From NCBI RefSeq assembly GCF_002812485.1, contig NZ_CP025003.1, positions 1,488,001-1,552,000 of the forward strand: 64,000 nucleotides of DNA. Direction: 5' to 3'. Positions 1 through 64,000 of this stretch are shown in pieces. The stretch comes from Dickeya fangzhongdai. GTDB lineage: Bacteria; Pseudomonadota; Gammaproteobacteria; Enterobacterales; Enterobacteriaceae. The notes beneath the pieces are model-generated. The model was given only the letters and a program-made list of their open reading frames with translations, did no database searches and was not told where the DNA came from. How positions within the stretch are numbered: the stretch's first letter is position 1; each line of letters opens with the position of its first letter. Position numbers and translations under genes: made by a program.

Positions 1-1
1 G

Positions 2-1393
2 TTTGCAATCAACTTTGCTCTCGGCGTTTCCACCGGTCTGACCATGGAATTCCAGTTCGGTACTAACTGGTCATATTACTCTCACTATGTCGGCGATATC
101 TTCGGTGCACCTCTGGCAATCGAAGGATTGATGGCGTTCTTCCTGGAATCCACTTTCGTCGGGTTGTTCTTCTTTGGCTGGGATCGCCTGGGCAAAGTGC
201 AGCACATGGCGGTAACCTGGCTGGTGGCATTGGGTTCCAACCTGTCTGCGCTGTGGATCCTGGTGGCTAACGGCTGGATGCAGAACCCGGTCGCGTCGGA
301 TTTCAACTTCGAAACCATGCGCATGGAGATGGTGAGCTTTGCCGATCTGGTGCTGAACCCGGTTGCACAGGTGAAATTCGTTCACACTGTCGCCGCGGGT
401 TACTGTACCGGCGCGATGTTCATTCTGGGCATCAGCTCTTACTACCTGCTGAAAGGGCGCGATGTCGCTTTCGCCAAACGCTCCTTTGCTATCGCAGCCA
501 GTTTTGGTATGGCGGCGGTGCTGTCTGTTATCGTGCTGGGCGATGAGTCCGGTTATGAAATGGGCGACGTGCAGAAAACCAAGCTGGCGGCCATCGAAGC
601 TGAATGGGAAACCCAGCCAGCGCCGGCGGCGTTCACTCTGTTCGGTATTCCGAATCAGGAGACGATGGAGAATAAGTACGCGATTCAGATTCCCTATATG
701 TTGGGCCTGATCGCCACCCGTTCTACCGACAAGACCGTTACCGGCCTGAAAGAGTTGATGGAACAGCATGAAGTGCGCGTTCGTAACGGGATGAAAGCTT
801 ATCACCTGTTGCAGCAACTGCGTTCCGGCAACACCGATCCGGCGGTTCGTGATGAATTCGTCAAGAACAAGCAGGATCTCGGTTATGGCCTGCTGCTCAA
901 GCGCTATACCACCAATGTGGCTGATGCCAGCGATGCGCAGATCAAACAGGCGGTCAAGGATTCTATCCCGCGTGTGGCGCCGTTGTACTTCTCCTTCCGC
1001 ATCATGGTGGCCTGTGGCGTGCTGATGTTGTTGATCATCGGTCTGTCTTTCTGGACGGTGCTGCGCAACAAGATTGGTCAAAAACGCTGGCTGCATCGTA
1101 TCGCGCTGTACGGCATCCCGTTACCGTGGATTGCCGTTGAAGCCGGCTGGTTTGTGGCTGAATACGGCCGTCAGCCGTGGGCGATTGGTGAAGTGTTGCC
1201 GACAGCTGTCGCCAACTCCTCGCTCACCGCGGGAGACATCCTGTTCTCCATGGGACTGATTTGTGGTCTTTACACGCTGTTCCTGGTGGCTGAAATGTAC
1301 CTGATGTTCAAGTACGCACGTCTGGGTCCAAGCAGCCTGAAAACGGGGGCCTATCACTTCGAACAGCCGATCGCGGCTCAGGAAGCACGGTAA
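2..1393 (+). CDS. cydA: Cytochrome bd-I ubiquinol oxidase subunit I, CydA (5' end missing)
   Basis: Catalytic subunit of the inner-membrane quinol oxidase that reduces O2 to water at low oxygen. The open frame runs in from before the window and reads [18 protein letters not shown], which matches E. coli CydA from about residue 59, so about 58 N-terminal residues lie upstream. The internal ATG at 44 is not the start. The quinol-loop stretch [15 protein letters not shown] and the motif GYGLLLKRY are present, as is the C-terminal membrane segment before LGPSSLKTG. cydB follows after 12 bp with a good ribosome binding site (AACAGGAGT), so the two are co-transcribed. Identification is by close similarity to the E. 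coli protein. Confidence 0.97.
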
Positions 1394-1405
1394 CAGGAGT
1401 CCACT

Positions 1406-2545
1406 ATGTTTGATTATGAAGTATTGCGTTTTGTCTGGTGGCTGCTGATTGGTGTGCTGCTGATCGGTTTTGCGGTCACCGATGGTTTCGACATGGGCGT
1501 AGGTGTTCTGGTTCGCCTGATGGGTCGCAACGATGTAGAGCGCCGTGTGATGATTAACAGCATCGCGCCGCACTGGGACGGTAACCAGGTTTGGTTGATC
1601 ACGGCGGGCGGCGCACTGTTCGCTGCCTGGCCGATGGTTTACGCCGCCGCGTTTTCCGGTTTCTACATCGCCATGATTCTGGTGCTGGCGTCTCTGTATT
1701 TCCGTCCGGTCGGCTTTGACTACCGGTCGAAAATCGAAGATCCGCGTTGGCGTAACATGTGGGACTGGGGCATTTTCATCGGTAGTTTCGTACCGCCGGT
1801 GGTCATCGGGGTGGCATTCGGCAACCTGCTGCAGGGCGTGCCGTTCCATGTGGATGAGTATCTGCGCCTGTACTACACCGGCAATTTCTTCCAGTTGCTC
1901 AATCCGTTCGGGTTGCTGGCGGGCGTTGTCAGCCTGAGCATGATCGTGGCTCAGGGCGCTACCTATCTGGTGATGCGTACCTCTGGCGATCTGCACTTCC
2001 GCGCTAAAAAGGTTGCTCAGTTTTCTTCGCTGGCGCTGACAGTAACCTTTGCTCTGGCCGGAGTCTGGGTGGTTTATGGCATCGATGGCTATGCGGTGAC
2101 CTCGGTCATCAATACCGCTGGTGAATCTAACCCGCTGCATAAAGAAGTGGCGCGTCAGGCCGGCGCCTGGCTGGTCAACTTCAATCAGCACCCGGTTCTG
2201 TGGGCTATCCCGCTGCTGGGCGTCGTGCTGCCGTTGATGACTGCTGTCATGGCCCGTGCGGAGAAAGGCGCGATGGCGTTCCTGTTCTCTTCGCTCAGTA
2301 TCGCCTGTGTGATTCTGACCGCCGGGATCGCCATGTTCCCGTTCATTATGCCGTCGGTGACGGTACCGAATGTCAGCCTGACTATGTGGGATGCCACATC
2401 CAGCCTGCTTACGCTCAGAGTGATGACCGTGGTAGCGATTATTTTCGTTCCCATCGTGCTGTCCTACACCATCTGGTGTTACTACAAGATGTTCGGACGC
2501 ATCACCAAAGAGCATGTTGAGCAGAACTCTCATTCGTTGTACTAA
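1406..2545 (+). CDS. cydB: Cytochrome bd-I ubiquinol oxidase subunit II, CydB
   Basis: Second large subunit of cytochrome bd oxidase, 379 residues as in E. coli. It is an integral membrane protein that pairs with CydA and stabilises the haem-containing core. The N-terminus MFDYEVLRFVWWLLIGVLL and the motif VTDGFDMGVGVL with the following GRNDVERR segment are family hallmarks. Several hydrophobic segments are spread over the whole length. It is the second gene of cydABX-ybgE; cydX starts 16 bp after its stop. Expression is probably controlled from upstream of cydA, outside the window (ArcA/FNR in relatives). Confidence 0.97.
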   Translation: MFDYEVLRFVWWLLIGVLLIGFAVTDGFDMGVGVLVRLMGRNDVERRVMINSIAPHWDGNQVWLITAGGALFAAWPMVYAAAFSGFYIAMILVLASLYFRPVGFDYRSKIEDPRWRNMWDWGIFIGSFVPPVVIGVAFGNLLQGVPFHVDEYLRLYYTGNFFQLLNPFGLLAGVVSLSMIVAQGATYLVMRTSGDLHFRAKKVAQFSSLALTVTFALAGVWVVYGIDGYAVTSVINTAGESNPLHKEVARQAGAWLVNFNQHPVLWAIPLLGVVLPLMTAVMARAEKGAMAFLFSSLSIACVILTAGIAMFPFIMPSVTVPNVSLTMWDATSSLLTLRVMTVVAIIFVPIVLSYTIWCYYKMFGRITKEHVEQNSHSLY

Positions 2546-2561
2546 GTAAGGAGCCTGACTT

Positions 2562-2678
2562 ATGTGGTATTTTGCCTGGATATTGGGAACGCTTCTTGCT
2601 TGTTCGCTAGGCGTGATTACCGCTCTGGCACTGGAACAGAGCGAAGCAACCAAGACGAATCAAGATAAACCGCAATGA
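2562..2678 (+). CDS. cydX: Cytochrome bd-I accessory subunit CydX (38 aa)
   Basis: A 38-residue single-pass membrane protein beginning MWYFAWILGTLLACSLG, nearly identical to E. coli CydX (37 aa). CydX packs against CydA and is needed for stable, active oxidase. One hydrophobic helix (about residues 3-25) is followed by a charged tail ending in KTNQDKPQ. The ribosome binding site is TAAGGAG, about 7 bp before the ATG. The stop overlaps the ybgE start (ATGA at 2675-2678), which supports translational coupling. Confidence 0.95.
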   Translation: MWYFAWILGTLLACSLGVITALALEQSEATKTNQDKPQ

Positions 2679-2968
2679 TTGCTTTCATTGATCGTCTGTA
2701 CCGCTGTATGGATAAGGGCCCGTTACGGGCCCTTTCCCTGATTATGGCGCTACTGCTGGCCGGCTGCGTATTCTGGGAGCCGGCGCGTTTTGCCGCACGC
2801 ACCAGCTCGCTGGCGGTCTGGCAGGGGATAGCGCTGATTTGGGCGGTCTGTACCGGCGTCGTTCACGGCGTGGGTTTTCGTCCTCAGGGGATGCGCTGGC
2901 GCGCTTTCTTTTCCCCCCTTCCGGCCTTTGTGATCCTGGCCGCAGGATTGTATTACTACTTCCTGTAA
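2675..2968 (+). CDS. ybgE: Cyd operon protein YbgE
   Basis: A 97-residue membrane protein always found with cydABX in enterobacteria; its exact job is unknown. Three hydrophobic segments are visible (about residues 18-36, 48-66 and 78-97). The start ATG overlaps the cydX stop as ATGA. It is the last gene of the cyd operon: a strong intrinsic terminator follows 22 bp downstream. Family assignment rests on position and on the N-terminal pattern IDRLYRCMDKGPLRALSLIM. Confidence 0.9.
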   Translation: MIAFIDRLYRCMDKGPLRALSLIMALLLAGCVFWEPARFAARTSSLAVWQGIALIWAVCTGVVHGVGFRPQGMRWRAFFSPLPAFVILAAGLYYYFL

Positions 2969-2990
2969 AATAGCCTCTCATTCCTTTTGG

Positions 2991-3020
2991 TTATGGGTTG
3001 TCCGCAACCCATAATTATTT
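2991..3020 (+). terminator. Intrinsic terminator of the cyd operon
   Basis: Perfect 10-bp stem TTATGGGTTG / CAACCCATAA with a TCCG tetraloop (2991-3014), followed by the T-rich run TTATTT. It lies between ybgE and ybgC and separates the cyd and tol operons. Confidence 0.8.
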
Positions 3021-3042
3021 ACCTTCCTGTACATAGAACCCA

Positions 3043-3071
3043 TTCCAAACCTTATCCCTCTTGCGTATAGT
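3043..3071 (+). promoter_or_regulatory. Candidate promoter for ybgC-tol operon
   Basis: A -10 like TATAGT (3066-3071) lies 17 bp after a weak -35 like TTCCAA (3043-3048), about 30 bp before the ybgC GTG start and just after the cyd terminator. Placement is sensible but the -35 is poor. Confidence 0.4.
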
Positions 3072-3102
3072 AGCGGGGTTTATCGCATTACCGGGATGTA
3101 GA

Positions 3103-4190
<1,088 letters not shown>

Positions 4191-4202
4191 TCGGGAGGTG
4201 AT

Positions 4203-4628
4203 ATGGCTCGTGCGCGTGGCGGCCGCCGGTCGCTGAAATCCGAGATTAATATTGTTCCCCTGCTGGACGTGTTGCTGGTGCTGCTGCTGATCTTCATGGC
4301 GACCGCACCGATCATTACCCAGAGCGTGGAAGTGGATCTGCCGGATGCAACCGAATCCAAAACCGTATCCAGCAACGATAATCCGCCAGTGATTGTCGAG
4401 GTATCCGGTGTAGGGCAATACAGTCTGGTGGTTGATCATAATCGTATGAATCAACTGCCTGCGGAGCAGGTGGTGGCTGAAGCCCAGTCCCGCCTGACCG
4501 CAAACCCGAAAACGGTCTTTTTGATCGGGGGTGCCAAGGATGTTCCTTATGATGAGATCATCAAGGCGCTGAATTTGTTGCATCAGGCGGGTGTCAAATC
4601 TGTCGGGTTGATGACACAGCCGATTTGA
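4203..4628 (+). CDS. tolR: Tol-Pal system protein TolR
   Basis: ExbD/TolR family, 141 residues. It has one membrane helix (about 17-37) and a periplasmic domain. The proton-pathway aspartate is D22 in NIVPLLDVLLVLLLIF. It works with TolQ to couple proton flow to TolA and Pal movement. The ribosome binding site CGGGAGGTGAT is strong. The gap to tolA (126 bp) holds a short tandem repeat. Confidence 0.97.
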   Translation: MARARGGRRSLKSEINIVPLLDVLLVLLLIFMATAPIITQSVEVDLPDATESKTVSSNDNPPVIVEVSGVGQYSLVVDHNRMNQLPAEQVVAEAQSRLTANPKTVFLIGGAKDVPYDEIIKALNLLHQAGVKSVGLMTQPI

Positions 4629-4664
4629 CCGGCGAGTCCGTGAATGATGAAGTCTGTGGATAAT

Positions 4665-4712
4665 GGCGTTTGTGCACGATGACGTTTTTACACGATGACG
4701 TTTTTACACGAT
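4665..4712 (+). repeat. 16-bp tandem repeat between tolR and tolA
   Basis: Two exact copies of GACGTTTTTACACGAT (4681-4696, 4697-4712), preceded by a degenerate third copy (GGCGTTTGTGCACGAT, 4665-4680). No coding frame; it ends 42 bp before the tolA start. Confidence 0.9.
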
Positions 4713-4754
4713 GAGTAGTCATTTGTCTGGCAAAACTGTTTTTGGGAACCCCTT

Positions 4755-5939
4755 GTGTTAAAGGCAAACGAACGAAACGATAAGCTAAAGCGTGCCGTCA
4801 TTATCTCGGTCGTTTTGCACGTTATTCTGATTACGTTGCTGATTCTGAGTTCGCTGAACCAGAAGATGGATGACGCCAGCGGCGGTGGCGGCGGGTCATC
4901 CATCGACGCGGTGATGGTCGATCCCAGCGCGGTGGTCGATCAGTACAACCGGCAACAACAACAACAGAACGATGCCCGCCGCGCCGAACAGCTGCGTAAG
5001 AAGCAGGCGGAACAGCAGGCAGAAGAACTGCAGGCGAAACAGGCGGCTGAACAGCAACGGCTGAAAGAACTGGAAAAAGAGCGTCTGCAGGCGCAGGAAG
5101 AGGCGAAACAGCAGGCGCAGGAACAGGCAGAACAACGTAAACAGGCGGAAGAAGCCGCCCAGAAAGCGAAAGAACAGCAGAAACAGGCGGAAGCCGCCGC
5201 CGCTAAAGCCAAAGCGGAGGCCGAGCAGCAAGCTAAAGCCGCAGCCGAGGCGAAGAAGCGTGCTGAGGAAGAAGTGAAAAAGCAGGCTGCTGCCGACGCG
5301 AAGAAAAAGGCGGAAGAAGAGGCTAAAGCCAAGGCTGCCGCCGCGGCAGAAGCAAAGAAAAAAGCGGAAGAGGAAGCCAAAGCCAAGGCGGCGGCTGATG
5401 CTAAGCAGAAAGCCGAGGAAGAGGCTAAGGCCGCCGCGGCGGAAGCCGCCAAGGAAAAGGCGGCAGCCGATGCTGCCAAGAAAGCCGAGGCGGCCGCCGC
5501 AGCCAAGAAAGCAGCTGACGACAAGAAAAAGGCGGCCAAACAGGCCGGTGAGGTTGATGATCTGCTCGGCGGGCTGGCTTCATCGAAGAACGCGCCGAAA
5601 GGCGGCGGCAGTGCCGCTGGCGGCGGAGCGCCGGCCGGGGTAGGCAATAACAAGAAGAGCGGGGCATCCGGCGCTGCGCTGGACAGCTACGGCAGCCAGG
5701 TTCGCACCGCGATTCAGAGCAAATTTTATGACTGGGAGTCCTACAAGGGGCGCACCTGTACGTTACGTATCAGACTGGCGCCGGATGGCCTGCTGGTTGA
5801 TGTGAAGAGCGAGGGGGGCGATCCGGCGTTGTGTCAGGCGGCGATTGCTGCTGCCAAACAGGCGCGGATACCGAAGCCGCCCAGCTCTGATGTATATGAA
5901 GCTTTCAAGAACGCACCGATAGACTTTAAACCGCAGTGA
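4755..5939 (+). CDS. tolA: Cell-envelope integrity protein TolA
   Basis: Force-transducing protein of the Tol-Pal complex, 394 residues. Domain I is the cytoplasmic start plus one membrane helix (about 14-34) with the conserved SHLS-like region. Domain II (about 55-275) is a very long Ala/Lys/Glu helix with repeated KKAEEEAKAKAAA-type units spanning the periplasm. After a Gly-rich linker, the C-terminal domain III (about 300-394) contacts TolB/Pal and is the docking site of colicins and filamentous phage in relatives. The GTG at 4755 is chosen because LKANERNDKLKRA aligns with E. coli TolA, which also starts at GTG. The low-complexity domain II is repeat-rich DNA, so its length may vary among strains. 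Confidence 0.97.
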   Translation: MLKANERNDKLKRAVIISVVLHVILITLLILSSLNQKMDDASGGGGGSSIDAVMVDPSAVVDQYNRQQQQQNDARRAEQLRKKQAEQQAEELQAKQAAEQQRLKELEKERLQAQEEAKQQAQEQAEQRKQAEEAAQKAKEQQKQAEAAAAKAKAEAEQQAKAAAEAKKRAEEEVKKQAAADAKKKAEEEAKAKAAAAAEAKKKAEEEAKAKAAADAKQKAEEEAKAAAAEAAKEKAAADAAKKAEAAAAAKKAADDKKKAAKQAGEVDDLLGGLASSKNAPKGGGSAAGGGAPAGVGNNKKSGASGAALDSYGSQVRTAIQSKFYDWESYKGRTCTLRIRLAPDGLLVDVKSEGGDPALCQAAIAAAKQARIPKPPSSDVYEAFKNAPIDFKPQ

Positions 5940-6071
5940 CCCGGTTGCCAGTTGGCGGAGTTTAAGACTATGACTATATCTGGTCGCCGTGCACATCGTG
6001 TTTGTTGATATGGGTTTGTTAAAACGCTGCCAGGTTATCGTAGGCTCTGGAGCCGGGATAAGGGAGATGAG

Positions 6072-7358
6072 ATGAAGCAGGCATTAAAAATTGCATTGAG
6101 TTTTCTGATGCTGTGGACGGCTGTGTTGCATGCAGAAGTCCGTATTGAAATTACCCAGGGGGTCGACTCTGCGCGCCCAATCGGTGTGGTTCCGTTCAAA
6201 TCGGCGGGCGGCGCTGTTCCTGAAGAAATCGGCAGTATTGTCGCCGCGGATTTGCGCAATAGCGGCAAGTTTAATCCGATCGATCCGAGCCGTATGCCTC
6301 AGCAGCCAGGTAGTGCCGCTGAAGTGACTCCGGCCGCCTGGACTGCTCTGGGGATCGATGCGGTAATTGTCGGCCAGGTTCAACCGACTGCGGATGGCTA
6401 CCTGGTGTCCTATCAACTGGTGGATACCTCCGGCAGTGCCGGCAGCGTACTGGCCCAGAACCAGTTCAAAGTGACCAAACAGTGGCTGCGTTATGCCGCT
6501 CACACCGCCAGTGATGAAGTGTTTGAAAAACTGACCGGCATCAAGGGCGCTTTCCGTACCCGTATCGCCTATGTGGTGCAGACCAATGGCGGGCAGTATC
6601 CGTACGAATTGCGTGTAGCGGACTACGACGGTTACAACCAGTTCGTGGTACACCGTTCTCCGGAACCGCTGATGTCTCCTTCCTGGTCGGCGGATGGCAG
6701 CAAACTGGCGTATGTGACGTTTGAAAGCGGCCGCTCCGCGCTGGTTGTTCAGACGCTGGCTAATGGCGATATCAAACAAGTCGCTTCTTTCCCGCGTCAT
6801 AACGGTGCGCCGGCATTCTCTCCGGACGGCTCCAAACTGGCGTTTGCGCTCTCCAAGAGCGGTAGCCTGAATCTGTATGTGATGAATCTGGGCTCTGGTC
6901 AGATTTCTCAGGTGACCGACGGTCGCAGCAATAACACTGAGCCGACCTGGTTCCCTGACAGCCAGACGCTGGCCTATACTTCTGACCAGGCTGGTCGTCC
7001 GCAGATTTATAAAATCGGTGTTAACGGCGGCGCTCCCCAACGTCTGACCTGGGAAGGCGCTCAGAATCAGGATGCTGAAATCAGTAGCGATGGTAAATTC
7101 CTGGTGATGGTCAGCTCCAACGGCGGCGCTCAGCATGTCGCCAAACAGGATCTGGTAACGGGTGGCGTTCAAGTATTAACGGACACGTTCCTGGATGAAA
7201 CGCCGAGTATCGCACCCAATGGCACCATGGTAATCTACAGTTCCAAACAAGGGCTGGGTTCCGTGCTGCAACTGGTTTCGACCGACGGGCGTTTTAAAGC
7301 GCGTCTTCCGGCAACCGATGGTCAGGTGAGATTCCCTGCCTGGTCGCCGTATATGTAA
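6072..7358 (+). CDS. tolB: Tol-Pal system beta-propeller protein TolB
   Basis: Periplasmic protein of 428 residues that binds Pal and the TolA C-domain. The signal peptide [21 protein letters not shown] (1-21) is cut before EVRIE. An N-terminal alpha/beta domain (to about 160) precedes a six-bladed beta-propeller built of repeats such as [20 protein letters not shown] and [20 protein letters not shown]. The 131-bp gap after tolA could hold a second promoter, as in E. coli, but no clear one was seen. pal follows 38 bp downstream. Confidence 0.97.
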
Positions 7359-7396
7359 TCAAAATATGTACAATAACCTATTTAAAGGACATAGAA

Positions 7397-7903
7397 ATGC
7401 AATTCAATAAAGTGCTGAAAGGCCTGATGTTGGCTCTGCCGGTGCTGGCTGTTGCCGCATGTAGCTCCAACAAACACGCTAATAACGACCAGTCTTCCCT
7501 GAACGGCGGCGCTGGCATGGAAAATGGCGGCAACATGTCTTCTGCTGAGCAGGCTCGTCTGCAGATGCAGGAACTACAGCGCAACAACATCGTTTACTTC
7601 GATCTGGACAAATACGACATTCGTCCTGATTTCGCTCAGATGCTGGATGCACACGCTGCTTTCCTGCGCAGCAACCCGTCCTACAAAGTGACTGTTGAAG
7701 GTCATGCGGACGAACGCGGTACGCCGGAATACAACATCGCGCTGGGCGAACGTCGTGCCAACGCTGTGCAGATGTACCTGCAGGGTAAAGGCGTGTCTGC
7801 CGATCAGATCTCCGTGGTTTCTTACGGTAAAGAGAAACCTGCCGTTCTGGGTCATGACGAAGCAGCATGGTCCAAGAACCGTCGTGCCGTTCTGGTATAC
7901 TAA
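7397..7903 (+). CDS. pal: Peptidoglycan-associated lipoprotein Pal
   Basis: Outer-membrane lipoprotein (168 residues) that binds meso-diaminopimelate in peptidoglycan and is pulled to the division site by Tol. The lipobox VAAC places the lipidated cysteine at residue 22. The OmpA-like domain (about 55-168) has the signature [19 protein letters not shown] followed by RRANAV. The ribosome binding site is AAAGGACAT. cpoB starts 9 bp after the stop, so pal-cpoB are one unit. Confidence 0.98.
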
Positions 7904-7912
7904 GAGAATCGC

Positions 7913-8737
7913 ATGAGCAGTAACTTCAGACATCACGTGTTGAGTCTGTCGTTACTGGTTGGCGTAGCGGCCCCCTGGGCCGCTACTGCCCAGGCGCCAA
8001 TCAGTAATGTCGGCTCTGGCTCGGTAGAAGATCGAGTCACTCAGCTTGAGCGTATCTCTAACGCTCACAGTCAGTTATTAACCCAACTTCAGCAACAACT
8101 CGCCGACACTCAGCGCGATATCGATGGCTTGCGCGGCCAGATCCAGGAAAACCAATATCAGTTGAATCAGGTCGTTGAGCGTCAGAAACAGATCTATCAG
8201 CAGATTGACAGCCTGGGTTCTCAAAGCGGCGGCCAGTCTTCTTCTGCCGCGTCATCGGCAGCAGGAGCGGGCAACGCGGCGGCGTCTGCGCCGGCGGCAA
8301 CCAGTAATACTGGCGCGGCGAATAGCCCCAGCGCTGATTCGGCAGCGGCACCGGCCATGACTGGCGATGCTAACACCGATTACAATACGGCGGCGTCGTT
8401 AGTATTGGAAAAAAAGCAGTATGATCAGGCTATCGTGGCGTTTCAAAATTTCGTCAAGAAATACCCTGATTCAACCTACCAGCCGAATGCCAACTACTGG
8501 TTAGGGCAATTGTTCTACAATAAGGGTAAAAAAGACGACGCGGCGTATTACTTTGCTAATGTTGTCAAAAGTTACCCTAAATCTCCTAAAGCTTCGGAAG
8601 CTATGTTCAAGGTTGGCGTCATCATGCAGGAAAAAGGGCAGACTGATAAAGCCAAGGCAGTCTACCAGCAGGTGGTAAAAAACTACCCGAATACCGATGG
8701 CGCCAAGCAAGCTCAGAAGCGTTTAGCCGATTTGTAA
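7913..8737 (+). CDS. cpoB: Cell division coordinator CpoB (YbgF)
   Basis: Periplasmic protein of 274 residues that links peptidoglycan synthesis (PBP1B/LpoB) with Tol-driven outer-membrane constriction. The signal peptide ends near ATAQA (about residue 27). A trimerising coiled coil (about 40-100, rich in Gln) is followed by an Ala/Ser/Gly-rich linker and a C-terminal TPR domain (about 150-274) with repeats such as YDQAIVAFQNFVKKYPDS. It is the last gene of the tol-pal operon. Confidence 0.95.
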   Translation: MSSNFRHHVLSLSLLVGVAAPWAATAQAPISNVGSGSVEDRVTQLERISNAHSQLLTQLQQQLADTQRDIDGLRGQIQENQYQLNQVVERQKQIYQQIDSLGSQSGGQSSSAASSAAGAGNAAASAPAATSNTGAANSPSADSAAAPAMTGDANTDYNTAASLVLEKKQYDQAIVAFQNFVKKYPDSTYQPNANYWLGQLFYNKGKKDDAAYYFANVVKSYPKSPKASEAMFKVGVIMQEKGQTDKAKAVYQQVVKNYPNTDGAKQAQKRLADL

Positions 8738-8744
8738 TTCCCTT

Positions 8745-8787
8745 TCTGGTGCAAAAATTGCGCGATATGCGTGGTTTTTGCGCCAGA
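8745..8787 (+). terminator. Candidate terminator hairpin after cpoB
   Basis: 13-bp stem TCTGGTGCAAAAA (8745-8757) / TTTTTGCGCCAGA (8775-8787) with one G-T wobble and a 17-nt loop, 8 bp after the cpoB stop. A run of nine T lies 24 bp further. The long loop makes it atypical. Confidence 0.45.
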
Positions 8788-8831
8788 ACGTTCAAGGGAT
8801 AAGCAATTGAATTTTTTTTTCGGAAAATAGG

Positions 8832-8859
8832 TTGCACAGAAAAATTATATTAGTAATAT
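8832..8859 (+). promoter_or_regulatory. Candidate promoter of the tRNA-Lys operon
   Basis: TTGCAC (8832-8837) and TAATAT (8854-8859) with a 16-bp spacer, followed by a GC-rich discriminator (GCCGCC) as expected for stringently controlled stable-RNA promoters. About 53 bp before the first tRNA. Confidence 0.6.
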
Positions 8860-8911
8860 ATGCCGCCGTTGCCAGGGCGATGCTGAATCGCTGAAAGCAG
8901 CAAGGTGTTTT

Positions 8912-8987
8912 GGGTCGTTAGCTCAGTCGGTAGAGCAGTTGACTTTTAATCAATTGGTCGCAGGTTCGAATCCTGCACGACCCACCA
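8912..8987 (+). tRNA. tRNA-Lys (anticodon TTT), copy 1
   Basis: 76-nt cloverleaf with encoded CCA. Acceptor stem GGGTCGT pairs with ACGACCC. Anticodon loop CTTTTAA has anticodon TTT at 8945-8947; the T-arm is GCAGG TTCGAAT CCTGC. Identical to copy 2 and near-identical to E. coli tRNA-Lys. In E. coli the same locus (after cpoB) carries a larger Lys/Val tRNA cluster. Confidence 0.98.
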
Positions 8988-9022
8988 AAACAAAAGAATC
9001 TCTGTGTAGCATATCCCGTAGC

Positions 9023-9098
9023 GGGTCGTTAGCTCAGTCGGTAGAGCAGTTGACTTTTAATCAATTGGTCGCAGGTTCGAATCCTGCACGACCCACCA
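9023..9098 (+). tRNA. tRNA-Lys (anticodon TTT), copy 2
   Basis: Identical in sequence to the first copy, 35 bp downstream of it and probably in the same transcript. Anticodon TTT at 9056-9058. A tandem array that repeats the 3' end of this tRNA follows directly. Confidence 0.98.
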
Positions 9099-9553
9099 TC
9101 GCTAAATAAATCACTCCCCCTTTAATTCGCTCACCATTATTTCAATATCGCACAGTCGTGCAGGTGAGAAGCTGCGTTCAGGTTCGAGTCGAGCGAAGCG
9201 AGACAACAGCGCATCGCGCTGGCCCGAAGGGCGAGGCCGCAGGCCGAGTCATCCTGCACGACCCACCACCGCTAAATAAATCACTCCTCTTTAATTCGCT
9301 CACCATTATTTTAAATATCGCACTGTCGTGCAGGTGAGAAGCTGCGTTCAGGTTCGAGTCGAGCGAAGCGAGACAACAGCGCGTCGCGCTGGCCCGAAGG
9401 GCGAGGCCGCAGGCCGAGTCATCCTGCACGACCCACCACCGCTAAATAAATCACTCCTCTTTAATTCGCTCACCATTATTTTAAATATCGCACTGTCGTG
9501 CAGGTGAGAAGCTGCGTTCAGGTTCGAGTCGAGCGAAGCGAGACAACAGCGCA
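9099..9553 (+). repeat. 170-bp tandem repeats carrying the tRNA-Lys 3' end (rtT-like)
   Basis: About 2.7 copies of a unit with a period of exactly 170 bp (caggtgagaa at 9161, 9331 and 9501). Each complete unit ends with CCTGCACGACCCACCA (9253-9268, 9423-9438), the exact 3' end of tRNA-Lys including CCA. Each also carries a tRNA T-loop-like CAGGTTCGAGTC. Mid-unit GTCGTGCAGG (9155, 9325, 9495) is the exact reverse complement of the tRNA-end CCTGCACGAC, so transcripts could fold into a long hairpin. Minus-strand open frames here are a by-product of the repetition. The layout resembles the 178-bp rtT repeats after E. coli tyrT, which also contain a tRNA 3' end. Confidence 0.9.
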
Positions 9554-9710
9554 TCATCTCCTCATGTGGGTTTTGTTATATCTCTTTTTGCTTTAGACCG
9601 GTTTAATCACGCCATCGCATTTGGCGTATAGTAAGGGCTTCTTTTTTGACTGATGGCGATATTCCTTCGCAATCTGACAGGCCGAAGGGTGAGCCTTAAG
9701 AGATATATTG

Positions 9711-10430
9711 ATGATGATTGGTCCGGTTATCAATGGCGCAGCCATTCTGATTGGCGGCGCATTGGGCGTGGCGTTGCACCGTTTTATTCCCCAGCGTATG
9801 CGTGATGGTTTACCACCGGCGTTTGCGATGGTGTCGATCGCAATGGGGATAACGCTGGTGGTAAAAGTTCACCAGCTTCCTGCGGTTGCGCTGGCGATTA
9901 TTTTGGGGGTAGGGATCGGCGAGTTGCTGCGCCTTGAAGCCGGCGTTCAGAAAGGGGCGATACTGATTGAACGCTTGCTGAGTCGGGTTGTGCCGCCGCC
10001 GGAACACAAATTACCGCAGGATGTGTATACCCAGAACTTTACCGCGCTGATTGTGTTGTTCTGCGCCAGCGGCACCGGTGTGGTTGGCGCGATGACCGAA
10101 GGGCTAACCGGCGACTATCAGCTGCTAATCATCAAGTCGGCGCTCGACATTTTCACGGCGCTGATTTTTGCCATTACGTTGGGCGTTGCGGTGATGTCGA
10201 TTGCCGTTCCGCAATTTCTGGTGCAGACGCTGTTGTTTTTCTCCGCCAGACTCATCATGCCGTTCATGAATGACATCACCATGGGGGATTTTGCAGCTTG
10301 CGGCGGCATTGTGATGATGGCTGTCGGGTTGCGTATCGCCCAGATTAAAACCTTCGCAGTGGTTAACTTCCTGCCGGCGTTAGTGCTGATTATTCCTTTC
10401 TCCCTTTACTGGCATCGCCTGTTTCCCTGA
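9711..10430 (+). CDS. DUF554 family membrane protein (YqgA-like)
   Basis: A 239-residue inner-membrane protein of the DUF554 family; function unknown, sometimes suggested to be a transporter. The N-terminus MMIGPVINGAAILIGGALG and the motif FTALIVLFCASGTGVVGAMTEG are typical of YqgA. Six or seven hydrophobic segments are visible. Start choice: TTG 9708, ATG 9711 and ATG 9714 are all in frame; ATG 9711 fits an AAGAGA ribosome site about 7 bp upstream. It stands alone between the tRNA repeats and nadA. Confidence 0.85.
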   Translation: MMIGPVINGAAILIGGALGVALHRFIPQRMRDGLPPAFAMVSIAMGITLVVKVHQLPAVALAIILGVGIGELLRLEAGVQKGAILIERLLSRVVPPPEHKLPQDVYTQNFTALIVLFCASGTGVVGAMTEGLTGDYQLLIIKSALDIFTALIFAITLGVAVMSIAVPQFLVQTLLFFSARLIMPFMNDITMGDFAACGGIVMMAVGLRIAQIKTFAVVNFLPALVLIIPFSLYWHRLFP

Positions 10431-10477
10431 CTGTCTCGCGGGCGGCCTATTCAGGTCGCCTGGTATCCAGCGGTATC

Positions 10478-10499
10478 GTGTTTTTAATAAATTAAACAC
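10478..10499. promoter_or_regulatory. AT-rich palindrome upstream of nadA
   Basis: GTGTTT and AAACAC flank a 10-bp AT core. It resembles a NadR box half-site pair but with 2 bp extra spacing. It lies 65 bp upstream of the better NadR candidate and could be an auxiliary site; weak. Confidence 0.3.
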
Positions 10500-10563
10500 A
10501 TTTGGCATTTCTGAAATTTCTAACTAAAGAAAAAGCAGATTTTATGACAATATTGCGATATTT

Positions 10564-10581
10564 TGTTTAGTGTATAAAACA
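10564..10581 (+). promoter_or_regulatory. Probable NadR operator of nadA-pnuC
   Basis: TGTTTA GTGTAT AAAACA matches the enterobacterial NadR box TGTTTA-N6-TAAACA with one mismatch. It ends 50 bp before the nadA start, where NadR would block transcription when NAD is plentiful. Consensus from knowledge of E. coli/Salmonella; binding is inferred. Confidence 0.7.
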
Positions 10582-10631
10582 AAAGTCCCGGTAATGACAT
10601 TGTCTTCACGCCTGCAACCGCACGGAATCCC

Positions 10632-11681
10632 ATGATGAGCCAGTTTCCTGAACCACCTGTTATCGATTACCCTTTTCCCGCAAAGCCCAGGCGGCTATCA
10701 GAAGGGGAAAAGCAACAGTTCCGTCACCGTATTAAAAGCCTGCTGAAAGAGCGTAATGCGGTGCTGGTGGCGCATTATTACACCGACCCGGAGATTCAGT
10801 CGCTTGCCGAAGAGACCGGTGGCTGTGTGGCGGACTCGCTGGAAATGGCGCGTTTTGGCCGCACCCATTCCGCCAGTACGCTGATCGTCGCCGGCGTCCG
10901 GTTTATGGGGGAAACGGCAAAGATATTGAGCCCGGAAAAAACCGTGCTGATGCCGACGCTGGAAGCGGAATGCTCGCTGGATTTGGGCTGCCCGGTGGAA
11001 GCGTTCAGCGCTTTTTGCGACAGCCACCCGGATCGCACCGTGGTGGTGTACGCCAACACGTCGGCAGCGGTTAAAGCGCGGGCTGACTGGGTGGTGACGT
11101 CCAGCATCGCGGTGGAGCTGATCGAACATCTGGATAGTCTGGGGGAGAAGATTATCTGGGCGCCGGATCGACACCTCGGGCATTACGTGCAAAAACAGAC
11201 CGGCGCCGACGTGCTGTGCTGGCAGGGGGCTTGCATTGTGCATGACGAATTCAAGACCCAGGCGCTGAAACGAATGAAAGCGCTGTATCCGCAGGCGGCG
11301 GTGCTGGTTCACCCTGAGTCGCCTCAAAGCATCGTGGCGATGGCGGATGCGGTGGGGTCGACCAGCCAGTTGATTCAGGCGGCGCAGCAGCTACCGCACC
11401 GGGAACTGATTGTGGCGACCGATCGCGGTATATTCTACAAGATGCAGCAAGCCTGCCCGGATAAAGTGTTGCTGGAGGCGCCTACCGCGGGGGAAGGGGC
11501 GACCTGCCGTAGTTGCGCGCACTGCCCGTGGATGGCGATGAACGGGCTGCAGGCGATTGCCTCGGCGCTGGAGCAGCAGGATACGCTCTATCATGCCATT
11601 GAAGTGGATGCCGATGTTCGTGAGCGTGCGCTGGTGCCGCTCAATCGGATGCTGGATTTCGCAGCTAAACTCAGATCATAG
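10632..11681 (+). CDS. nadA: Quinolinate synthase NadA
   Basis: Iron-sulphur enzyme (349 residues) that condenses iminoaspartate with dihydroxyacetone phosphate to quinolinate in de novo NAD synthesis. The three cluster cysteines of the family are present: C114 in AECSLDLGC, the one in [15 protein letters not shown], and the one in the [10 protein letters not shown] segment. The active-site stretch [10 protein letters not shown] is conserved. Start at the first of two near-adjacent ATG-like codons; the N-terminal few residues differ from E. coli. The NadR box upstream and pnuC 22 bp downstream indicate a NAD-controlled nadA-pnuC operon. Confidence 0.97.
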
Positions 11682-11703
11682 TTAATGTCATTCAGGAGCA
11701 GAA

Positions 11704-12429
11704 ATGGATTTTTTTAGTACCAGCAATATTCTGGTTCACATCCCGTTAGGGGACAACGGGTATGACCTATCCTGGGTCGAGGCGTTGGGGACGTTATCGG
11801 GGCTGGTGTGCATTTGGCTGGCCAGTCTGGAAAAAACCGCCAATTACCTATTTGGCCTGGTCAATGTGTCGCTGTTTGCGCTGATATTTTTCCAGATACA
11901 GCTGTATGCCAGCCTGCTGCTACAGATTTTCTTTATTGCGGCCAATGTGTATGGCTGGTACGCCTGGAGCCGCACCACCGACGAGCAGGAGGCGGAATTG
12001 CGGGTCCGCTGGCTATCGCGCCGGCAAACGCTGTGGTGGGGCGCTGGTTGCGTAATTGCCATTGTGTTGATGTCGCGCTATATCGATCCGTTCTTTGCTC
12101 TGCTGACCTGGATTGCGGTGATGTTGATGCAGGCGGTCGGTTTGGATGTGACGATGCCGACATTGCAGCCGGACGCTTTCCCATTCTGGGATTCGGCCAT
12201 GACGGTGCTGTCGGTGGCGGCGATGCTGCTGATGACCCGTAAATATGTGGAGAACTGGCTGCTGTGGGTGGTGATCGACGTCATCAGCGTGGTGATTTTC
12301 GCTTATCAGGGCGTCTATGCCATGTCGTTGCAGTATATGGTGCTGACGCTGATCGCTCTTAACGGCTCCTGGCTGTGGATCAAAGGCGCCCGGGATAATC
12401 ACTCCCGGCCGCTGGCGCGAGCGCTATAA
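11704..12429 (+). CDS. pnuC: Nicotinamide riboside transporter PnuC
   Basis: Inner-membrane facilitator (241 residues) that imports nicotinamide riboside for NAD salvage. It is multi-spanning, with the PnuC signature pattern FQIQLYASLLLQIFF and WYAWSR, and MTRKYVENWLLWVVIDVISV near the C-terminus. It is second gene after nadA with a 22-bp gap and an AGGAGCAG ribosome site, so it shares NadR control. Substrate is inferred from the close E. coli relative. Confidence 0.96.
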   Translation: MDFFSTSNILVHIPLGDNGYDLSWVEALGTLSGLVCIWLASLEKTANYLFGLVNVSLFALIFFQIQLYASLLLQIFFIAANVYGWYAWSRTTDEQEAELRVRWLSRRQTLWWGAGCVIAIVLMSRYIDPFFALLTWIAVMLMQAVGLDVTMPTLQPDAFPFWDSAMTVLSVAAMLLMTRKYVENWLLWVVIDVISVVIFAYQGVYAMSLQYMVLTLIALNGSWLWIKGARDNHSRPLARAL

Positions 12430-12436
12430 GAACGTC

Positions 12437-12473
12437 GGTTCGCGTTGTCCTGACGAACGGGACGGCGCGAACC
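12437..12473. terminator. Hairpin between convergent pnuC and zitB
   Basis: GGTTCGCG (12437-12444) pairs with CGCGAACC (12466-12473), with GTCC/GGAC pairing inside. No T-run on either side. It fills most of the 51-bp gap between the two convergent genes and may act in both directions. Confidence 0.4.
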
Positions 12474-12480
12474 TGCGTGA

Positions 12481-13416
12481 TTAATGCGAATGGCTGTGCG
12501 GCTGGCCGCCAGCCTGATACTGGATATCGCAGTGGTCGTCGTCGCACGGCTGATACTCAATCTGGATCGTGGTGTGGGCAACTTGATAATGATCCAGCAG
12601 ATAGTGTTGGATTCGCTGTAACAACGCATCGTGGTCGTGTGGCGGAATAACCTGAACATGCAGCGTCATCAACGGCTTTTCGCCTACCTGCCATAAGTGG
12701 ACATGGTGTACGTCGCGGATTTCCGGGATGTCCGCCGTCAGCTTGATTTTCAGTTGGTCGACATTGATGCGGGTCGGCGTGCCCTCCAGCAATTCATGCA
12801 CGCTCTCTTTCATCAGCCGCCAGGCGCTGCGTAGCACCAGTACCGATACCAGTACCGACAGGATCGGGTCAATCGGGGTCCAGCCGGTAAACATGATGAT
12901 CAGCGCGGCGCCGATAGCGCCTACAGAGCCCAGCAGGTCGCCCATGACATGCAACGCCGCCGCCCGCACGTTGATATTCTTTTCACCGCTGCCGCGATGT
13001 AACAGCCACAACGCCACCAGATTGGCAATCAGGCCGCCGACGGCAATCAACAACATCGGCGTGCTGGCGATCGGCTGTGGGGCATAGAACCGCTGGATGG
13101 CCTCCCAGACGATGAACCCGGTAATCGCCAGCAGAGCTATGGCGTTGACGAACGCGGCCAGGGTAGTCAGGCGCAAATAGCCGAATGTGTGCCGGACCGT
13201 CGGTTTGCGCTGGGCGAAACGGACGGCCAGCAACGCCACCAGTAAAGCGACTGCGTCGGTCAGCATGTGGCCGGCATCCGCCAGCAACGCCAGCGATCCG
13301 GACAGCAGTCCGCCGACCACTTCGGCGATCATAAAGGTGGCGGTAATGACGAAGGCCAGTTTCAGGCGTTTCATGCTGTCATGTTCGGCCTGGTTGGCCG
13401 GGTGTGAATGAGCCAT
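12481..13416 (-). CDS. zitB: Zinc transporter ZitB (cation diffusion facilitator)
   Basis: CDF family Zn2+/H+ antiporter of 311 residues that exports zinc across the inner membrane. It has six membrane helices, with the metal-site motifs [12 protein letters not shown] in helix 2 and [11 protein letters not shown] in helix 5 (HxxxD pattern). N-terminal ([13 protein letters not shown]) and C-terminal (HSHSH) stretches are His-rich, as in ZitB. The start at 13416 (MAHSHP) is preferred over the longer frame from 13479 because it matches the family. It is convergent with pnuC and divergent from aroG. Confidence 0.94.
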
Positions 13417-13582
13417 GGCATATCCTATATCAGGTTGATTAATCCGGCATAACGCCGTCCTGTCCGGCCGAAGGACCACCAGTTGATGCCTGTGGTCAGC
13501 ATGACCGAACCGCTCCCAGAGCCGATGACTGCAACAGTGAAAACATGTGGGTATTATTGCGCCATTTTTTAGCCGCTTGACT

Positions 13583-13588
13583 TATAAT
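13583..13588 (+). promoter_or_regulatory. Candidate -10 of aroG
   Basis: A perfect TATAAT lies 101 bp before the aroG start, with no good -35 at 17 bp. No convincing TyrR box (TGTAAA-N6-TTTACA) was seen although aroG is TyrR-regulated in E. coli. Confidence 0.35.
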
Positions 13589-13688
13589 AGCCAGCCTGCA
13601 ATATGAACGACGACGTTTTTATTTTTTCGTTTTTTACTCCGGGCAGACAGGGGATGAACGTCTGTTGCTGCGGAGACATGGACCCATT

Positions 13689-14741
13689 ATGAATTACCAG
13701 AATGACGATTTGAGAATTAAAGAAATTAAAGAGTTGCTCCCCCCCGTTGCGCTGCTGGAAAAATTTCCGGCCACCGAACGCGCAGCACAGACAGTATTTA
13801 ATGCCCGCAGCGCCATTCACAAGATCCTGAAAGGCAATGACGACCGCCTGCTGGTGGTGATTGGGCCGTGTTCCATCCATGACCCGAAAGCGGCCAAAGA
13901 GTACGCCGCGCGGTTGCTGAAACTGCGTGACGAACTGCGCGATGATCTGGAAGTGGTGATGCGCGTCTATTTTGAAAAACCGCGTACCACCGTGGGCTGG
14001 AAAGGGCTGATCAACGATCCGCACATGGATAACAGCTTCCAGATTAACGACGGTCTGCGCATTGCGCGTCAGCTGTTGCTGGAAATCAACGATACCGGTT
14101 TGCCGGCGGCAGGTGAGTTCCTGGATATGATCTCGCCGCAATACGTGGCGGATTTGATGAGCTGGGGCGCTATCGGCGCACGCACCACCGAATCTCAGGT
14201 GCATCGCGAACTGGCGTCCGGTCTGTCCTGTCCGGTCGGTTTCAAGAACGGCACCGACGGCACCATCAAGGTAGCGATTGACGCCATCAATGCCGCCCGC
14301 GCGCCGCACTGCTTCCTGTCGGTGACCAAGTGGGGCCATTCGGCGATCGTCAACACCAGCGGCAACCACGACTGCCATATCATTCTGCGCGGCGGCAAAG
14401 AGCCGAACTACAGCGCGGAACATGTGCAGGCGGTGAAAGCCGGTCTGGAAAAAGCCGGTCTGCCGACGCAGGTGATGATCGACTTCAGCCACGCCAACAG
14501 CTGCAAGCAGTTCAAAAAGCAGATGGACGTATGTGAAGACGTGTGCCGTCAGCTCAGCGGCGGCGAGCGAGCGATCATGGGCGTGATGGTGGAAAGCCAT
14601 CTGGTGGAAGGCAACCAGAATCTGGAGAGCGGCGAACCGCTGGTATACGGCAAGAGCGTCACCGATGCCTGCATCGGTTGGGATGATACCGACAGCCTGC
14701 TGCGTCAGCTGGCGGCGGCGGTACGTCAGCGTCGCGGCTGA
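13689..14741 (+). CDS. aroG: Phe-sensitive DAHP synthase AroG
   Basis: First enzyme of the shikimate pathway (350 residues). It condenses phosphoenolpyruvate and erythrose 4-phosphate to DAHP and is inhibited by phenylalanine. The N-terminus MNYQNDDLRIKEIKELLPP is the E. coli AroG one, which separates it from the AroF and AroH isoforms. Conserved motifs include VVIGPCSIHDP, KPRTTVGWKGL and FKNGTDGT. The ATG at 13689 is used rather than 13665 because it gives exactly the E. coli length. A strong terminator follows. Confidence 0.97.
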   Translation: MNYQNDDLRIKEIKELLPPVALLEKFPATERAAQTVFNARSAIHKILKGNDDRLLVVIGPCSIHDPKAAKEYAARLLKLRDELRDDLEVVMRVYFEKPRTTVGWKGLINDPHMDNSFQINDGLRIARQLLLEINDTGLPAAGEFLDMISPQYVADLMSWGAIGARTTESQVHRELASGLSCPVGFKNGTDGTIKVAIDAINAARAPHCFLSVTKWGHSAIVNTSGNHDCHIILRGGKEPNYSAEHVQAVKAGLEKAGLPTQVMIDFSHANSCKQFKKQMDVCEDVCRQLSGGERAIMGVMVESHLVEGNQNLESGEPLVYGKSVTDACIGWDDTDSLLRQLAAAVRQRRG

Positions 14742-14762
14742 TGCCTGACCCGTTCACCCATA

Positions 14763-14796
14763 AAAAAACCCGGTCTGGACCGGGTTTTTTCTTTTT
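14763..14796. terminator. Bidirectional intrinsic terminator between aroG and gpmA
   Basis: Stem AAAAAACCCGGT / ACCGGGTTTTTT with a CTGG loop (14763-14790), followed by more T. The flanking A-run and T-run let it stop both the plus-strand aroG and the minus-strand gpmA transcripts. Confidence 0.92.
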
Positions 14797-14817
14797 ACAC
14801 TGGGTGTATAAAACGAA

Positions 14818-15570
14818 TTACTTCGCTTTACCCTGGTTGGCTACCGCCGCTGCCTTGGCAGCGATCTCGTCGGCGTTGCCCAGATAGTAACGTTTGATCG
14901 GTTTGAAGTTTTCGTCGAATTCGTAGACCAGCGGAACCGCAGTCGGGATATTCAGTTCCAGAATCTCTTCTTCGCTCATGTTATCCAGGTATTTCACCAG
15001 CGCGCGCAGCGAGTTGCCGTGAGCGGCGATGATTACGCGCTCGCCTTTTTTCAGGCGCGGCAGAATGCTTTCGTTCCAGTACGGCACTACGCGTTCGATG
15101 GTCAGCGCCAGACTTTCGGTCAGCGGCAGCTCTTTGTCGCTCAGCGACGCGTAGCGCGGATCATGGCCCGGGAAACGCTCGTCGTCACGGGTCAGTTCCG
15201 GCGGGGTGACCGCGAAGCCGCGACGCCACAGTTTCACCTGGTCGTCACCGTATTTTTCGGCGGTTTCCGCTTTGTTCAGACCCTGCAGCGCACCGTAGTG
15301 ACGCTCGTTCAGTTTCCAGCATTTTTCCACCGGCAGCCAGGCCTGATCCAGCTCGTCCAGCACGTTCCACAGGGTGTGAATGGCACGTTTCAGCACTGAG
15401 GTGTAGGCAAAATCAAAGCTGAAACCTTCTTCTTTCAGCAATTTACCTGCCTGTTTGGCTTCGTTGACGCCTTTTTCGGACAGTTCAACGTCCATCCAGC
15501 CGGTGAAGCGGTTTTCGTTGTTCCACTGGCTCTCACCATGTCGCACCAGTACCAGCTTAGTTACAGCCAT
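14818..15570 (-). CDS. gpmA: 2,3-bisphosphoglycerate-dependent phosphoglycerate mutase GpmA
   Basis: Glycolytic enzyme interconverting 3- and 2-phosphoglycerate, 250 residues. The phosphohistidine lies in [12 protein letters not shown] (H11), with the second catalytic His in [11 protein letters not shown]. The start at 15570 (MAVTKLVLV) matches E. coli and has an AAGGAG ribosome site. Five extra upstream codons (from 15585) are unlikely to be used. It is convergent with aroG across a shared terminator. Confidence 0.98.
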
Positions 15571-15614
15571 GCTTAACTCCTTCATATACTAAGATTTCTA
15601 TGATAACTGCTCTC

Positions 15615-15644
15615 ATTATAGGGCCGGAGAGCGGTTATCGGCAA
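15615..15644 (-). promoter_or_regulatory. Candidate gpmA promoter
   Basis: On the minus strand, TTGCCG (15644-15639) and a perfect TATAAT (15620-15615) are separated by 18 bp, 45 bp before the gpmA start. Confidence 0.55.
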
Positions 15645-15712
15645 TCGCTAGTCGTCGGGCCGCCTGATTTATATGCCGTCATAATGGCGACAAAACAGGC
15701 GGCTTTATCGTT

Positions 15713-18700
15713 TCAGCTTGTGTGTTTCTCCACCGTATTGCGATGGAGCAACAAAAACAGCGCCGGAATCACCAGCATCGACAGCAGCGGCGCGCTGACC
15801 ATGCCGCCGACCATTGGTGCCGCGATGCGCTGCATGATTTCCGAACCCGTGCCGCCGCCCCACATGATCGGCAACAACCCGGCCATGATGGTGGCGACGG
15901 TCATCATTTTCGGACGCACGCGCAACACCGCGCCTTCGCGAATGGCGGCCGTCAACTGATCGTCGGTCAACGGTTGTCCCGGCTGGCGATGTTTTTCCAC
16001 CGCGTGATTCAGGTACAGCAACATGATCACGCCAAACTCCGCCGCTACCCCGGCCAGCGCGATGAACCCCACCGCACCGGCGACAGATAAATTATAGCCG
16101 AGCAGATACAACAGCCAGACGCCGCCGATCAGCGCAAACGGTAGTGTACCCATAATCAGCAGCGCGTCTTTGATCTGGCCGAAAGTCACGTACAGCAGGA
16201 TGAAAATAATCAGCAGGGTGAAGGGCACCACCAGCTTCATGGTTTCCGTGGCCCGCTCCAGGTACTCAAACTGGCCGGACCAACTCACCGATACCCCCTG
16301 CGGCAGCGTGACCTGCTGCGCCACCTGACGCTGCATATCTTCCACGGCGGATTTCAGGTCGCGCCCGCGCAGGTCGACATAAATCCAGTCGGACAGGCGG
16401 CCGTTTTCGCTTTTTAGCATCGGCGGCCCTTCGCTGACGCGCACGTCGGCCAGATCGGACAGCGTCAGGCGCGCGCCGCCTTGCGTCACCACCGGCAGAT
16501 TTTTCACCGCGTCTACCGAGTCGCGGATTTCCCGCGGGTAACGCACGTTGATCGGGTAACGCTGGCGGCCCTCCAGCGTTTCGCCGATGTTTTCCCCGCC
16601 GATCAGGGTAGCGACCATCGACTGCAATTCCTGCACCGACACGCCATAGCGGGCGGCCCGCACCCGGTCGATGTCGATATCGATGTAGCGCCCGCCCGCC
16701 AGCCGTTCCGCCAGCGCCGACGTCACGCCGGGCACTCGCTTCACCACTTGCTCGATCTGCGCCGCCACCTGTTCGATGTCATGCAGGTTGTCGCCGTTGA
16801 CCTTGATGCCGACCGGGCTTTTGATGCCGGTCGCCAGCATGTCGAGCCGGTTGCGAATCGGCGGCACCCACACGTTGGCGATGCCGGGAATACTGACGGT
16901 CTGGTCTAACTCGGCGATCAGTTTGTCCATCGTCATGCCCGGTCGCCATTGTTCCCGTGGTTTCAGGCGGATGGTGGTTTCCAGCATGGTCAGCGGCGCC
17001 GGATCGGTGGCGCTGTCGGCGCGGCCGGCTTTGCCGAATACGCTATCCACCTCCGGCACGGTTTTGATCAACCGGTCGGTCTGTTGCAACAGCCGTGCGG
17101 CTTCGCGCGGCGAAATGCCGGGTAGCGTGGACGGCATATACAGCAGGTCGCCTTCGTCCAGCGGCGGCATGAATTCGCTGCCGAGGCGGGCAAGCGGGAA
17201 CAGCGTCAGCGCCAGCAGCGCCAGTGAAACGACCAGCGTGGTTTTGGGAAACCGCAGCACCTGCCGTAACACCGGCTGGTACAGGGCGATCAGCCAGCGG
17301 TTGAGGGGATTGGTCTGCTCGTCGGGAATCCGGCCGCGCACGAAATAGCCCATCAGCACCGGCACCAGCGTGATCCCCAGACCGGCGGACACCGCCATCG
17401 CGTAGGTTTTGGTGAACGCCAGCGGCGAGAACATGCGGCCTTCCTGCGCTTCCAGCGAGAACACCGGGATAAACGACAGCGTGATGATCAGCAGGCTGCA
17501 AAACAGCGCTGGCCCCACTTCCGTCGCCGCCTGGGTGGCGAGCCGCCACCAGGTGGCATTATCCGGTTCATGGTCCGGGTGCTGATGCCGCCACTGTTCC
17601 ACCACCTTGTGCATGTTCTCGATCATCACAATGGCCGCGTCCACCATGGCGCCGATGGCGATGGCTATCCCGCCCAGCGACATGATGTTGGCGTTGATCC
17701 CCTGATAGCGCATGATGATAAACGCGCCCAGAATCCCCAGCGGCAGGCTGATGATCGCCACCAGCGAGGAGCGGAAGTGAAACAGGAACAGCGAGCACAC
17801 CAGCGCCACCACCACAAACTCTTCCAGCAGTTTGTGGCTGAGGGTAGTGATGGCGCGTTCGATCAGCGGCGAGCGATCGTAGGTAGTGACGATTTCCACC
17901 CCGGCGGGCAGGCTTTGGCGGACCTGTTGCAGGCGGGCATGCACCGCCCGCAGCGTTTCCAGCGCATTTTTGCCGGAGCGCATCACGATAACGCCGCCCG
18001 CCACTTCGCCTTCGCCGTTTAGCTCGGCGATGCCGCGGCGCATTTCCGGGCCTTGTCGTAAGGTGGCGACATCCTGCAACAGCACCGGAATGCCGTCGCG
18101 CCGACCCACCGCCACGTTGAGAAAGTCTTCCGTTTTCAGCAGATAGCCGGAAGTTCGTACCATGTACTCGGCTTCCCCCAGTTCGATAACCGAACCGCCG
18201 CTTTCCTGATTGGCGGCCCGCAGCGCGTCGATCACCTGCTGATGCGTCACGTTGAGCGCGCGCAGCCGTTCCGGATTCAGCACCACCTGATATTGCCGCA
18301 CCATGCCGCCGATGCTGGCGACTTCCGCCACGTTGGGCACGGTTTTCAGTTCATATTTCAACAGCCAGTCCTGAATGGCGCGTAAATCCGCCAGACTGTG
18401 TTGACCGGTACGGTCGACCAGCGCGTATTCGTAGATCCAGCCCACTCCGGTGGCGTCCGGCCCCAGCGAGGCTTTGGCATCGGCGGGCAGGGTGGATTGC
18501 ACCTGACTCAGGTATTCCAGCACGCGGGAGCGCGCCCAGTAAGGGTCGGTGCCATCCTCAAACAGCACATAGACGTAGGCGTCGCCAAACATGGAAAAAC
18601 CGCGTACGGTCTTCGCGCCGGGCACCGACAGCATGGTGGTGGTCAACGGATAGGTGACCTGATTTTCTACCACCTGCGGCGCCTTGCCGGGATAGCTGAC

Positions 18701-18850
18701 GCGGATAATGACCTGTACGTCGGAGAGGTCCGGCAGCGCATCCAGCGGCGTTTTCTGCAGCGAAATCACCCCCCAGCCGGCCATCAGCAGCGTGGCGATC
18801 AGCACCAGAAAACGGTTTTTGATCGACCAGCGAATCACCGCAGCAATCAT
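15713..18850 (-). CDS. cusA: Copper/silver efflux RND transporter CusA
   Basis: Inner-membrane pump of the heavy-metal RND family, 1045 residues (E. coli CusA 1047). With CusB and CusC it forms a tripartite Cu(I)/Ag(I) exporter. The three Cu(I)-binding methionines of E. coli CusA are conserved in context: [24 protein letters not shown] and [13 protein letters not shown]. The HME-RND helix motif [20 protein letters not shown] is present. Twelve membrane helices and two large periplasmic loops are expected. The start overlaps the cusB stop by 4 bp (18847-18850). It is the last gene of the operon. Substrate is inferred from the Met triad. Confidence 0.95.
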
Positions 18851-20361
18851 AGGTGACCTCCGTGAGCCGCCGCGGCGACAGGCTGGATAGCCAGCAGCCG
18901 CGCGCCGTTGTCATCCAGCCGGAACCGAAATGTCACCGTCATGCCGGGCTGGAGCGTCGCTGGCAGCGCGTCGCCGTCGAAGGTGAAATCCATGGTCATC
19001 GGCGGCCAGTCCAGCGCCGGCACCGCGTCGTGGGCGAGGGTCACCTGCTTGCCGTTGATGGCCTTGATGACTCCTCTGGTCTGGTAGTCGCCGACGGGGG
19101 CGGGCGTGGCGGCCGGGCTCTGGTTCTGCGGTGCGTCGCTGAACGAGGTCAACGCGCTGCGCAGGCTGGCTTCGGAGTCGATCAGGAACTGACCGGAGAT
19201 CACCACACTATCGCCCTCGTTAAGACCCGAGCGGATTTCCGCCCAGCCGTCCTGAATGACGCCGACGTCAACCGGGCGCGGCGTGAAATAGCCCTGACCG
19301 TCGTTCAGCAATACCCGGTTCTGCCGGCTGCTGACCAACAGCGCCTGTTGAGGAACCATCAGCGCCTGACGGGCGACGCCGGCGGCAAGCTTCACCGTCA
19401 GGTACATGCCGGGTTTGAGGCGCTGTTGCCGGTTGTCCAGTACTACGCGGGCTTTCAGCGTGCGGGTGGCGCTGTCGAGTTGCGGCAGCAGTTCGGCAAC
19501 GCGCCCGCGAAAGGTGTCGCCCGGCCAGCTATCGCTAACGGCGAGCATCTCATCGCCGATATGCAACGCCGCCGCCTGTGCCGCCGGATACTCCACCTCA
19601 ACCCACACCGGGTCGAGACTGGCCAGCTCAAACAGCGGTTGCGCAGGCGTCAACTGGGCGCCGGTACGGACATCCAGCCGGTTGATGTAGCCGTTCTCCG
19701 GTGCGGTGATGGTTAGCCGGGGTTGCGGTTTGCCGCTGCGTTCCACCTGACGGATCACGCTTTCCGGCATGAACATCAGCGCCAGTTTTTGTCGTGCGGC
19801 CTGACTTAGCTCCGCGTCCCCCAACTGGCGTACCGCCAGATACTCCTGCTGGGCTGCCGCCCAGGTTGGGTTCCACAGTACCGCCAGCATCTGGCCTTTT
19901 TGCACCGGCTGTTGTACCGCGTTGACGCCGAGTTGCTCCACCACGCCGCCGCTGGGGGCGACCAGCGTGCGCAGGGTGCGCTCATTGAGCGCCACGGTAC
20001 CGTAACCGGTAGCGTGCGGTTGCAGTTCGCGGCGTTCGGCTTTGGCGGTGCGCACGCCGAGATTCTGTTGCTGGCGCGGACTGACCGTCACGCCGCCGTT
20101 ATCCTGCACCTCATCGGCGTAGCGCGGCGTCAGCGGCATATCCATAAACGGCGATTTGCCGGGTTGATCGAAGCGCTTGTCCGGCACCATCGGGTCATAC
20201 CAATAGAGGACCTTACGCCCGCCGTTGGCGTCGGGCGTCGCGGCGGCGGCATGCGTCGTCGTGCCGGTGGCGCGGCTGCCGCTGTAATAACTAACTGAGT
20301 AACCAACTGCTGCGGCCGCCAGCGCCACGGCAATCAGACTGACAGTAAAAGTTCGGTTCAT
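18847..20361 (-). CDS. cusB: Cu/Ag efflux periplasmic adaptor CusB with fused C-terminal CusF-like domain
   Basis: Membrane-fusion protein joining CusA to CusC, 504 residues. An N-terminal membrane anchor (about 5-25) is followed by the CusB metal-binding segment [22 protein letters not shown]. Then come the usual barrel-sandwich, beta-barrel and hairpin domains. Residues about 420-504 form an extra CusF-like domain with the copper-binding pattern [18 protein letters not shown] (His, Trp, two Met). E. coli CusB lacks this domain; SilB-type proteins have it. The start at 20361 (MNRTFTV) is chosen since it overlaps the cusC stop by 4 bp; the longer frame from 20406 lies inside cusC. Confidence 0.93.
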
Positions 20362-21617
20362 TTTGCGGCGGTTCCTTGTGGCGTCAGGTAGCGGAGGGCG
20401 GCCCACAGCGTCGCCATGTCACGGGCGGCGTTCTGCGCGGCGATGCGGCTGTCCAGCAGCGCGCGACGGGCTTCCAGCACGCCGGCCAAATCGCTGCCGC
20501 CGCTCTGATACTGGCTTTGCAGCAGCCGGATGCGCTGTTGCTGCAACGGCAACACCTCGTCGTTCTGGCGACGCCAGCGTGACTGCGCCGCCTGATACTG
20601 CGCCAGCAGGGTGTCGAGTTGCACCCGGTGCTCCCGCTGGGCGAGCGCGACCCGATCGCGGGCTTCCATGCTGCGCGCCACATCGGCGGCGTGATCCTTG
20701 TCCTGCCGCCTGGACTGGAACAACGGCAGGTCCATGCTGATTTCGAAGCCCGCCATATCATCGAAGCTATTACCGCGGCGGCCGTAGTAGACCTCGACGC
20801 CGACATCCGGGATCGCCGCTACCGCTGACTGGGCGGCTCGTGCCTGCGCCAGCCGGGTTTCCTGCTCGGCCTCGGCGATTTCCGGATGCTGGGCGATGGC
20901 GGCGTACAGCACCGCCGGGTCGGCGGGCAGACGTTCGAAACGGGGCAGCGGCCCCTGCGTGGCGACATCGGCGACGCCGGTCAGCCGGGTCAGCCGCGCT
21001 TGCGCGATGGCCGCATCACGGGTGGCGTCCGCCAGCCGATCCTGCATGGCGGAGAACGTCAGCCGGGCGTCCAGCACCCGGGTCGACTCGCCGCCGGCCG
21101 CCACGCCGGCTTTCTGAACGGCAATCTGTCGCTGGCTTTCCTGCACCAGCGCGTTGACTTCCTGCAGTATCTGGCGGGAAAGCGCCAGTTCCAGCCAGGC
21201 CTGGGCGGTATCGCGTTGCAACTGGGCGCGCAGGGCTTCGCTGTTGCCGCGTACCGTGTCGGCTTCCGCCTGAATGGTTTGCGCCTTACGTTCGCGCTTG
21301 GTGGCGCTGACATACGTCTGCATGATGCCGATGCGTTGCATGGTCATGCCTTCGCGCGTCAGGCGCCGGGTGTTGTTGCCGCCGAGCGGTACGTTTTCGA
21401 TGCCGTATTTCAGTTGAGGGTCCGGTAGTTGTGTGGCGGAATCGGCCATGTTTTGCAGCGCGTTCATCCGGTGCTGGTTGGCTGACAGGTCGGCGGAGTA
21501 CTGCTCCGCCGCCTGTAGCGCGCCATCCAGATCCAGTGCTGCCGCGAATGACGCGGCAGGCAGCCACAACAACATCGCCAGCCACGCGCGTGAAGCGCGG
21601 AACTTGCGTATGTGCAT
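20358..21617 (-). CDS. cusC: Outer-membrane channel of the Cus efflux system (TolC family)
   Basis: TolC-like outer-membrane efflux protein, 419 residues, giving the exit duct of the CusCBA pump. The signal peptide ends near AASFAAA (about residue 26). No lipobox cysteine is visible, unlike E. coli CusC. Long Gln/Ala-rich helices with two outer-membrane-efflux repeats cover the rest. It lies between cusF (12 bp upstream) and cusB (4-bp overlap). The family call is firm; the symbol rests on context, since sequence similarity to E. coli CusC looks low. Confidence 0.85.
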   Translation of the reverse strand: MHIRKFRASRAWLAMLLWLPAASFAAALDLDGALQAAEQYSADLSANQHRMNALQNMADSATQLPDPQLKYGIENVPLGGNNTRRLTREGMTMQRIGIMQTYVSATKRERKAQTIQAEADTVRGNSEALRAQLQRDTAQAWLELALSRQILQEVNALVQESQRQIAVQKAGVAAGGESTRVLDARLTFSAMQDRLADATRDAAIAQARLTRLTGVADVATQGPLPRFERLPADPAVLYAAIAQHPEIAEAEQETRLAQARAAQSAVAAIPDVGVEVYYGRRGNSFDDMAGFEISMDLPLFQSRRQDKDHAADVARSMEARDRVALAQREHRVQLDTLLAQYQAAQSRWRRQNDEVLPLQQQRIRLLQSQYQSGGSDLAGVLEARRALLDSRIAAQNAARDMATLWAALRYLTPQGTAAK

Positions 21618-21629
21618 GGTGGTCTCCGG

Positions 21630-22016
21630 TTAGTTTTGCTGCGGTTTGATATCCGTCAGGGTGTAGCCGTCCGCGCTTTGCACGAAGCTGAAGCTGACCG
21701 CGCTGCCCTGGGGCAGCGGCGTCCAGTGATTGTTCGCGGGCAGACGGAAGTTCATGGTCATGGCCGGCCAGCGAAGCGCGGGGACGGCGGCGTGCGCCAG
21801 GGTAACGCCGCTGGCGTTCCATTGTTTGACTGTGCCGGTGGTGCGGTAAACCGGGGCGGCGTCGGCGGTCATGGACGACATGTCGTGATTCATCCCGCCT
21901 GGCATGGTATGGGACATGTTGCCCATCTCGCCGGTCATGGTGTGAGTCTGATTTTGTTCAGCCAGCAATGGGGCGGAAAACAGCAGGGTGGCGATAGCCA
22001 CGGAAAGCATACGCAT
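21630..22016 (-). CDS. cusF: Periplasmic Cu(I)/Ag(I) chaperone CusF
   Basis: Small periplasmic metallochaperone (128 residues) that passes Cu(I)/Ag(I) to the CusB/CusA pump. The signal peptide MRMLSVAIATLLFSAPLLAE is followed by a Met/His-rich stretch (about 26-50) not present in E. coli CusF. The OB-fold domain has the metal site LAHAAVPALRWPAMTMNF, with the cation-pi tryptophan. The same domain is repeated at the end of CusB in this operon. Confidence 0.92.
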   Translation of the reverse strand: MRMLSVAIATLLFSAPLLAEQNQTHTMTGEMGNMSHTMPGGMNHDMSSMTADAAPVYRTTGTVKQWNASGVTLAHAAVPALRWPAMTMNFRLPANNHWTPLPQGSAVSFSFVQSADGYTLTDIKPQQN

Positions 22017-22089
22017 GATAATAGCTCCATAAATACGATAAATAACAAGTTATTGCGCCAAAGCGCACGACGGTTGTTTATCGCGGAAG

Positions 22090-22533
22090 CTATTCTCTGA
22101 ATCGGCAAAAACGGATTTCGGCGGGCGGGCCGGCGACCGGCGGCGTAAACCAACTGTTGCTGCTGGCGGTAACGGGCTCCGGCGGTTGAGCCGGCAACAG
22201 TTCACTGTTAACCGGCAGCGCCAGTAATGACAGTGACGGTAAATCCTGACTGGCGGAGTCGGGCAGACAGTGTTTTTCACACACCGGGCTGACGTCAGCG
22301 GCGGACTGCATGGCATGCGCGGCCGGCATATCGGGCATGACGACGTCTGGCTGCATACGGTGGGCATCATGTTGAATACTCACCGGCGCCGCGGTTACGG
22401 CCAGCTCGCAACGGTGACCGGCCACCGCCAGTTGGGCATTCAGCAGCAACCAGCATAACGCCAACATCCAACCCCATCCGCTTTTATGGCGCAGATGTCG
22501 CAGGTTGAATGAATGATGGCGCGAGGCTGTCAT
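22090..22533 (-). CDS. Small exported protein heading the cus operon (DUF2946-like, function unknown)
   Basis: A 147-residue protein not firmly recognised. One hydrophobic segment (about 18-37, WGWMLALCWLLLNAQLAVA) acts as signal or anchor. The mature part is rich in His, Met and Pro (SIQHDAHRMQPDVVMPDMP, AAHAMQ) and has a CEKHC-type motif, which suggests metal contact. Similar small proteins labelled DUF2946 often sit beside copper genes. Start at ATG 22533; a longer frame from 22686 would run back through the galM terminator into the galM 3' end. It is 73 bp upstream of cusF, same strand, so probably first gene of the operon. Confidence 0.6.
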   Translation of the reverse strand: MTASRHHSFNLRHLRHKSGWGWMLALCWLLLNAQLAVAGHRCELAVTAAPVSIQHDAHRMQPDVVMPDMPAAHAMQSAADVSPVCEKHCLPDSASQDLPSLSLLALPVNSELLPAQPPEPVTASSNSWFTPPVAGPPAEIRFCRFRE

Positions 22534-22611
22534 GGCGTGAATATCCTTATAAAAAGTGCTGCCAGTGTAAGAGGCGTAATCCGCGCCGGACAAGCAGGAA
22601 TTTGCACAGAT

Positions 22612-22638
22612 TTGTAAAGAGCCAGCCGTGCTGGCTCT
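22612..22638 (-). terminator. Intrinsic terminator after galM
   Basis: On the minus strand, AGAGCCAGC / GCTGGCTCT with a 3-nt loop (22638-22618), then TTTACAAA. It separates the gal operon from the cus operon. Confidence 0.75.
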
Positions 22639-22645
22639 CAGTTTA

Positions 22646-23728
22646 TCAATCTGTCGGGTTTTCAGCAGGACTGACGATAAACGCATAGCGGGTAAGCGAG
22701 CGGTAGCGCTTGCCGGGTTTCAGCCAGCAGTCGGGTTGCGGCCAGTCCGGATGATTGGGGCTGTCCGGCAGAAATTCGCTTTCCAGCGCCAGCCCGGCGT
22801 AGTTGGCATAAGGCGTGCCGTCGCGTGACGGCGTGCCGGCCAGAAAGTTGCCGCTGTAGAGTTGCAATGCCGGCGCGCTGGTGTACACCCGCATCTGCAC
22901 CTTGCCGTCCGCCGACCACAGGCTGGCGGCCGGGCTTTCGCCGGAGCCGCCGGTGCGGTGCAGCAGAAAAGCGTGGTCGTAACCACGAACGGCCTGCTGG
23001 TCCGCATCGGCCAGAAAATCCTGTAACAGCGTTTTGGGCTGACGAAAATCGAAACTGCCGTCCGTCACGTCCCGCAACGCGTCGCCGGGAATACCGTCCT
23101 GATTCACCGGCAGATAGTAATCCGCCATCAGTTGCAACTGGTGATGCCGCACGTCGGTCGGCGCGCCGTCGAGGTTGAAATAGGCATGGTTGGTCAGGCA
23201 CACCGGGCAGGGCTGGTCCACTTCCGCCTGATACTCGATGTCCAGCGCATTCTGGTCGGTGAGCTGATAACTGACCTGCGCGGTCAGCGCGCCGGGAAAG
23301 CCCTGATCGCCGTCCGGCGAATGCAACTGGTAGATGACCTGATCGTCGCTCTGTTGCAGTATCTGCCAGCGTCGGGCGTGAAAGCCGTCCGGCCCGCCAT
23401 GCAACTGATGTACGCCCTGATTGGCGTGCAGGCGGATGAGCGCATCGCCCTGACGCAGGGCGGCGTTGGCGATACGGTTGGCGTAGCGCCCCACCGACGC
23501 GCCCAGATAAGCGGCCTGATGCGGGTACTGTTCGGGGGCGCAGCCCAGCAGCACTTCACGCGTTGCGCCGCCGGGCAGCGGCAACTGGCAGGAGAGCCAG
23601 GTGGCTCCCCAATCCATCAACGTTACCCGCGTACCGTGGCGATTTTGCAGTACGGTCAGCTGAAACGGCTGACCATCCGGGGCGAGCGCCGTTTGCGACG
23701 CACGCGGTTCAACAGGGTCATTCGACAT
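22646..23728 (-). CDS. galM: Galactose mutarotase GalM
   Basis: Aldose 1-epimerase (360 residues) converting beta- to alpha-D-galactose for GalK. Family motifs include [38 protein letters not shown] and [11 protein letters not shown]. The C-terminal catalytic-glutamate region is [19 protein letters not shown]. It overlaps the galK end by 11 bp and is the last gene of galETKM. It is slightly longer at the N-terminus than E. coli GalM (346 aa). Confidence 0.96.
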
Positions 23729-24869
23729 AACCGGCTCCTGGCGAGGCCTGACAGACGTAACAGGTGGGTTGCAATCCGGTTTTTGCCGGATAGTCCCGCA
23801 TCACGGCATTTTGCACCGCTGTCACGTGCTGTTGTGGGATCAACGCCACGATACAGCCACCAAATCCACCGCCGGTCATGCGCACGCCGCCTTCGTCGCC
23901 GATCACGGCTTTGACAATGTCTACCAGCGTGTCGATGGGCGGCACGGTGATTGCGAAGTCATCCCGCATCGACGCATGGGAGGCGGCCATCAGTTCGCCC
24001 ATCTGGCGCAGATCGCCGCGCGTCAGCGCGTCGGCCGCCGCCAGGGTACGGGCGTTCTCGGTAATGATATGGCGGGCGCGACGGGCCACCACTTCATCCA
24101 GTCCATCGACTTTGGCGGCGAAATCCGCTTCGCTGACGTCACGCAGCGCCTTGACCTGAAAATGACGCGCCGCCGCTTCGCACTGCTGGCGGCGGGTATT
24201 GTATTCGCTGTCCACCAGACCGCGTTTGACGTTGGAGTTGATGATCATCACCGCCACGTTGTCCGGCATGGACACCGCGCGCGTTTCCAGCGAACGGCAG
24301 TCAATCAACAGCGCATGACCGCGCTTGCCCTGCGCCGAAATCATCTGGTCCATGATGCCGCAGTTGCAGCCGACGAACTGGTTTTCCGCTTCCTGACCGT
24401 TGAGCGCCAGCGCCACATTGTCCAGCGGTAGCTGGTACAGCGCCTGAATCGCCTTGCCGACCGCCACTTCCAGCGACGCCGACGAACTCAGACCCGCGCC
24501 CTGCGGTACGTCGCCGCTGATCACCAGATCCGCGCCGCCAAAGGCATCGCTGCGTGTTTTCAGATGCTTGATCACGCCGCGGACATAATTCGCCCACTGC
24601 CATTGCGGATGATGTTCGATCGGCGCATCCAGCGAAAACAGATCCTGCTGGTTGTCGTAGTCCACCGCGATGACGCGGATTTGCCGGTCATCGCGCGGTG
24701 CGGCGCTGATGGTGGTCGAATAGTTGATGGCGCACGGCAGCACAAAGCCATCATTGTAGTCGGTGTGTTCCCCTATCAGGTTGACCCGGCCCGGCGCCTG
24801 CACGGTAAGCGTCGCCGGGTAACCGAACTGCTGCTGGAAAACCGCCTGGGTGCGTGCTGATAAGGTCAT
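23718..24869 (-). CDS. galK: Galactokinase GalK
   Basis: GHMP-family kinase (383 residues) phosphorylating alpha-D-galactose to galactose 1-phosphate. The galactokinase signature [19 protein letters not shown], the phosphate-binding loop [14 protein letters not shown] and the GHMP motif [12 protein letters not shown] are all present. The start overlaps the galT stop (ATGA, 24866-24869) and its end overlaps galM, giving tight coupling. Confidence 0.98.
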
Positions 24870-25918
24870 GCCTGAACTCCTGAATCACGGTAATGAATGT
24901 CGCTGACGGCACGTAGCCGTTCCGCGGCCTGCTCGGCGGTCAAATCGCGCTGGGTTTCCGCCAGCATTTCGTAGCCCACCATGAATTTGCGCACTGTGGC
25001 GGAACGCAACAGCGGCGGATAAAAATGCGCGTGCAACTGCCAATGCGGGTGATCGCCGTCGGTAAACGGCGCGCCGTGCCAGCCCATCGAGTAGGGGAAC
25101 GAGGTCTGGAACAGGTTGTCGTAGCGGCTGGTGAGCTTCTTCAACGCCAGCGCCAGATCCTGACGCTGTTCCGCGGTGACGTCCGGCAGGCGCAGGGTGT
25201 GGGCTTTGGGCAGCAGCAGCGTTTCAAACGGCCAGGCCGCCCAGTAGGGCACCACCGCCAGCCAGTGCTCGGTTTCCACCACATGGCGCGCGCCGTCCTG
25301 CAATTCGCGTTGCAGGTAATCCACCAGCAACGGCGAGCCGTACTGCTGAAAATAGTCGCGTTGCAGCCGGTCTTCCCGTTCCGCTTCGTTGGGCAGAAAA
25401 TCATTGGCCCAGATCTGGCCGTGCGGATGCGGGTTGGAACAGCCCATCGCCGCGCCTTTGTTTTCGAATACCTGCACCCACGGGTACGTTTGCCCCAGTT
25501 CGGCGCTCTGCTGTTGCCAGGTGGCGACCACCTGTTCCAGCGCGCCGAGCGACAGTTCCGGCAGGGTTTTGCTGTGGTCCGGCGAAAAGCAGATCACCCG
25601 GCTGGTGCCGCGTGCGCTCTGGCAGCGCATCAGCGGATCGCTATTTTCCGGCGCTTCCGGGGTGTCGGTCATCAGCGCGGCGAAATCGTTGGTGAAAACA
25701 AAAGTGTCCTGATAGTCAGGGTTGGTATCTCCGGTCGCCCGCGTGTTGCCGGGGCAAAGGAAACAGGTTGGGTCATGCGACGGCAGCGGGTCGGACGACA
25801 CGCTTTCCTGCTGCCCCAGCCACGGACGTTTGGCGCGGTGCGGCGATACCAGCACCCACTGACCGGTCAGCGGGTTGTAGCGACGATGCGGATGTTCAAC
25901 GGGGTCAAAATACGCCAT
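24866..25918 (-). CDS. galT: Galactose-1-phosphate uridylyltransferase GalT
   Basis: Leloir-pathway enzyme (350 residues) exchanging UMP between UDP-glucose and galactose 1-phosphate. The nucleophilic His lies in [12 protein letters not shown]. The first zinc-binding cysteines are in [10 protein letters not shown]. The start at 25918 ([13 protein letters not shown]) has an AAGGTA ribosome site and matches the E. coli N-terminus, so the seven extra codons from 25939 are not used. galE ends 81 bp upstream. Confidence 0.97.
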
Positions 25919-25999
25919 GGGATACCTTATTTCTGTCATCGAAAAACGTTGCTATCGGAAAAACGATGCGTCCTGAAAACGGTGTCTTATCACTGCCTG

Positions 26000-27016
26000 T
26001 CAGTCTGAAAAGCCATTCGGATGGCGGGACTGCCAGCGCCAGGTATCGGCGGCCATTTCGTCCAGCGTCCGGCTGACGCGCCAGTTAAGCTCGCGGGCGG
26101 CTTTTTCCGCGTCGGCCCAGTAAGCGGGCAGGTCGCCGTCACGGCGGGGCGCGAAATGGTACGGCAGTTGCTTGCCGCAGGCGCGGCTGAAGGCTTCCAC
26201 TACCTGCAGTACGCTGTAACCTACGCCGGCGCCGAGGTTATAGGTGTGTACGCCGGGCTTGCCGTGCAGGGTATTCATGGCGGCGACATGACCCTCGGCC
26301 AAATCCACCACGTGGATATAATCCCGCACGCCGGTGCCGTCGACGGTCGGATAATCGTTGCCGAAAATCGCCAGCGAGTCGCGGCGGCCCACCGCCACCT
26401 GAGCGATGTAAGGCATCAGGTTATTGGGTACGCCCTGCGGATCTTCGCCCATTTCGCCCGAAGGATGCGCGCCCACCGGGTTGAAGTAGCGCAGCAGCAC
26501 CACGCTCCAGTCCGGTTCCGCGCGCTGCAAATCCTGCAGGATCTGCTCCACCATCAGTTTGCTGCGGCCGTAGGGGCTGGCAGGGGTGCCGGTGGGGAAA
26601 CTTTCCTGATACGGGATCTGCGGCTGGTCGCCATACACGGTGGCGGAGGAGCTGAAAATCAGCGTCTTGACGCCCGCCTGTTTCATGGCTTCCACCAGCG
26701 TCAGCGTGCCGTACACGTTGTTGTCGTAGTAGCTGATGGGCTCGCGGACCGATTCGCCCACCGCCTTGAGACCCGCGAAGTGGATCACGGCGCCGATGTC
26801 ATGTTCGGCAAAAATGGTCTGCAGCAGTGCGCGGTCGCGGATATCGCCCTGATAGAATACCGGCGCCTGCCCGCTGACACGGGTAATGGCGTCGGCCACG
26901 CTGGATTTGCTGTTGCACAGGTTGTCGAGAATAACCGGCTGATGGCCGGCGGCGATCAGTTGCACACAGGTATGGCTGCCTATGTAACCGCTACCACCTG
27001 TAACCAATACTTTCAT
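26000..27016 (-). CDS. galE: UDP-glucose 4-epimerase GalE
   Basis: SDR-family epimerase (338 residues, the E. coli length) interconverting UDP-glucose and UDP-galactose, for galactose use and for precursors of surface sugars. The NAD-binding motif VTGGSGYIGSHTC is at the N-terminus, and the catalytic SSSATVYG and YGRSK (YxxxK) motifs are present. The start at 27016 (MKVLVTGG) is chosen; the 22 extra codons from 27082 overlap the promoter. First gene of galETKM. Confidence 0.98.
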   Translation of the reverse strand: MKVLVTGGSGYIGSHTCVQLIAAGHQPVILDNLCNSKSSVADAITRVSGQAPVFYQGDIRDRALLQTIFAEHDIGAVIHFAGLKAVGESVREPISYYDNNVYGTLTLVEAMKQAGVKTLIFSSSATVYGDQPQIPYQESFPTGTPASPYGRSKLMVEQILQDLQRAEPDWSVVLLRYFNPVGAHPSGEMGEDPQGVPNNLMPYIAQVAVGRRDSLAIFGNDYPTVDGTGVRDYIHVVDLAEGHVAAMNTLHGKPGVHTYNLGAGVGYSVLQVVEAFSRACGKQLPYHFAPRRDGDLPAYWADAEKAARELNWRVSRTLDEMAADTWRWQSRHPNGFSD

Positions 27017-27057
27017 AATGACCTCTGTCGCAGAAAACTGGTTGGAAAAATAGCATG

Positions 27058-27066
27058 ACCATAGCA
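27058..27066 (-). promoter_or_regulatory. Extended -10 promoter of the gal operon
   Basis: TGCTATGGT on the minus strand is the same extended -10 as E. coli galP1; an overlapping TATGCT-like hexamer (ATGCTAT) lies a few bases downstream. About 42 bp before the galE start. Confidence 0.55.
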
Positions 27067-27194
27067 GGAAAAAGGTGATCAACGCCGTAAATAGCGATAA
27101 TTAAGGCGGTCGTCTCACTTTTCACCCCTTCCCTGATTGAGTGAACGACCAGCATAGCGCGATGTGGTGCCGGGTGAAATACGTTGTATTCTTT

Positions 27195-27210
27195 GTGGTA
27201 GCGTTATCAC
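27195..27210 (-). promoter_or_regulatory. Candidate GalR/GalS operator
   Basis: GTGATAACGCTACCAC (minus strand) agrees with E. coli gal external operator at 12 of 16 positions and with the GTGNAANCGNTTNCAC pattern at the ends. It lies about 150 bp upstream of the galP1-like -10, further than in E. coli, so it may act by looping or be incidental. Confidence 0.35.
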
Positions 27211-27273
27211 TAAATCGATCGTCAACGCGTGTGAGGCGACGGTTTCGACTGAGGCGAAACCGTCTGTGAAAGG

Positions 27274-28743
27274 TCAGCGGTTTTCTATCTGGTAGCGGTA
27301 GCCGTCGTCGTTCGGCACAAAAGTCAGACGGTGGGTGATGCAGTCCGGCGCGTCTTCCGCATGGTGGGAGACGAACAACAGTTGGGTTTGTCCCTGACCG
27401 ATCAGAATATCCAGCCAGCGGCGGATAAGCTGACGGTTGAGCGGGTCCAACCCCTGCAGCGGTTCGTCCAGAATCAGCAATGCCGGGTGTTTCACCAGCG
27501 CGCGCACAATCAGCGCCAGCCGTTGCTGGCCCCAGGACAATGACTGGAACGGGGCGTCGGCCACGCTGTCCGGCAGGCCGAGCAGTTCCAGCCACTGGGC
27601 GGCGAGAAAACGCTGACGGTCCGACACCGCCTGATAAATGCCGATGGAATCGAAGAAGCCGGAGAGGATCACGTTGCGCACGCTGGTGCTGACGCGGTAC
27701 TCCAGATGCAGGCTGCTGCTGACGTAGCCGATGTGGCGCTTGATGTCCCAGATGGTTTCGCCGCTGCCGCGCCGACGGCCAAACAGCGTCAGGTCATTGC
27801 TGTAGCCCTGCGGGTGGTCGCCGGTGATCAGGCTAAGCAGGGTGGATTTGCCGGCGCCGTTCGGCCCGACGATTTGCCAGTGCTGGCCCGGCAGTACTTC
27901 CCAGCTCAAATCGTTCAGAATGCGGCGATCGTTGTAGCTCACCACGCCGTGCAGCAGGCGAATGCGCGGTTGATCCGGCGACAAGGTCGGGCGCTGGGTC
28001 GGGTCTTCCGCTTCCGGCAGCGCGGTATCGGTCAGGGTTTCGCTGTGCGCCAGCTGCGACACCAGCGCATCGGACAAAATCGCCTCGCGCGCGCCTTGCC
28101 GGGTCAGGGTGCAATCCGCCAGCACGCCGACCTGGCCGACAAACGCCGGAATATCCTCAAAGCGGTTGAGAATCAGCACCAGCGCTTGCCCCTGCGCCGC
28201 CAGCGACGCCAGCAGGTCGGCCAACTGCGCACGAGAGGCGACGTCCAGCCCGTCGAACGGTTCGTCGAGAATCAGCAGGTCCGGCTGCGTCATCAGCGCC
28301 TGACACAGCATGGTCTTACGGGTTTCGCCGGTAGAGAGGTATTTGAAGCGTCGGTCGAGCAGATGGAGGATGCCGAATTGCGTCGCCAGCTGGCGGCAGC
28401 GGTCGGCGTCGTGCACGCTGTCCTGGATCACCTCGGCGGTGGTGCGCCCGGTGTCGTCCTCGTCGGCGCTCAGCATATCGGTGTTGTTGCGTTGCCACTC
28501 CAGCGACACCAACTGCTGCAGTTGCTCGAAAGAGAGGCGCGCCACGCGCTGGAAGTCACACTGGCGCTGTCCTGACAACAGCAGCAGCTCGCCGGAGAGC
28601 GCGCGCGCCAGCGCCGATTTCCCGCTGCCGTTGGCGCCGACGAACGCCCAGCACTGATCCTGATGCAGCGTGAGTTCATCCAGACGCATCATCCGGGTAT
28701 CGCTTAACCGGAACTGTGCCTGATGGATGTGCAGCAATGACAT
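27274..28743 (-). CDS. modF: Molybdate-locus double ABC ATPase ModF
   Basis: Protein of 489 residues with two ABC ATPase domains and no membrane segments; linked to molybdenum metabolism in enterobacteria but of unclear function. Domain 1 has Walker A GANGSGKSALARAL (about 36) and signature LSTGETRKTML. Domain 2 has GPNGAGKSTLLSL (about 295) and LSWGQQRLALI. Both Walker B strands read LLILDEPFDGLD / LLILDEPLQGLD. It is 84 bp downstream of modE on the same strand and probably co-transcribed with it. Confidence 0.95.
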   Translation of the reverse strand: MSLLHIHQAQFRLSDTRMMRLDELTLHQDQCWAFVGANGSGKSALARALSGELLLLSGQRQCDFQRVARLSFEQLQQLVSLEWQRNNTDMLSADEDDTGRTTAEVIQDSVHDADRCRQLATQFGILHLLDRRFKYLSTGETRKTMLCQALMTQPDLLILDEPFDGLDVASRAQLADLLASLAAQGQALVLILNRFEDIPAFVGQVGVLADCTLTRQGAREAILSDALVSQLAHSETLTDTALPEAEDPTQRPTLSPDQPRIRLLHGVVSYNDRRILNDLSWEVLPGQHWQIVGPNGAGKSTLLSLITGDHPQGYSNDLTLFGRRRGSGETIWDIKRHIGYVSSSLHLEYRVSTSVRNVILSGFFDSIGIYQAVSDRQRFLAAQWLELLGLPDSVADAPFQSLSWGQQRLALIVRALVKHPALLILDEPLQGLDPLNRQLIRRWLDILIGQGQTQLLFVSHHAEDAPDCITHRLTFVPNDDGYRYQIENR

Positions 28744-28827
28744 GATGATTCCCTTTGCGAAATGACAGAACGTCTACGGGTAAAGGGAAGCGGCCGGCTT
28801 GTCAAGGTGCGTTGTGCCGTGCGCGCG

Positions 28828-29619
28828 TTAGCACAGGGTGGCAATAATCACCCGGTCGGCGTTAAAGCTGGCGTAAACCGCCATCTCCGGCTGCAGGCTC
28901 TGGCGCGTTACGTCATCATTGGGCAGGGTAGCGCACACCACTTCGCCGCCTTCCAGCGTGACCAGCACTTCGCTTTGCGCCGGGCCGGGCTGCAGATGGC
29001 TGATGCGGCCGGGCAGGACATTGTCATGAGCGGGCGCGGGCGCGGTTTGCGAGGTGACGGCAACCCAGGGCGCTTTAATCAGCGCCAGCACTTCTTTGCC
29101 GCTGGTCAGTTGCAGCCGATCGGCGCTCTGCTGGGTTAGTGCGGCCTGAATGCGGGTACGGCCGTCCGCCAGCAGGATCGACAGATGCTGTTGTACCTGC
29201 TGCTGGTCGCGTTCCAGGACGGTGCCGAAAAACTGATTACGGGCGCTGGTTTGCAGCGAAAAGCGGGCGATGGCCGCCAGCAGGCTGTCCAGCGGCAGGT
29301 TATCATCCTGCAGCACATCGAAGGCTTTCTGCTGGATCTGCGCCAGCAGGTCATACAGTTGCAACAGGCGTTCGCCGTAGCGGGTCAGCATCGCGCCGCC
29401 GCCGCCTTTGCCGCCGGTAGTGCGCTCGACGATGGTCTGCTCCGCCAACTGGTTCATCTCGTTAATCGCGTCCCAGGCGCTTTTGTAGCTGATGTCGGCC
29501 AGCCGGGCTCCCTGACTGATGGAGCCGGTCTGCTGCACTTGCTTGAGCAGCGCGATGCGACGCGGGTCGGCGAATAGCCGCTGCTGGAGTTTCAGGGTAA
29601 GGAGAATTTCTGCTTGCAT
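28828..29619 (-). CDS. modE: Molybdate-responsive transcriptional regulator ModE
   Basis: Repressor of modABC and activator of molybdoenzyme genes, 263 residues. The N-terminal winged helix-turn-helix (about 1-110) contains GSISQGARLADISYKSAWDAINEMN and the glycine-rich GGKGGGGA wing. The SARNQFFGTV motif starts the two molybdate-binding MOP domains (about 125-263). The start at 29619 (MQAEILLTLKLQQ) matches E. coli; the longer frame from 29691 is not needed. The probable target site lies before modA at 30076-30101. Confidence 0.96.
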   Translation of the reverse strand: MQAEILLTLKLQQRLFADPRRIALLKQVQQTGSISQGARLADISYKSAWDAINEMNQLAEQTIVERTTGGKGGGGAMLTRYGERLLQLYDLLAQIQQKAFDVLQDDNLPLDSLLAAIARFSLQTSARNQFFGTVLERDQQQVQQHLSILLADGRTRIQAALTQQSADRLQLTSGKEVLALIKAPWVAVTSQTAPAPAHDNVLPGRISHLQPGPAQSEVLVTLEGGEVVCATLPNDDVTRQSLQPEMAVYASFNADRVIIATLC

Positions 29620-29816
29620 GGTCACATCCGTATCTGGGTCGCTAATCGTTTGTATTGTCATTGTTTTGCGTGAAACAGGCAAACCGCACAAATGGCCGCT
29701 CTAATTCCGGCGATTCAGGTAAACTCATCAGCAGTCATGGGGGTTAGCATAGTCTACCCTGAATCAATGAGAGACTGGCGGCGCGACGGCCAGCCACGAT
29801 GAAAGACGAGGTCGAT

Positions 29817-29966
29817 ATGTTGGAATTGCTGAAAAGCCTGCTGTTTGCGGTGTGCATGGTGCCGGTAATGATGGCGCTGATTCTGGGAGCCATTTATGGG
29901 TTGGGCGAAGTCTTCAACCTGTTTTCCGCCATCGGTCATCGCGAGTCGGCTGCGGCGCGCAAATAA
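29817..29966 (+). CDS. acrZ: Multidrug efflux pump accessory protein AcrZ (49 aa)
   Basis: Single-helix membrane protein of 49 residues ([20 protein letters not shown]...) that binds AcrB and tunes substrate export by AcrAB-TolC. The length equals E. coli AcrZ, and the stretch [12 protein letters not shown] is conserved; the C-terminal tail ([10 protein letters not shown]) differs. Its location between modE and modA is the same as in E. coli. A terminator follows 28 bp downstream. Confidence 0.93.
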
Positions 29967-29993
29967 TCCCTTCCCAGATTTCCCTTTCTGACG

Positions 29994-30019
29994 AATCCGG
30001 CATTTGCCGGATTTTTTTT
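29994..30019 (+). terminator. Intrinsic terminator after acrZ
   Basis: AATCCGGCA / TGCCGGATT stem with a short T-rich loop, directly followed by eight T. It isolates acrZ from modABC. Confidence 0.88.
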
Positions 30020-30042
30020 GCTTAAGACTTTTTTTGCTTAAG
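30011..30042 (+). repeat. 16-bp tandem duplication downstream of acrZ terminator
   Basis: ATTTTTTTTGCTTAAG (30011-30026) and ACTTTTTTTGCTTAAG (30027-30042), one mismatch. It begins in the terminator T-run, so the duplication supplies a second T-run. Confidence 0.8.
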
Positions 30043-30075
30043 AACAATGACAAGGCGGCCAAGATTCGGTATTTA

Positions 30076-30101
30076 TCGTTATGTTACTAACTACACAACG
30101 A
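30076..30101 (+). promoter_or_regulatory. ModE operator of modABC
   Basis: Inverted repeat CGTTATGT (30077-30084) / ACACAACG (30093-30100) with an 8-bp spacer. It resembles the E. coli modA site (CGTTATAT ... ACATAACG) and ends 18 bp before the modA start, fitting repression by ModE-molybdate. Confidence 0.8.
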
Positions 30102-30118
30102 AAACCTCGGGAGACAAA

Positions 30119-30904
30119 ATGAAACAGCAATGGACTTACTGGCTGACCGCTGCCGCGTTAACGCTGGGTATGAGCGCGAATACGGCGCTGGCGCAGGACA
30201 AGGTAACCGTGTTTGCCGCCGCCTCGCTGACCAATGCGTTGCAGGATATCGCCGCGCAATATCAGAAGGAAAAACAGGTTTCTATCGTGGCGTCTTACGC
30301 CTCGTCGTCGACGCTGGCGCGTCAGATTGAACAAGGGGCGCCTGCCGACCTGTTCATCTCGGCGGATCAGCAGTGGATGGATTACGCTCAGGGCAAGCAA
30401 CTGACCGAAAACGACACCCGTTACACCCTGTTGGGCAATGAACTGGTGGTGATTGCGCCTAAGTCTTCCGACACCAAAGGGTTCAAGATCGACGATAAAA
30501 CCGACTGGAAAGGCCTGCTGAAAGGCGGACGTCTGTCGGTGGGCGACCCGGATCACGTGCCGGCCGGCATCTACGCCAAAGAAGCGTTGCAGAAACTGAA
30601 TGCCTGGGACGCGCTGTCGCCGCTGATGGCCCGCGCCAATGATGTGCGTGCCGCCATGGTGCTGGTAGAACGCGAAGAAGCCCCGTTGGGGATTGTTTAC
30701 GGTTCGGATGCGGTCGCCAGCACCAAAGTGAAAGTGGTCGGCATTTTCCCGGCCAATACCCACAAACCGGTGGAATACCCGATGGCTATCGTCAAAGGGC
30801 ACAATACCCCGGCGGTCAAAGCCTTCTTTGACTACCTGAAAACGCCTCAGGCGGCGGTGGTGTTTAAACAATACGGATTCACGCCGGTTAATGCTGCTCA
30901 GTGA
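30119..30904 (+). CDS. modA: Molybdate ABC transporter substrate-binding protein ModA
   Basis: Periplasmic molybdate/tungstate-binding protein (261 residues). The signal peptide ends at NTALA (residue 25). Conserved ligand-contact stretches are VFAAASLTNAL, YASSSTLARQIEQGAPADLFIS and GDPDHVPAGIYAKEAL. The start at 30119 has a GGGAGA ribosome site; the frame from 30047 would place the start upstream of the operator. The modB start overlaps the end by 14 bp. Confidence 0.97.
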   Translation: MKQQWTYWLTAAALTLGMSANTALAQDKVTVFAAASLTNALQDIAAQYQKEKQVSIVASYASSSTLARQIEQGAPADLFISADQQWMDYAQGKQLTENDTRYTLLGNELVVIAPKSSDTKGFKIDDKTDWKGLLKGGRLSVGDPDHVPAGIYAKEALQKLNAWDALSPLMARANDVRAAMVLVEREEAPLGIVYGSDAVASTKVKVVGIFPANTHKPVEYPMAIVKGHNTPAVKAFFDYLKTPQAAVVFKQYGFTPVNAAQ

Positions 30905-31580
30905 TTACGAATGGCAGGCGGTCTCGCTGAGCCTCAAGGTATCGCTGGTAGCGGTCAGTTGTAGTCTGCCGCTGGGCATTCTGGCCGCCTGGGTGCTGGC
31001 GCGTTGCCGCTTTGTCGGCAAGTCGCTGCTGGACAGCGTGATCCACCTGCCGCTTGTGCTGCCGCCGGTGGTGATCGGCTATCTGTTGCTGATCATCATG
31101 GGGCGCAAAGGCGTGGTAGGCAGCTGGCTCTATAGCTGGTTCGGTTTCAGCTTCAGTTTCAGCTGGCATGGCGCGGCGCTGGCCTCGGCGGTGGTGGCGT
31201 TCCCGCTGATGGTGCGCGCCATCCGGCTGGCGCTGGAAGCGGTGGATACCCGGTTGGAGCTGGCCGCGCGCACGCTTGGCGCCGGCCGCTGGCGGGTATT
31301 TTTCACCATCACGCTGCCGCTGACCCTGCCCGGCATCATTGTCGGCACCGTACTGGCGTTCGCCCGTTCGCTGGGGGAGTTCGGCGCCACCATCACCTTT
31401 GTTTCCAACATTCCGGGGGAAACCCGCACCATTCCGAATGCCATGTATACGCTGATTGAAACGCCGGGCGCGGAAATGCAGGCCGCCCGGTTGTGTATCA
31501 TCGCCATCGCGCTGTCGCTGGTGTCGCTGTTGTTGTCGGAATGGCTCACGCGCTGGAGCCGCAAGCGGCTGGGGGGATAA
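30891..31580 (+). CDS. modB: Molybdate ABC transporter permease ModB
   Basis: Inner-membrane permease (229 residues, E. coli length) with five predicted helices. The EAA-type loop contacting ModC is [20 protein letters not shown]. The ATG at 30891 ([11 protein letters not shown]) aligns with E. coli ModB and overlaps the modA 3' end. Its stop overlaps the modC ATG (TAATG at 31578-31582). Confidence 0.97.
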
Positions 31581-32638
31581 TGCTGCAACTGGATTTTACT
31601 CAGCAACTGGGCGACCTGACGCTCAACGTCGCCACCCAGCTTCCCGCCAGCGGGATTACCGCCGTATTCGGGGTATCCGGCGCCGGTAAAACATCGCTGA
31701 TCAACGCTATCGTTGGCCTGACCCGACCGGATAAAGGACGGATTCAGCTTAACGACCGGGTGCTGTCCGATCGGGATAAGGGCGTGTTCCTGCCGCCGGA
31801 AAAACGCCGTATCGGCTATGTTTTTCAGGATGCGCGGCTATTTCCGCACTACCGGGTGTTGGGAAATCTGCGTTACGGCATGGCGGCGCAGATGCAGGCG
31901 CAGTTCGACGATATCGTGCAGTTGCTCGGCATCGGGCATTTGCTCAAACGTTACCCGCTCACCTTGTCCGGCGGCGAAAAACAGCGGGTGGCGATTGGCC
32001 GCGCGTTGCTGACCGCGCCGGAGCTGCTGCTGATGGATGAACCGCTGGCGTCGCTGGATGTGCCGCGCAAGCGCGAGCTGCTGCCTTATCTGGAGCGTCT
32101 GGCGCGCGAGGTCAACACGCCGATCCTGTATGTCAGTCACAGCCTGGAAGAAGTGCTGCGGCTGGCGGACAAGGTGCTGGTGCTGGACAAAGGGCAGGTT
32201 AAGGCACAGGGTTCGCTGGAAGAGGTGTGGGCCAGTAACGCGCTGCGGGCCTGGCTGCCGCGCGAGGAACAGAGCAGTATCCTGAAGGTGACGGTGATGG
32301 AGCACCACCCGCATTACGCCATGACCGCGCTGTCGCTGGGCGAACAGCATCTGTGGGTTGGGCGCGTCGACGCGCCGCTCGCCTCGGCGCTGCGTATCCG
32401 CATCAATGCGGCGGATGTGTCGCTGGTGACGCAGCGCCCGGCGGCGAGCAGTATCCGCAACGTGCTGTCCGCCAGGGTGATTGAATGCCTTGATGTGGGC
32501 GAGCAGGTTGAAGTCAAACTGGATATCGGCGGGCAGATCCTGTGGGCGCGTATTACTCCCTGGGCGCGGGACGAACTGGCGTTGACCTCCGGGCAGAACC
32601 TGTACGCTCAGATCAAGAGCGTGTCGATTACGGCTTAA
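31580..32638 (+). CDS. modC: Molybdate ABC transporter ATPase ModC
   Basis: ATPase (352 residues, E. coli length) that powers ModAB. Walker [11 protein letters not shown], signature [16 protein letters not shown] and Walker [13 protein letters not shown] are present. The C-terminal MOP/TOBE domain (about 290-352) can bind molybdate. The start at 31580 ([11 protein letters not shown]) overlaps the modB stop; the longer frame from 31493 lies inside modB. Confidence 0.97.
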
Positions 32639-32695
32639 CGTCTACCCAGACCTAGACCCAGCCACGGCCCCCGTTGCGGCGGAGACCGTGGCGGT

Positions 32696-33517
32696 TCAGG
32701 CCAGCACCCGGCTGCGAATCACCTCGGCGATGCCGGGTTGCTCGTTATGACCAATCACCAGTCTGGCGTGCGCTTTTACTTCGTCGGCGCTGTTGCCCAT
32801 TGCTACGCCCAGCCCGGCGGTCGACAGCATGCTGATGTCGTTGAAATTGTCGCCGAACGCTACCACTTCGTTCATGCTGAACCCTTGCGATTCCACCCAG
32901 CGCTGCAGCAAGCGGCCCTTGCTGTTGCCGGTCTGGGCGATATCCACCTGATCCATCCACGACCATTCGCAGGCCAGACCCAGTTCCTGCTCAACCAGAT
33001 GGGCGAAGTCGTTCAGGGCGGCGGTATCGGTGTGGTGGGTGGCGAATTTCCAGATCGAACGGGTGTGGTCGGTGGCGGCCAGCAGGTTGTCCACCTGGCG
33101 AAACGTCGGGCGCTGCGACTCGGGCAGATTTTCCGCCCAGACCTGAGTGCGGGTAATGTGGCCGGTAATGTGCTGGTAGAACATGGCGTCGTCCGCGTAC
33201 ATCAGACCGTGAATATCAAACTGCTGCAACCGTTGCAGGACGCTTTTGGCTTGCGCCGGCGTGAGCGGATTGGCTTCGGCGGTTTGCCCGGTCTGGTAGT
33301 CGTACAGGTAGGTGCCGTTGCAGCAGATCGCCGGGGTATCCAGCGCCAGCGCCTGATAAAACGGATGGATCGCCGAATGGTGGCGGCCGGTCACGATGAT
33401 GACCTTGATGCCTGCTTGTCTAGCTTGCGCCAGCGCCTGCAACGATTCCGGCAGAATGGTTTTCTTTTGCGTTAACAGCGTGCCGTCCAGATCGAGGGCA
33501 ATGATGCGATAGGTCAT
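32696..33517 (-). CDS. ybhA: HAD-family pyridoxal phosphate phosphatase YbhA
   Basis: Cof-type HAD phosphatase (273 residues). E. coli YbhA dephosphorylates pyridoxal phosphate and sugar phosphates. HAD motif I is IIALDLDGTLL (nucleophile D9), motif II IIVTGRH, and motif III/IV the Lys of GNSKGRLL plus VVAFGDNFNDISML. The cap domain lies about 85-190. It has the same place between modC and pgl as in E. coli. Cytoplasmic. Confidence 0.93.
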   Translation of the reverse strand: MTYRIIALDLDGTLLTQKKTILPESLQALAQARQAGIKVIIVTGRHHSAIHPFYQALALDTPAICCNGTYLYDYQTGQTAEANPLTPAQAKSVLQRLQQFDIHGLMYADDAMFYQHITGHITRTQVWAENLPESQRPTFRQVDNLLAATDHTRSIWKFATHHTDTAALNDFAHLVEQELGLACEWSWMDQVDIAQTGNSKGRLLQRWVESQGFSMNEVVAFGDNFNDISMLSTAGLGVAMGNSADEVKAHARLVIGHNEQPGIAEVIRSRVLA

Positions 33518-33613
33518 GGTATTCTCATCGGATTATCGGGTTCACTTCTTCCCGATGGTACACTGTCGGCCGTCCTGATCAACAGGCCCTTTTTCCGTGC
33601 TGGTTCTTATGCG

Positions 33614-33700
33614 AAAGTCATTACCGATAGAAAGTCATTACCGATAGTAAAGTCATCACCGATAGTAAAGTCATCACCGATAAGAGCCATCACCGATAAA
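33614..33700 (+). repeat. 17-18-bp tandem repeat upstream of pgl
   Basis: Five units of AAAGTCAT(T/C)ACCGATAG(T), at 33614, 33631, 33649, 33667 and a diverged one at 33685. It lies in the 251-bp gap between divergent ybhA and pgl, 69 bp before the pgl start. Confidence 0.92.
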
Positions 33701-33768
33701 CGAGAGCATAGCCTGAGCGTAACGAGGCGCGCGCCTGCCGCCTCATTAAGGCCAACAAGGAGAATCGA

Positions 33769-34764
33769 ATGCAGCAAGTGGTTTATATCGCCAGTCCGGA
33801 AAGTCAGCAGATCCATGTCTGGCAACTCGCTTCCAGCGGAGAATTGAGCTTGTTACAGGTGGTTGAGGTGCCCGGACAGGTGCAGCCGATGGTAATCGCG
33901 CCGGATCGGCGCCACCTGTACGTCGGTGTGCGCCCTGAGTTTCGTGTGATCAGCTACCGCATTGATGAACAGGGAAAATTGAGCGAAGCCGGCGTAGCGC
34001 CGCTGCCGGGCAGCCCGACGCATCTGTCTACCGATCACGCCGGGCGTTTCCTGTTCAGCGCGTCTTACAGCAACGCCTGCGTCAGCGTCAGCCCGATTGG
34101 CGAAGACGGCGTGGCGCAGGCGCCGATCCAGCAACTGGATGGGCTGGAAGGCTGCCACTCCACCAATATCGACCCGGCTAACCGCGTACTGTGGGCGCCA
34201 TGCCTGAAAGAAGACCGTATCCGGCTGTACGATGTCGGCGGTGAGGGTCGCCTGACCGAGCATCAGCCTGCCGAACAGCGTGCGGCTGCCGGCGCCGGGC
34301 CGCGTCATATGGCATACCATCCGAATAACCGTTTTACCTATTGCATCAACGAGCTGAACAGCTCGGTGGATGTGTTCGAACTGGATGCGCAGGGCGAAGG
34401 CCGCCGCATTCAGACGCTGAACGCCATGCCGGCCGATTTCACCGACACCTGCTGGGCGGCGGATATCCACATCACGCCGGACGGCCGCCACCTGTACACC
34501 ACCGATCGCACCGCCAGCCTGCTGAGTATTTTCCAGGTGTCGGCGCAGGACGGCACGCTGACGCTGGTTGGTCACCAGCCGACGGAAACCCAGCCGCGCG
34601 GCTTTAATATCGACCACAGCGGCCAGTTCCTGATCGCTGCCGGTCAGAAATCCCATCACATTGAGGTCTATCGTATCCAGCCGGATAACGGCGGCCTGAC
34701 GCCGTTGGCCCGCTATCCGGTCGGTCAGGGACCGATGTGGGTGTCGGTACTGGCGCTGGCGTAA
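33769..34764 (+). CDS. pgl: 6-phosphogluconolactonase Pgl
   Basis: YbhE-type seven-bladed propeller lactonase (331 residues, E. coli length) hydrolysing 6-phosphogluconolactone in the pentose-phosphate pathway. Characteristic N-terminus [20 protein letters not shown] and motif [20 protein letters not shown]. The start has an AAGGAG ribosome site 7 bp upstream. It is the last gene of the block collinear with E. coli (cyd to pgl). Confidence 0.96.
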
Positions 34765-34770
34765 TTCGTT

Positions 34771-34802
34771 TTCCCGCGTGACGGCGAACGTTACGCGGGA
34801 AC
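34771..34802 (+). terminator. Candidate terminator hairpin after pgl
   Basis: TTCCCGCGTGAC (34771-34782) pairs with GTTACGCGGGAA (34790-34801), one G-T wobble, 7-nt loop, 6 bp after the pgl stop. No T-run follows, so efficiency is uncertain. Confidence 0.5.
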
Positions 34803-34959
34803 GTACCGGTGGTAAGGGCGAAAAGCAGGGCGGTTTTATCCTGAACGTTAGGCGGTTTTGGTATAAACACTGCTAAAAGCAATATTTCCTTTTATAACCA
34901 TTCTTCGATTAACTGGCGTTACGGTTATCCATATCGCTGGCAATCAGAGGAGAGGAATT

Positions 34960-35136
34960 ATGCTGCTTGCTGCTGCAAAGCTTTTCAGAGGCTGGAAAGC
35001 ATTTTCCCCCGCAGGGGAAACGAGCCACGTCGGACAGCGCGATGCCCATCGCTGGTTTGCGACGTTACTGTCGATTTCCAGCTTATACGGGCTGGATACC
35101 GGTAATCCCGATCCGCGTTGGTTTCATAATTACTAA
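34960..35136 (+). CDS. Unrecognised 58-aa protein with a strong ribosome binding site
   Basis: Small open frame of 58 codons with AGGAGAGGAATT directly before the ATG, one of the best ribosome sites in the window. The product begins MLLAAAKLFRGWKAF and ends GNPDPRWFHNY. It is basic and aromatic (three Trp), with a mildly hydrophobic stretch FATLLSISSLYGL (about 33-45) and no clear signal peptide. It is not recognised as any family I know. It stands alone in the gap after pgl, with a perfect 18-bp hairpin 39 bp after the stop. The reality of the protein is inferred from the ribosome site and placement only. Confidence 0.5.
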   Translation: MLLAAAKLFRGWKAFSPAGETSHVGQRDAHRWFATLLSISSLYGLDTGNPDPRWFHNY

Positions 35137-35175
35137 GCACATGCGGTGCGAATCGCGCTTTTCGACCCCTATCAT

Positions 35176-35214
35176 GACATCGGGCTTCACGTCGTCGACG
35201 TGAAGCCCGATGTC
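35176..35214. terminator. Perfect 18-bp inverted repeat between convergent genes
   Basis: GACATCGGGCTTCACGTC pairs perfectly with its complement across a 3-nt loop (GTC). It lies between the 58-aa ORF (plus) and the LVIVD gene (minus). No T-run on either strand, so it may be a terminator of unusual kind, an RNA-processing site or a 3'-end protector. Confidence 0.55.
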
Positions 35215-35240
35215 TGGTTGGCGTTACCCGCTGACGGCGG

Positions 35241-36491
35241 TTAGCCGCGGTATTCGATAATCGACAGTCCGGCGTTGTAGTCGGTGCTGTAGATAATCCC
35301 TTGCGCGTCCACAAACACGTCGCAGGACTGAATCACCTGTGGCCGGCCGGGACGTTTGTCCATCATGCGTTCAGGCGCGGCAGGCACCAACGCGCCGGTT
35401 TCTTTCGGCCGATATGGGTTGCTGATGTCGTAAGCACGCACCCCGGCGTTCTGGTAGGTGGCGAAGATCAATGTCGAACTGATAAAGCTGCCCGGCCGGT
35501 TTTCATGCAAATTGTGCGGGCCGAAGTGCGCCCCTTTCTTCACATAATCGGTTTCGTTGGGCTGCGGGAAGGTGGCGATGCTCACCGGATTGGACGGCTC
35601 GCGGATATCGAACACCCAAATCAGTTTTTCGCCGTCTTCCTGATTATCCAGCACCGCTTCGTCCAGCACGATCAACAAGTCGCGATCCGGCAGCGGCAGC
35701 GCGGTATGGGTGCCGCCGCCAAACGGCGGACTCCAGTTGCGGTGGCTGATGAGTGTCGGCTGAGTGCGGTCGCTCACGTCCAGCAGCGTCAGGCCGCCGT
35801 CGCGCCAACTGCCGTAGGCGGTATCGCCGCTGACGATGGCGTGATGCAGCGCGTAGCGTTTGCCTTGCGGCCAGTCCGGCGTTTCGCCGCCGGCGGTATG
35901 CATGCCCGGCAGCCAGTAACGGCCGGCGACTTCCGGTTTACGCGGGTCGGCCAGGTCGATGGTCAGAAAAATGTAGTCGCTGTAGCCATCCAGCAGCGCG
36001 GAGACGTACGCCCAGCGACCGCCCACGTACCAGATGCGGTGGATACCGATGCCATCCAGCGGCAGAAAGCTGATTTCCCGCGGCTGGTCTGGGGTGGAAA
36101 TATCAAAGATCCTCAGTCCCGCGCTCCAGCTTTTATCCTGTTTGCCGGTGCTGACCGTCTCCGCCACGGAGCGAGTGTAGTAGACTTTTTCTTGTGCGAA
36201 ACGGGCATCGGCGAACAGATCGCGGGCGTTAACCACCAGCAATAGGTCATCGTGGGTTTGCAGATGGATGTTCCAGGTGCCCGGCGGCGCGGCGATGAAA
36301 CCGGCCGGTTTGGGGTTTTTCGGGTCTCGCACGTCAACGATGGAAACGCCCTGGGACACCATGTGTCCAATATAGGCGTAACCTCGGTGAACCATGACCT
36401 GTACGCCATCAGGGCGCCCGCCCTGATCGCTGTGTCCAATCAGCCGCATGTTGCGGCTGTATTCCGGCATGGGCAGGGGCGTTGATGCCAT
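35241..36491 (-). CDS. LVIVD-repeat beta-propeller protein
   Basis: A 416-residue protein built of repeats of the LVIVD type: YAYIGHMVSQGVSIVDVRDP, SAGLRIFDISTPDQPREISF, AYGSWRDGGLTLLDVSDRTQP, LIWVFDIREPSNPVSIATF and AGVRAYDISNPYRPKETGAL. It is probably a seven-bladed propeller. No signal peptide is seen, so it is predicted cytoplasmic. Function unknown. It starts 24 bp after the stop of a periplasmic sugar-binding protein gene on the same strand, so the two look co-transcribed. A binding or enzymatic role on a sugar-related ligand is possible but not shown. Confidence 0.75.
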   Translation of the reverse strand: MASTPLPMPEYSRNMRLIGHSDQGGRPDGVQVMVHRGYAYIGHMVSQGVSIVDVRDPKNPKPAGFIAAPPGTWNIHLQTHDDLLLVVNARDLFADARFAQEKVYYTRSVAETVSTGKQDKSWSAGLRIFDISTPDQPREISFLPLDGIGIHRIWYVGGRWAYVSALLDGYSDYIFLTIDLADPRKPEVAGRYWLPGMHTAGGETPDWPQGKRYALHHAIVSGDTAYGSWRDGGLTLLDVSDRTQPTLISHRNWSPPFGGGTHTALPLPDRDLLIVLDEAVLDNQEDGEKLIWVFDIREPSNPVSIATFPQPNETDYVKKGAHFGPHNLHENRPGSFISSTLIFATYQNAGVRAYDISNPYRPKETGALVPAAPERMMDKRPGRPQVIQSCDVFVDAQGIIYSTDYNAGLSIIEYRG

Positions 36492-36515
36492 ATAAGCCTC
36501 CGTTATGACAGACCT

Positions 36516-37592
36516 TTATTTGTTTTTGGCTTCCAGTGTAGCAAACCACGGTGCAATAAAGTCAGTGGTCTGGCCCCAGCCAGGGATGATTTTCGCCAGT
36601 CCCGCCACGTTAACCGGGCCAGGCTGGCTCAGCAACAGCGCCTGCGGAATACTGGCGGCGCGGAATTCGTAGGTTGCCGGCGTCGGCTCGCCGGCGATCT
36701 TGTTGGCGACCAGACGCAGGTTGACCTTGCCGATCAGTTTCGGATCCACCGCCACGCTCACTTTCCACGGGCTGTTGGCTTCGCGCATCAGTTGCAAGTC
36801 CTGATTGGAAATATCGATGCTATACAGTTTGATTTCGGTGCGGCCGTTCTCTTTCAACGCCTTGTACGCGCCCTGACTGAAGGCATCCCAGGCGCCCCAG
36901 ATGGCGTCAATCTTGCCTTTCGGGTATTTCGCCAGAATCGCGCCCACTTTATTGGCGGTATCGCCCTGCACGTCAGAGGAAACCGCGCCGATGGATTCCA
37001 GTTCTTTGATGCCCGGATTGTCTTTCAGGATCTGCTGGTAAGCCGTCTGACGGCGCTCCATCGGCGGGAAACCGGCTACCCACAGTTTGATGATGTTGGC
37101 TTTGCCGTTGAAATCCTTCACCAACTGACCCAGCGATTCGTTGGCCAACGAGGCATCGTCCTGCTGGGTAACGGTGACGCCCGGAATCGTGCGATCCACC
37201 GCGGTGTCAAACACCGCCACCTTGATGCCGCTGTCGACAATGTGCTGAATCAGTTCGGTGGAATAGGGTGCGCGGCCCTGCGACAGAATGATGCCGTCAT
37301 ATTTCTGGCTGATGGCCTGATTGACGAAGTCCTGAAATTTGGCGTCGTCGCCGTTGCTCAGGAAGGTGCTGACCTTGAATCCCAGCTTCTTGCCTTCTTC
37401 CAGCACGCCGGAAACGAACTGGGTGGTGTTGTCGTCCGAACCGAGATTACGGATCACGGCGATGCGCACCGGTCCCTGATGGTTGGCGATGGCAGTCGGA
37501 ACCGGCGCGGCGGTAGCCGGCGTCTCCGCGGCCAGCGTGGAGAACGAGGCCGTCAGGCTCAGGGCCAGCAGTGCGACAGGGAATTTCTTCAT
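36516..37592 (-). CDS. Orphan periplasmic sugar-binding protein (Peripla_BP_4 / ribose-binding type)
   Basis: ABC-type substrate-binding protein of 358 residues. The signal peptide MKKFPVALLALSLTASFSTLAA is cut before about residue 24. The body follows the ribose/galactose-binding fold: VRIAVIRNLGSDDNTTQFVSG, YDGIILSQGR, VAVFDTAVDRTIPGVTVTQQDD, DAIWGAWDAFSQGAYKAL. No permease or ATPase gene is next to it, so it either uses a transporter elsewhere or feeds a sensor. The start at 37592 is chosen for the signal peptide; the frame from 37703 adds no recognisable sequence. Ligand unknown. Confidence 0.85.
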   Translation of the reverse strand: MKKFPVALLALSLTASFSTLAAETPATAAPVPTAIANHQGPVRIAVIRNLGSDDNTTQFVSGVLEEGKKLGFKVSTFLSNGDDAKFQDFVNQAISQKYDGIILSQGRAPYSTELIQHIVDSGIKVAVFDTAVDRTIPGVTVTQQDDASLANESLGQLVKDFNGKANIIKLWVAGFPPMERRQTAYQQILKDNPGIKELESIGAVSSDVQGDTANKVGAILAKYPKGKIDAIWGAWDAFSQGAYKALKENGRTEIKLYSIDISNQDLQLMREANSPWKVSVAVDPKLIGKVNLRLVANKIAGEPTPATYEFRAASIPQALLLSQPGPVNVAGLAKIIPGWGQTTDFIAPWFATLEAKNK

Positions 37593-37784
37593 GATCAATC
37601 CTCGGTGTTGTGAAATCAGGTTTGCCAGTTTTATGGATATCTTTATGTCTGGATGTCTATTTGAGTGATGAGGAATCATAGCGGGTAACGCCGCAGCGTG
37701 CAAAGGGGGCGAGTTATGTCTTTTAGGTTTAGCTTATAACTTTTCGTTCAATGAGATACGGCGGCAAACTGGCGGGGAACGTGC

Positions 37785-37821
37785 GGAAAAGAAACGCGCC
37801 CGACCAGCCGACCGGGCGCGT
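37785..37821 (-). terminator. Intrinsic terminator after virK
   Basis: On the minus strand, ACGCGCCCG / CGGGCGCGT with a 10-nt loop (37821-37794), followed by TTTCTTTTCC. It starts 10 bp past the virK stop. Confidence 0.8.
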
Positions 37822-37831
37822 CTGGTAAGGC

Positions 37832-38263
37832 TTACTGCACGAAGAAACCGATATCCTGACCCAGTTTGCACAGGTAGCTCAGGGTATTGCCGCGCTGTTG
37901 CAGGCTGGGCAAGTTGTACATGTAGGTGGTGAAACGCACCGTGTTGTCCGGCTGGACCTGATAACGCATGAACTGCTGAATCGGCGTGCCGTCGTTGGCG
38001 ACGGTGAAGTGCTCGTCGCTGAACGACAACGTGCCGCTGTCAATCAGGCGATACGCATTGATGTGCAGGCCGCCGCGGGTCTTGCTGGCTGGCGTGCCAT
38101 CCTGCGGCGTACAGGCGGACAGGTCGATGGTGACATTGACGCTGCGCCCTTTATTCAGCGCAGTGATCACCTCATCAGCGCTTTTCAGCGATTTGGACGC
38201 CATAGCCGGCGCTGCGGCGGCAAGCAGGGCTGCGCTCAGCAGCAAAGGGGTAATTCGGGACAT
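37832..38263 (-). CDS. virK: VirK family secreted protein
   Basis: A 143-residue exported protein of the VirK family (PF06903), first seen in Agrobacterium and found in plant-associated bacteria. The signal peptide MSRITPLLLSAALLAAAAPAMA ends at about residue 22. The mature part shows the family pattern: ALNKGRSVNVTIDLSACTP, then GGLHINAYRLID, SFSDEHFTV and a late cysteine in LSYLCKLG, probably disulphide-bonded to the first. The start at 38263 has a GGAGGAATA ribosome site; upstream in-frame ATGs lack one. A role in virulence is family lore, not shown here. Single-gene unit. Confidence 0.7.
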   Translation of the reverse strand: MSRITPLLLSAALLAAAAPAMASKSLKSADEVITALNKGRSVNVTIDLSACTPQDGTPASKTRGGLHINAYRLIDSGTLSFSDEHFTVANDGTPIQQFMRYQVQPDNTVRFTTYMYNLPSLQQRGNTLSYLCKLGQDIGFFVQ

Positions 38264-38380
38264 TCGATATTCCTCCATGATCGATGATAGGTCTGGCGTC
38301 GTGACCATCACGCACGGCGCGAAGGTGCAGGCCAACGCGCACGCAGCTGAGTGCATGGCGTGATAATCACGACCAGGCAC

Positions 38381-38420
38381 TGTTTATCACGGCTGTGGCG
38401 AAAGCGCTATGCTGTTTATC
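38381..38420. promoter_or_regulatory. Repeated TGTTTATC half-sites upstream of virK
   Basis: TGTTTATC occurs at 38381-38388 and 38413-38420, 32 bp apart (about three helical turns), 118-157 bp upstream of the virK start. TGTTTA is the PhoP half-site, but the usual 11-bp spacing of a PhoP box is not met, so the regulator is open. Confidence 0.3.
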
Positions 38421-38501
38421 CGAATAACGGCATGGTCAGAGGTGTGAGCAGCGTGAAGCAGGGAAAAGACGGCGTGGCGATGAAGCGGGGTCGTGGCGAG
38501 A

Positions 38502-38549
38502 TCGTGCGCTGACGAAATGGTGCGTTGAAAAAATAGTGCGTTAACGAAG
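38502..38549 (+). repeat. 16-bp imperfect tandem repeat near metG 3' end
   Basis: Three units: TCGTGCGCTGACGAAA, TGGTGCGTTGAAAAAA and TAGTGCGTTAACGAAG. They lie in the 327-bp gap between virK (start) and metG (stop), just beyond the metG terminator hairpin. Confidence 0.7.
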
Positions 38550-38554
38550 AGCAC

Positions 38555-38580
38555 ATCAGGCCGGGGTAAACCGGCCTGAT
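38555..38580 (-). terminator. Hairpin after metG
   Basis: ATCAGGCCGG (38555-38564) / CCGGCCTGAT (38571-38580), perfect 10-bp stem and 6-nt loop, 10 bp past the metG stop. The T-run is weak (GTGCTCTTCG). Confidence 0.6.
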
Positions 38581-38590
38581 GCGAGCAGGC

Positions 38591-40624
38591 TTACTTGATT
38601 TGCATCCCCGGCTGGGCGCCGCTGTCGGGACTCAGCAGGAAAATGTCTTTCCCGCCGGGGCCGGCGGCCATCACCATGCCTTCGGACACGCCAAAGCGCA
38701 TTTTACGCGGCGCCAGGTTGGCGACCATCACCGTCAGGCGGCCTTCCAGCGCAGACGGATCCGGGTAAGCGGCGCGGATGCCGGAGAATACCTGACGGGG
38801 CTGGCCGCCCAGATCCAGCGTCAGACGCAACAGCTTGTCCGAGCCGTCCACCAGTTCGGCTTTCTGGATCAAGGCGACGCGCATGTCCACTTTATCGAAA
38901 TCGGCGAAGTCGATGGTGTCCTGAATCGGGTTGTCGGCCAGCGGGCCGGATGCCGGTTTGGCGGCTGCCGCGGCGGCTTCTTCTTTGGAGGCCTCGACCA
39001 TGCCCTGTACCTGCGCGATGTCGATGCGGTTGAACAGCGCCTTGAATGCGCCAACCTGATGGTTTGTCAGCGGCTGCGCCAGCGTGTCCCAGCGCAGTTC
39101 GCTCTGCAGAAACGCTTCGGCGCGCTCCGCCAGCGACGGCAGTACCGGCTTCAGGTAGGTCATCAGCACGCGGAACAGGTTGATGCCCATCGAGCAAATC
39201 GCCTGCAGGTCGGCGTCGCGGCCTTCCTGTTTGGCGACTACCCACGGCGCCTGCTCGTCGACATAGCGGTTGGCGAGGTCCGCCAGCGCCATGATTTCAC
39301 GGACAGCCTTGCCGGATTCACGGCTGCTGTAGGCATCGGCGATGGTCTGCGCCGCGTCGATAAAGGTCTGATACAGCGCCGGATCCGCCAGTTGGTCGGC
39401 CAGTTTGCCGTCAAAACGCTTGTTGATGAAACCGGCGTTGCGCGAGGCCAGATTGACCACCTTGTTGACGATGTCGGCGTTCACGCGCTGCACGAAATCT
39501 TCCAGATTGAGGTCGATGTCATCAATACGGGAAGAGAGCTTGGCGGCGTAATAGTAACGCAGGCAGTCGGCATCCAGATGCTTCAGGTAGGTGTCGGCCT
39601 TGATAAAGGTGCCGCGCGACTTCGACATTTTGGCGCCGTTAACGGTTACATAGCCGTGCACGAACAGGTTGGTCGGCTTGCGGAAACCGCTGCCTTCCAG
39701 CATCGCCGGCCAGAACAGGCTGTGGAAGTAAACGATGTCCTTGCCGATGAAGTGGTACAGCTCGGTGCTGGAATCTTTACGCCAGAATTCGTCGAAGCTG
39801 AGGTCGCCGCGCTTGTCGCACAGGTTTTTGAACGACCCCATGTAGCCGATCGGCGCGTCCAGCCAGACGTAGAAATATTTGCCCGGCGCGTCCGGCACTT
39901 CGAAGCCGAAATAGGGCGCGTCGCGGGTGATATCCCACTGTTGCAGCCCGGCGTCGAACCACTCCTGCATCTTGTTGGCGACCTGCTCCTGCAACGCGCC
40001 GGAGCGGGTCCAGCTTTGCAGCATGTCGCTGAACGCCGGCAGGTCGAAGAAGAAGTGCTCGGATTCGCGCATCACCGGCGTGGCGCCGGATACCGCGGAT
40101 TTCGGCTCGATCAGTTCGGTCGGGCTGTAGGTGGCGCCGCACACTTCGCAGTTGTCGCCGTACTGGTCCGGCGCCTTGCATTTCGGGCAGGTGCCTTTCA
40201 CAAAGCGATCCGGCAGGAACATGCTTTTTTCCGGGTCGAACAGCTGGGAAATAGTGCGGTTCTTGATAAAACCGTTTTCCTTCAGCCGGCGGTAAATCAA
40301 CCCGGACAACTCGCGGTTCTCCTCGCTGTGCGTGGAGTGGTAGTTGTCGTAGCTGATGTTGAACCCGGCGAAATCCTGCTGGTGTTCCTGACTCACCGTC
40401 GCAATCATCTGCTCCGGCGCCACACCCATCTGCTGCGCTTTGAGCATGATCGGCGTGCCGTGGGCGTCGTCCGCACAAATAAAGTGGACCTGACTGCCGC
40501 GCATTCGCTGGTAACGGACCCAGATATCCGCCTGAATGTGTTCGAGCATGTGGCCAAGGTGGATCGGACCGTTAGCATAAGGCAGCGCGCACGTTACCAA
40601 AATTTTGTTTGCGACTTGAGTCAT
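38591..40624 (-). CDS. metG: Methionyl-tRNA synthetase MetG
   Basis: Class I aminoacyl-tRNA synthetase, 677 residues (E. coli length). The HIGH motif is in [12 protein letters not shown] and the KMSKS motif in [12 protein letters not shown]. Zinc-binding cysteines are in [18 protein letters not shown]. The C-terminal EMAP-like tRNA-binding domain (about 575-677) begins [19 protein letters not shown] 707-codon open frame on the opposite strand is a shadow of this gene. It is divergent from mrp across a 298-bp gap. Confidence 0.98.
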
Positions 40625-40746
40625 AGTGGGGAACTTGCTTGTTGGTTGGTGAATGAATTAAGAAGGAGTCCTGATGTTACCCCATCGCGCCTTGATGCGT
40701 AAACCTTGGGGCGCGGCGGGCTCCAACAAAACCCGCTCTTCCGGCG

Positions 40747-40777
40747 TTATATAGCATTCTTCCCGCCTTATATAGCA
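40747..40777 (+). repeat. TTATATAGCA direct repeat between metG and mrp
   Basis: TTATATAGCA at 40747-40756 and 40768-40777, 21 bp apart, inside an imperfect 21-bp duplication (about 14 of 21 identical). It lies in the divergent metG-mrp promoter region. Confidence 0.55.
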
Positions 40778-40869
40778 GGAAGGCAAGGTTTGAGTGGCGC
40801 CGGGCGAGGGGCGGTTCCGCCGTTTTTTCAGCGTCGGGACATTGGCGATACACCCACGCGCGGGCGTTC

Positions 40870-40878
40870 TGCTATGCT
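40870..40878 (+). promoter_or_regulatory. Candidate extended -10 promoter of mrp
   Basis: TGCTATGCT, an extended -10, 45 bp before the mrp start. No good -35 at the usual spacing. Confidence 0.45.
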
Positions 40879-40922
40879 AGGGCGGTTTTTATAACGACTT
40901 TAATTCAACTCAAGGAGCCGGG

Positions 40923-42032
40923 ATGAACGATAAACTCCCTGCGCAAAACCCCGAGATGTTGCGCGCCATGGTAAACGGCGTGCTGTCCTCCTTTACGCAC
41001 CCGACGCTGAAAAATAACCTGACCACGCTTAATGCGCTGCACCATTGCGCGCTGCTGGACGATGTGTTGCATATCGAACTGACCATGCCGTTTGTCTGGC
41101 TGAGCGGCCTGACGGCTCTGAAAGACAGCGTCAGCGAAGAATTGCTGCGCCTTTGCGGCGCGCGTGAAGTGGAATGGCGCTTGACCCATAACATCGCCAC
41201 GCTGCGCCGCGTCAACAATCAGGCGGGCGTCAAGGGCGTGAAGAACATTATCGCCGTCAGTTCCGGCAAGGGTGGCGTCGGCAAGTCCAGCACCGCGGTG
41301 AACATGGCGCTGGCGCTGGCGGCCGAAGGGGCCAATGTCGGCATTCTGGACGCGGATATCTACGGGCCGTCCATCCCGACCATGCTGGGCGCGGCCAGCG
41401 AGCGGCCGACCTCGCCGGACGGGCAGCACATGGCGCCGATCATGGCGCACGGTGTTGCCACCAACTCCATCGGCTATCTGGTTACCGACGATAACGCTAT
41501 GGTGTGGCGCGGGCCGATGGCCAGCAAGGCGTTGCTGCAACTGTTGCAAGATACGTTGTGGCCGGATCTGGATTATCTGGTGCTGGACATGCCGCCGGGT
41601 ACCGGCGACATCCAGCTCACGCTGGCGCAGAACGTGCCGGTCACCGGCGCGGTGGTGGTGACCACCCCGCAGGATATCGCGCTGGTGGATGCGATGAAGG
41701 GCATCGTGATGTTCGAGAAGGTCAAGGTGCCGGTGCTGGGCATCGTGGAGAACATGAGCGTGCACATCTGCAGCAACTGCGGTCATCTGGAGCCGATTTT
41801 CGGTACCGGCGGCGCGCAGAAGCTGGCGGAAAAATACCACTGCGCCTTACTGGGCCAGTTGCCGCTGCACATTTCGCTACGCGAGGACCTGGATCGCGGC
41901 GAACCGACCGTGGTCAGCCAGCCGGACAGCGAGTTCACCCAGTTGTACCGCGAACTGGCGGGGCAGGTGGCGGCCCAGCTGTACTGGCAGGGCGAGGTGA
42001 TCCCGACGGAGATCGCGTTCCGCGCGGTGTGA
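40923..42032 (+). CDS. mrp: Iron-sulphur cluster carrier protein Mrp (ApbC)
   Basis: P-loop NTPase (369 residues) that holds and transfers Fe-S clusters. An N-terminal MIP18-like domain (about 1-95) precedes the deviant Walker A AVSSGKGGVGKSSTAVNMAL (about 113-132). The cluster-binding CxxC is in HICSNCGHLEP near residue 283. It is divergent from metG, as in E. coli. Two hairpins follow before udk. Confidence 0.96.
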   Translation: MNDKLPAQNPEMLRAMVNGVLSSFTHPTLKNNLTTLNALHHCALLDDVLHIELTMPFVWLSGLTALKDSVSEELLRLCGAREVEWRLTHNIATLRRVNNQAGVKGVKNIIAVSSGKGGVGKSSTAVNMALALAAEGANVGILDADIYGPSIPTMLGAASERPTSPDGQHMAPIMAHGVATNSIGYLVTDDNAMVWRGPMASKALLQLLQDTLWPDLDYLVLDMPPGTGDIQLTLAQNVPVTGAVVVTTPQDIALVDAMKGIVMFEKVKVPVLGIVENMSVHICSNCGHLEPIFGTGGAQKLAEKYHCALLGQLPLHISLREDLDRGEPTVVSQPDSEFTQLYRELAGQVAAQLYWQGEVIPTEIAFRAV

Positions 42033-42041
42033 TCTCGTCCG

Positions 42042-42109
42042 GCGGATACCGTGATTCGGCGCGGTATCCGCTGTCTTTGGCATCCGGCGGCATATGGCGG
42101 TCGGATGCC
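42042..42109 (+). terminator. Double hairpin after mrp
   Basis: GCGGATACCG / CGGTATCCGC (42042-42071, perfect 10 bp) followed by GGCATCCG / CGGATGCC (42079-42109). No T-run. Starts 10 bp after the mrp stop; could terminate or stabilise the transcript. Confidence 0.5.
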
Positions 42110-42164
42110 GTGCGCACCGATAGCATAAGCCCGCGTAATACTGGCGCGAATCGTGCTAACTCCC

Positions 42165-42170
42165 TATAAT
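42165..42170 (+). promoter_or_regulatory. Candidate -10 of udk-dcd-asmA
   Basis: A perfect TATAAT 150 bp before the udk start, with a poor -35 (TGGCGC region). Position after the mrp hairpins is sensible. Confidence 0.35.
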
Positions 42171-42319
42171 TGCCGCGTCCAGACACCTCAGGCTGTGTCC
42201 CGCAATGAATCATGCATGCTGCTGATGGCTATCCTTCGGCGCACAACCCGGCGTAAGCCGCGTCCGAACAGTCTGGTATGTCCCCCTCCTTATTTTTTGT
42301 TAATCAGGTCTTTATTGCC

Positions 42320-42961
42320 ATGACTGATAAGTCTCGCCAGTGTGTCATCATCGGGATTGCCGGCGCGTCCGCATCCGGAAAAAGTCTTATTGCCAGCACC
42401 CTGTACCGCGAATTGCGCGATCAGGTGGGTGATGAACACATTGGCGTCATCCCGGAAGACAGTTACTACAAGGATCAATCCCACCTGACCATGGAAGAAC
42501 GGGTCAAAACCAACTACGACCACCCCAGTTCGATGGATCACAACCTGCTGCTGCAACATCTGCAAATGCTTAAGGCCGGTCAGCCGATCGCGTTGCCGCA
42601 GTACAGCTATGTACAGCATACGCGTTTGCAGGAAACGCTGCATATGGCGCCGAAAAAGGTGATTATTCTTGAAGGTATTCTGCTGTTGACCGATGCCCGG
42701 CTGCGTGAAGAACTGAATTTTTCCATTTTTGTCGATACCCCGCTGGATATCTGCCTGATGCGCCGTATGCGCCGCGATGTTAATGAACGCGGCCGTTCGA
42801 TGGATTCCGTGATGGAGCAATACCAGAAAACGGTGCGCCCGATGTTTCTGCAGTTCATCGAACCGTCCAAGCAATATGCGGACATCATCGTGCCGCGCGG
42901 CGGCAAGAACCGCATCGCCATTGATATTCTGAAGGCGAAAATCAGCCAGTTCTTTGAGTAG
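42320..42961 (+). CDS. udk: Uridine kinase Udk
   Basis: Pyrimidine salvage enzyme (213 residues, E. coli length) phosphorylating uridine and cytidine. P-loop [15 protein letters not shown] lies near the N-terminus, with the substrate loop [11 protein letters not shown]. The ATG at 42320 ([15 protein letters not shown]) matches E. coli; the frame from 42278 adds 14 codons without a ribosome site. dcd follows 99 bp downstream; the udk-dcd-asmA order is as in E. coli. Confidence 0.97.
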
Positions 42962-43063
42962 GCTGTTCGTTAAGAAAACCCTTAAAGCAGGTGGAGCCGG
43001 CATGGCATTTCCGGCGCTGCTGTGGCAGTTTGATCACCTGCGAGAGTCTGACTGGAGAAGATG

Positions 43064-43645
43064 ATGAGACTGTGCGACCGTGACATTGAAACCTGGCTGG
43101 ACGACGGCCGGCTGTCGATTACGCCGCGTCCCCCGATCGAGCGGATTAACGGCGCCACGGTGGACGTGCGGCTGGGTAATCAGTTCCGGGTGTTTAGCGG
43201 TCACACCGCCGCATTCATTGATCTGAGCGGGCCGAAGGACGAAGTCAGCGCCGCGCTGGACCGCGTAATGAGCGATGAAATCAATCTGGCGGAAGGCGAC
43301 GCGTTTTTCCTGCATCCGGGAGAACTGGCGCTGGCGGTGACGCTGGAGTCGGTCACGCTGCCGGATAATCTGGTGGGCTGGCTGGACGGCCGCTCTTCGC
43401 TGGCGCGTCTGGGGCTGATGGTGCATGTCACCGCCCACCGCATCGATCCGGGATGGCAGGGTCGCATCGTGCTGGAGTTTTACAACTCGGGCAAACTGCC
43501 GCTGGCGCTGCGTCCCGGCATGATTATCGGCGCGCTGAGTTTTGAACCGCTCTCCGGTCCCGCCGCGCGTCCGTATAACCGACGTGAAGACGCGAAATAC
43601 AAGGACCAGCAGGGCGCGGTGGCAAGCCGGATTGACAAAGACTAG
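43064..43645 (+). CDS. dcd: dCTP deaminase Dcd
   Basis: Homotrimeric enzyme (193 residues) converting dCTP to dUTP, the main source of dUMP for thymidylate. Motifs [20 protein letters not shown] and [18 protein letters not shown] hold the catalytic Glu and the nucleotide site. Two adjacent ATGs (43061, 43064) are in frame; the second gives the E. coli N-terminus MRLCDRDIE. asmA follows 32 bp later. Confidence 0.96.
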
Positions 43646-43677
43646 CTGGGCCAGGTACGACAGCGAACGAGGATGGC

Positions 43678-45492
43678 ATGAGAAGACTGTTTACCACGCT
43701 GGTGATTCTGCTGGTGGTGCTGGCGGCAGGCATGACGGCGCTGGTGGTGTTGATTAACCCGAACGATTTCCGGGCCTATATGGTGCGGCAGGTTGAGGCG
43801 CGTACGGGCTACCGCTTGAATCTGGATGGCGACTTGCGCTGGCATGTCTGGCCGCAACTGAGCATTTTGTCCGGCAGCCTGTCGGTGAGCGCGCCGGGCG
43901 CGGCCGCACCGGTGATCAGCGCTGAGAATATGCGGCTGGACGTAAAACTCTGGCCGTTGTTGTCGCATCAACTGGAAGTGAAGCAGGTGATGCTCAAAGG
44001 CGCGGTGATTCGCCTGACGTCCGACAGCGAAGCGCGGGTGGCAGGTCCGGTGCCGATTGCGCCGGGCGGGATGTCGTCGCCGGAGCCGGAGAACCAGTGG
44101 CGTTTTGATATCAACCGGGTGGAAGTGGCGGACAGCCTGCTGGTGTTCCAGCGCGGAAACGCGCCGGTTCTGAATGTTCGCGACATCAACCTGACGATGG
44201 AGAGCGACAGCGCCCGGCAGGTGCGGGTGTCGCTCTCCAGCCGTTTTAACCGTGACCAGCGTGATTTGTCGTTCTCGCTTAACGCCATGCTGGATATGCA
44301 GAACTACCCGCAGCAGATCGGCGCCGATATCGGCAGCGTCAGTTACCAGTTGCAGGGCGCGGGGCTGCCGACGGAGGGCATCAGCGGCAAAGGAACGATT
44401 CGCGGCAGTTATCAGCGTCAGCCGGAGAAACTGGCCATCAGCCAGTTTGCCCTTAGCGCCAATAGCAGCCAGCTGAACGGTTCGTTGTCCACCACCTTCG
44501 GCGTCACGCCGGAGTACGTGCTGGATCTGCAGTCGGAAAAACTGGATCTGGACGCGTTGCTGGGGTTGACGCACGCCGCTTCGTCCAGCGACGGCGGCGA
44601 CAAAACGGTAATCGCCAAACCGGTGTTTTCACACGATCAGCCGCCGGAGCCTTATCAGGGGCTGCGCAGCTCCATTGCCAACGTATCGGTGACCGCCAAT
44701 ACGCTGGTTTACCACGGCATGACGGTCAACCAGTTCAGCCTGAAGGGCAGCAATCAGCGCGGCAAAGTCAGGGTTACCGACTTCAGCGGCCAGGTGGGGG
44801 AAGGGCGCTTCTCATTGCCGGGGTCGATGGATGTAGGGGCGTCGCCGGCTATCGCCATTCAACCCACCCTGAAATCAATGGAGCTGTCGACGTTGCTGCC
44901 GCTGTTCGGGTTGCCTGACGGTTTGCAGGGCAAACTCAGTCTGCAAGGGCGGCTGAGCGGCGACGACCTGTCGCGGCAGGCGCTGCTCTCACAATGGCGG
45001 GGAACGGCGTCGGTGCAGTTCGACCAACTGCGGCTGTCGGGGCTGAACGTCCAGCAGTTGATCCAGCAGGCGGCGGCGCGCAGCAACAGCGGTATCCAGA
45101 CGCCGGACGATTATGCCCGCTATACCGATATTCGGCAGATGAACGGCGAAGCGACGCTCAACGCCGGCAAGCTGGAGTTGCAGTCACTGTCCGGGCAGTC
45201 TGAGGCATTGACGGTCAACGGCGACGGTCAGTTCGACTTGCCCGCCCAGCGTTGCGACATCAATCTGGATGTGCGCGTAACGCAGGGGTGGAAAGGGGAT
45301 AGCCAACTGGTGCAACTGCTGCAGGATACTCCCATCCCGTTCCGTCTGTACGGCGAATTCGGCAATCTGAACTACCAGTTGCAGATCGAGCAGTTGCTGC
45401 GCAAGCGGCTGCAGGACGAGGTGAAAAAACGTCTGAATGACTGGGCTGAGAAAAATCAACCGGCGTCAAAAACCCCGGCGCCGAACATGTGA
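43678..45492 (+). CDS. asmA: AsmA family outer-membrane assembly/lipid-related protein
   Basis: Large inner-membrane-anchored periplasmic protein (604 residues; E. coli 617). One N-terminal helix (about 5-24, LFTTLVILLVVLAAGMTALV) is followed by a long beta-rich domain of the AsmA/TamB group. Such proteins form phospholipid-carrying bridges between membranes, and asmA was found as a suppressor of OmpF assembly mutants. The conserved N-terminus reads NPNDFRAYMVRQVEARTGY and the C-terminus YQLQIEQLLRKRLQDEVKKR. It follows dcd and ends before a strong terminator. Confidence 0.95.
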   Translation: MRRLFTTLVILLVVLAAGMTALVVLINPNDFRAYMVRQVEARTGYRLNLDGDLRWHVWPQLSILSGSLSVSAPGAAAPVISAENMRLDVKLWPLLSHQLEVKQVMLKGAVIRLTSDSEARVAGPVPIAPGGMSSPEPENQWRFDINRVEVADSLLVFQRGNAPVLNVRDINLTMESDSARQVRVSLSSRFNRDQRDLSFSLNAMLDMQNYPQQIGADIGSVSYQLQGAGLPTEGISGKGTIRGSYQRQPEKLAISQFALSANSSQLNGSLSTTFGVTPEYVLDLQSEKLDLDALLGLTHAASSSDGGDKTVIAKPVFSHDQPPEPYQGLRSSIANVSVTANTLVYHGMTVNQFSLKGSNQRGKVRVTDFSGQVGEGRFSLPGSMDVGASPAIAIQPTLKSMELSTLLPLFGLPDGLQGKLSLQGRLSGDDLSRQALLSQWRGTASVQFDQLRLSGLNVQQLIQQAAARSNSGIQTPDDYARYTDIRQMNGEATLNAGKLELQSLSGQSEALTVNGDGQFDLPAQRCDINLDVRVTQGWKGDSQLVQLLQDTPIPFRLYGEFGNLNYQLQIEQLLRKRLQDEVKKRLNDWAEKNQPASKTPAPNM

Positions 45493-45564
45493 CGGGTATG
45501 CATGTAGCGCGCATGGCGTGCTTTCAGTGAAAAGGCATTCAGTAAAATACAGGCAGTGAAAAAG

Positions 45565-45588
45565 CAAAGGCGGCCGTGGCCGCCTTTG
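45565..45588. terminator. Bidirectional terminator between asmA and yegH
   Basis: CAAAGGCGGC / GCCGCCTTTG, perfect 10-bp stem with a CGTG loop. Minus-strand side continues with CTTTTT, so it suits yegH best; the plus side has TTG only. Confidence 0.8.
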
Positions 45589-45615
45589 TTGTACATGCGT
45601 GGTTGTACATGCGTG
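45588..45615 (+). repeat. 14-bp tandem duplication next to the asmA/yegH terminator
   Basis: GTTGTACATGCGTG at 45588-45601 and again at 45602-45615, exact. No coding role seen. Confidence 0.85.
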
Positions 45616-45630
45616 CCGGTGATACCCCGA

Positions 45631-47220
45631 TCACACCTCATAATCCGGCTGCGGATGGGGTTCCGGAATAATCAGCACCTTCACGATGCGGTGGCTTTCC
45701 ACGGTCAGTACCCGGAACAGGGTGTTGTCGATTCGCACCTCATCGCCCTCCTGCGGGATTTTCTGCGCATACTCCATCAGCAAGCCGGCCAGCGTGTGGT
45801 ATTCGCGCTTTTCATTCAGTTGCAACGGGATATACATCAGTAAATCCTCGACCGGCAGATAGCCGTTGGCGGTCAGGGTGCCGTCTTCGTTTTCCTGAAT
45901 ATCATGGCGGGCGTCCAGCTCTTCCCCTTCCAGCGGCAGATTGCCGGCGATGGTTTCCATGACATCGCTCAGGGTGACAATTCCTTCGACGGAGCCGAAT
46001 TCATCGGCCACAAAGGCAAAGTGAGTGTGCGCTTCACGGAACTGCTCCAGCGCGGACAGCAGCGACAATTGCTCCGGAAACACCAGCGGCTGGCGGATCA
46101 GCGCGCGCAGATTCAGCGCTTGCCCGTGCAACTGTTGACGCAGCAAATCGATCACGTGCACCACGCCCAGCGGTTCGCTGGAAACGTGGCTGTCGAACAT
46201 CACCAGCCGGGTGTGCTGATTCTTTTCCATCAGTTCGTGGAAGTCCGCCGGGTCGATGTTGACGTCCACGTGTTCGATATCGTGGCGGATGGTCATGATG
46301 CTGCTGACGGAACGCTGCGACATGCCGAGCACGCGCTCGATCATGCGCTGTTCCTGCTGGTTGAACACCGGCTGGCCGATGCCGCCGGTGTTATCCGCCA
46401 CCCGGTCGGCGGCCTGTTTGTCCAGCTCCGCTTCCTCATGTTCACCGCGCAGCAATCGCAATACCGCTTCGGCCGTACGCTGGCGTAACGGGGTCGAAGA
46501 AGAGAGAAAACGTCGACGGTTGAACTGCGCCAACTGGTTGAGCATCTCGATCATGACTGAGAAACCAATGGCAGCGTAGAGGTAACCTTTTGGAATCGGG
46601 TAGCCGAAAGCGTCCGCAACCAGGCTGAAGCCGATCATCAGCAGGAAGCTCAGGCACAGGATCACAATGGTGGGATGCGCGTTGACGAAACGCGTCAGAG
46701 GCTTGCTGGCCAGCAGCATCAGGCCGATGGCGATAGTGACCGCCGCCATCATGACCGGCAGGTGCTCGGTCATACCGACCGCGGTAATCACCGAGTCCAG
46801 CGAGAACACGGCGTCCAGCACCACAATCTGCGCGACTACCGGCCAGAAACGCGCGCCCTTGCGTTGGGTTTGCTGCGCCTGGTCTTTGCCCTCCAGCCGT
46901 TCATTCAGCTCCATGGTGGCTTTGAACAGCAGGAACAGCCCGCCCACCAGCATAATCAGATCACGCGCGCTGAACGGGTGTCCGTAAACGGTAAACAACG
47001 GGTGAGTCAGCGAGACCAGCCAGGAGATGGACGACAGCAGTACAAACCGCATCAGCAAGGCCAGCAATAACCCGACAACTCGCGCCCGATCCCGGGACTT
47101 TTCCGGTAACTTCTCCGCCAGAATGGCGATAAAGACCAGGTTGTCGATACCCAATACCAGTTCCAAAACCACCAGCGTGGCCAGACCGGCCCAAATTGTT
47201 GGATCAGCGATCCATTCCAT
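45631..47220 (-). CDS. yegH: TerC/CBS/CorC-domain membrane protein YegH
   Basis: Protein of 529 residues with an N-terminal TerC-type membrane domain (about 1-240, seven helices; [19 protein letters not shown] and [16 protein letters not shown] carry the conserved acidic residues). A CBS pair (about 300-420) and a C-terminal CorC/HlyC transporter-associated domain (about 435-525) follow. The function of YegH is not established; the TerC relatives are linked to metal homeostasis. It lies between asmA and wza as in E. coli, which supports YegH over its paralogue YoaE. Confidence 0.9.
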
Positions 47221-47738
47221 AGGCTGAATTCACCTTTTTCTTTATCAGGTTGATAGTTGCATAGCGTATCAGGCGTTGCGTCGCTCAACCATAACGCGAC
47301 CGATCGTGATTGACTGATATCAAATTGCGAAGCGTCGGCGCCCGCCTTTTCCGCGTGAGTGAGATCACATGATTTTCAGCAAGATGGAAAGCATTGCAGT
47401 ACGTTTTGAGAAATCAAAAAAGCATCGATCAGGTTAAAAAATAACCCATTCCATTAAGGTGATGCATTATATGCCAAATCCGAGAGGCGAGCGGAAAATT
47501 ACCCCTTTTCCTGGCTATTTAATAAGCCCATTAATGCGTTAACAAAATTATTATATGAAAATGAAATATTTATTAAGATGTCTCTGATATAAATAACTTT
47601 TTGTTTATTAATGATAAAAATATCTTTGCTCATAAGAAAAACTGCATGGATTGTTAGTATTTTTCCGAAAAAAAACACCAGGAAGATATTTGTCTTGTTA
47701 TAAGCAAATATTTTTTACTACTCTCCGGTGTGGCGATA
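47221..47738. other. AT-rich non-coding upstream region of the exopolysaccharide locus
   Basis: No convincing gene in this stretch. GC falls well below the neighbours from about 47,380 onward, with many A/T runs, a composition expected for H-NS-bound promoter DNA. A 23-codon frame from 47,472 has no ribosome site and is not called. Confidence 0.6.
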
Positions 47739-47766
47739 TTGACACAACTTTAAAAATATTTAATTC
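47739..47766 (+). promoter_or_regulatory. Candidate sigma-70 promoter of the eps (wza) operon
   Basis: A perfect TTGACA (47739-47744) with TAATTC (47761-47766) at 16 bp, 98 bp upstream of the JUMPstart element, at the downstream edge of the AT-rich region. No clear RcsAB box (TAAGAATATTCCTA type) was found. Confidence 0.45.
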
Positions 47767-47863
47767 GAAACTTTAGTGTCATTAATGTTTTTGCAAGCCA
47801 TTTTTACGAGTCAGTTATGACGAGTCACAGCAATAGCTGGGCGAGTCTGAAACGAAAACGGGA

Positions 47864-47902
47864 CAGCGAGTTGGTAGCTACGAGCCAAGGGCGGTAGCGT
47901 AC
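47864..47902 (+). promoter_or_regulatory. JUMPstart element with ops site (RfaH recruitment)
   Basis: The 39-bp element reads CAGCGAG...TTGGTAGCT...GAGCCAAGGGCGGTAGCGTAC, close to the JUMPstart consensus. The ops core GGCGGTAGCGT is at 47890-47900. RfaH loads onto paused RNA polymerase here and prevents termination across long surface-polysaccharide operons. It lies about 707 bp upstream of wza, so the transcript has a long leader. Confidence 0.92.
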
Positions 47903-48072
47903 CTGATGCGATTCACCCGACAGCCGCGAGCTGTGTTTCAGACCATGCCCTCCAGGACGTTGAAACCGTTCAGCCGCCGGTATTCAGGCCTTAGCGCCTG
48001 TTTGACGATGAGCGAAACGGCAACGATGTCAACGGATCCACCGTGAATTCCTGACGTGTGGGCTGTCTGTTA

Positions 48073-48130
48073 CTCACTTGACTGAAAGGCGATGGCAAAG
48101 GATGTTAAACCCGACACTGACGTTCAGACC
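48073..48130 (+). repeat. Upstream duplicate of the wza translation start region
   Basis: CTCACTTGACTGAAAGGCGA and what follows through the ATG and first codons (48073-48130) are about 80 percent identical to CTCACTTTACTGAAAAGCGA and its continuation at 48578-48637, which holds the wza start. The offset is 505-507 bp because of a 2-bp indel just before the ATG. Confidence 0.8.
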
Positions 48131-48395
48131 GCAGGTACAACCAGCGGCATTCCCCCTGACCGGCGCTTCGCCCGCGCCCGCGTCGCCTTTTTTTGCCCGC
48201 AGCAACGATTTTGCCTACAGCAACGACGATGTAACCGCGCAGCCTGACGAAACGGGTCGCCATCAACCGACCCATGCTGACGCTATTCCCCCTTTCCAAA
48301 CCAAAACGCATGCCTATGGCTCGCGACGGCCTGGCTTTGTCTCCATTTGGGCGATAAACCCTGAGTCACGTTCCGGCCGGAGACTTCTCACCTGA
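48102..48395 (+). CDS. Possible leader ORF in the wza 5' region (97 aa)
   Basis: A 97-codon frame beginning MLNPTLTFRPQ, an echo of the wza start [10 protein letters not shown], caused by the duplicated initiation region. After about 10 residues there is no similarity to Wza. The rest is Pro/Ser/Arg-rich without a signal peptide or known domain. A second frame from 48092 (MAKDVKPDTDVQ, 51 codons) uses the ATG that in the wza copy opens the mini-frame ATG-GCA-TAA. It may be a translated leader, a remnant, or non-coding; no family recognised. Confidence 0.25.
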   Translation: MLNPTLTFRPQVQPAAFPLTGASPAPASPFFARSNDFAYSNDDVTAQPDETGRHQPTHADAIPPFQTKTHAYGSRRPGFVSIWAINPESRSGRRLLT

Positions 48396-48608
48396 AATAA
48401 CACTTTCTTATTTCCGTTTGAATATTTTAACGATGTTGAAGGTGATTTTGGTTATAAATCTTTGGATTTTTGGGCGGGGTGAAAACATTTTCAAGCAAAT
48501 CATTAGGGATCAACGCATTGCGGAGCGAAATCGGATCGTCCAATGCGCTATCGATCGGGCAGTACCGCTCTTTGTTTCTCACTTTACTGAAAAGCGATGG
48601 CATAAAGG

Positions 48609-49745
48609 ATGTTAAAACCAACACTGAAAGTTATACCGCTGATGTTGTCGGCGACATTCCTGGCTGGCTGTACGCTGGTACCAGGTACGCACCTTTCTAC
48701 CAGTGGAAAAGAGGTCGTAGAACAACCGGATGATGATTTCAACATCAATAAGCTGGTCAATATTTATCCTGTCACCCCGTTGCTGATAGAGAAAATGCGC
48801 CTGCGACCGGCGATTGCCCAGAATAACCCGTCGCTGGATGCGGAGCTGAAACGCTACGAATACCGTATTGGCATCGGCGACGTTTTGATGGTTACCGTCT
48901 GGGATCACCCGGAACTGACCACGCCGGCGGGGACCTACCGCACCGCCGCCGACACCGGTAACTGGGTTCACTCGGACGGCACCATTTTTTACCCCTACAT
49001 CGGCAAGTTGCGCGTTGTGGACAAAACCTTGACCGAGGTGCGCGAGGAAATCATGCGCCGTCTGGCGCAGTACATCGAATCGCCGCAGGTGGAAGTGAGC
49101 ATTGCCGCGTTCCGATCGCAAAAAGCCTATGTGACCGGGGAAGTGGTGCGTTCGGGTCAGCAACCGATCTCCAACGTGCCGTTGACCATTCTGGACGCGA
49201 TCAACAACGCGGGCGGGCTAAGCGAGTTTGCCGACTGGCGCAATCTGGTGCTGACGCATAACGGTAAAGACGAGCGCATTTCCCTGCAGGCGCTGATGCA
49301 GAACGGCGATTTGTCCCAGAACCGCCTGCTGTATCCCGGCGACATCCTGTTCGTGCCGCGCAACGATGACCTGAAAGTGTTCGTGATGGGGGAGGTGAAC
49401 AAGCAGTCCACCCTCAAGATGGACCGCAGCGGCATGACGCTGACCGAAGCGTTGGGCAGCGCCGAAGGGATGAACCAGATGGTGGCCGACGCCACCGGCG
49501 TGTTTGTTATCCGACCGCTGCGAGGTACGCAAGGGCCGAAGCTGGCCAACATTTATCAGCTCAATACCAAAGACGCGACCGCGTTGGTGATGGGCTCCGA
49601 ATTTCCGCTGCAACCGTATGACGTGGTGTATGTCACCTCGGCGCCGGTCGCGCGCTGGAACCGCCTGATTTCGCAACTGGTGCCGACCATCAGCGGGTTT
49701 AACGACTTGAGCGAAGGCAGTCTGCGCGTTCGTACCTGGCCGTAG
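48609..49745 (+). CDS. wza: Outer-membrane polysaccharide export lipoprotein Wza
   Basis: Octameric outer-membrane channel for group 1-type exopolysaccharide, 378 residues. The signal peptide ends with lipobox LAGC (lipidated C21). The Poly_export/SLBB domains carry the conserved motifs [51 protein letters not shown] and [14 protein letters not shown]. The C-terminal amphipathic helix (about 345-378) would form the membrane barrel. The start codon follows AAAGG with almost no spacing, and a mini-frame ATG-GCA-TAA ends just before it, so initiation may be weak or coupled. First gene of wza-wzb-wzc. Confidence 0.95.
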
Positions 49746-49764
49746 CCGTAGGGGGGACGTGTCG

Positions 49765-50199
49765 ATGTTCAACAGTATTCTTGTGATTTGCGAGGGCAAT
49801 ATCTGTCGCTCACCGACCGGCGAGCGCCTGTTACAGCAGGCATTGCCGGGGAAAACGGTGACATCCGCCGGCTGGCGGGCGATGGACGGAAAACCTGCCG
49901 ATGAAACGGCCAGCCTGGTGGCCGCCGAACACGGTCTGTCGCTGGATGGGCATGTCGCGCGCCAGTTGACCGGATCGCTGTGCCGGCATTACGACCTGAT
50001 TCTGGTGATGGAAAAGGCGCACATTGATGCCGTGTGCCGTTTCTCACCGGAAGTACGCGGGAAAACGCTGCTGTTCGGGCACTGGCTTAACCAGCAGGAG
50101 ATTACCGACCCGTACCGCAAAAGCCGGGAAGCCTTTGAGTTTGTGTATACCCAACTTGAACAATCTGCCCGCAAGTGGGCGCAGGCGCTGAGCCGTTAA
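49765..50199 (+). CDS. wzb: Low-molecular-weight protein tyrosine phosphatase Wzb
   Basis: Cytoplasmic phosphatase (144 residues) that dephosphorylates Wzc, keeping the export cycle running. The active-site loop is CEGNICRS (C-x5-R) near the N-terminus, with the general-acid Asp in TDPYRKS (about 112). The ATG at 49765 is preferred over GTG 49759 because the GGGGGG ribosome site then has proper spacing and the N-terminus MFNSILVIC matches E. coli Wzb. Confidence 0.95.
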   Translation: MFNSILVICEGNICRSPTGERLLQQALPGKTVTSAGWRAMDGKPADETASLVAAEHGLSLDGHVARQLTGSLCRHYDLILVMEKAHIDAVCRFSPEVRGKTLLFGHWLNQQEITDPYRKSREAFEFVYTQLEQSARKWAQALSR

Positions 50200-50215
50200 C
50201 CAGTCAGGGATTACG

Positions 50216-52387
50216 ATGTCAGAGAGAATTGCCGTGAAAACATCTGAAGCGGACAAGGCGGATGAAATTGACCTGGGGCGTTTACTGGGAACCGTGCTGG
50301 ATCACCGCTGGCTGATTATCAGCATCACCACCATCTTTACCATGCTGGGCATCCTGTATGCGCTGCTGGCGACGCCGGTGTATCAGGCGGATGCGATGGT
50401 GCAGGTGGAACAGAACGTCAGCGATTCGCTAATGAACGATATTTCCAAGGTCTTGCCGGATACCAAGCCGCAGTCCGCGCCTGAAGTCGAACTGCTCCGC
50501 TCCCGCATGGTGGTAGGAAAGACCGTACAGGATCTGGAACTGGATACCGAGGTGGAGCAGAAGTATTTCCCGCTGGTGGGCAAAGGTATCGCCCGGCTGA
50601 AGGATGAAGAGCCCGCCCGGATCGCCGTCTCACGCCTGTCGGTGCCGGACATCTGGCTGGATGAAAAAATGACCGTGACCATCCAGGACGGAGGGAAATA
50701 TCGTTTTACCGCCGGTAAGGACGCCGAGTTTATCGGTCACATCGGGCAACTGGAGTCTCACGGCGGTTTCAATCTGCTGATCAGCGACACCAACGCCGCG
50801 CCGGGAACGGTGTTTTCGGTCAGGAAAAAGAACATGCTGACCGCGATCAACGACATTCTGAGCGAACTGGCGGTGGCGGATAAAGGCAAGGATACCGGCG
50901 TACTGCAACTGACGCTGGAAGGCAGCGACCCGACGCTGGTAAGAAAAACGCTGGCCAGCATCAGCGACAACTACCTGCAACAGAATGTGGACCGTAAGTC
51001 GGAAGAGGCGGCCAGAAGCCTGGTGTTCCTGAAAGAGCAGTTGCCGCTGGTACGCGCGTCGCTGGAGACGGCGGAAGACAAACTGAATAAGTACCGTCAG
51101 CAAAAAGATTCGGTGGATCTGTCGCTGGAAGCCAAATCGGTGCTGGACACGATAGTGGATGTCGAATCTCAGCTTAACCAACTGACCTTTCGTGAGGCGG
51201 AAATCTCCAAGCTGTATACCCGCGAGCATCCCGCCTACCGGGCGTTGATGGAAAAGCGCGTCACGCTGGAAAAGGAGCGCGACAACCTGAATCGGCGCGT
51301 CAGCAGCATGCCGAAAACCCAGCAGGAGATTGTACGGCTGACGCGGGATGTGAATGTCGGGCAGGAAGTGTATGTCCAGTTGATGAATAAGCAGCAGGAA
51401 CTGAGCATCAACAAGGCCAGTACCGTCGGCAATGTGCGCATCATCGACCCGGCGGTGGTCCAGCTGAAACCGGTGAAACCGAAAAAGACGTTGGTGATTC
51501 TGCTGGCTGCGATGTTGGGTGGGGTGGCCTCCGTCGGGTTCGTGTTGCTGAAAACCCTGTTGCACCGCGGTATCGAAAGCCCGGAACAGCTGGAAGAACT
51601 GGGTATTAATGTGTACGCCAGCGTGCCCTTGTCGGAATGGCAACAGAAGAAAGACAGGGAGTTCGCCAGCAAGAACCGCAAGCGCAATACCCGCTCCGAC
51701 TCCCTGCTGGCGGTGGGCAACCCGGCCGATCTGGCGATCGAAGCTATCCGCAGCCTGCGCACCAGCCTGCATTTCGCGATGATGGAAGCGAAAAACAATG
51801 TCCTGATGATCTCCGGCGCCAGTCCGGGGATCGGCAAGTCCTTCGTCAGCGCCAACCTGGGCGCGGTGATCGCCCAGGCCGGGCAGCGGGTGCTGATCGT
51901 CGACTGCGATATGCGTAAAGGTTACGCCCACCACCTGATGGGGGCGACGCCTGAGAAAGGGCTGTCGGACATCCTGTCCGGGCAGGTCGATGCGCAGCAG
52001 GCGCTGCGACCGACCGCGGTGGACAACCTGTTTTTTATCCCGCGCGGCCAGATCCCGCCCAATCCGTCGGAGCTGCTGATGCACAGCAACTTTACCGCGT
52101 TTGTCGACTGGGCCGTCCGTCAGTTCGATATCGTGCTGCTGGATACACCGCCGATTCTGGCGGTGACCGACGCGGCGATTATCAGCCGACAGGCTGGGAC
52201 ATCGCTGCTGGTGGCGCGGTTTGAGATGAACACGCCGAAAGAGGTAGAGATCAGTATCCGACGCTTTGAGCAGAACGGCGCGTCGATCAAAGGGGTGATC
52301 CTGAATGCGGTGATCCGCCGGGCGCTGAGTTACTACAGCTATGGATATGACTCATATCAGTACTCTTACGGAGCGGATAAAAACTAG
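50216..52387 (+). CDS. wzc: Tyrosine-protein kinase and polysaccharide co-polymerase Wzc
   Basis: Inner-membrane protein (723 residues) controlling chain length and export with Wza. Two membrane helices (about 33-55 and 423-447) bracket the Wzz-like periplasmic domain. The C-terminal BY-kinase has Walker A GASPGIGKS (about 534), Walker A' VLIVDCDMRKG and Walker B IVLLDTPPI. The autophosphorylated C-terminal tyrosine cluster SYYSYGYDSYQYSYG is complete. It starts 16 bp after wzb. Confidence 0.97.
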   Translation: MSERIAVKTSEADKADEIDLGRLLGTVLDHRWLIISITTIFTMLGILYALLATPVYQADAMVQVEQNVSDSLMNDISKVLPDTKPQSAPEVELLRSRMVVGKTVQDLELDTEVEQKYFPLVGKGIARLKDEEPARIAVSRLSVPDIWLDEKMTVTIQDGGKYRFTAGKDAEFIGHIGQLESHGGFNLLISDTNAAPGTVFSVRKKNMLTAINDILSELAVADKGKDTGVLQLTLEGSDPTLVRKTLASISDNYLQQNVDRKSEEAARSLVFLKEQLPLVRASLETAEDKLNKYRQQKDSVDLSLEAKSVLDTIVDVESQLNQLTFREAEISKLYTREHPAYRALMEKRVTLEKERDNLNRRVSSMPKTQQEIVRLTRDVNVGQEVYVQLMNKQQELSINKASTVGNVRIIDPAVVQLKPVKPKKTLVILLAAMLGGVASVGFVLLKTLLHRGIESPEQLEELGINVYASVPLSEWQQKKDREFASKNRKRNTRSDSLLAVGNPADLAIEAIRSLRTSLHFAMMEAKNNVLMISGASPGIGKSFVSANLGAVIAQAGQRVLIVDCDMRKGYAHHLMGATPEKGLSDILSGQVDAQQALRPTAVDNLFFIPRGQIPPNPSELLMHSNFTAFVDWAVRQFDIVLLDTPPILAVTDAAIISRQAGTSLLVARFEMNTPKEVEISIRRFEQNGASIKGVILNAVIRRALSYYSYGYDSYQYSYGADKN

Positions 52388-52394
52388 CTCCGCT

Positions 52395-52434
52395 GATGAG
52401 TAGAAGAAGCAGGATGAATAGAAGAAGCAGGATG
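52395..52434 (+). repeat. 18-bp tandem duplication after wzc
   Basis: GATGAGTAGAAGAAGCAG (52395-52412) and GATGAATAGAAGAAGCAG (52413-52430), then GATG. It lies 8 bp after the wzc stop in a 289-bp gap that otherwise has only a small GC-rich hairpin near 52,592-52,606. Confidence 0.85.
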
Positions 52435-52676
52435 TTTGCAAGGCCGGATTTACAAGGATGGATGTGAAAAACAGCGAGTCAATGATGGTGACTGACACGC
52501 GCTAACGGGTAAGGGAAGTCGCGGTAAAGGCAGTGGAAATAGCTGTAGAGATAGCTGGTGTTATGCCGGAGTGCACGCCAGCCGCATCTCTGCCCTCGGG
52601 GAGGGCGTGCTGGTCCATTTCGCAGAAACGGAAATGGGTCCCTGAACATAAAGAATTAAAAACAAGGATAGATAAT

Positions 52677-53828
52677 ATGAAGATCATGATTATCAATACC
52701 TTATATCACCCTTATAAAGTGGGTGGGGCTGAAGTCTCGGTCCAGCTTCTGGCCGAAACGCTGGTGCAACGCGGACACCAGGTACAGGTGTTATGCCTGA
52801 CGCCTGATCCGCATCGCAGCGAGCAGGTAATTAACGGCGTGTCGGTGTGTTATCTGCCGCTGGCGAACAGCTACTGGCCGTTTGATGGTCAGAAGCACTC
52901 TTCCAGCCAGAAAATACGCTGGCACCTGAAGGACTACTACAACCGTGACATGCGCATGGCGGTGATGCAGGAAATTCAGGCGTTTTCGCCCGATATCGTT
53001 CACACCAATAACATTGCCGGGTTCTCCGTGTCGGTCTGGTCGGCGGCGAAAGCCTGCGGGGTGAAAATTCTGCATACCAGCCGGGATTACTACCTGTTTC
53101 ACCACAACGCGACCCTGTTTTCCGCTGGTCAGAATCAGGATCCCGATGCGGCGGGCATTCGCCTGATGTCGGCGGTGAAAAAACGGTTCAGTCGTCTGGT
53201 GGACGGTTATGTCGGCATCAGCCAGTTTATCTGCGAGATGCACCGGGAGGCCGGGTTTTTCCCCAACGCGCACCATGCGTTTATTTACAACACGGTGCCG
53301 GCGGTGGACGACGCCGGAGAGAACGAACCGAGCGAAGACGATGTCAGGCGGATCGGTTTTATCGGTAAGTTTTCGCCAGAGAAGGGGTTCGATGACTTCT
53401 GCGCGCTGGCCCGACACTACCGCAACCGCTCCGGCTATGTCTTTTATGCCGCGGGGCGCATCACGCAGGATAACCCGCTGGTAGAAGAAGCGCGCCAGAG
53501 CGGGGTGATTCTGCTGGGGTTTGTCAGTCTGGAGGACTTCATGCGGCGGGTGGATGTGGTGGTGCTGCCGGTGAAATGGCATGAACCGTTCGGCCGGGTG
53601 GTGGTGGAAAGCATCTTCCATGGAAAAGTGGTGCTGACCAACCGGATGGGAGGCGTCGGCGAGCTGGCCTCTTTATTACCGAACATCTATTTCATGGAAG
53701 AGACCTCGGTGGATGAGGAAGTGGAAAGGCACGCCGAGCCGCTTTGCCCCGAGATGCTGGCGCATTTTACCCCTGACCGGGTCGCGCAGGAGTACGAGCA
53801 GGCCTACAACAATGTGCTCGGCGCCTGA
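52677..53828 (+). CDS. Glycosyltransferase family 4, paralogue 1 of 3
   Basis: Predicted GT-B fold transferase (383 residues) adding a sugar to the exopolysaccharide repeat unit on the cytoplasmic face. The N-terminal acceptor domain starts MKIMIINTLYHPYKVGGAEV; the donor domain has the retaining EX7E pattern in WHEPFGRVVVESIFHGKVVL. The ATG at 52677 is used because the paralogues begin at the same residue; the 48 extra codons from 52533 are not shared. It is closely related along its whole length to the next two genes, most closely to paralogue 2 in the C-terminal half. Donor and acceptor are unknown. Confidence 0.9.
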   Translation: MKIMIINTLYHPYKVGGAEVSVQLLAETLVQRGHQVQVLCLTPDPHRSEQVINGVSVCYLPLANSYWPFDGQKHSSSQKIRWHLKDYYNRDMRMAVMQEIQAFSPDIVHTNNIAGFSVSVWSAAKACGVKILHTSRDYYLFHHNATLFSAGQNQDPDAAGIRLMSAVKKRFSRLVDGYVGISQFICEMHREAGFFPNAHHAFIYNTVPAVDDAGENEPSEDDVRRIGFIGKFSPEKGFDDFCALARHYRNRSGYVFYAAGRITQDNPLVEEARQSGVILLGFVSLEDFMRRVDVVVLPVKWHEPFGRVVVESIFHGKVVLTNRMGGVGELASLLPNIYFMEETSVDEEVERHAEPLCPEMLAHFTPDRVAQEYEQAYNNVLGA

Positions 53829-54159
53829 TACGAAACGTGTTGATTGATGAAGTGAGGAAGAACCGGTGGACAAGACGCCATCTTGTCCCTGCCGACGGAG
53901 GAGGAAAGAGGAATACGCATAACGTGGCGCAGGACGCGACAGGGTTGCCATCAGGGACGTTGTCCTTAACGCATTGCTTATACGCTCTGGGTTAATACGG
54001 CTATAACACGATTTTGGGTGCGGAGACGGGCAGTCATGCCATCTGTGCCTGGCTGATGCATCCCGTATCTACCGGGGAGGCAACCCTCTCTGCCTGGGAC
54101 AACAATCTGCCGGGGACAACAATCTGCCGGGGACAACAATCTGCCGGGGACAACAATGT
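53829..54159 (+). other. Spacer between glycosyltransferase paralogues 1 and 2
   Basis: 331 bp without a credible gene. The stretch around 53,956-54,003 (GTTGTCCTTAACGCATTGCT, then CTCTGGGTTA and ACGGCTAT) recurs at 55,449-55,496 in the next spacer, so the spacers were duplicated with the genes. It ends in a 17-bp tandem repeat. Confidence 0.8.
54096..54158 (+). repeat. 17-bp tandem repeat abutting the start of glycosyltransferase 2
   Basis: GGGACAACAATCTGCCG at 54096, 54113 and 54130, then a partial unit GGGACAACAATG (54147-54158) next to the ATG at 54160. Each unit contains a GGGGA-like ribosome-binding core. The corresponding leader of paralogue 3 has a single copy (CCGGGGACAACTCTAT). Confidence 0.92.
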
Positions 54160-55323
54160 ATGCGAATTCTGATTATCAACACGTTGTACCACCCGTACAA
54201 AGTGGGTGGAGCTGAAGTGTCCGTGCAGTTGATGGCGGAAGCGCTGGCGCGGCGACAGCATCAGGTGCTGGTACTGTGCCTGACGCCGGAAAAACAGTGC
54301 AGTAACGAGGTTATTAACGGCGTTGCCGTGTGTTATGTGCCGCTGGCCAACTGCTACTGGCCGTTTGATGGCGAAAAAAAATCTTTCTTCCAGAAAGTAC
54401 GCTGGCACCTGAAAGATTACTACAACGTTGATATGCGCCGCGCCGCGATGGAGGTTATCCGGACCTTCGCGCCGGATCTGGTGCATACCAACAATATCGC
54501 CGGATTTTCCGTGTCGGTCTGGTCGGCGGCGAAAGCCTGCGGGGTGAAAATTTTGCATACCAGCCGGGATTACTACCTGTTTCACCATAATGCGGCCCTG
54601 TTTCATCGAGGCCAGAATCAGGACCCGGAATCCATCCGCATTCGTCTGCTGTGCTGGCTGAAAAAGCGGTGCAGTCGTCTGGTGGACGGTTATGTCGGCA
54701 TCAGCCGGTTTATTTTCGAACTGCATCGCAAAGCGGGTTTTTTTCCTAATGCGCGCCATTCATTTATTTACAACACGGTGCCGGCGGTGGAGTGCGTCGG
54801 GGATAGCTGCCTGGTTAAAGAGGATGTCAGGCGGATCGGTTTTATCGGCAAGTTTTCGGCGGAGAAGGGATTCGATGATTTTTGCACACTGGCCCGGCAC
54901 TACCGTAATCGATCCGACTATGCCTTTTATGCTGCGGGGCGCATCACGCAGGATAACCCGCTGATCCAGGAAGCCAGAGACAGCGGCGTGACGCTGCTGG
55001 GGTTTATCAGCCTGGAAGATTTTATGCGGCAGGTGGATGTGGTGGTGCTGCCGGTGAAATGGCATGAACCGTTCGGGCGGGTGGTGGTGGAAAGCATCTT
55101 CCATGGAAAAGTGGTGCTGACCAACCGAATGGGAGGCGTCGCCGAACTGGCCGCGTTGTTGCCGAACATCTATTTCATGGAAGAGATCTCGGTGGATGAG
55201 GTGGTGAAGCGGCTCGCCGAACCGCTTTGCCCTGAAATACTGGCGCATTTTACTCCCGACCGGATCGCGCAGGAGTACGAGCAGGCCTACCACAACGTAC
55301 TCAACGATAAGTTCGGCGCGTGA
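54160..55323 (+). CDS. Glycosyltransferase family 4, paralogue 2 of 3
   Basis: GT4-type transferase (387 residues) with the same layout as its neighbours: MRILIINTLYHPYKVGGAEV at the N-terminus and WHEPFGRVVVESIFHGKVVL (EX7E) in the donor domain. Its N-terminal half is nearly identical to paralogue 3 (for example PLANCYWPFDGEKKSFFQKV). From about residue 205 it matches paralogue 1 better (NTVPAVE, then DVRRIGFIGKFS, and the tail AHFTPDR.AQEYEQAY). This suggests gene conversion or unequal crossing-over. The start follows a 17-bp repeat with GGGGA cores. Substrate unknown. Confidence 0.9.
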   Translation: MRILIINTLYHPYKVGGAEVSVQLMAEALARRQHQVLVLCLTPEKQCSNEVINGVAVCYVPLANCYWPFDGEKKSFFQKVRWHLKDYYNVDMRRAAMEVIRTFAPDLVHTNNIAGFSVSVWSAAKACGVKILHTSRDYYLFHHNAALFHRGQNQDPESIRIRLLCWLKKRCSRLVDGYVGISRFIFELHRKAGFFPNARHSFIYNTVPAVECVGDSCLVKEDVRRIGFIGKFSAEKGFDDFCTLARHYRNRSDYAFYAAGRITQDNPLIQEARDSGVTLLGFISLEDFMRQVDVVVLPVKWHEPFGRVVVESIFHGKVVLTNRMGGVAELAALLPNIYFMEEISVDEVVKRLAEPLCPEILAHFTPDRIAQEYEQAYHNVLNDKFGA

Positions 55324-55595
55324 GGCGAAGTGGGAGTGATTGACGCAGACCCGTCGATTAAGGCGCGATGTTGTCCTTGTCGACGGGTTACCGAAAAAAG
55401 GAAACGCATAAAGCCGCACTGGCAATAACGGTGTCGCCACATCAAGGATGTTGTCCTTAACACATTGCTTTACATGCTCTGGGTTAGCACGGCTATGGTT
55501 ATGACTTATAAGACTATTTTCTTGATGCGGAATAGGACGGCCACGCCGTCTGGTGCCTGAATAAGGCACCCCGTATTTGCCGGGGACAACTCTAT
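55324..55595 (+). other. Spacer between glycosyltransferase paralogues 2 and 3
   Basis: 272 bp without a credible gene, related to the previous spacer. Shared blocks include GTTGTCCTTAACACATTGCT and CCCGTATTTGCCGGGGACAA just before the start codon. Confidence 0.8.
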
Positions 55596-56807
55596 ATGCG
55601 AATTCTGATTATCAACACCCTGTACCACCCGTACAAAGTGGGTGGGGCCGAGGTGTCCGTGCAGTTGATGGCGGAAGCGCTGGTGCGACGACAGCATCAG
55701 GTGCTGGTACTGTGCCTGACGCCGGAAAACCAGCGTCGTGAAACGGTTATTAACGGTGTTGCCGTGTGCTATGTGCCGCTGGCCAACTGTTACTGGCCGT
55801 TTGATGGCGAAAAAAAATCTTTCTTCCAGAAAGTACGCTGGCACCTGAAAGATTACTACAACGTTGATATGCGCCGCGCCGCGATGGAGGTGATCCAGGC
55901 CTTCTCGCCGGATCTGGTGCATACCAACAATATTGCCGGATTTTCGGTATCGGTTTGGTCGGCGGCGAAAGCCTGCGGGGTGAAAATCTTGCATACCAGC
56001 CGGGATTACTACCTGTTTCATCACAATGTGACCCTGTTTCGCGGAGGAAAGAATCAGGATCCGGCGTCTGTGGGCATTCGTCTGATGTCCTGGTTGAAAC
56101 GGCGGTGCAGCCGTCTGGTGGACGGTTATGTCGGCATCAGCCGGTTTATTTTCGAGTTGCATCGCAATGCGGGGTTTTTCCCCCAGGTATACCACGCGTT
56201 TATTTATGACATCGTGCTGGAAGCCGGTCAGACGCCAGAGCCAGCGACGACGGGGGAGGCCGGTAAGACGTTCAGGCGCATCGGCTTTATCGGCAAGCTG
56301 GCGGTGGAAAAGGGATTTGATGATTTCTGCGTACTGGCCCGGCATTACCGCGATCGTCCGGAGTATGCCTTTTATGCCGCGGGGCGCATCACGCCGGATA
56401 ACCCGCTGGTGCAGGAAGCCCGGGACAGCGGCGTAACGCTGCTGGGGTTTGTCAGCCTGGAAGACTTCATGCAGCAGGTGGATGTGGTGGTGCTGCCGGT
56501 GAAATGGCATGAGCCGTTCGGTCGGGTAGTGGTGGAAAGCATCTTTTATGGAAAAGTGGTGCTGACTAATCGAGTGGGAGCGGTGAGCGAATTATCGTCC
56601 CTGCTGCCGAATATCTATTTTATGGAAGAGTGCTCGCTTGAAGAGGTCATAAATAAACATATCAAACCACTTGGTCCCGAAACATTACATGCATTTACAC
56701 CTGACGCCATCGCCGGGGAATTTGAAAAGGTCTATGTGAAAATGCTTATACCCGAAAGCCGACGGCGCGATTTATTGCCCGCGGAATCAAACGGAATAAA
56801 AAAATAA
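55596..56807 (+). CDS. Glycosyltransferase family 4, paralogue 3 of 3
   Basis: GT4-type transferase (403 residues). The N-terminal half is nearly identical to paralogue 2. The middle (YDIVLEAGQTPEPATTGEAGKTF) and the last ~60 residues differ from both others. The EX7E pattern is WHEPFGRVVVESIFYGKVVL. From about 56,640 the DNA turns clearly more AT-rich than the rest of the gene, and the tail (KMLIPESRRRDLLPAESNGIKK) is longer. This copy may therefore keep the ancestral 3' end or be a chimera. Substrate unknown. Confidence 0.88.
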   Translation: MRILIINTLYHPYKVGGAEVSVQLMAEALVRRQHQVLVLCLTPENQRRETVINGVAVCYVPLANCYWPFDGEKKSFFQKVRWHLKDYYNVDMRRAAMEVIQAFSPDLVHTNNIAGFSVSVWSAAKACGVKILHTSRDYYLFHHNVTLFRGGKNQDPASVGIRLMSWLKRRCSRLVDGYVGISRFIFELHRNAGFFPQVYHAFIYDIVLEAGQTPEPATTGEAGKTFRRIGFIGKLAVEKGFDDFCVLARHYRDRPEYAFYAAGRITPDNPLVQEARDSGVTLLGFVSLEDFMQQVDVVVLPVKWHEPFGRVVVESIFYGKVVLTNRVGAVSELSSLLPNIYFMEECSLEEVINKHIKPLGPETLHAFTPDAIAGEFEKVYVKMLIPESRRRDLLPAESNGIKK

Positions 56808-56880
56808 GGAATACGGCTTTATGATTGGCTTATTTTTGGAATAAAGGAATCCGGAAACAATCACTGTCTTTTATTTAAAC

Positions 56881-56902
56881 GGTTACACCATTCGGTGTAA
56901 CC
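56881..56902. promoter_or_regulatory. Perfect 9-bp inverted repeat before the fourth glycosyltransferase
   Basis: GGTTACACC and GGTGTAACC separated by ATTC, ending just before the GGAAGGGG ribosome site of the gene at 56,911. No T-run, so it is more likely an mRNA hairpin or a protein-binding palindrome than a terminator. Confidence 0.5.
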
Positions 56903-56910
56903 GGAAGGGG

Positions 56911-57945
56911 ATGTCATTCATGTATGTGAATACACGTAATCTGCTGGGACATACTACCGGCGTGCAACGCTATACCAAAAAGATTATTGATTATATTTCC
57001 ACTGTCGGCGTCAGGGTGGCATCAATACAGCCTGATAATATTATTTATGGCATGAAGGGACATTTGTGGGAGCAATTTTCTCTGCCGCGAAAAATTGCTT
57101 CGCGGGAAATATTGTGGTCTCCCTGTAATACGGGGCCGCTGCTGATTAAAAAACAAATCGTCACTATTCACGACACCGTGCCTTTTGATCATCCGGAATG
57201 GCTGAATAAGAAATTTGTCGCCTGGTATCAATTCATGCAGCCACGGCTGGCGAAAAAGGTGGAACACATCATCACCATTTCCGAATTTTCCAAGGAACGC
57301 ATCATGCACCATTTGCGCGTGCCGGAGAGCAAGGTCTCGGTGATTTACAACGGCGTGGACGTGCTGCAGCCGGATGCCGACGGGAGTGCGACGGAAAAAA
57401 GCGCGCCGGTGGTGGACGGGGACTACCTGCTGTCGGTGGGCTCGCTGGAGCCGCGGAAGAATATTCCCAGATTAATCAAGGCATTTCTGCGTTTCAGACA
57501 GGAAAGCGGTTCCGACATCCGGCTGGTGATTGTGGGTAAGAAAGGCGTATCGCGGGTGTTCGGGGATGACGGCGCCGAAGCGCTGGTTGATAGCGAGGCG
57601 GTCATTTTTACCGGCCATGTCAGCGATGACGCGTTGGTGAGCCTGTACCAGCATGCGCGCGGCTTTTGCTACCCCTCGATGTACGAAGGGTTTGGGCTGC
57701 CGCCGCTGGAAGCGATGTGCTACGGGCTGCCGGTGCTGACCAGTAACACCACGTCAATGAAGGAACTGTGCGAACAGCGGGCGATTCTGGTCGACCCGCT
57801 GTCGGTGGAGTCCATCGCCGAGGGAATTCACCAATTGGTGACCGGTCAGGGTCCGGCTGGCATGCAGGAAAAGGGCGCGGCGTTCGCCCGGTCGCTGACA
57901 TGGAAGCAGTGCGCATCTGAAACGTTACGCGTATTGGGGCACTGA
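56911..57945 (+). CDS. Glycosyltransferase family 4 (distinct from the three paralogues)
   Basis: GT-B fold transferase (344 residues). The N-terminus MSFMYVNTRNLLGHTTGVQRYTKKI fits mannosyltransferase-like GT4 enzymes. The donor domain has SVGSLEPRKNIPRLIKAF and the EX7E pattern MYEGFGLPPLEAMCYGLPVL. Start ATG with ribosome site GGAAGGGG. The 5' part is AT-rich, like the end of the preceding gene, and later turns GC-rich. Probably adds one sugar, possibly mannose, to the repeat unit; donor is inference only. Confidence 0.87.
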   Translation: MSFMYVNTRNLLGHTTGVQRYTKKIIDYISTVGVRVASIQPDNIIYGMKGHLWEQFSLPRKIASREILWSPCNTGPLLIKKQIVTIHDTVPFDHPEWLNKKFVAWYQFMQPRLAKKVEHIITISEFSKERIMHHLRVPESKVSVIYNGVDVLQPDADGSATEKSAPVVDGDYLLSVGSLEPRKNIPRLIKAFLRFRQESGSDIRLVIVGKKGVSRVFGDDGAEALVDSEAVIFTGHVSDDALVSLYQHARGFCYPSMYEGFGLPPLEAMCYGLPVLTSNTTSMKELCEQRAILVDPLSVESIAEGIHQLVTGQGPAGMQEKGAAFARSLTWKQCASETLRVLGH

Positions 57946-57970
57946 AGCCGACGCGCTGTGTAGCGAAATC

Positions 57971-58010
57971 GACGACCGTTTTTTCACTTTGACGACTGTT
58001 TTTTCACTTT
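57971..58010 (+). repeat. 20-bp tandem duplication upstream of the GT2 gene
   Basis: GACGACCGTTTTTTCACTTT (57971-57990) and GACGACTGTTTTTTCACTTT (57991-58010), one mismatch, ending 23 bp before the start of the GT2 gene. Confidence 0.9.
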
Positions 58011-58033
58011 TCAGGTGTGCAAGAGAATCGAAT

Positions 58034-58951
58034 ATGAAAGTCAATTTTGTGGTTCCGGTTTATAACGGCGGTGAAATCTGGGAGCAATGCGCGGCGTCGC
58101 TGCATGCCTGCCTGACCGCCGAACAACTGCCGCCGCAGCAGGTGCTGGTGATTGATTCGTCGTCACGCGACAACTCGCGCGACGTGGCCGCTCGCTACGG
58201 TTTTCGGTGTCACACCATTACGTCCGCCGAATTTAACCACGGCGGCACGCGCAATCTCGGTGTGGCAATGAGCGACGGCGACGTGGTGGTGTTCCTGACC
58301 CAGGACGCCATTCCCCAGCACCATTTTATTTGTGAACTGCTGGCGGCGTTTGAGGACGAGCAGGTGGCGGTGGCTTACGGCCGCCAGTTGCCGCACGACG
58401 ACGCCAATCCGCTGGCCTGCCATGCGCGCCGTTTCAATTACAGCACCAGCAGTCATGTACTGGGGCTGATGGACAAGTCGCACTATGGCATCAAGACGGT
58501 GTTTACCTCCAACTCGTTTGCGGCTTATCGGGCGAAAACCTTTCATGAACTGGGCGGATTTCCGTCCAACACTATTCTCAGCGAGGATATGTATCTGGCG
58601 GCTCAGGCGGTACTGGCCGGATACCGGGTGGCGTATGTGGCGGATGCGGCGGTCAAACATTCACACAACTATACGCCGGTGGAGGAGTTCAAGCGTTATT
58701 TTGATATCGGTGTATTTCACTGCGACGAAAAATGGATTAGGGAGGAATTTGGCGGCGCCGGCGGCGAAGGAAAGCGGTTTATTTTTTCCGAGCTCCGTTA
58801 TCTCATGAAAGAAAATAACTATCTGTGGATCCCTCGTGCATGCGTGCACAATGCCCTGAAAATCGCAGGATATAAATTAGGGCAACATTATCGGAAAATA
58901 CCTCATGGCTTAATCAGGAAACTGAGTATGCATAAAAGATTCTGGCAATAA
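58034..58951 (+). CDS. Glycosyltransferase family 2, rhamnosyltransferase-like
   Basis: GT-A fold inverting transferase (305 residues). The N-terminus MKVNFVVPVYNGGEIWEQC and VLVIDSSSRDNSRDVA are the GT2 nucleotide-binding core. FNHGGTRNLGVAMSDGDVVV is typical of dTDP-rhamnose-using enzymes of the RfbF group. LSEDMYLAAQ holds the catalytic-base region. The start at 58034 is chosen over 57989 since the latter lies inside the 20-bp repeat. The dTDP-rhamnose genes 2.4 kb downstream fit this donor. Confidence 0.85.
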   Translation: MKVNFVVPVYNGGEIWEQCAASLHACLTAEQLPPQQVLVIDSSSRDNSRDVAARYGFRCHTITSAEFNHGGTRNLGVAMSDGDVVVFLTQDAIPQHHFICELLAAFEDEQVAVAYGRQLPHDDANPLACHARRFNYSTSSHVLGLMDKSHYGIKTVFTSNSFAAYRAKTFHELGGFPSNTILSEDMYLAAQAVLAGYRVAYVADAAVKHSHNYTPVEEFKRYFDIGVFHCDEKWIREEFGGAGGEGKRFIFSELRYLMKENNYLWIPRACVHNALKIAGYKLGQHYRKIPHGLIRKLSMHKRFWQ

Positions 58952-58976
58952 CTTCTACTCGTACAGGTGAACGACT

Positions 58977-60383
58977 ATGGTCAGGAAAAAAGAGAGTGTA
59001 ATTTATGCTATTCCCTCGCTGGTTTCAGTATTACAGCGTTTTTCTGATATGACTGTAATCTTTATCAGCGTGCTGCTGGCATGCCTGGTGACAAAAAAAG
59101 AGATATCGACGGCGTCGTATTTGATCGCCTTAATCAGTTTCTCCGTCTTCCAGTTGCTGGCGGGTTTTACCAATTTTTATCGTTCGTGGCGTGGTGTCGG
59201 TATTTATACCGAAATCCGTACCCTGATTATTAATTGGGGTGTCAGCGTCACCTTCGGTGCCGGTATTTTATCTTTGGTGCCGAATCAATATATCGGTTAT
59301 CATTTTCATGCGGTCTGGTTTTTATTTACCGTGGCGGGATTTGTGATATCACGCACCCTGATTCGGGTAGTGGTGCAATATCTGCGAAAAATGGGTTACA
59401 ACAAGGTCAATGTGGCGTTTATCGGCGCGCAACCCTCCGGGCCTTATCTGGCGGAGAGCATCAAGCAGGCGCCCTGGATGGGGTTGAACATCATTGGCTA
59501 TTTTTCCGAAAACAGCCAGTTCCAGTACAGCTATGAGCGCAATGGCGTGCGTTGTCTGGGGAATGTGGAGGAGCTGATTCGGCTGGCCCGCAAAGGGGAT
59601 CTGGACAAGATTTACGTCTCGTTCTCGCTGCAGGAAGCGGAATTGATCAACCACCTGATGTCGGAACTGACGGATACCACCTGTACCGTGATGCTGGTGC
59701 CCGACATTCTGGCGTTCAACGTGCTGCAGTCGCGCAGCGACATCATCAACGGTATTCCGGTGGTGTCGCTGTATGATTCGCCGATGAGCGGCGTGAACCG
59801 TTTGCTCAAACGTCTGGAAGACATTGTGGCCGCGTCGATTATTACTGTGCTTATTTCCCCGCTGTTATTGGGTATTGCGTTGCTGGTCAAATTGACCTCC
59901 AAGGGGCCGGTGATTTTCCGGCAGAGACGTTACGGCATGGATGGCAAGGCGATAGAAGTGTGGAAATTCCGCAGTATGACGGTGATGGAGAACGGCGATA
60001 CCGTGATCCAGGCCAGCAAAGGCGACAAGCGTGTGACGCCGGTGGGCGCTTTTCTGCGCCGCACGTCGCTGGACGAACTGCCGCAGTTCATCAATGTCAT
60101 TCGCGGCGAAATGTCGATCGTCGGGCCGCGTCCGCACGCGGTGGCGCACAACGAACAGTATCGTAAGCTGATCAAGGGGTACATGCTGCGGCACAAAATG
60201 AAGCCAGGTATCACCGGCTGGGCGCAAATTAACGGTTGGCGCGGTGAAACCGATACTCTGGAGAAGATGGAAAAGCGGGTGGAATGCGATCTTTTCTATA
60301 TCGAAAACTGGAGCGTCTGGCTGGATATCAAGATTATATTTTTGACAATCTTCAAAGGATTTGTGAGTAAATCCGCGTATTAA
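58977..60383 (+). CDS. wcaJ: Undecaprenyl-phosphate sugar-1-phosphate transferase (WcaJ family)
   Basis: Initiating enzyme (468 residues) that loads the first sugar, probably glucose 1-phosphate, onto undecaprenyl phosphate. The N-terminal half has four or five membrane helices (about 10-130) and a CoA-binding-like domain. The membrane re-entrant helix (about 280-303) precedes the catalytic bacterial sugar transferase domain with RYGMDGKAIEVWKFRSM, RRTSLDELPQFINVIRGEMS and VGPRPHAVAHNEQY. Length agrees with E. coli WcaJ (464). The glucose specificity is inferred from the family; a galactose-type WbaP is less likely given the sequence. Confidence 0.88.
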   Translation: MVRKKESVIYAIPSLVSVLQRFSDMTVIFISVLLACLVTKKEISTASYLIALISFSVFQLLAGFTNFYRSWRGVGIYTEIRTLIINWGVSVTFGAGILSLVPNQYIGYHFHAVWFLFTVAGFVISRTLIRVVVQYLRKMGYNKVNVAFIGAQPSGPYLAESIKQAPWMGLNIIGYFSENSQFQYSYERNGVRCLGNVEELIRLARKGDLDKIYVSFSLQEAELINHLMSELTDTTCTVMLVPDILAFNVLQSRSDIINGIPVVSLYDSPMSGVNRLLKRLEDIVAASIITVLISPLLLGIALLVKLTSKGPVIFRQRRYGMDGKAIEVWKFRSMTVMENGDTVIQASKGDKRVTPVGAFLRRTSLDELPQFINVIRGEMSIVGPRPHAVAHNEQYRKLIKGYMLRHKMKPGITGWAQINGWRGETDTLEKMEKRVECDLFYIENWSVWLDIKIIFLTIFKGFVSKSAY

Positions 60384-60407
60384 CACATTTCTGAAAGGTC
60401 ACTATTC

Positions 60408-61472
60408 ATGAATATTCTTGTAACGGGTGGGGCTGGGTTCATTGGTTCAGCCGTGGTGCGTCATATCATTCAGCACACTCAGGACCGGGTAATGGTGGTG
60501 GATTGCCTGACTTATGCCGGTAATCTGGCGTCGTTGAAAGAAGTGGCATCCGATCCCCGTTTTTTGTTTGAAAAAGTCAACATCTGCGACCGGGCTGGGC
60601 TGGATCGGGTGTTTGCGACCTTTCAGCCGGATGCGGTCATGCATCTGGCGGCGGAAAGCCATGTCGATCGTTCCATCGACGGCCCCTCCGCTTTCATTGA
60701 AACCAATATCACCGGGACTTACACCCTGCTGGAGGCGACGCGGCATTACTGGTCGGCGCTGCCGGAGGCGAGCAGGGCGGCTTTCCGCTTCCATCACATC
60801 TCCACGGATGAAGTGTACGGCGACCTGCACGGCACCGATGATCTGTTTACGGAAACCACGCCTTACGCGCCGAGCAGCCCGTACTCCGCCTCCAAAGCCG
60901 CCAGCGATCATCTGGTGCGCGCCTGGCTGCGGACTTACGGTCTGCCGACGCTGGTGACCAACTGCTCCAACAACTACGGCCCGTATCATTTCCCGGAAAA
61001 ACTGATTCCGCTGATGATTCTCAACGCGCTGGAAGGAAAACCGCTGCCGGTTTACGGCAAGGGCAACCAGATCCGTGACTGGCTATACGTCGAAGATCAT
61101 GCCCGGGCGCTCTACACCGTCGTGACCACCGGCGAGGTTGGGGAGACCTACAACATTGGCGGTCATAACGAACGGAAAAACATTGAGGTGGTGAAAACCA
61201 TCTGCGCCCTGCTGGATGAACTGCGGCCGGAGAAGCCGGCAGGCATCCGCCACTACGACGAGCTGATCACCCATGTGACCGATCGGCCGGGGCACGATCT
61301 GCGTTATGCGATCGACGCGTCGAAAATCTACCGTGAACTGGGCTGGAAACCGCAGGAAACCTTCGAGTCCGGCATCCGTAAAACGGTGGAATGGTATCTG
61401 GCGAACGAGGCCTGGTGGCGCAGCGTTAAGGATGGCTCCTATACCGGTGAACGCTTAGGTTTAACCCTTTAA
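60408..61472 (+). CDS. rfbB: dTDP-glucose 4,6-dehydratase RfbB (RmlB)
   Basis: Second enzyme of dTDP-L-rhamnose synthesis (354 residues), an extended SDR. The NAD motif is [13 protein letters not shown], the active-site motif [11 protein letters not shown], and [10 protein letters not shown] holds the catalytic YxxxK. It is first of the rfbBACD set, 24 bp after wcaJ, so in the same transcription unit. Confidence 0.97.
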
Positions 61473-61497
61473 TCGTATTCTAGTTAAGGAAAGTTCA

Positions 61498-62367
61498 ATG
61501 AAAGGCATTGTACTGGCAGGCGGTTCAGGAACGCGACTCTATCCGATTACCCGCGGGGTATCGAAGCAGCTGTTGCCCATTTACGACAAACCGATGATCT
61601 ATTACCCGATTTCGGTACTGATGCTGGCCGGTATCCGGGACATTCTGATTATTTCGACCCCGGATGATCTGCCCGCCTATCGTCGGCTGCTGGGCAACGG
61701 CAGTCGGTTCGGCGTGAATCTCTGTTACGCCGAGCAACCTTCGCCGGACGGTCTGGCGCAGGCGTTTCTGATCGGCGAAACCTTTATCAGTGGCGATCAG
61801 TGCGCGCTGGTGCTGGGCGACAACATCTTCTTCGGTCAGAGCTTCGGCAAGAAGCTGGAAAACGTGGCCGCCCGCACCGAAGGCGCCACCGTTTTCGGTT
61901 ATCAGGTGATGGACCCCGAGCGCTTTGGCGTGGTGGAGTTTGACGACAACAATCAGGCGATTTCGCTGGAAGAAAAACCCAGCACACCGAAGTCCAACTG
62001 GGCGGTGACCGGGCTCTATTTCTATGACCGCCACGTGGTGGAAATGGCCAAGCAGGTTAAACCCTCGGCGCGCGGCGAACTGGAAATCACCACGCTCAAT
62101 GAAATGTATCTGCAACAGGGCAACCTGAATGTGGAAGTGCTGGGGCGTGGCTTTGCCTGGCTGGACACCGGCACTCATGACAGCCTGCTGGAGGCTTCCC
62201 AGTTCATCAGCACTATCGAGAAGCGTCAGGGCTTCAAGGTCGCCTGTCTGGAGGAGATCGCGTTCCGCAAAGGCTGGCTGACCCGCGAACAGGTGGCGGA
62301 TGAAGCCCGGTACCTTGGTAAAACCCACTACGGTCAGTATCTGGCCCAGCTACTTACAGGGATGTGA
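61498..62367 (+). CDS. rfbA: Glucose-1-phosphate thymidylyltransferase RfbA (RmlA)
   Basis: First enzyme of the dTDP-rhamnose pathway (289 residues): dTTP plus glucose 1-phosphate to dTDP-glucose. The nucleotide-binding signature [20 protein letters not shown] is followed by YDKPMIYYP, and [10 protein letters not shown] holds a metal-binding Asp. Feedback inhibition by dTDP-rhamnose is usual for the family. It starts 25 bp after rfbB; rfbC begins one base after its stop. Confidence 0.97.
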
Positions 62368-62368
62368 T

Positions 62369-62905
62369 ATGCAAGTTCATGATACCGCCATTCAGGGCGT
62401 CAAAATCATTCAGCCCAAGGTCTTCGGTGATGCCAGAGGCTTTTTTCTGGAAACGTTTGAGAAAAACCGTTATCAGGAAATGCTGGATATCGACCTGGAC
62501 TTTGTACAGGACAACCATTCCCGCTCGGCCAAAGGCGTGTTGCGCGGGTTACATTTTCAGACTGCCAATCCGCAGGGGAAACTGGTGCGAGTGGTGCGCG
62601 GCGAGGTGTTCGACGTCGTCGTGGATATTCGCCCGGATTCCCCGACCTACGGCCGTTGGGAAGGCATAGTGCTGTCGGAAGAAAACAAGACCCAGTTCTG
62701 GATCCCGCCCGGTCTGGCGCACGGTTTTTTGGTGCTGTCCGAACTGGCGGATTTCGAATACAAATGCACCGATTACTATAACCCGGCTCACGAAGGCTGC
62801 CTGCTATGGAACGATGCGGATATCGCTATCGACTGGCCGATAGCCTCCCCCCTGTTGTCGGAAAAGGATAAAAAGGGCAAATCCTTTAAGGAGTTATGGG
62901 CATGA
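62369..62905 (+). CDS. rfbC: dTDP-4-dehydrorhamnose 3,5-epimerase RfbC (RmlC)
   Basis: Cupin-fold epimerase (178 residues). The catalytic His is in VLRGLHFQ; DVVVDIRPDSPTYGRW and WIPPGLAHGFLVLSE are family motifs. The ATG at 62369 (MQVHDTAIQGVKIIQP) directly follows the rfbA stop; the longer frame from 62300 overlaps rfbA. Its stop overlaps the rfbD start (ATGA at 62902-62905). Confidence 0.97.
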   Translation: MQVHDTAIQGVKIIQPKVFGDARGFFLETFEKNRYQEMLDIDLDFVQDNHSRSAKGVLRGLHFQTANPQGKLVRVVRGEVFDVVVDIRPDSPTYGRWEGIVLSEENKTQFWIPPGLAHGFLVLSELADFEYKCTDYYNPAHEGCLLWNDADIAIDWPIASPLLSEKDKKGKSFKELWA

Positions 62906-63759
62906 AAGTCTTGTTAACCGGTGCTAACGGTCAGTTAGGGCGCTGCTTTCAGGATCGGCTGCCGGACGGGTGGTCGGTGCTGGCGACGGATACGGACTCG
63001 CTGGATATCACCGACGAGGCGCAGGTGCAGGCTACGGTGAAATCGTGGCAGCCGGACGCCATTGTCAATGCCGCGGCCTATACCGCGGTGGACAAGGCGG
63101 AGTCGGAACCCGAGCTGGCGGCGCGTATCAATGTCGCCGGGCCGGAATATCTGGCTCGCGCCGCCCGTCACCTGGGCGCGCGCTTTATCCATGTCTCCAC
63201 CGATTATGTGTTCGATGGTACGGCGACCCGGCCGTATAGCGAAACCGACGCCACCCACCCGCTGGGCGTGTACGGTCAGACCAAGCTGGATGGCGAGCGG
63301 GCGGTGCTGAAGGTGAATCCGGCGGCGCAGATTGTGCGTACCGCCTGGGTTTTCAGCGAGTACGGCAACAACTTTGTCAAAACCATGCTGCGGCTGGGGC
63401 GGGAGCGGGATACCCTCGGCGTGGTGGCCGATCAACGCGGCTGCCCGACCTATGCCGGCGATATTGCCGACGCCATCATCAGCCTGTTGCAACAGCAGGC
63501 CGACGCCGATCTGTATCACTTCTGCGGCGATGAAGAGGTGTCCTGGCATGATTTTGCCGGCGCCATTTTCACCATCGCCGGCGAGCAGCAACTGCTGACC
63601 CGCACGCCGGTGGTCAACGCCATTACCACTGAGCAGTACCCAACGCCGGCAGCGCGGCCGGCTTATTCCACGCTGGATTGCGGCAAAATCGCCCGGCTGG
63701 GTATTCAGCCGTCCGCCTGGCGGGAGGCGTTGGGCGTTATCATCCCCAAATTGGTCTGA
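62902..63759 (+). CDS. rfbD: dTDP-4-dehydrorhamnose reductase RfbD (RmlD)
   Basis: Last step of dTDP-L-rhamnose synthesis (285 residues), an NADPH-dependent SDR. Motifs: LLTGANGQLGRC, STDYVFDGTATRPY and YGQTKLDGE (YxxxK). ATG 62902 is preferred to 62896 because AAGGAG then has 9-bp spacing and the start overlaps the rfbC stop as ATGA. The chromosome continues with a 174-bp gap and another glycosyltransferase. Confidence 0.97.
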   Translation: MKVLLTGANGQLGRCFQDRLPDGWSVLATDTDSLDITDEAQVQATVKSWQPDAIVNAAAYTAVDKAESEPELAARINVAGPEYLARAARHLGARFIHVSTDYVFDGTATRPYSETDATHPLGVYGQTKLDGERAVLKVNPAAQIVRTAWVFSEYGNNFVKTMLRLGRERDTLGVVADQRGCPTYAGDIADAIISLLQQQADADLYHFCGDEEVSWHDFAGAIFTIAGEQQLLTRTPVVNAITTEQYPTPAARPAYSTLDCGKIARLGIQPSAWREALGVIIPKLV

Positions 63760-63795
63760 TGATGTTCAGGCGCGGTAAACCCGTGGGGGCGTGAT

Positions 63796-63884
63796 GCCCT
63801 CTTCCTTTCGAGTTGCAGGCGATAACCGGGCGAATCCCTGATGCGGATTTGTACGGTCAGTGCGCCTGCAGCTCGGGAGAGGGC
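63796..63884. repeat. Imperfect inverted-repeat element between rfbD and the next gene
   Basis: CGAGTTGCAGGCG (63810-63822) and CGCCTGCAGCTCG (63863-63875) are inverted with one mismatch. They are extended outward by GCCCTCTTCC and GGGAGAGGGC. The size (about 90 bp) and AGTTGCAGG core suggest a small interspersed or MITE-like repeat, or a long terminator-like fold without a T-run. Confidence 0.5.
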
Positions 63885-63933
63885 GGGTATACCGCACATC
63901 GTTCTCGTATTTCCTTATCTTCGGTTGACAGAG

Positions 63934-64000
63934 ATGACAGGTCACGATCGGATCAGTATCGCGTTGGCTACCTATAACGGTGGCCGTTATGTCAGACAGC
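63934..64000 (+). CDS. Glycosyltransferase family 2, first 22 codons (cut by window end)
   Basis: ATG at 63934 opens MTGHDRISIALATYNGGRYVRQ, the typical beginning of GT2 enzymes that use the SIALATYNGG nucleotide-binding strand, often rhamnosyltransferases. The gene runs off the window. Only the first 22 residues are visible, so nothing more can be said about its substrate. Confidence 0.75.
   Translation, partial: MTGHDRISIALATYNGGRYVRQ

Follow-up and report, generated by a model that had tools for sequence, protein, structure and literature searches.

The window, a 64,000-nucleotide stretch of Dickeya fangzhongdai DNA, contains a tandem repeat array behind a pair of tRNA genes. From cpoB, the locus continues with two tRNA-Lys(TTT) genes and the array, after which come a DUF554 gene and nadA. 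The gene for the TolA-binding TPR protein CpoB lies before the tRNA pair and is itself preceded by an OmpA-family gene, presumably Pal judging from its position. A match to the CpoB/ybgF thermometer (RF02782, 7804-7942, 125.7 bits, cut-off 51) reaches from the last part of the OmpA-family gene into the first part of cpoB. The initial annotation had described two tRNA-Lys genes followed by repeats with a period of 170, and both points are confirmed, the former by ARAGORN and the latter by TRF, which places the array at 9081-9555 with 2.8 copies, 97% matches, 0% indels and a score of 899 (Table 1).

Each full unit of the array ends in a tail copied from the tRNA. The tail ends, read from the sequence, lie 170 apart, at 9098 (the tRNA itself), 9268 and 9438. 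The 3′ end common to the tRNA and both full units, ATCCTGCACGACCCACCA, is identical at 18/18 positions; the earlier claim that the tRNA 3′ end is copied in each full unit thus stands, with the copied stretch corrected from 16 to 18 nt. The reverse complement of the tRNA end that had been claimed for each unit was likewise found: GTCGTGCAGG, the reverse complement of CCTGCACGAC, forms the arm at three sites spaced by 170. Since the third copy has an arm and no tail, the array comprises three arms and three tails, the tRNA's own tail counted in.

Table 1. Features of the tRNA-Lys locus, in window positions
Feature	Coordinates	Strand	Basis
tRNA-Lys (TTT), first gene	8912-8987	+	ARAGORN; Rfam tRNA 79.2 bits
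tRNA-Lys (TTT), second gene, array host; last 18 nt (9081-9098) are the copied tail	9023-9098	+	ARAGORN; tail match
Spacer 1, C-rich, G-poor trailer, rut-like	9099-9154	+	Composition (C 33%, G 5%, 9099-9153)
RtT unit 1 (Rfam match)	9144-9268	+	cmscan 109.5 bits; fold; sequence
Unit 1, arm	9155-9164	+	
Unit 1, sense T-arm copy CAGGTTCGA	9179-9187	+	
Unit 1, hairpin insert	~9188-9250	+	
Unit 1, tail	9251-9268	+	
Spacer 2	9269-9324	+	Composition (C 29%, G 5%, 9269-9323)
RtT unit 2	9314-9438	+	cmscan 110.1 bits; sequence
Unit 2, arm	9325-9334	+	
Unit 2, sense T-arm copy	9349-9357	+	
Unit 2, insert	~9358-9420	+	
Unit 2, tail	9421-9438	+	
Spacer 3	9439-9494	+	Composition (C 29%, G 5%, 9439-9493)
Partial third unit, arm (9495-9504) and start of core, tail absent	9495-9555	+	TRF end 9555; repeat search; nhmmer model positions 4-75 of 131

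A protein-coding array was considered and rejected: stops occur in all three forward frames, and a period of 170 is not a multiple of three. On the minus strand, an ORF of 83 aa runs across the array (9178-9429); a peptide was reportedly once proposed for tyrT.

Membership in the RtT/TLR family

RtT takes its name from the repeat RNA of E. coli tyrT. The likeness to rtT suggested in the initial annotation is borne out, and indeed both full units pass Rfam's cut-off for RtT (RF00391, 45 bits), matching model positions 1-130 of 130 with E-values of 2e-22 and 1.3e-22, far beyond chance. They resemble the Rfam family in their whole-model score, in the tRNA 3′ tail and in the arm–tail closing stem, which is part of the consensus structure and comprises 10 bp in the window unit. 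They differ from it in their tRNA-Lys host, their period of 170 and the presence of AGGTGAGAA where the alignment consensus has AGGATGAGAA. A search across the genome gave only these two sites at E ≤ 10 among the 150 of 249 first-look candidates scored. Weak Rfam rows for YrlA, Plastid-ycf2 and IRES_Bip fell below their own cut-offs and were taken as chance or tRNA cross-matches.

The tRNA-linked repeats (TLRs) of E. coli, a family known since 1978 as cited in PMC8144298, number 22 in strain K-12, spread over ten loci with one to five each, and each shares its 3′ 18-19 bp exactly with the tRNA or rRNA gene that immediately precedes it (PMC8144298). The present array is alike in both respects: the 3′ ends of both full units are those of the upstream tRNA gene, and two full units and one partial unit follow a tRNA operon in the gap between cpoB and the DUF554 gene. 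A role suggested for the repeated end is recognition by RNase E (PMC8144298). By its sequence, the window array is thus a further locus of the known RtT/TLR family, and tRNA-Lys is an ordinary host. The earlier view of that host as something special has to be given up, as a pattern scan returned at least 116 Lys-type unit-end stretches, widespread in Enterobacterales and including one from Dickeya oryzae. Enterobacterial repeats significantly similar to the rtT transcript have also been described among BIMEs (PMC2965389); those elements lie upstream of protein genes as candidate attenuators, whereas the window units lie behind tRNA genes.

In PMC8144298, TLRs are described as lacking a known function until the rrA, rrB and rrF RNAs were shown to bind Hfq and CsrA, and a starvation claim for tyrT is noted as later retracted. 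RrA, RrB and RrF, encoded behind E. coli 5S rRNA, share with the window units a copied host 3′ end and conserved stem-loops; unlike the window array, which shows no terminator-like site in 8700-9750 and no GGA, they lie between two intrinsic terminators and contain GGA (PMC8144298). These RNAs, which are transcribed and processed, are a precedent for a regulatory role, in which the array would be processed to stable RtT RNAs acting in trans on Hfq, CsrA or, as in the decoy idea of the initial annotation, sRNAs or tRNA-processing enzymes. RNA-seq of Pectobacterium atrosepticum adds three RtT-class sRNAs (PMC4710047), and the unit structure is conserved by covariation, as described below. Such a role is nonetheless unlikely. 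Two of the P. atrosepticum RtT sRNAs are given places in protein-gene UTRs, under the label ‘RtT and TPP’ (PMC4710047). The 19 tRNA-operon TLRs of E. coli have a CsrA-binder prediction below 0.01, and even RrA, RrB and RrF are reported in PMC8144298 to have no clear phenotype. In particular, a CsrA sponge was rejected, as GGA, the core CsrA motif, is absent from 9099-9553.

Match between unit and host tRNA

The family comparison drew on 159 fetched loci, a part of the family and order matches chosen for spread. From 303 nhmmer hits, 237 full units were obtained, 233 of them with an upstream tRNA and 205 distinct (hosts: Tyr 104, Lys 40, Pro 35, Ser 24, Val 2). The two units nearest to Val genes were dropped, the Lys gene there probably lying inside a run of N, which left 203. 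The permutations below take no account of relatedness; tRNA positions, including 49-70, follow standard numbering.

In 172/203 units, at least 16 of the 19 tail positions match the host. The best pairing partner of the arm is the tail of its own host in 184/203 (Tyr 104/104, Pro 32/35, Lys 33/40, Ser 15/24), the remaining 19 pairing as well or better with another host, and mean arm–tail pairing over 187 distinct arms is 8.48, against 7.02 ± 0.10 for shuffled host labels. Some arms and tails also change together within a host type: Tyr tails ATCCTTCTCCC occur with AGAGAAGG or GGAGAAGG, and among Ser hosts ATCCCCCCC occurs with GGGGGGGAT. Other variants do not follow, among them L039, which keeps GGGGAAGG although its Tyr tail is ATCCTTCTCCC, and the Pro ATCCTCTATC arms, which pair in the T-stem only. 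Seven Ser(GGA) units of the genus are unusual in that their tails agree with the host at 10-11/19 positions. Tails that have left the tRNA sequence (AATCCCGACCG...) occur in Ser(GGA)-hosted units of genus relatives in L013, L018, L020, L021 and L023-L025, no tRNA being found within L018; the inverted copy in L013 instead opens with the complement of the entire tRNA 3′ end, CCA included.

A test of a contiguous arm stem against shuffled tails was applied to 101 units found by their Lys tail alone (from 80 of the at least 116 stretches) and gave a weak result: the stem beat 95% of shuffled tails in 12/39 units of 130-182 nt, 5/25 classed as ‘other’, 0/33 of 95-105 nt and 0/4 shorter than 80 nt. 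The short class of ~99 nt behind tRNA-Lys, 33 of the 101 units, carries CGTGAAGGATAACGTT... (L183, L197, L204 and others of L160-L239); its arm would pair with the Lys tail if one mismatch is allowed, as judged by eye only.

Fold and covariation

The initial annotation proposed that a unit transcript could fold on itself, and such a fold is indeed predicted. The stretch 9154-9268 has a folding energy of −54.3 kcal/mol, compared with −41.2 ± 3.7 for 200 shuffles (z −3.5, one shuffle as good), and its predicted structure is closed by the arm–tail stem. The signal is weaker over the longer stretch 9023-9600 (z −1.7).

Comparative evidence came from an alignment, A1, of 75 random units from distinct arms plus the window unit, 76 rows in all, three of which are window-unit rows with unit 1 entered twice in different frames. 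Over the closing stem and the four insert helices, 82.0% of cells are paired, against 39-44% when the strands are slid. Both-side changes affect 287 cells, compared with 76-106 after sliding and a mean of 107 after shuffling. The number of pairs with a both-side change is 23, compared with 20.1 in shuffles, 5/500 of which reach as high, while pair types are not unusual (63 vs 60.4 shuffled; 115/500). The inner hairpin likewise has 38 both-side-changed cells, against 2-13 slid and 11 shuffled, but only 2/8 of its pairs change on both sides, its pair-type counts do not exceed those of shuffles, and it covaries mainly at one pair (UA 29, GC 19, CG 10). Pairing at 7 or more of 10 positions is seen in 68/76 rows, a count flattered by a register chosen per row. 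Earlier RtT covariation had added a pair marking a tandem GA motif (PMC7657543).

Taken with the host matching, the sequences suggest that tail and arm tend to follow the host tRNA, the inner hairpin following more loosely.

A proposed folded-back anatomy

Compared with its host, the unit resembles the tRNA 3′ end copied twice, once inverted and once direct, with a common hairpin insert placed in the T-loop. In this layout, an inverted copy of approximately tRNA positions 70 to 49 comes first, covering the arm and the T-arm and most faithful in the arm. The T-stem 5′ strand and T-loop come next in direct copy, interrupted by the common insert, which forms four hairpins in the window unit. The last 18-19 nt, again copied directly, end the unit, and the arm–tail stem closes the RNA. 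With the insert in the T-loop, the start of the tail 18-19 nt from the end would be accounted for.

The arrangement can be followed in individual units. The reverse complement of tRNA-Lys positions 49-70 is GTCGTGCAGGATTCGAACCTGC. The Lys units of L094 have CCGTGCAGGATGAGAACCTGC and, almost immediately, GCAGGTTCGA, the host T-stem 5′ strand and T-loop in sense, then the insert and the tail. GATTCGAACC is kept exactly in some units (L054, L124, L129, L137), and those with an exact T-loop complement (L054, L124, L129, L113) have weak arms (5-6/10). In the window unit, the arm is exact and the inner part is kept partly (AAGCTGCG, CAGGTTCGA).

The T-stem was compared in the 172 units remaining after 31 more with tails below 16/19 were left out, 166 of them with a readable T-stem. 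In these 166, the direct copy matches the host at 2.13 of 3 variable bases, compared with 1.56 ± 0.03 when permuted. Among Pro units, GGAGG, as in the host gene, occurs in 20/30, whereas AGAGG, which tail pairing alone would require, occurs in 6. Exact T-stem copies number 18/38 in Lys and 20/30 in Pro and are few in Tyr (GAAGG 5/92) and Ser (GAGGG 1/12). The inverted copy has a mean of 13.1-15.3/22 matches, against 10.5 ± 1.1 for shuffled targets, and is best for its own host, ties included, in Tyr 90/92, Pro 26/30, Lys 29/38 and Ser 5/12.

A search of the open-access literature other than the older tyrT papers, mostly by titles and the beginnings of abstracts, found no description of this host-matched anatomy. 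The main text of PMC8144298 has none of the words ‘inverted’, ‘palindrom-’ or ‘T-loop’, so it describes neither the host-matched inverted copy nor the T-loop insert in such terms. The anatomy may be one of the less known aspects of the family, and it may well be already in print. It is testable, in that it predicts a tail start in the T-loop and would explain the 18-19 nt length, and it separates hypotheses of selection on the fold from those centered on the CCA end.

A tentative extension, possible but doubtful, is that RtT/TLR units are tailored to their host, some copying process rewriting tail, arm and inner hairpin together behind a new tRNA. Candidate processes would be gene conversion with the tRNA as donor, or site-specific duplication that always breaks at the same point in the T-loop. 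If this were true, TLRs would not be ordinary repeats, but a small non-coding element that draws on tRNA genes to reshape itself.

A probable trailer and its termination

On balance, the RtT/TLR array, with its host-built units, probably forms a structured, Rho-terminated tRNA trailer that varies in copy number through tail recombination, an interpretation held with modest confidence. The array would be transcribed as read-through from the tRNA operon. The initial annotation had counted a strong terminator directly after 9098 against its idea; a simple scan of 8700-9750 found no terminator-like site, and no promoter-like site either. Because the stretch up to the next gene showed no intrinsic terminator, transcription may end in or behind the array, where the C-rich, G-poor spacers could load Rho. 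The CCA-ended tails would then be cut and trimmed by tRNA 3′-end enzymes, yielding by-product RNAs.

The C-rich, G-poor composition fits a Rho-dependent terminator, as does the lack of a terminator-like site in the 8700-9750 scan. The spacers, picked after they had been seen, reach the 99.4-99.8 percentile of the window for C minus G, both strands considered, a figure that is the best of 61 starts. Elsewhere in the family, C exceeds G in 56/70 Tyr, 12/19 Lys, 11/24 Pro and 4/17 Ser spacers; a C-rich spacer is not general, and Pro and Ser spacers are without such bias. Termination in the E. coli tyrT array is Rho-dependent, which together with the spacer composition favors the Rho-terminated trailer. 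The two systems are alike in having tandem units behind a tRNA and, for Tyr hosts at large, in the excess of C over G; they differ in that termination in the window is deduced from composition alone.

The same read-through RNA could in principle act in cis. The arm of unit 1 would pair with the tRNA 3′ end and rival tRNA folding until the unit tail, once transcribed, retook the arm. Predicted energies allow both partners, the upstream tRNA tail and the unit's own tail: the energy difference between the two folds ranges from −1.6 to +8.9 kcal/mol over eleven transcript ends (9166-9268) and stays within 1.6 kcal/mol at 8/11, and in one relative, G003, the arm persists without any unit tail. These energies, however, are calculated without tertiary contacts and modified bases, which should favor the tRNA; the tRNA is transcribed first; and near-equal energies are what exact repeats give anyway. 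A switch of this kind is therefore very improbable.

Distribution and copy number

RtT occurs in 7/9 genomes of the genus, the window genome included (Rfam, E ≤ 0.001), and, under the stricter filters of the wider searches (E ≤ 1e-4), in 234/391 genomes of the family and 76/394 of the order. The initial annotation had staked its proposal on the array not being absent from all relatives, and relatives do carry it: the others of these seven genomes and, as a tail-less remnant, one more, G003. In E. coli, 3,210 of 5,426 genomes match the window array, and the ten hits listed are annotated as RtT sRNA. Cargo of a phage or plasmid was rejected as a source: 9094-9580 matches 1 of 50,697 phage and 26 of 72,556 plasmid records, none of which covers 80% of the query.

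Among the nine genus genomes compared, the homologous locus ranges from empty to two full units. Two full units and a partial one are found in the window genome and G006, one and a partial in G002, at least one in G007, where the contig ends, and a tail-less partial unit alone in G003. G001 and G004 have no units, and three tRNA-Lys genes instead; that the locus is unit-free in two close relatives also tells against the sRNA reading. G005 has a run of N behind the tRNA, and G008 has N after the unit start. A second locus of the genus, with Val genes and then Lys, holds one unit each in G002, G004 and G006, one and a partial in G008, two in G007, and two and a partial beside N in G005 (L004, L010); no unit was found there in the window genome, G001 or G003.

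Copy number probably shifts when the tRNA tail recombines with the unit tails, which are identical to it; units would thereby multiply or vanish while the tRNA 3′ end stays intact, a whole tRNA being restored each time. The G003 remnant is what such a collapse would leave. The natural states at the Dickeya locus, namely none, a remnant, one or two full units, offer a convenient series for studying termination and tRNA-Lys maturation.

The same variability could be read as that of a selfish or passive repeat, one that arose by recombination of tRNA 3′ ends, is kept since tail identity keeps the tRNA whole, and has no function for the cell. The range from no full unit to two at the same locus within the genus, and up to six in one array elsewhere, fits such a repeat, as does the patchy presence in family and order. 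So do the array ends: in a rough count of 184 arrays, in which fetched loci overlap and 32/184 are without a full unit, 130 end in a whole tail, 26 are cut before the tail, 16 keep the stem part only and 12 have a diverged tail. The both-side changes in the closing stem and in each insert helix point instead to selection on the fold, or to copying that keeps the two halves in step, and a purely passive repeat appears improbable.

Among 80 of the at least 116 Lys-type stretches (L160-L239), the nearest upstream tRNA is Lys for 105/109 distinct units and missing for 4, a count that leaves out units within 170 bases of the locus start. Two of the stretches, L175 and L235, lie in contigs labelled Hylemonella (MAG) and Chryseobacterium, possibly through enterobacterial contamination of those assemblies. 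In L122, part of the RtT model is matched behind tRNA-Arg(ACG), which was not met as a host elsewhere in the comparison. In Photorhabdus, seven Lys-type unit ends occur in L171 and six in L228; in the latter, tRNA-Lys lies only 68 nt upstream in 5/6 distinct units, so that tRNA genes and unit ends seem to alternate.
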